IMG/VR virus record: IMGVR_UViG_3300030000_000058
Coordinates: 1 to 21,223 of that record
DNA from: a virus
Length of the DNA stretch: 21,223 nucleotides
Reading direction: 5' to 3' (one strand)
Shown here: piece by piece, positions 1-21,223 of the stretch
Position numbering within the stretch: position 1 is the first letter of the stretch
How the letters are laid out: the number at the start of each line of letters is the position of its first letter
Program-made: the position numbers and the translations under genes
The notes under the pieces: model-generated
The model's database searches: none
What the model was told of the DNA's origin: nothing
What the model saw: the letters and a program-made list of their open reading frames with translations, nothing else

Positions 1-252
1 TTCAATTTCGTGATTACGCATATATCTCCAAGCATTATCCGATGGGTCATCTGCCCAACTCAAAGGTTCAACAAAAATACATTCACCGTGAAAACCATCT
101 CTAAATGAGCTATTAGGACTAAAAGTTTCGTCTTTTTCTTCTTTAGTCATATCTTTAAGTTTTTTAGCTTTATATAATTTATCGCTAAAAAGAATTCTCA
201 CTTTCATTTCCTTACTCTTCTTTTTGAATCTCAAAAGCTTAAATAATTTCAT
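1..252 (-). CDS. Hypothetical early protein, C-terminus cut by window edge
   Basis: The reading frame opens with ATG at 252 and stays open for 84 codons to the window edge, so the C-terminus is missing. An AAGGTAGG ribosome binding site lies 7 bases before the ATG and overlaps the end of the preceding transglycosylase gene, whose stop is at 261-263; this supports co-translation in the early operon. The first 45 residues are very lysine-rich, followed by a tryptophan- and aspartate-containing stretch (SWADDPSDNAW). I do not recognise a family. An alternative start is the ATG at codon 16, but its ribosome binding site is poorer. Confidence 0.6.
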   Translation of the reverse strand, partial: MKLFKLLRFKKKSKEMKVRILFSDKLYKAKKLKDMTKEEKDETFSPNSSFRDGFHGECIFVEPLSWADDPSDNAWRYMRNHEIE

Positions 253-260
253 TCTTTTAC

Positions 261-884
261 CTACCTTTTCAAATTGTGAATTTCTGCTAAGTTCCTCAAA
301 ACCCTATCTGAATAACCATTGTAATTATTTGGCTTATTACTGTTGTAAGCATTCAAAACTAATGCTGTTTGTCCATATTTCTGATAAAAATGTTGAAGTA
401 TTGAACAACCGACCGTGACATTGTCTCGAATATCAAACCAATTGCTACATCCATATTCATTAAAATTGCTTGTCCAATATTTGGGTTGCACTTGCATCAG
501 ACCGAATGACTTACCACCATCTCCAATATTGTTTTGGTTGAACTCACTTTCAGTTTTGATAATCGCCAGGAGAAGTTCATTGTCGATTCCAAATTGATTC
601 GATATCTCTCTAATTAGTAATTGATCTCTATCAGATAATGGAATGTCGTATAATATAGAAGGAACTGGCACAACATTCTGAATTTCTACCGTTGCACTTT
701 CTAGTGGAACAATGGAACTTTGAAAACTTTCGATGCTTTCAATATGTATTTCTGTTACTATTGATGTTTCTATTGGTTGAATCATTGGCGGTTCTAACTT
801 GATTAACTGAATTACTAGCATTCCTAGTACGATTGAAATAGTTACGGTGGTGATTACTTCTGCCTTAATTGTCTTTTTCTTCAT
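261..884 (-). CDS. Membrane-anchored lytic transglycosylase (SLT domain)
   Basis: This 207-aa protein should cleave the MurNAc-GlcNAc bond of peptidoglycan. Residues 9-28 form one hydrophobic segment after a short lysine-rich N-terminus, which fits a membrane anchor or uncleaved signal with the enzyme outside the cell. Residues 30-80 look like an extended linker. The SLT fold occupies about 85-205: the catalytic glutamate is E112 in the segment KTESEFN, followed by GGKSFGLMQVQ, the usual second motif, and a late AYNSN motif. The ribosome binding site is AGAAAGGTAGG. It lies in the early operon, downstream of the antirepressor and far from the tail genes where virion transglycosylases normally sit. 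Possible roles are local wall opening during infection or lysogeny; it could also be a cargo gene. Family call strong, role uncertain. Confidence 0.85.
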   Translation of the reverse strand: MKKKTIKAEVITTVTISIVLGMLVIQLIKLEPPMIQPIETSIVTEIHIESIESFQSSIVPLESATVEIQNVVPVPSILYDIPLSDRDQLLIREISNQFGIDNELLLAIIKTESEFNQNNIGDGGKSFGLMQVQPKYWTSNFNEYGCSNWFDIRDNVTVGCSILQHFYQKYGQTALVLNAYNSNKPNNYNGYSDRVLRNLAEIHNLKR

Positions 885-896
885 TTGCCTACCTTT

Positions 897-980
897 CTAC
901 AATGGTTTTGCGATATACTCACGCACTCGATTGAGTAAATCTGCTTTCAGTTCTTCAACATATGAATCTAACTTATTCAT
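897..980 (-). CDS. 27-aa mini-ORF in the early operon
   Basis: The start codon at 980 overlaps the last codons of the acidic 79-aa gene (stop at 973-975), so translation could be coupled. A GGGTGA-like ribosome binding site lies just upstream. The predicted peptide starts MNKLDSY, is charged and looks like one amphipathic helix (VEELKADLLNRVREYI). It ends 12 bases before the transglycosylase start. No family is recognisable at this length. Support is the tight packing between two genes and the lack of any other explanation for the gap. Confidence 0.4.
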   Translation of the reverse strand: MNKLDSYVEELKADLLNRVREYIAKPL

Positions 981-1212
981 TGGAATCACCCGATTCAACT
1001 AACTCAAAAACCGTACCGTAATCGCCAAGATCACTGAACCAATCATTAACATCGTCTATGTCCTCAAATCCAGTACCGCAACCGCTCCATGAGTCATCAT
1101 CCAAATCAATTAACTTTCCATTAATAACTTCAAGTTCATTTCCTACTTCTCCAAAAGTTTCAATACTATCCTCACCGACATTTTCAACTACTCTAATCTT
1201 AAAATTTTCCAT
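973..1212 (-). CDS. Small extremely acidic protein, possible DNA mimic
   Basis: I place the start at the ATG at 1212 because a strong GGAAGGTGG ribosome binding site precedes it by 4 bases; the longer frame from 1236 would swallow that site. The product has 79 residues with 11 Glu and 12 Asp against only 3 Lys/Arg, about -20 net charge. There is one cysteine and two tryptophans, and acidic clusters at residues 36-40 and 50-57. It overlaps the end of the 44-aa membrane ORF by 25 bases and the start of the 27-aa ORF. No family is recognised. Small, very acidic early phage proteins are sometimes DNA mimics that block restriction or CRISPR nucleases; that is inference from composition and position only. 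Confidence 0.7.
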   Translation of the reverse strand: MENFKIRVVENVGEDSIETFGEVGNELEVINGKLIDLDDDSWSGCGTGFEDIDDVNDWFSDLGDYGTVFELVESGDSNE

Positions 1213-1322
1213 AAAACCACCTTCCCTATTTCCCAAATTACCGATGTAATAAAATCAACCAACATTATTGTGATGAAGTAGACTGCAAATGCAATTACCA
1301 TAATAAATATTAAAATTGTCAT
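1188..1322 (-). CDS. 44-aa membrane mini-protein
   Basis: The ATG at 1322 has a good AAGGTAGG ribosome binding site 4 bases upstream, so I prefer it to the longer frame from 1388, which would overlap the 39-aa gene. Almost the whole first half (MTILIFIMVIAFAVYFITIML) is hydrophobic and would span the membrane; the second half (residues 25-44) is amphipathic with Lys and Arg near the end. It sits between the 39-aa ORF and the acidic gene in the early operon, overlapping the latter by 25 bases. The role is unknown; a small toxin-like or superinfection-exclusion membrane peptide would fit the location but nothing in the sequence proves it. Confidence 0.5.
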   Translation of the reverse strand: MTILIFIMVIAFAVYFITIMLVDFITSVIWEIGKVVLWKILRLE

Positions 1323-1341
1323 ATTCCCTACCTTCCAACAA

Positions 1342-1461
1342 TTATTTTTCAACAAGTACCGTGTGACCGTCATTGATCTCAAATTCATAACCTAATAATT
1401 TATTAAGCAGCCAGACCATGTGGTATGTTAATTTGTCTACATTCTTTCGTTCTTCGTCCAT
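1342..1461 (-). CDS. 39-aa hypothetical, coupled to antirepressor
   Basis: The start ATG overlaps the antirepressor stop codon as TAATG at 1459-1463, the classic arrangement for translational coupling. The product begins MDEERKNVDKL and contains an amphipathic helix (TYHMVWLLNKLLGYEFEI), ending at TAA 1342-1344. It is too short to assign to a family. The coupling, the in-operon position and the next gene starting 19 bases further on argue that it is real. Confidence 0.5.
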   Translation of the reverse strand: MDEERKNVDKLTYHMVWLLNKLLGYEFEINDGHTVLVEK

Positions 1462-2198
1462 TAGTTAGCAACCGCCTTATCTAGGAATTTATTAATGAAG
1501 TATTGCTGACCTTTTCCAGTAACTTTCGTGGTCGTGTTTGTTATGATGAATCCTTCTCCATTAATATGAGTACTCTCGTGAATTTCAAATAACTTTAAAT
1601 CCATTGACATTTGTGTTGGTGCGTTCCATTCAAAACCTTTTCTTTTGATTAGGTAACCATTCTCTCGCAACCAAGTGAAAAATCGCTGTGCGCCCATTTC
1701 AACACCATTCTGTTTAATAATCTTTGCTAGGTTTCCGATTAATATTGATGATTGACTTGCGGAAACTGCATCAGCGAAAATCACCTTTGGTTTTTGTTCT
1801 TCTGTCTGCTGCAACAATATTTGATTATCTGATTTCAAACTCTCAATTGTTACATCAGCCATCTTTAATGCTCTTGCCATAATCTGTTCTGGAGTATTCC
1901 ATGCTTTTTCTAAATCGATGAAATACTTGCGACACTTTTTACCTTGTTCAGTTCTTTGCAGCATACATATTTCTTTTGCCATATCGATAGAAATATTGTA
2001 ATCAGCTGCGGGCCTTCCACCTTTTGAGTTTTCGTCATTTTTGACGATAACCTCTGAGTAGTCTGTTTTGTCAGAAAAACCATACTCACATATTCTTAAA
2101 AACCACTTCGCAAATTCTGTTCCTATCTCTAACCTTTCGTGCAAATCTCTTGCTGATAATGTTTGAGTATCAATATTTACTTTGATAATTTGATCCAT
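1461..2198 (-). CDS. Phage antirepressor, AntA/AntB plus KilAC domains
   Basis: This 245-aa protein has the two-domain layout of phage antirepressors. Residues 13-95 match the AntA/AntB type (SARDLHERLEIGTEFAKWF followed by a GRPAADYNISIDMAKEI segment). Residues 136-240 match the KilA C-terminal (ANT) domain, with KPKVIFADAVSASQSSILIG and AQRFFTWLRENGYLIKRKG. Members bind DNA or repressor and help switch from lysogeny to lytic growth. The gene follows the Cro-like gene by 28 bases, has an AGAAAGGAG ribosome binding site, and lies directly downstream of the second operator palindrome (2221-2235), so its level may respond to the repressor independently of cro. Its stop overlaps the next start. 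Confidence 0.92.
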   Translation of the reverse strand: MDQIIKVNIDTQTLSARDLHERLEIGTEFAKWFLRICEYGFSDKTDYSEVIVKNDENSKGGRPAADYNISIDMAKEICMLQRTEQGKKCRKYFIDLEKAWNTPEQIMARALKMADVTIESLKSDNQILLQQTEEQKPKVIFADAVSASQSSILIGNLAKIIKQNGVEMGAQRFFTWLRENGYLIKRKGFEWNAPTQMSMDLKLFEIHESTHINGEGFIITNTTTKVTGKGQQYFINKFLDKAVAN

Positions 2199-2220
2199 AT
2201 GTATTACTCCTTTCTAATAT

Positions 2221-2235
2221 GTGAATTTAATTCAC
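2221..2235. promoter_or_regulatory. Operator palindrome, copy 2 (over cro stop codon)
   Basis: GTGAATTTAATTCAC is a 7-bp inverted repeat around one central base, identical over all 15 bases to the copy at 2463-2477. It covers the cro stop codon (2227-2229) and lies 22 bases before the antirepressor start. A repressor or Cro dimer bound here could block transcription elongation into the antirepressor or help looping with copy 1. Binding is inferred from the identical sequence and position. Confidence 0.7.
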
Positions 2236-2442
2236 TATCATACCTAAAAAAATAACATCACGCTCTGTATTTGTTAAATGAAGAATTTCTGTCAGTTCAA
2301 CGATTTCTGATGCTTTAAATTCACCATCTCCTTTTAATCTGTTGTAAAGTGTTTCTCGTGAAATCTTGGTTTTGTTAGATATCGCGACGATTGTCATACC
2401 AGATTCATCAATCTTTTTGTTCAATAATTTAAAATTTGTCAT
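2227..2442 (-). CDS. Cro-like helix-turn-helix regulator
   Basis: The 71-aa product is a minimal XRE/Cro-type DNA-binding protein. A helix-turn-helix is visible around residues 15-37 (MTIVAISNKTKISRETLYNRL), followed by the usual helices to the C-terminus with no oligomerisation domain. It is the first gene of the early operon and runs away from the repressor gene, the standard cro position. The ribosome binding site is AAAGGAGA. Transcription comes from the consensus promoter at 2489-2517 with an operator just downstream. It is expected to turn down the repressor promoter during lytic growth. Which regulator binds which operator cannot be told from sequence. Confidence 0.85.
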   Translation of the reverse strand: MTNFKLLNKKIDESGMTIVAISNKTKISRETLYNRLKGDGEFKASEIVELTEILHLTNTERDVIFLGMIVN

Positions 2443-2462
2443 TTCGTTCTCCTTTCATTTTC

Positions 2463-2477
2463 GTGAATTTAATTCAC
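2463..2477. promoter_or_regulatory. Operator palindrome, copy 1 (early promoter)
   Basis: GTGAATTTAATTCAC, identical to 2221-2235. Relative to the early promoter (-10 at 2489-2494, minus strand) it falls at about +5 to +19, where a bound repressor would block initial transcription. A degenerate version, matching 11 of 15 bases, lies at 2536-2550 over the -35 of the repressor promoter, so one protein could control both directions. Confidence 0.75.
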
Positions 2478-2488
2478 TTCGTAAGGTC

Positions 2489-2517
2489 AATATAGCACTT
2501 CCAAAAATTAGTGTCAA
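2489..2517 (-). promoter_or_regulatory. Early (cro) sigma-A promoter
   Basis: Reading the minus strand, TTGACA (2517-2512) and TATATT (2494-2489) are separated by exactly 17 bases. The -35 is a perfect consensus match and the -10 differs at one position. Start is predicted near 2482, about 40 bases before the cro ATG. It drives the leftward early operon and is the likely main target of the prophage repressor. Confidence 0.85.
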
Positions 2518-2535
2518 GTTATTTTAACAAAAATG

Positions 2536-2564
2536 TTGAATTATTTTCACACATATGTTATTAT
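2536..2564 (+). promoter_or_regulatory. Repressor promoter with degenerate operator
   Basis: TTGAAT (2536-2541), a 17-base gap, then TATTAT (2559-2564) on the plus strand, 22 bases before the repressor ATG at 2587. TTGAATTATTTTCAC (2536-2550) overlaps the -35 and resembles the 15-bp operator with 11 matches, suggesting autoregulation. Because the promoter lies inside the longer open frame from 2533, it also rules out that upstream start. Confidence 0.75.
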
Positions 2565-2586
2565 CTATAAAACGGAGGTAGGGGAA

Positions 2587-2943
2587 ATGTTGGAACTGTA
2601 TAAGAATATTAAAAATAAGAGGAATGAACTTCATATTTCACAAGAAGAATTAGCAAATAAGGTAGGATATACAGATAGGTCAATGATTGCAAAGGTAGAA
2701 AAAGGTGGGGTTGATTTAACACAAACTAAAATAGCGTTATTTGCAAAAGCATTACAATCTACTCCATCTGAATTAATGGGATGGGAAGAAGAAGAAAAAA
2801 CCGCAGATGCATTGATAAAAGTTACAGAAAGCAAAGAACTACAGTCTATAGTTGAAGAATCAAGCAAACTATCAAATAAAAGTAAAAAAAGATTAATGAA
2901 ATATATAGAGCTGCTTCAGGACGAAGATAAAGAGAACGACTAA
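2587..2943 (+). CDS. XRE-family prophage repressor
   Basis: The product is 118 aa when started at the ATG at 2587, which has a strong GGAGGTAGGGG ribosome binding site; an open frame extends to 2533 but contains the promoter. Residues 5-62 are a typical XRE helix-turn-helix (SQEELANKVGYTDRSMIAKVEKG, with the recognition helix around YTDRSMIAKVE). Residues 75-118 form a charged helical tail that may mediate dimerisation; there is no LexA/CI-type peptidase domain and no ImmA-like protease nearby, so induction cannot rely on self-cleavage and may instead use the antirepressor. It is divergent from cro. Its end is part of the terminator stem. Confidence 0.88.
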   Translation: MLELYKNIKNKRNELHISQEELANKVGYTDRSMIAKVEKGGVDLTQTKIALFAKALQSTPSELMGWEEEEKTADALIKVTESKELQSIVEESSKLSNKSKKRLMKYIELLQDEDKEND

Positions 2944-2971
2944 ACCGTTCTCTTTATCTTTTATTTTTTTA
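2926..2971 (+). terminator. Terminator of the repressor gene
   Basis: GATAAAGAGAACG (2926-2938) and CGTTCTCTTTATC (2946-2958) form a perfect 13-bp stem with a 7-base loop that contains the repressor stop codon, followed by a T-rich tract to 2971. The convergent 39-aa ORF ends in that T-tract at 2961. Confidence 0.9.
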
Positions 2972-3080
2972 TTTCTTTTAATTTATGGATATAAATAAAT
3001 ACTAACGTAAGAATCTTCATATTATTAACACTTTCTAATTCGTTCATTATTTCTTTTTTTATTAATTCCTTATCTTCCAT
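2961..3080 (-). CDS. 39-aa protein behind a LexA-box promoter
   Basis: The ATG at 3080 has a GGGGATAAAGAG ribosome binding region, and the frame ends at TAA 2961-2963. The peptide starts MEDKELIKKEIMNEL and ends in a hydrophobic-then-basic helix (MKILTLVFIYIHKLKEIKK). This resembles a group of short helical proteins of clostridial mobile elements in which a charged N-terminal helix is followed by an ILxxVYxFI-like helix; function unknown. It converges on the repressor gene. The only good promoter upstream is at 3193-3221, whose spacer is a GAAC-N4-GTTC palindrome, leaving a leader of about 105 bases. Family resemblance is from memory and not verified. Confidence 0.55.
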   Translation of the reverse strand: MEDKELIKKEIMNELESVNNMKILTLVFIYIHKLKEIKK

Positions 3081-3192
3081 CTCTTTATCCCCTTTGTGCT
3101 TAAATTATTAGTTGTTTTATATCAGGATTTAATCATTCGTTCCGAATCAGTGCTTATCTGATTTTTATACTTTCTTCCTCTTTTCTTCATTT

Positions 3193-3221
3193 ATTATAAC
3201 AGAACACTTGTTCTATTTCAA
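3193..3221 (-). promoter_or_regulatory. Promoter with LexA-type box in spacer (minus strand)
   Basis: On the minus strand TTGAAA (3221-3216), 17 bases, TATAAT (3198-3193). The spacer contains the palindrome AGAACACTTGTTCT (3201-3214), matching the GAAC-N4-GTTC form of Gram-positive LexA boxes. A repressor bound here would exclude RNA polymerase. It reads toward the 39-aa ORF at 2961-3080. The same layout recurs at 4957-4985. Confidence 0.75.
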
Positions 3222-3343
3222 TAGCTATTTTTATTATTTTACGCACGATATACAAACATAGTATTCCCATTTTGAGAACGTGTCAATGTGTATATTGTCA
3301 TTTTTAAGGGCTTATGCTATCGTAAATTGTGAGGTGTCGGCAA

Positions 3344-3652
3344 ATGGAATATATTGGAGTTGATATTGAGGTAGGAGACAGGTTATATACAGCCAGAATG
3401 GACTCTTCCTTGAAACAAATAGACGTTGCAAACTTAATAGGGATAAGTCGAGGTTCGTACTCTCGTATCGAACGAGGTAGTCGTCCTATTACTCCCAAAG
3501 AGCTATTAAGAATATCGAAAGCATTAAATGTATCTATATTATGGATATTGGGAGAGAATGAAGATACTGAGCTTACGAAGAAAGAAGCTTTCGAAATAGA
3601 AGAATATAAAAAGTATTTAATTTATAAAAGGAAAGAACAAAAGAGCGAATGA
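3344..3652 (+). CDS. Second XRE-family regulator
   Basis: The product is 102 aa from the ATG at 3344, chosen because GAGGTG (3331-3336) lies 7 bases upstream; the ATG at 3329 overlaps that site. Residues 11-66 are an XRE helix-turn-helix (KQIDVANLIGISRGSYSRIERGSRPIT) ending in a helix typical of these repressors (LNVSILWILGENED). The tail is short and lysine-rich. It is a single-gene unit with its own terminator at 3641-3671. A weak extended -10 promoter (TTGTCA, 17 bases, TGC TATCGT around 3295-3323) and an imperfect palindrome at 3284-3297 may control it. Its targets are unknown; candidates are its own promoter, the cargo genes or the early region. Confidence 0.82.
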   Translation: MEYIGVDIEVGDRLYTARMDSSLKQIDVANLIGISRGSYSRIERGSRPITPKELLRISKALNVSILWILGENEDTELTKKEAFEIEEYKKYLIYKRKEQKSE

Positions 3653-3671
3653 TTGATATTCGTTCTTTTTT
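3641..3671 (+). terminator. Terminator after second XRE gene
   Basis: AAGAGCGAAT (3641-3650), 7-base loop, ATTCGTTCTT (3658-3667): ten pairs with one G-U, running into six T residues to 3671. It overlaps the last codons and stop of the XRE gene. Confidence 0.85.
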
Positions 3672-3672
3672 A

Positions 3673-3700
3673 TTGATATTTTGGCGAAATATGGTATTAT
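3673..3700 (+). promoter_or_regulatory. Probable promoter of the zinc-ribbon/lipoprotein pair
   Basis: TTGATA (3673-3678), 16 bases, TATTAT (3695-3700) with a TGG extended -10 element just before it, about 40 bases before the zinc-ribbon start. It lies directly behind the preceding terminator, so the pair would be an independent unit active in the lysogen. Confidence 0.5.
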
Positions 3701-3738
3701 TGAATCAAGATTTATACTAAGGGAAAAGAGGAAATAAT

Positions 3739-4029
3739 ATGGCACTAATCAAATGTAGCGAATGTGGAAAAGAAATATCTGATAAGGCTGAAAGTTGTCC
3801 CAACTGTGGGTATGTTCTTCCAAAGAAAACATTTTGGGGAGATATGAAATCATTACCAGGCAAAAGATGTCCTAGATGCAAAAGTACTAATATTTCAATG
3901 TCTGGAAATAGAACAAAAACAACAATGAATTTAAATCCCTTGAAACCATTTACGCTTGTAAATCATAAACCAACTAAACAGATATGGACTTGTATGTCTT
4001 GCGGTAAAACATGGATGGAAAAGATGTAA
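3739..4029 (+). CDS. Zinc-ribbon protein with two CxxC pairs
   Basis: The 96-aa protein has an N-terminal zinc ribbon made of C6-x2-C9 and C20-x2-C23, and a second one made of C44-x2-C47 and C85-x2-C88, the halves of the latter separated by a 37-residue insert rich in Thr, Asn and Lys. No membrane segment or catalytic motif is visible. Ribosome binding site AGAGG. It is followed after 23 bases by a lipoprotein gene, probably co-transcribed from the promoter at 3673-3700. Such ribbons often serve as small nucleic-acid or protein adaptors; the specific function is unknown. Plus-strand orientation, own promoter and downstream terminator mark it as a phage cargo (moron) gene. Confidence 0.8.
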   Translation: MALIKCSECGKEISDKAESCPNCGYVLPKKTFWGDMKSLPGKRCPRCKSTNISMSGNRTKTTMNLNPLKPFTLVNHKPTKQIWTCMSCGKTWMEKM

Positions 4030-4052
4030 TAATTCGAAGGAGAAACAAAAAA

Positions 4053-4673
4053 ATGAAAAAGATATTAATATGTATCATAGGAATTAGTTTGTTGATTTGT
4101 GGGTGTGGAAGTGGTACGGCAAGTAATGCAACAGCTGACGAACAAACTAAAACGCAAGCAAGTACAATAAAGGAATCAGAAACAGAATCTCAGCCGTTTA
4201 AAGATATATATAATTCAGGGCAATATAAGGTGGGAACGGACATTCCAAGTGGTGAATATGTATTAATAACAAAGGAAGGTTCGACGAGCGCTAATTTCAT
4301 TATAAGCAAAGATTCTAATTCTAAGAGTTCCATCGGAAGCGATTACTTCAATTTTATGTCCATCGTTACTGTAAATGATGGAGAATATTTCAACTTCTCG
4401 GGTTGTGGTGCTGTTCCAATTAATGAATTTGATGAAGGATATATTATGCCATCAGATCAAGCAGATGTAACATTAAGAGTTGGAGTAGATATTGCGCCTG
4501 GGGAATATAAAGTTATTACAGCTGATAAAAAACAAGATCACTATTATATATTTAAAGATAGTCGTCATATTTTAAGTGAAATAGTATCTCAAAACTTCTT
4601 CGAAAATAGCGCTTATGTTACCTTGAAAGAAGGCCAATATATTGTTTTAGATGGTTGCAAGATTCAACAATAA
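4053..4673 (+). CDS. Lipoprotein with duplicated VGxDI..GEY domain
   Basis: Started at the ATG at 4053 with a GAAGGAG ribosome binding site, the 206-aa product has a lipoprotein signal: two lysines, hydrophobic residues 4-15 and a lipobox-like LICGC, with Cys18 the likely lipidated residue. A Ser/Thr-rich linker (19-50) follows. Two homologous domains come next, about 57-123 and 141-206, each starting with VG-[TV]-D-I-x-x-GEY, containing a central IxKDS element and ending in GC. Such repeats occur in surface lipoproteins of low-GC Gram-positives; ligand unknown. As a prophage-borne surface protein on the non-late strand it is a good candidate for lysogenic conversion or superinfection exclusion. 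The longer start at 4011 would overlap the zinc-ribbon gene and lacks a signal peptide. Confidence 0.82.
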   Translation: MKKILICIIGISLLICGCGSGTASNATADEQTKTQASTIKESETESQPFKDIYNSGQYKVGTDIPSGEYVLITKEGSTSANFIISKDSNSKSSIGSDYFNFMSIVTVNDGEYFNFSGCGAVPINEFDEGYIMPSDQADVTLRVGVDIAPGEYKVITADKKQDHYYIFKDSRHILSEIVSQNFFENSAYVTLKEGQYIVLDGCKIQQ

Positions 4674-4726
4674 CTTATTTCAAATGAGAGGGCTCATATA
4701 TAAATGAAATATGAAGAAATAATTGT

Positions 4727-4757
4727 AAGCTCCTATTGATTTAGGGGCTTTATTTTT
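4727..4757 (+). terminator. Terminator after lipoprotein gene
   Basis: AAGCTCCTA (4727-4735), 6-base loop, TAGGGGCTT (4742-4750): nine pairs with one G-U, then TATTTTT. It ends the zinc-ribbon/lipoprotein unit. Confidence 0.8.
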
Positions 4758-4770
4758 AATTTATGGCAAT

Positions 4771-4793
4771 AAAAAACAGCCTTCGATTGGCTG
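4771..4793 (-). terminator. Minus-strand terminator behind a gene remnant
   Basis: On the minus strand CAGCC (4793-4789), 7-base loop, GGCTG (4781-4777), then six T residues. No intact minus-strand gene feeds it; it lies 15 bases after the stop codon of the remnant at 4809-4883, suggesting a leftover 3' end of a lost gene. Confidence 0.6.
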
Positions 4794-4808
4794 ATATAAG
4801 TTTGTGTG

Positions 4809-4883
4809 TTATTCTATTTTTGTTAATTCTCTATAATGCTCGAAATCAAGCCTTTTTAATATATTCAATGTTTTATTTTCTAT
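4809..4883 (-). pseudogene. Possible 3' remnant of a lost minus-strand gene
   Basis: A 24-codon frame with protein-like composition (NKTLNILKRLDFEHYRELTK) ends at TAA 4811-4809, followed 15 bases later by an intrinsic terminator. Upstream the same frame has a stop immediately before it and no start codon or ribosome binding site. It looks like the C-terminal end of a gene whose 5' part has been deleted. Family not recognised; in this position a lost lysogeny-module gene such as an integrase would be one guess. Confidence 0.3.
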
Positions 4884-4956
4884 TTATAACATCCAACATA
4901 TTTTCAGCCTATATTTAATCATACATATTTAGGATAAACTTTGTATTATTTTCCTC

Positions 4957-4985
4957 TTGTTTAAGAACGTTTGTTCGTGTATAAT
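4957..4985 (+). promoter_or_regulatory. Promoter with LexA-type box in spacer (plus strand)
   Basis: TTGTTT (4957-4962), 17 bases, TATAAT (4980-4985). The spacer carries AGAACGTTTGTTCG (4964-4977), a GAAC-N4-GTTC palindrome in the same place as at 3193-3221. Start is predicted 10-15 bases before the gene at 5005. Confidence 0.8.
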
Positions 4986-5004
4986 TTGATTAAGAGGTGA
5001 TGCT

Positions 5005-5286
5005 ATGAAAGACGTTGACGTGATCTGTCAGATAAAATCAGATGGTTCAATAATACCAATACGAATAAAACTTGAAGATGAAGAAAAGCAGATACAAATA
5101 TTTAATATTAAGAGATATAAACCACCAAAAGAATGTCTACAAAGTGATAGAGGTTTCCATTCGCTTGGAAGAATACCAAGTACCAATATGATGGATTTTG
5201 AATGTATCATAGAGATATTTGAGATTGAAAAAATTATAACATTGAGATATCTAGTTTCTTCCCATAATTGGGTTCTTGTAACGTAA
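5005..5286 (+). CDS. 93-aa protein under predicted SOS control
   Basis: The frame has an AGAGGTG ribosome binding site and ends two bases before a bidirectional terminator, forming a single-gene unit. The protein is beta-rich with no membrane segment: a VICQIKSDGSIIPIRIKLED start and a C-terminal LRYLVSSHNWVLV. This layout (V..K.DG.I.P..I..ED at the N-terminus, ending in an aromatic W strand) resembles short proteins that in clostridial genomes lie beside LexA-regulated Y-family DNA polymerases; here the polymerase is absent. The resemblance is from memory and unverified. The promoter with a LexA-type box in its spacer independently supports damage-induced expression. Role unknown. Confidence 0.65.
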   Translation: MKDVDVICQIKSDGSIIPIRIKLEDEEKQIQIFNIKRYKPPKECLQSDRGFHSLGRIPSTNMMDFECIIEIFEIEKIITLRYLVSSHNWVLVT

Positions 5287-5335
5287 AAAAGCCTAGTCAC
5301 TATACATTCATAGTTGGCCAGGCTTTCTCTATTTT
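5285..5335. terminator. Bidirectional terminator between SOS gene and lysis module
   Basis: Arms 5288-5303 and 5310-5326 pair over 16 positions with one mismatch and one bulge around the loop ACATTC. A-run 5285-5290 on the left gives a U-tract for the minus strand; TTTCTCTATTTT on the right serves the plus strand. It ends both the 93-aa gene and the late operon after the holin. Confidence 0.85.
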
Positions 5336-5337
5336 AA

Positions 5338-5727
5338 CTATTTAGTTTCTGTTTCCGTATTAATAGATGTAACTGCTGTGTCAATCGTAGCGGTATCTGT
5401 CCTTACAATTTTATCTACCGCCTTATCTAGTTGAGTTACCGCATAAGACTCAGCTGCCTTAAAGGCCTTATCTACTATTCCATCAATAAGTGCTCTTGAA
5501 AATATAACTTGGAGTGGTTTAGGTATAAATCCAAAAAGTAAATCCACTATGTAATTATGTTTACCACCTTTTTCATCTACAACGTCTTTAGCTTCGTTCT
5601 CTGCGGTTGTAATAAATTCTCCCGCTTTGTCTCTCAGTACGCTCTTTGTTTTAAAGTAAATCGTAAGTCCTCCTAGTGCTACATAGAGTAAAACTTGTAA
5701 TACATCTAAAATTGTTTTAACATCCAT
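5338..5727 (-). CDS. Phage holin, LLH type
   Basis: The 129-aa product has one N-terminal membrane segment at about residues 8-25 (VLQVLLYVALGGLTIYF), then a charged helical region with AGEFITTAENEAKDVV and a second hydrophobic patch (IVDLLFGFIPKPLQVIF). This layout matches holins of the LL-H group (holin superfamily 6). It accumulates in the inner membrane and permeabilises it at the set time so the endolysin can reach the wall. Ribosome binding site GAGGTAAGAG. It is the last gene of the late operon, 25 bases after the endolysin, and is followed by a bidirectional terminator. The C-terminal Thr/Asp-rich tail is poorly conserved in general. Confidence 0.75.
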   Translation of the reverse strand: MDVKTILDVLQVLLYVALGGLTIYFKTKSVLRDKAGEFITTAENEAKDVVDEKGGKHNYIVDLLFGFIPKPLQVIFSRALIDGIVDKAFKAAESYAVTQLDKAVDKIVRTDTATIDTAVTSINTETETK

Positions 5728-5752
5728 CTCTCTTACCTCTTTCTATTATTTT

Positions 5753-7111
5753 TTATTTGTGTGAAACATAAATCTGAACTCTTGCGATTGCTTGGCCATA
5801 AACACCGGCGATATCTTCTTGATTCTTAACTAATGCGTAATATTCTCCACCACATCTTGCAACTCTGATAAATACATCGTAATCATCAAGGCCTTCTAGT
5901 CTAATTCTTACAGCATCAATGTCCTCGCTGAAATCACTACGGCTCGCCCAATCTGAATCGTTTTCTACTTCATCATTCCAAACGTCTGGTCCCCTTCCAA
6001 GAATATGAGCTTGATAAAATACATTACCCTTAGATAATCTGACTTTCAACCCTCTGATTGGAGTGACACCATCATTGCATCCAGAAAATCCATTTTCATC
6101 ATCATTCTGGCAATTCTGAACTTCTGGTAACGCTTTATCGTTTGCATAAACTTGATAAAATACATCAACAGTTTCAAAACTTGGTGCTGATTCTTCAATT
6201 GGCTGTTGAACTGAAATCACTTCAACTTGTGGAGTTGGTTGCTCTCCGAATAATCCAGTAATGCAAGCATCATTCACGAAGCCAGTTCCATCGTTAAGTA
6301 AATATGGATTACGTGACCCTTCGTAAATTTGTGTTATTACTCCATCTGTATTCAATGGATTCATTGATTCCCATGCGCCCGATTCAGAGTAAATTAAGTT
6401 ATAGCCAACATGATCGCCAATATGATAGGTAGTTGATGGAGATTCAATTGGCCATTCTTGAATAACTGGATAATCATTCGTATCAACAGCTTGTACATTC
6501 TTTTGTGGCAAATCTTTCATATAATAATTCATATCTGTTCGTGCATTTGAGCCAGGTACTTCACCGTCACTTGAAAATTGCCAGATAGACCAATCTCCAC
6601 TAGGGCATTCAGAAGGACCCCATATAGCTAACCATTTTGGATAATTAGCAAGTCTTTCAATTTGCAGAATACTATCAAAGTAATTTTTGTTGGCATAAGT
6701 ACCAGTTTCATATCCCGCAGCTTTTACCGTATCCATAAAGATAATACAGAAATCTGTCAAGATACTTCCATTTTCTTCTGGAACTAAACCATGCCTAACT
6801 TTGTAGCCGTCTGCATCTTCCATATCGGTGTACACGCCAAGCTTAGGGTTGAAATCCTTAACCATTCTCAAAGCGTGCTCTGCTTCGCTCTTAGCTTCGT
6901 CTGTATTCAAGGCATAGCCATAATTATATGTTCCATATGGAAAACCTAATCTTTCGCATTCTTGCATATTCCTTATTGCTTGTCTATCATCTTGGCTTTC
7001 GTAATTTGAGCCATAGCCAGTACGAATCATTGCAAATTCAATTCCACTTGCCTTAATGGCATCCCAATCTAGGGTTCCGTTGTTGTCTGATACGTCAATT
7101 CCTCTTATCAT
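5753..7111 (-). CDS. Endolysin: GH25 muramidase with SH3-like and ChW-like parts
   Basis: The 452-aa enzyme should cut the MurNAc-GlcNAc beta-1,4 bond. Residues 1-205 form a GH25 domain: IRGIDVSDNNG carries D6, and YTDMED carries D96 and E98, the expected catalytic acids. Residues 228-290 look like a bacterial SH3-type module (YHIGDHVGYN, ITQIYEGSRNPYLLNDG). Residues 313-452 contain two divergent repeats that resemble clostridial ChW wall-binding repeats (DIDAVRIRL and GQAIARVQIYV endings), with three cysteines at 334, 345 and 420. No signal peptide is seen, so export depends on the holin. The gene starts with an AGAAGGAAT ribosome binding site close behind the coiled-coil gene. Catalytic call very strong, C-terminal naming tentative. 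Confidence 0.93.
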   Translation of the reverse strand: MIRGIDVSDNNGTLDWDAIKASGIEFAMIRTGYGSNYESQDDRQAIRNMQECERLGFPYGTYNYGYALNTDEAKSEAEHALRMVKDFNPKLGVYTDMEDADGYKVRHGLVPEENGSILTDFCIIFMDTVKAAGYETGTYANKNYFDSILQIERLANYPKWLAIWGPSECPSGDWSIWQFSSDGEVPGSNARTDMNYYMKDLPQKNVQAVDTNDYPVIQEWPIESPSTTYHIGDHVGYNLIYSESGAWESMNPLNTDGVITQIYEGSRNPYLLNDGTGFVNDACITGLFGEQPTPQVEVISVQQPIEESAPSFETVDVFYQVYANDKALPEVQNCQNDDENGFSGCNDGVTPIRGLKVRLSKGNVFYQAHILGRGPDVWNDEVENDSDWASRSDFSEDIDAVRIRLEGLDDYDVFIRVARCGGEYYALVKNQEDIAGVYGQAIARVQIYVSHK

Positions 7112-7126
7112 AATTATTCCTTCTTC

Positions 7127-7450
7127 CTAATCGTTTTCTGTTTTCTTTGCTTGAACAATTTCAATTTGTTTCCATGCGCCTTTTAATGATTCACCAAGTC
7201 TAATAATGTCTTCTCGATTCATTCTCGTATCGGTTTTTACACTGTTCATTTCAGCCTTAATGTCTGCAATACCATTACTGATATTTTTAAGCTCAACAGT
7301 TATAACTACCATTGCGTTCGACTCTTGTCTTTCTTCTGTTTTCTCTTGATCTGTATCCTTTTTTCGATTCAGCTTAAGATTACTTATTCCGAAGTAAATC
7401 ATTGCACATACTGAAAGTATTGAGATTGATGAAGCTATTTCTATTGTCAT
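7127..7450 (-). CDS. Small membrane-anchored coiled-coil protein of the lysis cassette
   Basis: The 107-aa product has an N-terminal membrane segment (about residues 5-22), a highly charged linker (RKKDTDQEKTEERQE) and a C-terminal heptad-rich helix from about residue 47 to 100. Genes of this type are frequent immediately before the endolysin and holin in phages of Clostridia; the layout is XhlA-like, and a holin accessory or antiholin role would fit but is unproven. It is the first gene after the late terminator at 7483-7510, so expression needs read-through or a promoter I cannot see. Ribosome binding site GAGGG. Confidence 0.6.
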   Translation of the reverse strand: MTIEIASSISILSVCAMIYFGISNLKLNRKKDTDQEKTEERQESNAMVVITVELKNISNGIADIKAEMNSVKTDTRMNREDIIRLGESLKGAWKQIEIVQAKKTEND

Positions 7451-7482
7451 TGCTAGTCCCTCGTTTCCTAGTTTTTTGTATC

Positions 7483-7510
7483 AAAAAAGCCACCCTTTTA
7501 CGGACGGCTT
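7483..7510 (-). terminator. Terminator after tail genes
   Basis: On the minus strand AAGCCGTCC (7510-7502), 6-base loop, GGGTGGCTT (7495-7487): nine pairs including two G-U, then six T residues (7488-7483). It separates the SGNH tail gene from the lysis cassette and would set lysis-gene levels by partial read-through. Confidence 0.8.
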
Positions 7511-7555
7511 GATGATTGATTTAATATTAAATTTGTGAACCTAAATAATAATTTA

Positions 7556-9367
7556 TTAAACTAATGTTAGTATTTTTTTGATTACCATTGGTGCAAAAAT
7601 AGTTTCTGAATACAAATCTGTAGGATGTAGTCCGTCCCTTGTATATGCGGATAATGCAGTTGCACTTTCTAGGTGCATATTTGCCATATTAATCATGTCA
7701 AGATAAGGTATTGCGTAATAATTACAAACCTCTTTGATTGCATTGCAATAATCAATTAATGTTTTACCTAAATCATTATTACTATGCTGATTTCCACTTC
7801 CGCTTGCTTGATTTCTTGGAAGTGGAATAATAAATAAATAATTTATCAATGGATAATATTCAAATAAATTTTTAATACTTTTTGCTACTGAGAAGTATAA
7901 CGTTGGGATTTCCATGGTATTTAATAAAATATCTGAAATCGTTCCAAGTGGTGTTTCAAAATCCCAATCGTTTGTTCCTCCCGATACAATTGCAAAATCT
8001 GCTATTATACCACTATTATGCGCCCTAGTTATCATAGATGGAGTAGCAGTATTTTCTTGTCCCCAAACGCTATGGGGATACATAACATCTTTTCCAAATC
8101 CACTTGAAGCAACTGCATAATTTATATTTTTAGCCCCAGTAATTTGCTCTATGTAATAAGGATACATATTCGCCCAACTTGTATCCGTAATGCTATCTCC
8201 AAAATACAATATAGACTTTACACTAAACCAACTATTTTCTAAATCCTTTTTATATGCTAATGCGTAAAATCTTTCAGAATGTGTTGAAAGTGTAAAGTTT
8301 CCATTTGCTACGTTCCAACTATTATTCACAACGTCATTAAATATATCCACATTAATTGTGTCATTAACAACAGAACTTAACGAATTAATTGTAAATTTGT
8401 ATGCCGTTGAATTTGCACTATATGATAAGAAAAGATAAAATCCACCCGCAGAAATCGCACTAACATTAAAAGTTAGTGCGATATATGTTTCGTTATTATT
8501 TACTAATGAATATGTTGCTTCACTTGGATTTATTGTATTGCCATTAATCTCCATAGCGCCGGTAATTGTTGCATTAATATCACACTTTGCTTTAAATGAT
8601 ACAACGATTTTATTAATGACTACTCCGCCCTGTGGGACAAATGACATATCTGTTATTTTTAATGCATTATCGTGGGTTGTTGCATTCATTATTATTTCTT
8701 TTATATCAACGTCTGTGCTAATATCTTTTAGCTTATCTAATGATATTGTCTTCATCCCAACATTTCCATTAGTTAAATCATTTTTTACTTGACTATATCC
8801 AGCATCTCCCGTTCCACTAAAATACCACGATGTGCCATTCCAAGCGTAATTTCCTTTTCCGTTAGTACCATCTCCATCATTGCAATAGTAATACCAACCA
8901 ATAGTATTTCCTGTTGTTGGTAACGAAACGTAACCAATATTGCCTTTTGGTGTCATTACGTTTGTTACTTCGGATTTATTAGCTTTTAGTGAAACCTCTG
9001 CATTGGTTGCATCCAACTCGGTTTCGCTTACCTTTGTAAGTAAATTAGTATTTACTTCATTAATCAGTCCTTGTGTTTTGCTCCCGGAATAAGCCTGAGT
9101 AGTACTTGCAGTAGCGTCATTTATCCCGACTTTAGAGACAATAAGGGCTTGCATATCCGCAATAGTAGTTTTCAATTGTGCAATCAAATCAGTAACTTTC
9201 CCTACATCACCTTCCATAACTGGCGAATCAACCTTGTTCACATCCATTTTAAATACTGGCGGATGGTTATTCGGTATCGCTATTGTTCCAGTAATCATTT
9301 GATCTGTATCTAAATTTTCATACGCGCCAGTTAATTGTTGCATCTGTGCATTCGTCTGTACTGCCAT
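7556..9367 (-). CDS. Tail protein with SGNH/GDSL esterase domain
   Basis: The 603-aa protein has three parts. Residues 1-135 are helical and Thr/Gln-rich, likely attachment to the tail tip. Residues 140-190 carry a WYYYCNDGDGT...GNYAWNGTSWYF repeat-like segment common in phage fibres, followed by a beta-rich middle. Residues 385-603 are an SGNH hydrolase: block I GDSIT with nucleophile S392, block II SSGFG, block III GGTND with N466, and block V DGLHP with D578 and H581. All catalytic residues are present, so it is probably an active esterase that removes acyl groups from surface polysaccharide during adsorption. It follows the tail hub by 16 bases and has a GAGG ribosome binding site. Confidence 0.87.
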   Translation of the reverse strand: MAVQTNAQMQQLTGAYENLDTDQMITGTIAIPNNHPPVFKMDVNKVDSPVMEGDVGKVTDLIAQLKTTIADMQALIVSKVGINDATASTTQAYSGSKTQGLINEVNTNLLTKVSETELDATNAEVSLKANKSEVTNVMTPKGNIGYVSLPTTGNTIGWYYYCNDGDGTNGKGNYAWNGTSWYFSGTGDAGYSQVKNDLTNGNVGMKTISLDKLKDISTDVDIKEIIMNATTHDNALKITDMSFVPQGGVVINKIVVSFKAKCDINATITGAMEINGNTINPSEATYSLVNNNETYIALTFNVSAISAGGFYLFLSYSANSTAYKFTINSLSSVVNDTINVDIFNDVVNNSWNVANGNFTLSTHSERFYALAYKKDLENSWFSVKSILYFGDSITDTSWANMYPYYIEQITGAKNINYAVASSGFGKDVMYPHSVWGQENTATPSMITRAHNSGIIADFAIVSGGTNDWDFETPLGTISDILLNTMEIPTLYFSVAKSIKNLFEYYPLINYLFIIPLPRNQASGSGNQHSNNDLGKTLIDYCNAIKEVCNYYAIPYLDMINMANMHLESATALSAYTRDGLHPTDLYSETIFAPMVIKKILTLV

Positions 9368-9383
9368 TTTGTATCCTCGCTTT

Positions 9384-11756
9384 CTACGATATTTCTGTTT
9401 TAGCTATTAACTTATCAACTAATGATTCAAGCTTTGATATCCGTTCCTCTTGCGATATTATCCTAGAATTTTGCATTTGAACCGTTGCAACCAAATCTGC
9501 GATAAGTTCTTCGTACCGTAATCCTTTTGCTAAAATTTCGTTATCATCATTTTCATCATCATTATATTTACTTTCAATATAAACGCCCCAATCGTCTAAT
9601 TGCATAGATTGCTTAACGTCTTGTGCGATAAATCCATGATGATATCTATCAGATGTACCGTTATTATACTTAAACTTTGATGCGATTAATGAATATATAA
9701 AATCAGAAGATTTTTGTAAATCTAAACTTTCTATGGAATTCTTTAAGTCCCTATCTGAGACTGAAACGGTTCCATCTGGTGTATATACGGTATTATTAAA
9801 TCTGTGTCCGCCAGTCGCCGTATAATTTATTCTAGCGGTTTGAACCATTGCACTTATCTGGCATATATAAGTATCTGGATTATTTGTATTATTAAAATTT
9901 AAACGAGTTCCATCTACGTACAAATATTTATCTTCTGCAATATTAGCACATACCAATTTACCGCCAAGAAGTGCCGACATTCCCTCTGTCTCAAACGCTC
10001 CATCTACGTGATGTTCATAGGCATAATATTGGCCAGAATACATTGTTGTTGATGACGTATCAGTTGCTGCTCCATTCTTATAACTTCCATTTAAATTTAT
10101 GATACTACTACTTCCTGGGGCAGAATTTGTTGCTATATTAATGGTTCCACCTATTGCATTAATGATTCCAGTAATAGTCGCATTAGTTGCTTTTAAATTG
10201 TTCAATATTGTGTTCCCTAAACTATCAACGCTAAAATTATCGCCAACCTTAAAGCTAGTCAATACCTTAATCCATTCCGCATTAATTCCGATTGCCGTTA
10301 AAACATTTGTAACAATATTTCCATTAGCATCCCACCCGCTTACTGGAACGCCGTCTTTCATAATGAAGAATCCATTTGAATTTGCCAAAGCAACAAAGCT
10401 TGATTGTGCGATTGTAGGTTTATTATGCATATAATAGATAGAACTACCATCTGATTGTAATATCGCCGTTGTATGCAAGCCGAATGCATTAGCAATGAGG
10501 TTTGTCATTTGCTTCACAGCTACATCATATGTGGAAATTTGCTTTACAGTTTCGGCTTTTGCTTTCAAAAATGCTACTGTAGCTTCTGTATTTCTATTTG
10601 AACTATTCTTGCCTGGACTTTGCGCCCCGCAACTAAAAGTACAATTTCCACCGATATTGAACTCAACATTCGTAAAAATTGTTACATAATTATTTCCATT
10701 AATTTCAACGATTCCTATATCTCCCGATTGTACAGTTGGATTGCAATCAGTTGGTGCAGATAACGGTCTAAATCTCATTCCAACACAAATACTTGCTACC
10801 ATATCAGCGATTATCTGTTCTTTTCCAGTTGTTAATGGATTATTTTGAATAGTTAAGACATAACCTTCTGCTCCGCTTAAGAATTCATCAAGTGAATCAT
10901 TAATTACTTTGATTCCAGTGATAACCACATCGTCAAGATCTACCGAATAACCATCGTAAAGAGACGTAATATGATGAAATTTTCCTAAGTCTGCAAAGGT
11001 ACCCGCGCTAATAATATCAGATGCCATATTTTCAAAAGTACCCGCACTAATAATATCTGTTGCGGGATTTGTAAATGTACCCGCACAAATACTATTTAAT
11101 CTATTCATTAATTCAATGTCATACCAAGCAAGTTTTAAATAATTATTTTCATCTAGCTTTACATAGTTGCAAGTCAACTGTGCGATATAATTAAGAACTT
11201 GCCTATCTGTCAGTTTCTTATCACTTGGAATTGTTACGTGAAAATTATAATTATTGAATGTTTGCGTTAATAGAATCAATCCATGTTTTAAAGCTACCGA
11301 ATTAACAATATTTAAAGCCGTATCTTCTGTAAATGAACCAGTATAAGTAGTATCGAAGTTATTTATATCATTCAATGCGACTAATGAAACTATACCACCC
11401 GCAAAGGCTTGTTTGTCTACCGTGTACTTACCTTTATTCACTTTTTCGATTGTTTGGTCATCTAATACTGTAAATACCCTTGTAGGGGAAAATACAGCGC
11501 CATCAAAATTATATTTATCGAATCTTCCATCAAAGTTATTCAACAAAATAGTAGCTTGACCAATTGCAACACTTCCAAGGTCAAACGAATTTGTATTAGA
11601 TGTATGTTCAGAAATTTTAAAACCTTGCTCTCCAACAAAATCATCCGGTGTCAATGTCAACGGTGCTGTTCCATCTGGAAAAGTTACAATGGATTCACTA
11701 TAAAAAGGCTTTCCAGAATGTATGTTATCTTTGAATTTCATACTTACATTATTCAT
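9384..11756 (-). CDS. Tail hub/receptor-binding protein with C-terminal S74 chaperone
   Basis: The 790-aa protein starts with a domain like tail-associated hub proteins of low-GC phages (residues 1-300; early sequence FKDNIHSGKPFYSESIVTFP). A 13-residue unit repeats three times at 223-261. The middle (400-650) is a beta-rich fibre with NAxGGTI-like strands. Residues 659-790 are a peptidase S74 intramolecular chaperone: SVSDRDLKNSI puts S667 and K672 five residues apart, the known catalytic spacing, followed by GFIAQDV, YEEL and a coiled-coil end. The chaperone should trimerise the fibre and cut itself off before S667. No endopeptidase domain was recognised. Ribosome binding site AAAGGTAGG. 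Confidence 0.85.
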   Translation of the reverse strand: MNNVSMKFKDNIHSGKPFYSESIVTFPDGTAPLTLTPDDFVGEQGFKISEHTSNTNSFDLGSVAIGQATILLNNFDGRFDKYNFDGAVFSPTRVFTVLDDQTIEKVNKGKYTVDKQAFAGGIVSLVALNDINNFDTTYTGSFTEDTALNIVNSVALKHGLILLTQTFNNYNFHVTIPSDKKLTDRQVLNYIAQLTCNYVKLDENNYLKLAWYDIELMNRLNSICAGTFTNPATDIISAGTFENMASDIISAGTFADLGKFHHITSLYDGYSVDLDDVVITGIKVINDSLDEFLSGAEGYVLTIQNNPLTTGKEQIIADMVASICVGMRFRPLSAPTDCNPTVQSGDIGIVEINGNNYVTIFTNVEFNIGGNCTFSCGAQSPGKNSSNRNTEATVAFLKAKAETVKQISTYDVAVKQMTNLIANAFGLHTTAILQSDGSSIYYMHNKPTIAQSSFVALANSNGFFIMKDGVPVSGWDANGNIVTNVLTAIGINAEWIKVLTSFKVGDNFSVDSLGNTILNNLKATNATITGIINAIGGTINIATNSAPGSSSIINLNGSYKNGAATDTSSTTMYSGQYYAYEHHVDGAFETEGMSALLGGKLVCANIAEDKYLYVDGTRLNFNNTNNPDTYICQISAMVQTARINYTATGGHRFNNTVYTPDGTVSVSDRDLKNSIESLDLQKSSDFIYSLIASKFKYNNGTSDRYHHGFIAQDVKQSMQLDDWGVYIESKYNDDENDDNEILAKGLRYEELIADLVATVQMQNSRIISQEERISKLESLVDKLIAKTEIS
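10974..11090 (-). repeat. Three 39-base in-frame repeats in the tail hub
   Basis: Three consecutive 13-codon units share the core (I)-x-AGTF-x(4)-D-I; GTACCCGC recurs every 39 bases on the plus strand at 10999, 11038 and 11077. The repeats are imperfect, with more synonymous and non-synonymous drift outside the AGTF core. They may form a short linker or shallow beta structure; they could also be a site of repeat-number variation. Confidence 0.7.
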
Positions 11757-11763
11757 AAAAAGC

Positions 11764-12123
11764 CTACCTTTCTATAATGTCGAACGAACATTGTGAATAA
11801 CTTTTATTGAATACTGTCCAAGTCGAAACGTCTGCTTTCATATCGCCAGTGTAAAACTCTTTTGTAACGTCACTGCCGATTAATGGATCATAATATGTAA
11901 CCATTACGTACTCTGGACTAAATGCTTGTAAAATGGCTGTTGTTTCTTCTTTAGAAGGGCACCACCAACCCAAACTAAGCGTTCTTTTCTCTGCTATTTT
12001 ATTTTTATACATATATGCAACTTGATTACGAGTCGCATTTGAACCCGAAACATCTGCTTTTGTCCAACTAAAAGAAGATGGGGCTTTAACTGCCACCCCA
12101 TCTACTATTAACATATCACTCAT
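11764..12123 (-). CDS. DUF6711-type tail protein, likely distal tail
   Basis: The 119-aa product begins MSDMLIVDGVAVKAPSSFSW and contains RTLSLGWWCPSKEE and FYTGDMKADVSTWT, fitting the DUF6711 family of phage tail proteins from memory. It lies between the tape measure and the hub, the usual place of the distal tail protein or a tail-tip adaptor; structural role inferred from position. The ribosome binding site AGGGGG lies 7 bases upstream, inside a GC-rich GCGCGC spacer unusual for this AT-rich genome. The downstream hub gene begins 7 bases after its stop. Confidence 0.75.
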   Translation of the reverse strand: MSDMLIVDGVAVKAPSSFSWTKADVSGSNATRNQVAYMYKNKIAEKRTLSLGWWCPSKEETTAILQAFSPEYVMVTYYDPLIGSDVTKEFYTGDMKADVSTWTVFNKSYSQCSFDIIER

Positions 12124-12135
12124 ATGCGCGCCCCC

Positions 12136-15100
12136 TTATGCTTTAGCAACAGCATTGAAAATTCTGTCACCATGTTGCTGTGCATCTGTTGTGATAGACG
12201 CCCATACTTTTCCATCAACTATAATTGTACTTTGAACGGTCATTGGTTGATTGCTATTTGAACCGCCACCGCTACTATTCATAGCCATTACAACAGCTTC
12301 ATAAACTGCGGGTCCAACGGCTTGAGCGATACCACCTTCTATTTGAGAATTATTTGCGACCGCCGTTCCACCGTTTGAGCTTGCACCAACCATTTCGGGT
12401 CCTTTTTCTCTGGCAATGAATACTTGACCTGGTCCTACTAAACCACCATTTGCCCTTTTCTGAATCCTAGATAGATTTAAGGCTACATTTCCAGTTGTTA
12501 CGGATGGATTCATACCCAATTGTATTTCAGTTCCAGATAATTTCTGACTTAAACTTTCAATGAATGTACTTCCCGCCCTTGCTCCGTATGCTGATAAATC
12601 AAGTTGGCTAAACGCCGTTGCGATTCCATTAACTGCGTTATATGCGGTTGACGTGATTGCATCTGCATGAAAATTATTTAAAAATGAAACAGTTGCGTTG
12701 TATCCAGAGACCGCTAATGATGATGCAACGTTGGTAAACGCATTGCTAATATTTATAGCTGAATTGCTAGCATTAGTCGCTAGATTTCCGAATGATCCAC
12801 TAGCACTGCCCATTGAAGTAGAAACATTGGTTGCCACATTAGCCGAACATAATGAAATAGTATTTGTTGCTTGTACTGTTGCATCTGCCGTTCCAGTAAC
12901 CGCCGAAGATGCTTGTGTTTGTGCACCCGATACTACTTGAGCCACGGACGTTGAATTTACTCCATAGTTCGTCATGTAATCAGTCGCGTACTGGATTGAT
13001 GTATTTAATTCTCCTTGTTTTGATGTTAAATTATCAACGGCGGTTTGATTAATTTGCTCCGATGTAGTTAATCCGTAAACAGTTTCTCTCTGTGCATTTA
13101 ACGCATTTATAGTTTCTCTACTTGATTGAGTTCCTTTGTCAGCAGCATCTTTTTGAATTCTTGCATATTCTGCATTTGCATCTGATAACTTCTTTTGGCT
13201 ATCTTTTAATGCATCTGTAGCCTTACCCAAATCCTTAATATTGGAATATTTTTGTTTATATGCTTCTACTAAATCAGATTCAGCGGCTTGCGTCATATAA
13301 TACTCTTGCGTTTTAGTGATAAGTTTTTCTATTTCCTCTTTTGTTCCCTTGTATCTTCCAGTTTGCTTGTCTATTAACCCGTTCAATTCTGGAATCTGAC
13401 CGATTAATGTATCTGCATATCCTACTAATCTTTTTTGTTCATCTGCGCTTAAATTTTGCTTATCAGCAAGGTGATAATACATTTGTGACAACATCTCTAA
13501 CGAACCCGCTTGAGCATCTGCATTATCTAAATTATCCTTATTTGTTTTTATGAGGTTTTCGGTATTATCACAAGCCAATTGTGTTGATTCGGCTAGCTCC
13601 TTAGTTTTGTTTACATATTGTCCAATCGCCGAACTATCATAGGTAGCTTTACTGAATGCCGATATTGCGCTTACTAAAGCAACGACCGCTCCTACAATCA
13701 GCATTACCTTATTCATTTCTAATACATTTAAAAACGAACCAAATGCGATTTTTATATTATTTATCATAGCAATAGCCTTCGCTAACGTTGCGAATACGAG
13801 TAACGTCGTTATAAATCCGCCAAGCGCTGCACCCAATGATTTAACAACATTTTCTGGGATTGCACCTATTGCTTTAGCCAATACATTTAATGCGCCGGCT
13901 AATACACTTGATAACACCGATATTGTTGGCTTAAGAACGATTGCAAGGCCTTCTATAAATGTAATAAGTCCTTTACCTACATTGATTGCAAATGGTGCTA
14001 ATGCTTTGAATAGATTCGAAAGCGCATTTGACAAGCTGCTCCACTTCACTGATTTTATTAAATTATTTGCTACATCTAGTAATCTAGGCAATCCCTCACC
14101 TAGCGTCCATTTTCCAATTGGAATCAAGAAGTCCGAAACAAAACTTCCTAAAGTATCCCAAGCAAATGTACCAAATTTTGATAATCCATCATTCCAAAGA
14201 TTTTCAACGGCTTTAACACTAGGTTCTGCGTATTTCGCAATTCCTTCAAAGAATCCTATAATATCATTCGCGTATTGATTAGCCGTATTGTTCATTCCAC
14301 CAAATGCTGCATCCCAAACAGATTGATAATCAGCAAGTGATTTTGATAATGCATCGGTCAAATCTATTGGCTGTGAGTTTGCTCCACTCGCTGTTGATGA
14401 ACTTGACTCACTCCCCAACGGGTTGATCTCGTCAATTCCAAGAAAAGCATTTTTCGCATTTTTAGCACTATCCGCGACGCCATCTATGGAATCACTTGTA
14501 TCATCTGCATTATCTGCTAATTCTCCAAGCGCATCAGAATAACCCGCACTTGATTGTCCAATAATTTTAGATAAGTCAATTCCTAACATTGAACTTACCC
14601 AATCGAATAATCTTCTAATCGCAATAACTAAACCGTTAACATATGGAAGAACGCTTGCAACTACTGGAAGAAACATATTTCCTATAGTTCTTGAAAGTGC
14701 AGCGAAATTATTTTGAAGTAGCCTTAATTGATTTGATGGAGACATAATCGTATTTGCTAAATCACCATAAGCAGCTTTTGATTGGTCAAGAATTGCAATT
14801 GCTCTTAATTGCATTTTCTCGCCTTGAGTCATATCTTTAACGGATTTCTCAATTCCCGCCGCGTAAGCATATTGTTGCAATGTAGCCACGGTGGTATCAA
14901 TGCCCAGCTTGTAAAGTGCGCGACTTTGACCGATTAAGCCTGACGTAAAGGCAGTTTGAATAGAACTTTGGCTTAAGTTTCTAAATGAACTCATATCACC
15001 ACTAAGCATTGTTAATGCTTTTGCGGTAGTTGTTCCCGCTTCGCCGGTCAATCCTAACGAGTTTGTTACTTGTTCAAGTCCCGCGCTATAATTTGTCAAT

Positions 15101-16026
15101 GATGTTACATCAAGACCAAGATTTGACGATTGATTATCTGTGAGCGTTCCATTTGCATTCATATTGAATCCACTCATTTTAGAAATGGTTTCCGTCATTC
15201 TATCCTGGAATGAATCTCCGTAACTTTGAGCGTTTTCATATCCGTACTTTGCATAGTCCTTTGACCATTCATCTGATACCTTACCCATTGTTACATTGTA
15301 GAAATTGTACTGTTCTATGTAATCCATAGATGACGTGATTGCGCTTCCAAGACCTTTAAATGCTTTTATCAACACATAATAATTTGCATACAACTTTCCG
15401 ATTTGACTAGCAAGTGATTTGGAACTTACTGTTGCGTTCTTGGCTGACGAATCGTAAGACTTTAAGCCATTAGCCATAGATTTACTAGCGCTGCCTACTT
15501 TTGAACCTTGTGCGCTTAAATTAGCCATTGCTGTAGTCATTTTGATTAGATTACTCGATACGTTTGGAGCCTTTGAAAGCGTTGTCATTAACTCAGTTAA
15601 GGCTTTCCCTAGTAATGGCATATTGGTAATAGCATTGCTTGTACCTTTATTACCGAATTTAGCAATGCTTTTAACAACCTCTCCTAGTTCTATCGCATTT
15701 TTAGATACAGAACTAAGACCCGATAATGATTTTGCCATTTCCGTTAATGAATCAGCTGTATAGTTTAATGCTGCGGGTCTTACATTTGCTAATTTCGTTA
15801 TATTGCTCGCAAGTCTTGTGAAATCAGTTGTCTTGACACTGTTCATTCCTTGCATAGCGGTTGATAATTTAGCTACACCATTTGAAAGGCCTTGAAGTCC
15901 ACTTCCATTTAATCCAGTTAAACTAGATTTAACTCCGTTCAGTTTTGAAATTAAGCTATCAAGTTGTGTGTTTGCACTACTCGCATCCGACTTAATCTTT
16001 ACCTCAAGGCGGTCTAGTTCGCCCAT
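12136..16026 (-). CDS. Tape measure protein
   Basis: I start this at the ATG at 16026, which has the ribosome binding site AAGGGTGGTGG; the open frame extends to a GTG at 16038 that overlaps that site. The 1296-aa length and composition are those of a siphophage tape measure: low-complexity Ser/Asn/Ala helices at the N-terminus, hydrophobic segments at about 680-795 that may enter the host membrane, a long charged coiled coil at about 905-990, then Ala/Ser/Thr-rich repeats and a conserved C-terminal ANGGLVGPGQVFIAREKGPE motif. At about 0.15 nm per residue the tail would be near 190 nm. It follows the tail chaperone genes, as expected. No peptidoglycan hydrolase domain was seen. Confidence 0.92.
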   Translation of the reverse strand: MGELDRLEVKIKSDASSANTQLDSLISKLNGVKSSLTGLNGSGLQGLSNGVAKLSTAMQGMNSVKTTDFTRLASNITKLANVRPAALNYTADSLTEMAKSLSGLSSVSKNAIELGEVVKSIAKFGNKGTSNAITNMPLLGKALTELMTTLSKAPNVSSNLIKMTTAMANLSAQGSKVGSASKSMANGLKSYDSSAKNATVSSKSLASQIGKLYANYYVLIKAFKGLGSAITSSMDYIEQYNFYNVTMGKVSDEWSKDYAKYGYENAQSYGDSFQDRMTETISKMSGFNMNANGTLTDNQSSNLGLDVTSLTNYSAGLEQVTNSLGLTGEAGTTTAKALTMLSGDMSSFRNLSQSSIQTAFTSGLIGQSRALYKLGIDTTVATLQQYAYAAGIEKSVKDMTQGEKMQLRAIAILDQSKAAYGDLANTIMSPSNQLRLLQNNFAALSRTIGNMFLPVVASVLPYVNGLVIAIRRLFDWVSSMLGIDLSKIIGQSSAGYSDALGELADNADDTSDSIDGVADSAKNAKNAFLGIDEINPLGSESSSSTASGANSQPIDLTDALSKSLADYQSVWDAAFGGMNNTANQYANDIIGFFEGIAKYAEPSVKAVENLWNDGLSKFGTFAWDTLGSFVSDFLIPIGKWTLGEGLPRLLDVANNLIKSVKWSSLSNALSNLFKALAPFAINVGKGLITFIEGLAIVLKPTISVLSSVLAGALNVLAKAIGAIPENVVKSLGAALGGFITTLLVFATLAKAIAMINNIKIAFGSFLNVLEMNKVMLIVGAVVALVSAISAFSKATYDSSAIGQYVNKTKELAESTQLACDNTENLIKTNKDNLDNADAQAGSLEMLSQMYYHLADKQNLSADEQKRLVGYADTLIGQIPELNGLIDKQTGRYKGTKEEIEKLITKTQEYYMTQAAESDLVEAYKQKYSNIKDLGKATDALKDSQKKLSDANAEYARIQKDAADKGTQSSRETINALNAQRETVYGLTTSEQINQTAVDNLTSKQGELNTSIQYATDYMTNYGVNSTSVAQVVSGAQTQASSAVTGTADATVQATNTISLCSANVATNVSTSMGSASGSFGNLATNASNSAINISNAFTNVASSLAVSGYNATVSFLNNFHADAITSTAYNAVNGIATAFSQLDLSAYGARAGSTFIESLSQKLSGTEIQLGMNPSVTTGNVALNLSRIQKRANGGLVGPGQVFIAREKGPEMVGASSNGGTAVANNSQIEGGIAQAVGPAVYEAVVMAMNSSGGGSNSNQPMTVQSTIIVDGKVWASITTDAQQHGDRIFNAVAKA

Positions 16027-16081
16027 AAATTCCACCACCCTTCAATGATTACTAGATGGCGCTCTGGGCGCTCTGATTTAT

Positions 16082-16875
16082 TTATTGTCCTAATCCTTGC
16101 GATTCTAACGATTTCGCCCATGTAGCCATTTCGGCGACCGCTTGACGTTCATTGATTTCGATATCATCTGGTTCTTTTTTATTACTAGCCGTAAAGAACT
16201 CAATTGGCTTTTCTGGGAACTTACCACCGAATGCCGTACTAATTGCTAACTTTGTATATATTCCATTAAGATAAGCAATAGATTCTTGGTCTTTTAAGTC
16301 AAGCTTTCGTTTTCTTTCAAATGAAATTCTATATGGAGCTAGCTTTGTTGGGTTCAAATGTGGAAATCGTTCATCGGAAATGCCATACATTAATGCATTT
16401 GGCATAAATTCATTATTTATTAATTCTGTAAAGTTGATGGGACCTTCTTCTTGTGTCCTTGTAGTTTCGGAGCTGTTAATTTCTTCGCATTCTCGGTCAG
16501 TGTCTCCAATACTGCTGTCAGACCGATTAAATCTAAAAAACCATCTGTTTCCATTTGCTTATTTAATGCAGCAAAAACACCATAGAAATTGGCATCTTTC
16601 TTGCCCTTATTTTCATTAAAATATTGTTTGAGAAGTTCCTTTGCCGTTGACATACTATCAACTGGATTATGTTCAAGTAATCCCGCATAAAATAATGTAG
16701 CGACTGTACTTGGTTTTCCCGCCATTGAAACTAATACTTTCCCCGCATCACCTTGCATCGAACCATCTGCGGAATTTGCTACTAAATCAAAAAGTGAAGT
16801 AACGCAATCATCATAAAGCGCAGCTTCAAAAGTAAATTCTATCTTGTAAGTCTTTTCTCCAATTTTAATATCCAT
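16082..16875 (-). CDS. Tail assembly chaperone GT (-1 frameshift fusion)
   Basis: Predicted product of ribosomes that slip -1 at T TTT TTA (16540-16534): codons 16875-16534 in frame G, then 16534-16082 in the -1 frame, 264 aa in total. The -1 frame has a stop eight codons before the slip site and is then open for 150 codons to 16082. The downstream part alone (107 aa from ATG at 16405, starting MPNALMYGI) has no ribosome binding site. Its sequence is hydrophilic with a helical C-terminus. In siphophages G and GT together coat the tape measure before tail tube assembly, and their ratio is set by frameshifting. Position before the tape measure gene fits this exactly. Confidence 0.8.
16420..16875 (-). 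CDS. Tail assembly chaperone G
   Basis: The zero-frame product is 151 aa when started at the ATG at 16875, with AAGGAG 11 bases upstream; an ATG at 16884 is possible but too close to that site, and the frame opening at 16911 lies inside a terminator hairpin. It starts MDIKIGEKTYKIEFTFEAAL, a common beginning of this protein type in Gram-positive phages, and includes LFYAGLLEHNP and a helical Lys-rich C-terminus. It should cover the tape measure protein during tail assembly and be absent from the finished virion. It is the more abundant partner of the GT fusion. Confidence 0.85.
   Translation of the reverse strand: MDIKIGEKTYKIEFTFEAALYDDCVTSLFDLVANSADGSMQGDAGKVLVSMAGKPSTVATLFYAGLLEHNPVDSMSTAKELLKQYFNENKGKKDANFYGVFAALNKQMETDGFLDLIGLTAVLETLTENAKKLTAPKLQGHKKKVPSTLQN
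16493..16540 (-). promoter_or_regulatory. Programmed -1 ribosomal frameshift signal
   Basis: The zero frame reads GGT TTT TTA, giving the canonical heptamer T TTT TTA at 16540-16534. After a 7-base spacer (16533-16527) a stem TCGGTC/GACCGA (16526-16521 with 16498-16493) closes a 22-base loop. It is the only X XXY YYZ heptamer between the last -1 frame stop upstream and the zero-frame stop at 16420. Confidence 0.8.
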
Positions 16876-16900
16876 AGTTCTCATTTCTCCTTTTAATTTG

Positions 16901-16928
16901 AAAAAAGGCAAGGGGTTTAATCCTCGCC
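16901..16928 (-). terminator. Hairpin terminator after major tail protein
   Basis: On the minus strand GGCGAGG (16928-16922), 8-base loop, CCTTGCC (16913-16907): seven pairs with one G-U, then six T residues (16906-16901). It lies between the major tail protein and chaperone genes and probably causes partial termination so that tail tube protein is made in excess. Confidence 0.8.
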
Positions 16929-16944
16929 TAATTATTGTTATTAG

Positions 16945-17433
16945 TTACGCTTTTGGTGCTACTGTGAATGTTGATATTCCCAAGGCTACTGCTTCGGTTA
17001 CTGTGAATGTTGCAAAAACATCTATTGGTGCTGTGTTCGGAATGATTGATACTGATAAAGGAATTATTCCATCATCAACATCACCTGGAACTGCCGAAAT
17101 CTGTGCAACGTAAGAATACTTTGCGAGTCCACCAAGACCGTCAGTACCGTAAAGATGGATAACATCAACCTTTTTACCCGCCATTGCATTAATCGCATCA
17201 AGATAAGTCCTTTCATCAAGAAATCCTTCTGCTTTTATTAATCCCGACTGTGCTCTGCCAGTTTCAAACGTTTGAACCATATCTTCAAGTGTGGATGATT
17301 CTTTTACGTCTGGATCCTTTATTGGAGATGGAATCTTTGTTGCCCTAACTAATAACTTGTAGGTGCCCGCTAATGTTGCGTTTTCTGTAGCGTGTTCTCT
17401 AAATATAATTCTTGATTTTAAGCCTGTTGCCAT
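16945..17433 (-). CDS. Major tail (tube) protein
   Basis: The 162-aa product fits a siphophage tube protein in size, order (tail terminator upstream, G/GT and tape measure downstream) and character: beta-rich, no cysteine, an N-terminal TGLKSRIIF segment and a central helix (LDERTYLDAINAM). GGAGGAAAC ribosome binding site is strong. The C-terminus repeats the element TFTV: a 13-base direct repeat (ACTGTGAATGTTG at 16961 and 17000) sits exactly 39 bases apart in frame. Terminator-like hairpins flank the gene on both sides, consistent with separate control of a highly expressed protein. Confidence 0.8.
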   Translation of the reverse strand: MATGLKSRIIFREHATENATLAGTYKLLVRATKIPSPIKDPDVKESSTLEDMVQTFETGRAQSGLIKAEGFLDERTYLDAINAMAGKKVDVIHLYGTDGLGGLAKYSYVAQISAVPGDVDDGIIPLSVSIIPNTAPIDVFATFTVTEAVALGISTFTVAPKA

Positions 17434-17456
17434 AATTGTTTCCTCCTATTTTGAGT

Positions 17457-17481
17457 AAAAAAATAAGCCCTTAAAGGACTT
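17457..17481 (-). terminator. Weak hairpin terminator before major tail protein
   Basis: On the minus strand AAGTCC (17481-17476), 5-base loop, GGGCTT (17470-17465), then ATTTTTTT. Six pairs with one G-U, so weak; it may act as an attenuator or as a 5' stabilising structure of the tail tube transcript. Confidence 0.55.
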
Positions 17482-17484
17482 TTG

Positions 17485-17892
17485 TTAAACGGTATCATCA
17501 TCAGAAATGGTTCGACTATATCTTCCGACACGCTTTAAAATAGTCGCATCTGATAAATTATCAATTTTTGCGAATCCAAATATACGTTTGTAATACATCG
17601 TTTTCATTGCATCATCTGCTACCTTCGCAATACCTCGGCTAATAGATAATGCAGAATCCGTATTTGTATATATCTCGATTTTGATTGCAGAACCAACGGA
17701 AAGTTCGTCATTCTCTAAATTCGTTCCATTAATTGAATTATCAATCTGTTCAATTACTATTGTAGGGAATACTGTTGGGGCAATCGTTGGAGTTGCTGTT
17801 GAAAAATTATATTTCGTATACTTCTGTGCAACTAAATACTGTGTTATCAAATATTTTAATTTCGTATACACGATACTTTCCACATCAATCAT
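17485..17892 (-). CDS. Tail terminator protein
   Basis: The 135-aa protein begins MIDVESIVYTKLKYLITQYL and has the alternation of helix and strands (TVFPTIVIEQIDNS, GSAIKIEIYTNTD) of tail completion proteins that cap the tube and join it to the head. The start overlaps the end of the gp10-like gene by four bases (ATGA), indicating coupling. It lies directly before the major tail protein gene, the standard position. Family assignment is by position and general pattern, not by a diagnostic motif. Confidence 0.68.
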   Translation of the reverse strand: MIDVESIVYTKLKYLITQYLVAQKYTKYNFSTATPTIAPTVFPTIVIEQIDNSINGTNLENDELSVGSAIKIEIYTNTDSALSISRGIAKVADDAMKTMYYKRIFGFAKIDNLSDATILKRVGRYSRTISDDDTV

Positions 17893-18389
17893 TTAGCGAA
17901 TACCTCCTTCGCAATAGCATTTACTCTCTTTCGTAACTCAATGGCTGTTTCCCACATAAAAGGCTTTGATGGTTGACCTTGAGACCAAAACCATTGTCCA
18001 TCTTTTTCATAGAACCAACCCTTTTCACCGTGTTCGTTAACGTCATATTTCCAACTAATAAGTGAAGTCATTGGATGTGGATTTTCAGAACCTATTATCC
18101 CGAATCCGAATTCAACGAAAGGAGCCCACGCACAATCAGTATATGTGACCCATGTAGCACCATCTTTCGTACTTCCTTGATATTCTGTATCTAAACTAGA
18201 AATAAGTTCGCCACTGTAGATTGCGCCCTCTTCTGCTATGTTTACCCTTGCTATATATACGCCCTCTTCTGCCAATCGCTCAGCAAGAATCTTTGTTTTG
18301 TAATTTATTTCAGCCTTGAAGTTTTCGACTTCTTTAATTGCTTTTGTTATTTCAGCAACGGAAAATCCAAATGATATTACTTTTGCCAT
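17889..18389 (-). CDS. HK97 gp10-like neck protein
   Basis: I use the ATG at 18389 (AGGTGG ribosome binding site, one base after the upstream stop codon); the frame opening at 18428 would overlap the previous gene. The 166-aa product has the N-terminal helix (AKVISFGFSVAEITKAI), the long helix with LAERLAEEGVYIARVNI and the YSGELISSL segment followed by APFVEFGFG, all typical of HK97 gp10/putative tail component proteins. It forms part of the head-tail joining region. Tryptophan-rich GQWFWSQG near the C-terminus precedes the conserved PFMWET. Neighbours and order fit. Confidence 0.85.
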   Translation of the reverse strand: MAKVISFGFSVAEITKAIKEVENFKAEINYKTKILAERLAEEGVYIARVNIAEEGAIYSGELISSLDTEYQGSTKDGATWVTYTDCAWAPFVEFGFGIIGSENPHPMTSLISWKYDVNEHGEKGWFYEKDGQWFWSQGQPSKPFMWETAIELRKRVNAIAKEVFAK

Positions 18390-18390
18390 A

Positions 18391-18828
18391 TCATTCCACC
18401 TCATTCTTAGTAATCGCCTTGAGAGCAATTGTCAATGAATTAAGACTTTTAGCAACTGGGGCGGCGATTGAATAATCTGCACTATCCTTATTGGCTGTTC
18501 CATCCGCATTCAATATTGGAGTAGTTTCATACCATATAAGAGAAGTTTGTTTGATTGGTAATTTCATATTACAAGATGAAATAGTTCTGGTGAAATCAAG
18601 TGAAGTTCCAAAAACTGCTGTCTCTGAATCACCTTTTCCCGCCGAAATATTTGCTTTAAATAAAACTGGCGCTGAATATCCAGTTGTTACACCTTTTTCA
18701 ATCGGAACTTGAACACCATCAATGTCGACGTAAAGGATGTTTCCATTTTCATCTTTTTCGTATTCTATAATTTTTGCACCATAAAGGGCGTAATATAATG
18801 TTTGTTTGTTTCTTTCTAATGACCTCAT
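18391..18828 (-). CDS. Head closure (stopper) candidate
   Basis: The 145-aa product starts at the ATG at 18828 (ribosome binding site TAGGAG, 8 bases upstream) and begins MRSLERNKQTLYYALYG. It contains KDENGNILYVDIDG and PVLFKANISAGKG, features of a beta-rich phage structural protein frequent in Lachnospiraceae phages between the connector and gp10-like genes. This slot corresponds to the head-closure or stopper protein of HK97-like phages. A Trp-Tyr-Glu-Thr (WYETTP) element is present. I do not know a named family for certain. One base separates it from the gp10-like start. Confidence 0.65.
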   Translation of the reverse strand: MRSLERNKQTLYYALYGAKIIEYEKDENGNILYVDIDGVQVPIEKGVTTGYSAPVLFKANISAGKGDSETAVFGTSLDFTRTISSCNMKLPIKQTSLIWYETTPILNADGTANKDSADYSIAAPVAKSLNSLTIALKAITKNEVE

Positions 18829-18862
18829 ATTACACACTCCTAATCTTTAATAAAATAAGACG

Positions 18863-18931
18863 CTATGCTCTCCCAACCCCTTGCATATATAAATTAGCAT
18901 CTTTCCCTTGCGACATTTTACTGTCGCGCAT
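18863..18931 (-). CDS. 22-aa mini-ORF with 5' hairpin
   Basis: The frame starts at 18931 and ends at TAG 18865-18863, filling most of the gap between the Tad2-like gene and the head-closure gene. Composition is protein-like: MRDSKMSQGKDANLYMQGVG. The ribosome binding site (AAGATGG) is weak. A perfect 6-bp hairpin (GCGACA/TGTCGC, 18910-18927) spans codons 2 to 7. It may be a genuine micro-protein, or a translated leader, or chance. Confidence 0.35.
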   Translation of the reverse strand: MRDSKMSQGKDANLYMQGVGRA

Positions 18932-18943
18932 CCATCTTAATTA

Positions 18944-19177
18944 CTAAATAACTTTCCAATCCTCTGCAAGAGTATCGTTAACAGATGGTACCCAAGTACT
19001 CATAGTGTCATTGACATTTTTAATTGCAAAGAATGGATTCAGTTTCACTCGCCCGATTCCTCTATATGGAATTTCACAATCATTAATCTGCACAATCCAC
19101 ATATTTTTACCGTTCCAACCATTACGAGCAACTTTATTACCTTGCTTTAATTCTTCTAACGCTTTTCCAAAACTCAT
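18944..19177 (-). CDS. tad2: Tad2-like anti-Thoeris protein (DUF2829)
   Basis: The 77-aa protein has the whole DUF2829 pattern: MSFGKALEELKQGNKVARNG with GW immediately after, a central hydrophobic MWIV strand, and a C-terminal PFFAIKNV followed by WVPSVNDTLAEDW. DUF2829 proteins of the Tad2 group are oligomeric sponges that sequester cyclic ADP-ribose signals made by Thoeris TIR enzymes and so prevent abortive defence; some relatives also act on other cyclic nucleotides. Residues G-W at 20-21 and the terminal EDW are family-typical. It lies between the head-tail connector and the head-closure genes in the late operon, with a GGAG ribosome binding site. Identification is by recall of the family pattern; target molecule not testable here. 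Confidence 0.85.
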   Translation of the reverse strand: MSFGKALEELKQGNKVARNGWNGKNMWIVQINDCEIPYRGIGRVKLNPFFAIKNVNDTMSTWVPSVNDTLAEDWKVI

Positions 19178-19195
19178 AATTGCTCCATTTCTAAA

Positions 19196-19510
19196 TTACA
19201 GTGTTCCAACAATAGTTACGATTCCATCAAGGAAACTAGAAGGGATTCCCGCACTTTCATATCCACGATTTGTACCGTTTTCATTATGGCTTTTTTCACC
19301 TTCACTGCCTTTTCGATTATAAAGGTATGCCGCTATATCGAGTATTTCACTTTCATAATCGGCTAATATAATTGCCTTTTGTGCTTCTGTACAACCATAA
19401 GGTCTACGTGCTTTTACCACTGCTGAAACAGCACGGTTAAGCTTAAGGGTGAGATAATCATCTTCACCCTCGCCTAGTTCTATCTTGAGTTTTTCTAATA
19501 ATGATTCCAC
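19196..19510 (-). CDS. Head-tail connector (gp6-like adaptor)
   Basis: The start is uncertain: the frame opens with GTG at 19519, overlapping the AAGGTAGG ribosome binding site, while the GTG at 19510 is better spaced and is used here (104 aa). The mostly helical protein (LLEKLKIELGEGEDDYLTLKLNRA) matches the small adaptor that forms a ring under the portal. It lies 20 bases after the capsid gene stop and before the Tad2-like gene. A tyrosine-rich middle (AYLYNRKGSEG) is typical. Both candidate starts are GTG, unlike neighbouring genes. Confidence 0.72.
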   Translation of the reverse strand: MESLLEKLKIELGEGEDDYLTLKLNRAVSAVVKARRPYGCTEAQKAIILADYESEILDIAAYLYNRKGSEGEKSHNENGTNRGYESAGIPSSFLDGIVTIVGTL

Positions 19511-19530
19511 CCTTATCACCTACCTTTTAT

Positions 19531-20895
19531 TTAGGCTTTACATACAGCTTTAATTACAGCTGCAGCTACTGCCTTATAATCTGAATCAACTTCTGCGATA
19601 ACAACTTCATATCCAGTTGTAGTTACGAAATCAGCACCTTCTACATAAGCTGCCCAAGTTCTAAGACTTGTTCCATAGTTAGGAAGTGTTGCCCCAGTTG
19701 CTACAGCCTTAACTTTATAACTATTGCCAGCTCCTAAAGCTTCTGTTACTGCAAATACAGTTGTTCCAGTTGCTGTTCCGGCTACAGATGTTGCGGTCAA
19801 GAAGTCAAGTTCTGCGTTAACTTCTGTTGGAACTCCAACTCCAAGTAAGTACACTTCATCCATTCTTTCGAATGATGGAAGTACGATCATTGAAACGGTT
19901 GTTTCTGTCTCTACTGGAATAGCAGCTGTTGTAATTACAGTTACAGTAATTCCGTTATCAATAATTGAAACCTCAGCATTGGCATTCCCCATGAGAGTTC
20001 TTTCCTCTGGTGTTGTACCAAACCAAGTTTTTCCAAGTGTTCCTTCTGGTAAGAATGCAACAAAGCCATCTGGAACGAGTTGAATATCTGCAGCTGATTC
20101 ATCTTTTACAATTTTGTTATACACAAGAATTGTTAAGCTACATTTAGCAGCAATGAATGTCTTAAGCATAGGATCATCAAGGAAGATGTTAGCTGTTGAA
20201 TTCTGTGCTAAGATCGCGCTTTTAATTTGTTCACTCTCAAGCATCATATCGAAAGTAGTCTGATTCATAAGCATATACTTAGGAATTGAACCTTTCTTTG
20301 ATAATGCTCTCTTTACATCTTTGATATCAGATAATGGTTTAGCTGTTGTTGGATTGCTCCACTGAAATGTACCAGATAAATCTTTTCTGTTTGAAAGAGC
20401 CCAAGTGCCATCTCCATCATAGTTATATGAATAATCCACATCACCATCACTAATATAAATTGATGGACCACCAGATGTAGGAAATAACAATTGCATTCTC
20501 ATACGTTCTGGAACAACTCTAGCGCCTGAAACTAATGTATCAACATCACTATAAATATGTTTAAGCACTTCTTGTGCATATGGATCAGATGATTCTTGCA
20601 CTCTTAAAATTTCTTGCTGATCTTCTTCTGATACTGTCATAGACTCACGGAAGAATGCCATTTTCTGTTGATCGAATTTAAACCCTTTACGAGTTCTGAT
20701 TTTTGACTTAGCATCAAAAGTACTTGGTGCCAATGATACTGCAAGACCTTTGTGTGTTTTAATCCATTTAAGGTCTAATCCCATCTTTTTATCGCGTGGG
20801 AAAAATCCCTCACCTAAGTCTGCTATCTTATTACTTGCAGCTTCTGTCTGATTCAAAGCTACTGCTTTTGCTGTATAAATTGCTGATAAATTCAT
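19531..20895 (-). CDS. Major capsid protein, E type
   Basis: Started at the ATG at 20895 (GGAGGAAG ribosome binding site) the protein has 454 aa; the frame opening at 20946 overlaps the upstream gene. Features of the phage capsid E family are visible: an N-terminal helical arm, KWIKTHKGLAVSLAPSTFDA, an E-loop-like RTRKGFKFDQQKMAFFRES, and conserved VPERMRMQLLF and ILVYNK and FLPEGTLGKTWFGTTPEER segments. The E-type core ends near residue 355; about 100 further residues (AGTATGTTVFAVTEAL onward) form a Gly/Thr/Val-rich extension that may be an Ig-like or decoration domain. Alanine codons favour GCT, as in strongly expressed genes. Confidence 0.9.
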   Translation of the reverse strand: MNLSAIYTAKAVALNQTEAASNKIADLGEGFFPRDKKMGLDLKWIKTHKGLAVSLAPSTFDAKSKIRTRKGFKFDQQKMAFFRESMTVSEEDQQEILRVQESSDPYAQEVLKHIYSDVDTLVSGARVVPERMRMQLLFPTSGGPSIYISDGDVDYSYNYDGDGTWALSNRKDLSGTFQWSNPTTAKPLSDIKDVKRALSKKGSIPKYMLMNQTTFDMMLESEQIKSAILAQNSTANIFLDDPMLKTFIAAKCSLTILVYNKIVKDESAADIQLVPDGFVAFLPEGTLGKTWFGTTPEERTLMGNANAEVSIIDNGITVTVITTAAIPVETETTVSMIVLPSFERMDEVYLLGVGVPTEVNAELDFLTATSVAGTATGTTVFAVTEALGAGNSYKVKAVATGATLPNYGTSLRTWAAYVEGADFVTTTGYEVVIAEVDSDYKAVAAAVIKAVCKA

Positions 20896-20908
20896 AATTT
20901 CTTCCTCC

Positions 20909-21223
20909 TTATTCCCAGATAACCATAGGTAGTTTTGTTTTGACACTTGCGTTAATTGTTAATCCACTGTTTGAAGCTACAATCGCACTATTCAAATAGC
21001 CTTTTACGATTAATGCGCCTTGTGGACATACTGCATATACATCTCTTAGCAAGATTCCGATAGCAGCCGATGTAGCACCATTATCAATAGTTCCTAACGT
21101 TGTAATTGGTGTACCGGCCTTGCATACTCCATTTGTAAAAGCTGTTGAATCTAAGGTTCTTGGAATTGCTTCAAAACCCGCTCTTTTTAAAATGTTTACT
21201 TCATCTGCTACTGTTGTTTGGGT
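20909..21223 (-). CDS. Head decoration protein, N-terminus outside window
   Basis: A reading frame is open from the right edge to TAA 20911-20909, giving 104 C-terminal residues. The segments AGFEAIPRTLD, AGTPITTLGTIDNGA, GILLRDVYAV and ALIVKGYLN match the short beta-rich decoration proteins usually encoded just before the capsid gene in this phage type. It ends 13 bases before the capsid start. The N-terminus and start lie beyond the window. Confidence 0.75.
   Translation of the reverse strand, partial: TQTTVADEVNILKRAGFEAIPRTLDSTAFTNGVCKAGTPITTLGTIDNGATSAAIGILLRDVYAVCPQGALIVKGYLNSAIVASNSGLTINASVKTKLPMVIWE

Follow-up and report, generated by a model that had tools for sequence, protein, structure and literature searches.

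Results

The window, i.e., the whole stretch of 21,223 nucleotides analyzed here (IMG/VR record IMGVR_UViG_3300030000_000058), contains a head-neck operon in which the genes for the major capsid protein (MCP), the connector, a Tad2-like protein (tad2), a putative head closure protein, neck1, and the terminator follow one another in that order, all on the minus strand (Table 1). A sequence-only reading had placed a Tad2-like gene between the connector and head-closure genes and had expected it to be expressed late with the structural genes. The gene and its neighbors were found as described, with the correction that the gene lies on the minus strand. The "head closure" gene is named by gene order only: its product matched no family in Pfam or PHROGs and gave a low-confidence model (pLDDT 37). 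The C-terminal S-layer SbsC-like domain of the MCP (PF18316, residues 388–466) possibly serves in surface decoration. Elsewhere in the window, two tail-region proteins are encoded on the minus strand, one (7556–9367) with a C-terminal GDSL-like lipase/acylhydrolase domain (PF13472) that possibly acts on host surface sugars, and one (9384–11756) with a peptidase S74 intramolecular chaperone domain (PF13884) near its C-terminus.

Table 1. Features in and around the tad2 gene, in window positions.
Feature	Position	Strand	Basis
Major capsid protein E with C-terminal SbsC-like domain	19531..20946	-	PF03864 143 bits, PF18316 45 bits
gp6-like head-tail connector	19196..19519	-	PF05135 29.7 bits, phrog_132
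255-bp segment present in the window, absent in L086	18936..19190	-	Side-by-side reading of sequences; bounded by near-repeat TAATTTAG / TAATTAAG
Shine-Dalgarno-like GGAG, 5 nt before the tad2 ATG	19183..19186	-	Sequence
Tad2-like (PF11195) gene, 77 aa, short form	18944..19177	-	Pfam, PDB sequence and fold matches, dN/dS
Remnant of 34-aa orphan ORF	18838..18935	-	Translations; frameshifted in the window
Putative head closure protein, 145–148 aa (ATG start probably 18828)	18391..18837	-	Gene order only
Tail completion / Neck1 protein	17889..18428	-	phrog_5, E 9.8e-9
Tail terminator	17485..17892	-	phrog_78, E 2.5e-4

The tad2 product matches the PF11195 profile over its full length (positions 1–73 of 73) with 87.5 bits against a curated cut-off of 25 bits (E 8.8e-25). 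In a PDB sequence search, solved Tad2 chains matched it with E values from 5e-18 to 2e-11, the best being the ModTad2 entries 8v3e and 9eib (E 5e-18), with SPO1 gp34.65 at E ∼2e-14 and AcrIIA7/HgmTad2 at E 2e-11. Compared with the 96% identical gene of a second contig (L003), 16 base changes produce just 3 residue changes (dN 0.016, dS 0.353), and compared with the 74% identical gene of a different phage (L004), dN is 0.153 and dS 1.82; the resulting dN/dS ratios of ∼0.05 and ∼0.08 show that tad2 is under purifying selection. Because it combines an ATG start and a GGAG ribosome-binding site with a full-length Pfam match, PDB Tad2 matches, and purifying selection, tad2 is a genuine gene under selection rather than an ORF that arose by chance, and it adds one short-form member to the known Tad2 family. 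A genome scan returned proteobacterial loci only, at 45–51% identity.

The connector-tad2 gap is 18 nt long, promoter-like sites beside tad2 are no more frequent than expected by chance, and a search for terminator-like sites beside the gene found none; for these reasons, late co-transcription with the capsid genes, as the sequence-only reading had supposed, is likely. The base composition of tad2 is not deviant: its GC content is 35.5%, that of the window 35.4%, and that of the late region 37.6%. The same gene order recurs in two further contigs, L002 (tad2 100% identical) and L003, so the placement of tad2 is not an assembly chimera.

A closely related contig, L086 (IMGVR_UViG_3300030294_000194), carries the same operon, with MCP, connector, and closure proteins 96%, 86%, and 87% identical to those of the window, and lacks tad2 both between connector and closure and anywhere else in its 19.7-kb record. 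Where L086 reads TAATTTAG-ATGGATGCG, the window reads TAATTTAG, then 255 bp with tad2 (19190–18936), then ATGGATGCG, and the end of the 255-bp segment, TAATTAAG, matches TAATTTAG in 7 of 8 letters. The connector, closure-position, and neck1 genes follow one another with nothing between them in Enterococcus phage EH-TP1 and Brevibacillus phage Osiris, and this closed connector-closure junction favors a gain of tad2 rather than its loss in L086. As in a moron, tad2 is a single gene that separates two genes lying next to each other in relatives (L086 and annotated ones), but it has neither a promoter and terminator of its own nor a base composition unlike that of its neighbors.

In L004, the Tad2 gene lies in another slot, between neck1 and terminator, and the connector-closure gap (L004 2635–3979) holds a metallophosphoesterase gene and a dATP/dGTP diphosphohydrolase-like gene. 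Because of this other slot and these two accessory genes, the neck region of the window's phage group seems to be a hot spot that tolerates several accessory genes. Since tad2 is absent from L086 and differently placed in L004, head assembly would not need it; judged from these arrangements, tad2 is an optional accessory gene and not an obligatory virion part. A further small gene was seen in L086 (3410–3619), where a 69-aa cysteine-rich protein that matched nothing in Pfam is encoded between closure and neck1.

The segment following tad2 contains the frameshifted remnant of a 34-aa orphan ORF (MDAWYKDVPQGKDANLYARGWESVASYFIKDWSV), which is intact in L086 (2904–3008) after the connector gene and which in L003 (6232–6340) follows tad2 and differs at the N-terminus. 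A search of the viral collection for its codon pattern returned a single entry, L090, which is the L086 contig again. The possibility that this ORF is a remnant of Tad2 was rejected, as 94 of 489 shuffles scored equally well. An RNA element in the 106-nt gap 3′ of tad2 was likewise rejected: there was no Rfam match, the fold z was −2.1, and the frames of relatives show the decayed 34-aa ORF.

A single-chain AlphaFold2 model of the window protein, built on 48 homologues, had a pLDDT of 95. All 24 PDB fold matches at E≤0.001 were Tad2 entries, with ModTad2 in its His-ADPR-bound and apo forms ranking first (best E 6.5e-9) and query-normalized TM scores to Tad2 entries of 0.73–0.81; the named matches in a viral structure library were of the Tad2 family too. 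Thirteen positions are invariant among the 48 homologues (F3, A6, R18, G20, W21, N22, G23, W62, V63, P64, S65, D68, and D73), and both the RxGWNGK motif (RNGWNGK, 18–24) and the WVPSVND motif (62–68) are intact. The gcADPR pocket is formed in one subunit by loop β1-β2, loop β3-β4, and strand β4, and in the other by loop β1-β2, loop β4-α3, and helix α3 (PMC12043709). R18, G20, W21, N22, G23, W62, S65, D68, and D73 would lie in or beside the β1-β2 and β4-α3 pocket loops, a placement made from that review (PMC12043709) and predicted secondary structure and not from ligand-bound coordinates. The predicted structure and its pocket motifs agree with the Tad2 assignment made from the sequence. By alignment, the central hairpin region falls ∼7 residues short of that of SPO1 Tad2 and ModTad2, a difference that could affect part of the pocket or of the tetramer interface.

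Of 76 dereplicated IMG/VR loci, at least 16 hold the Tad2-like gene within a head module, defined by head or packaging genes flanking it on each side; most of these genes immediately precede the scaffold or MCP gene, and 16 is a lower bound. The codon-based ORF caller used for the loci recovered tad2 in 111 of 119. Head modules make up roughly between a fifth and a quarter of phage genomes of this kind, so the share is comparable to that expected from random placement and no enrichment is claimed. Named phages vary similarly. The Tad2-like gene lies between the minor head and scaffold genes in SpaA1, between a head morphogenesis gene and the gene preceding MCP in phiAH14a, and between a post-terminase gene and MCP in Vibrio 1.205.O; it lies between holin and endolysin in an R. 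gnavus phage, between lysis and terminase genes in Kapi1 and CBW1004C-Prop1, after the lysis genes in Louie, and in non-structural regions in SPO1, D6, and Flyfo. The location is thus not exceptional, contrary to the sequence-only reading.

Within the tree clade around the window (support 99/95), four of six rows belong to head modules, and in a fifth, L137, tad2 comes directly after a portal gene; when compared with the other loci, head-module placement gives Fisher p-values (0.016 counting four, 0.002 counting five) that are too small because of shared descent and the incomplete annotation of the other loci. In L108, tad2 (73 aa) stands between a scaffold-like gene and MCP, 20 nt from the latter.

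Discussion

We consider it probable, on the strength of family, motifs, and gene context, that the window protein is a Tad2-type sponge for ADP-ribose-type signals, encoded by a selected accessory gene that is co-transcribed late with the capsid genes. A protein of this type would bind and hold the His-ADPR or gcADPR that the Thoeris TIR proteins of bacteria produce, and with the signal so held, the Thoeris effector would not be switched on. We infer both ligand binding and anti-Thoeris activity for the window protein. The gene may have entered, or been retained in, one of several gaps where the head-neck operon tolerates an extra gene; there, with a ribosome-binding site of its own and no recognizable promoter of its own, it would yield protein late, together with the capsid.

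The nature of the signal bears on the first alternative, that the Tad2 fold here serves as a sponge for another signal, such as the cyclic dinucleotides of CBASS, or as an AcrIIA7-type anti-CRISPR. Some Tad2 proteins do bind cyclic dinucleotides (PMC12043709), and HgmTad2, which was deposited as AcrIIA7, binds cGG. HgmTad2/AcrIIA7 and SptTad2 (PDB 8kbi-8kbm, 8wjd) share the fold of the window protein. However, cyclic-dinucleotide binding in Tad2 has been tied to a long insertion between β2 and β5 (PMC12043709), and by sequence, fold, and alignment, this insertion is absent from the window protein (77 aa, as compared to 101–104 aa in SptTad2 and HgmTad2, which have it); the pocket loop of HgmTad2 also differs (WLASQTD). 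SPO1 Tad2 (gp34.65; PDB 8sme-8smg, with gcADPR) resembles the window protein in fold, core motifs, and lack of the long insertion, and it does not bind 3′3′-cGAMP (PMC11722364). Because the insertion is absent and this insertion-less relative does not bind 3′3′-cGAMP, an ADP-ribose-type ligand appears the better guess, and we regard another signal or an anti-CRISPR function as improbable.

As to which ADP-ribose-type signal the predicted sponge would hold, the window protein is nearer, by both sequence and structure, to the His-ADPR binder ModTad2 (the anti-Thoeris 2 protein of a Myroides odoratus prophage; PDB 9eib with His-ADPR, 8v3e apo), its best match on both counts, than to the gcADPR binder SPO1 Tad2. 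It shares with ModTad2 the W-x-P-S-V-x-D loop, including V at residue 66, where SPO1 Tad2 (loop WVPSQTD) and HgmTad2 have Q, and it differs in the shorter central hairpins. On a tree of 106 sequences, the labels V66, Q66, and I66 were clustered (7 changes vs 37.5 in shuffles), and the window protein fell on the V66 side, in the same half as ModTad2. The deep branch that makes this split has a support of just 57/76, so a tree-based ligand assignment was dropped despite the clustering, and His-ADPR is a leaning and not a result.

A second alternative is that the protein is a Tad2 family member that no longer functions, its gene being a neutral passenger of the operon. A shortened hairpin region and the decay of the adjoining 34-aa ORF in the window genome would be in keeping with this, but the low dN/dS against both relatives and the retention of every motif residue argue against it, and we think it quite unlikely. 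That the window protein is instead part of the virion or of its assembly (as a decoration, neck protein, or scaffold helper) and reuses the Tad2 fold, the second role entertained in the sequence-only reading, is in our view very unlikely and found no support: its position between the connector and putative closure genes and the concentration of its clade at head and portal genes speak for it, but L086 does without tad2 in a nearly identical head operon, L004 carries it in another slot, the PDB fold matches at E≤0.001 are to Tad2 alone, and the pocket-loop residues are invariant.

If the protein is a Thoeris signal sponge, its timing becomes of interest. The phage MCP activates Thoeris cyclases of Staphylococcus and Streptococcus (PMC12578639), and because Thoeris sensors can be triggered in this way, co-expression of the sponge with the capsid could be useful. 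Where MCP is the trigger, a late sponge might still come early enough, and such timing could even be favored; a sponge encoded on the capsid message would rise with its trigger, so that a late anti-defense gene would need no second function. The option of a guard against late-triggered defense, also raised in the sequence-only reading, fits this picture by analogy with those sensors. Whether the linkage of tad2 to the capsid gene is adaptive is nonetheless speculative, and it may be neutral, as the share of at least 16 of 76 is comparable to that expected from random placement. The stronger proposition, that selection keeps Tad2-type sponges in the capsid transcription unit as an antidote rising with its trigger and that the window, L004, L108, and L125 represent one specialized lineage of this kind, we hold to be doubtful.

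Among named phages, a parallel in location is P7 of phage SpaA1 (NC_018277), a DUF2829 protein that is 44% identical to the window protein by alignment and is also encoded in the head operon, with its slot before the scaffold and coat genes rather than between connector and closure. The tad2 gene of SPO1, in contrast, is one of a series of small unnamed genes and is not part of a head operon. The anti-CRISPR genes of Pseudomonas Mu-like phages are, like tad2, anti-defense accessories that vary between close relatives; they occupy accessory regions at a constant place in genomes that are conserved elsewhere (PMC4378225). These regions have a deviant GC content, unlike tad2, which has that of its phage. 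Anti-Thoeris-type sponges are thus not confined to early accessory regions and recur as optional genes of head operons. Given that Thoeris can sense the capsid, it becomes a testable question whether a late, capsid-linked sponge is sufficient, or better, against a capsid-triggered defense.

The window gene also draws attention to the short form of Tad2 (73–78 aa). Tad2-like proteins of 150–180 aa are common in phages (L082, L098, L106, L079, L099, L078, and L081); the N-terminal 75–90 aa of long phage Tad2-like proteins have no Pfam match, and in L096 this part is a crAss001_48-like domain.
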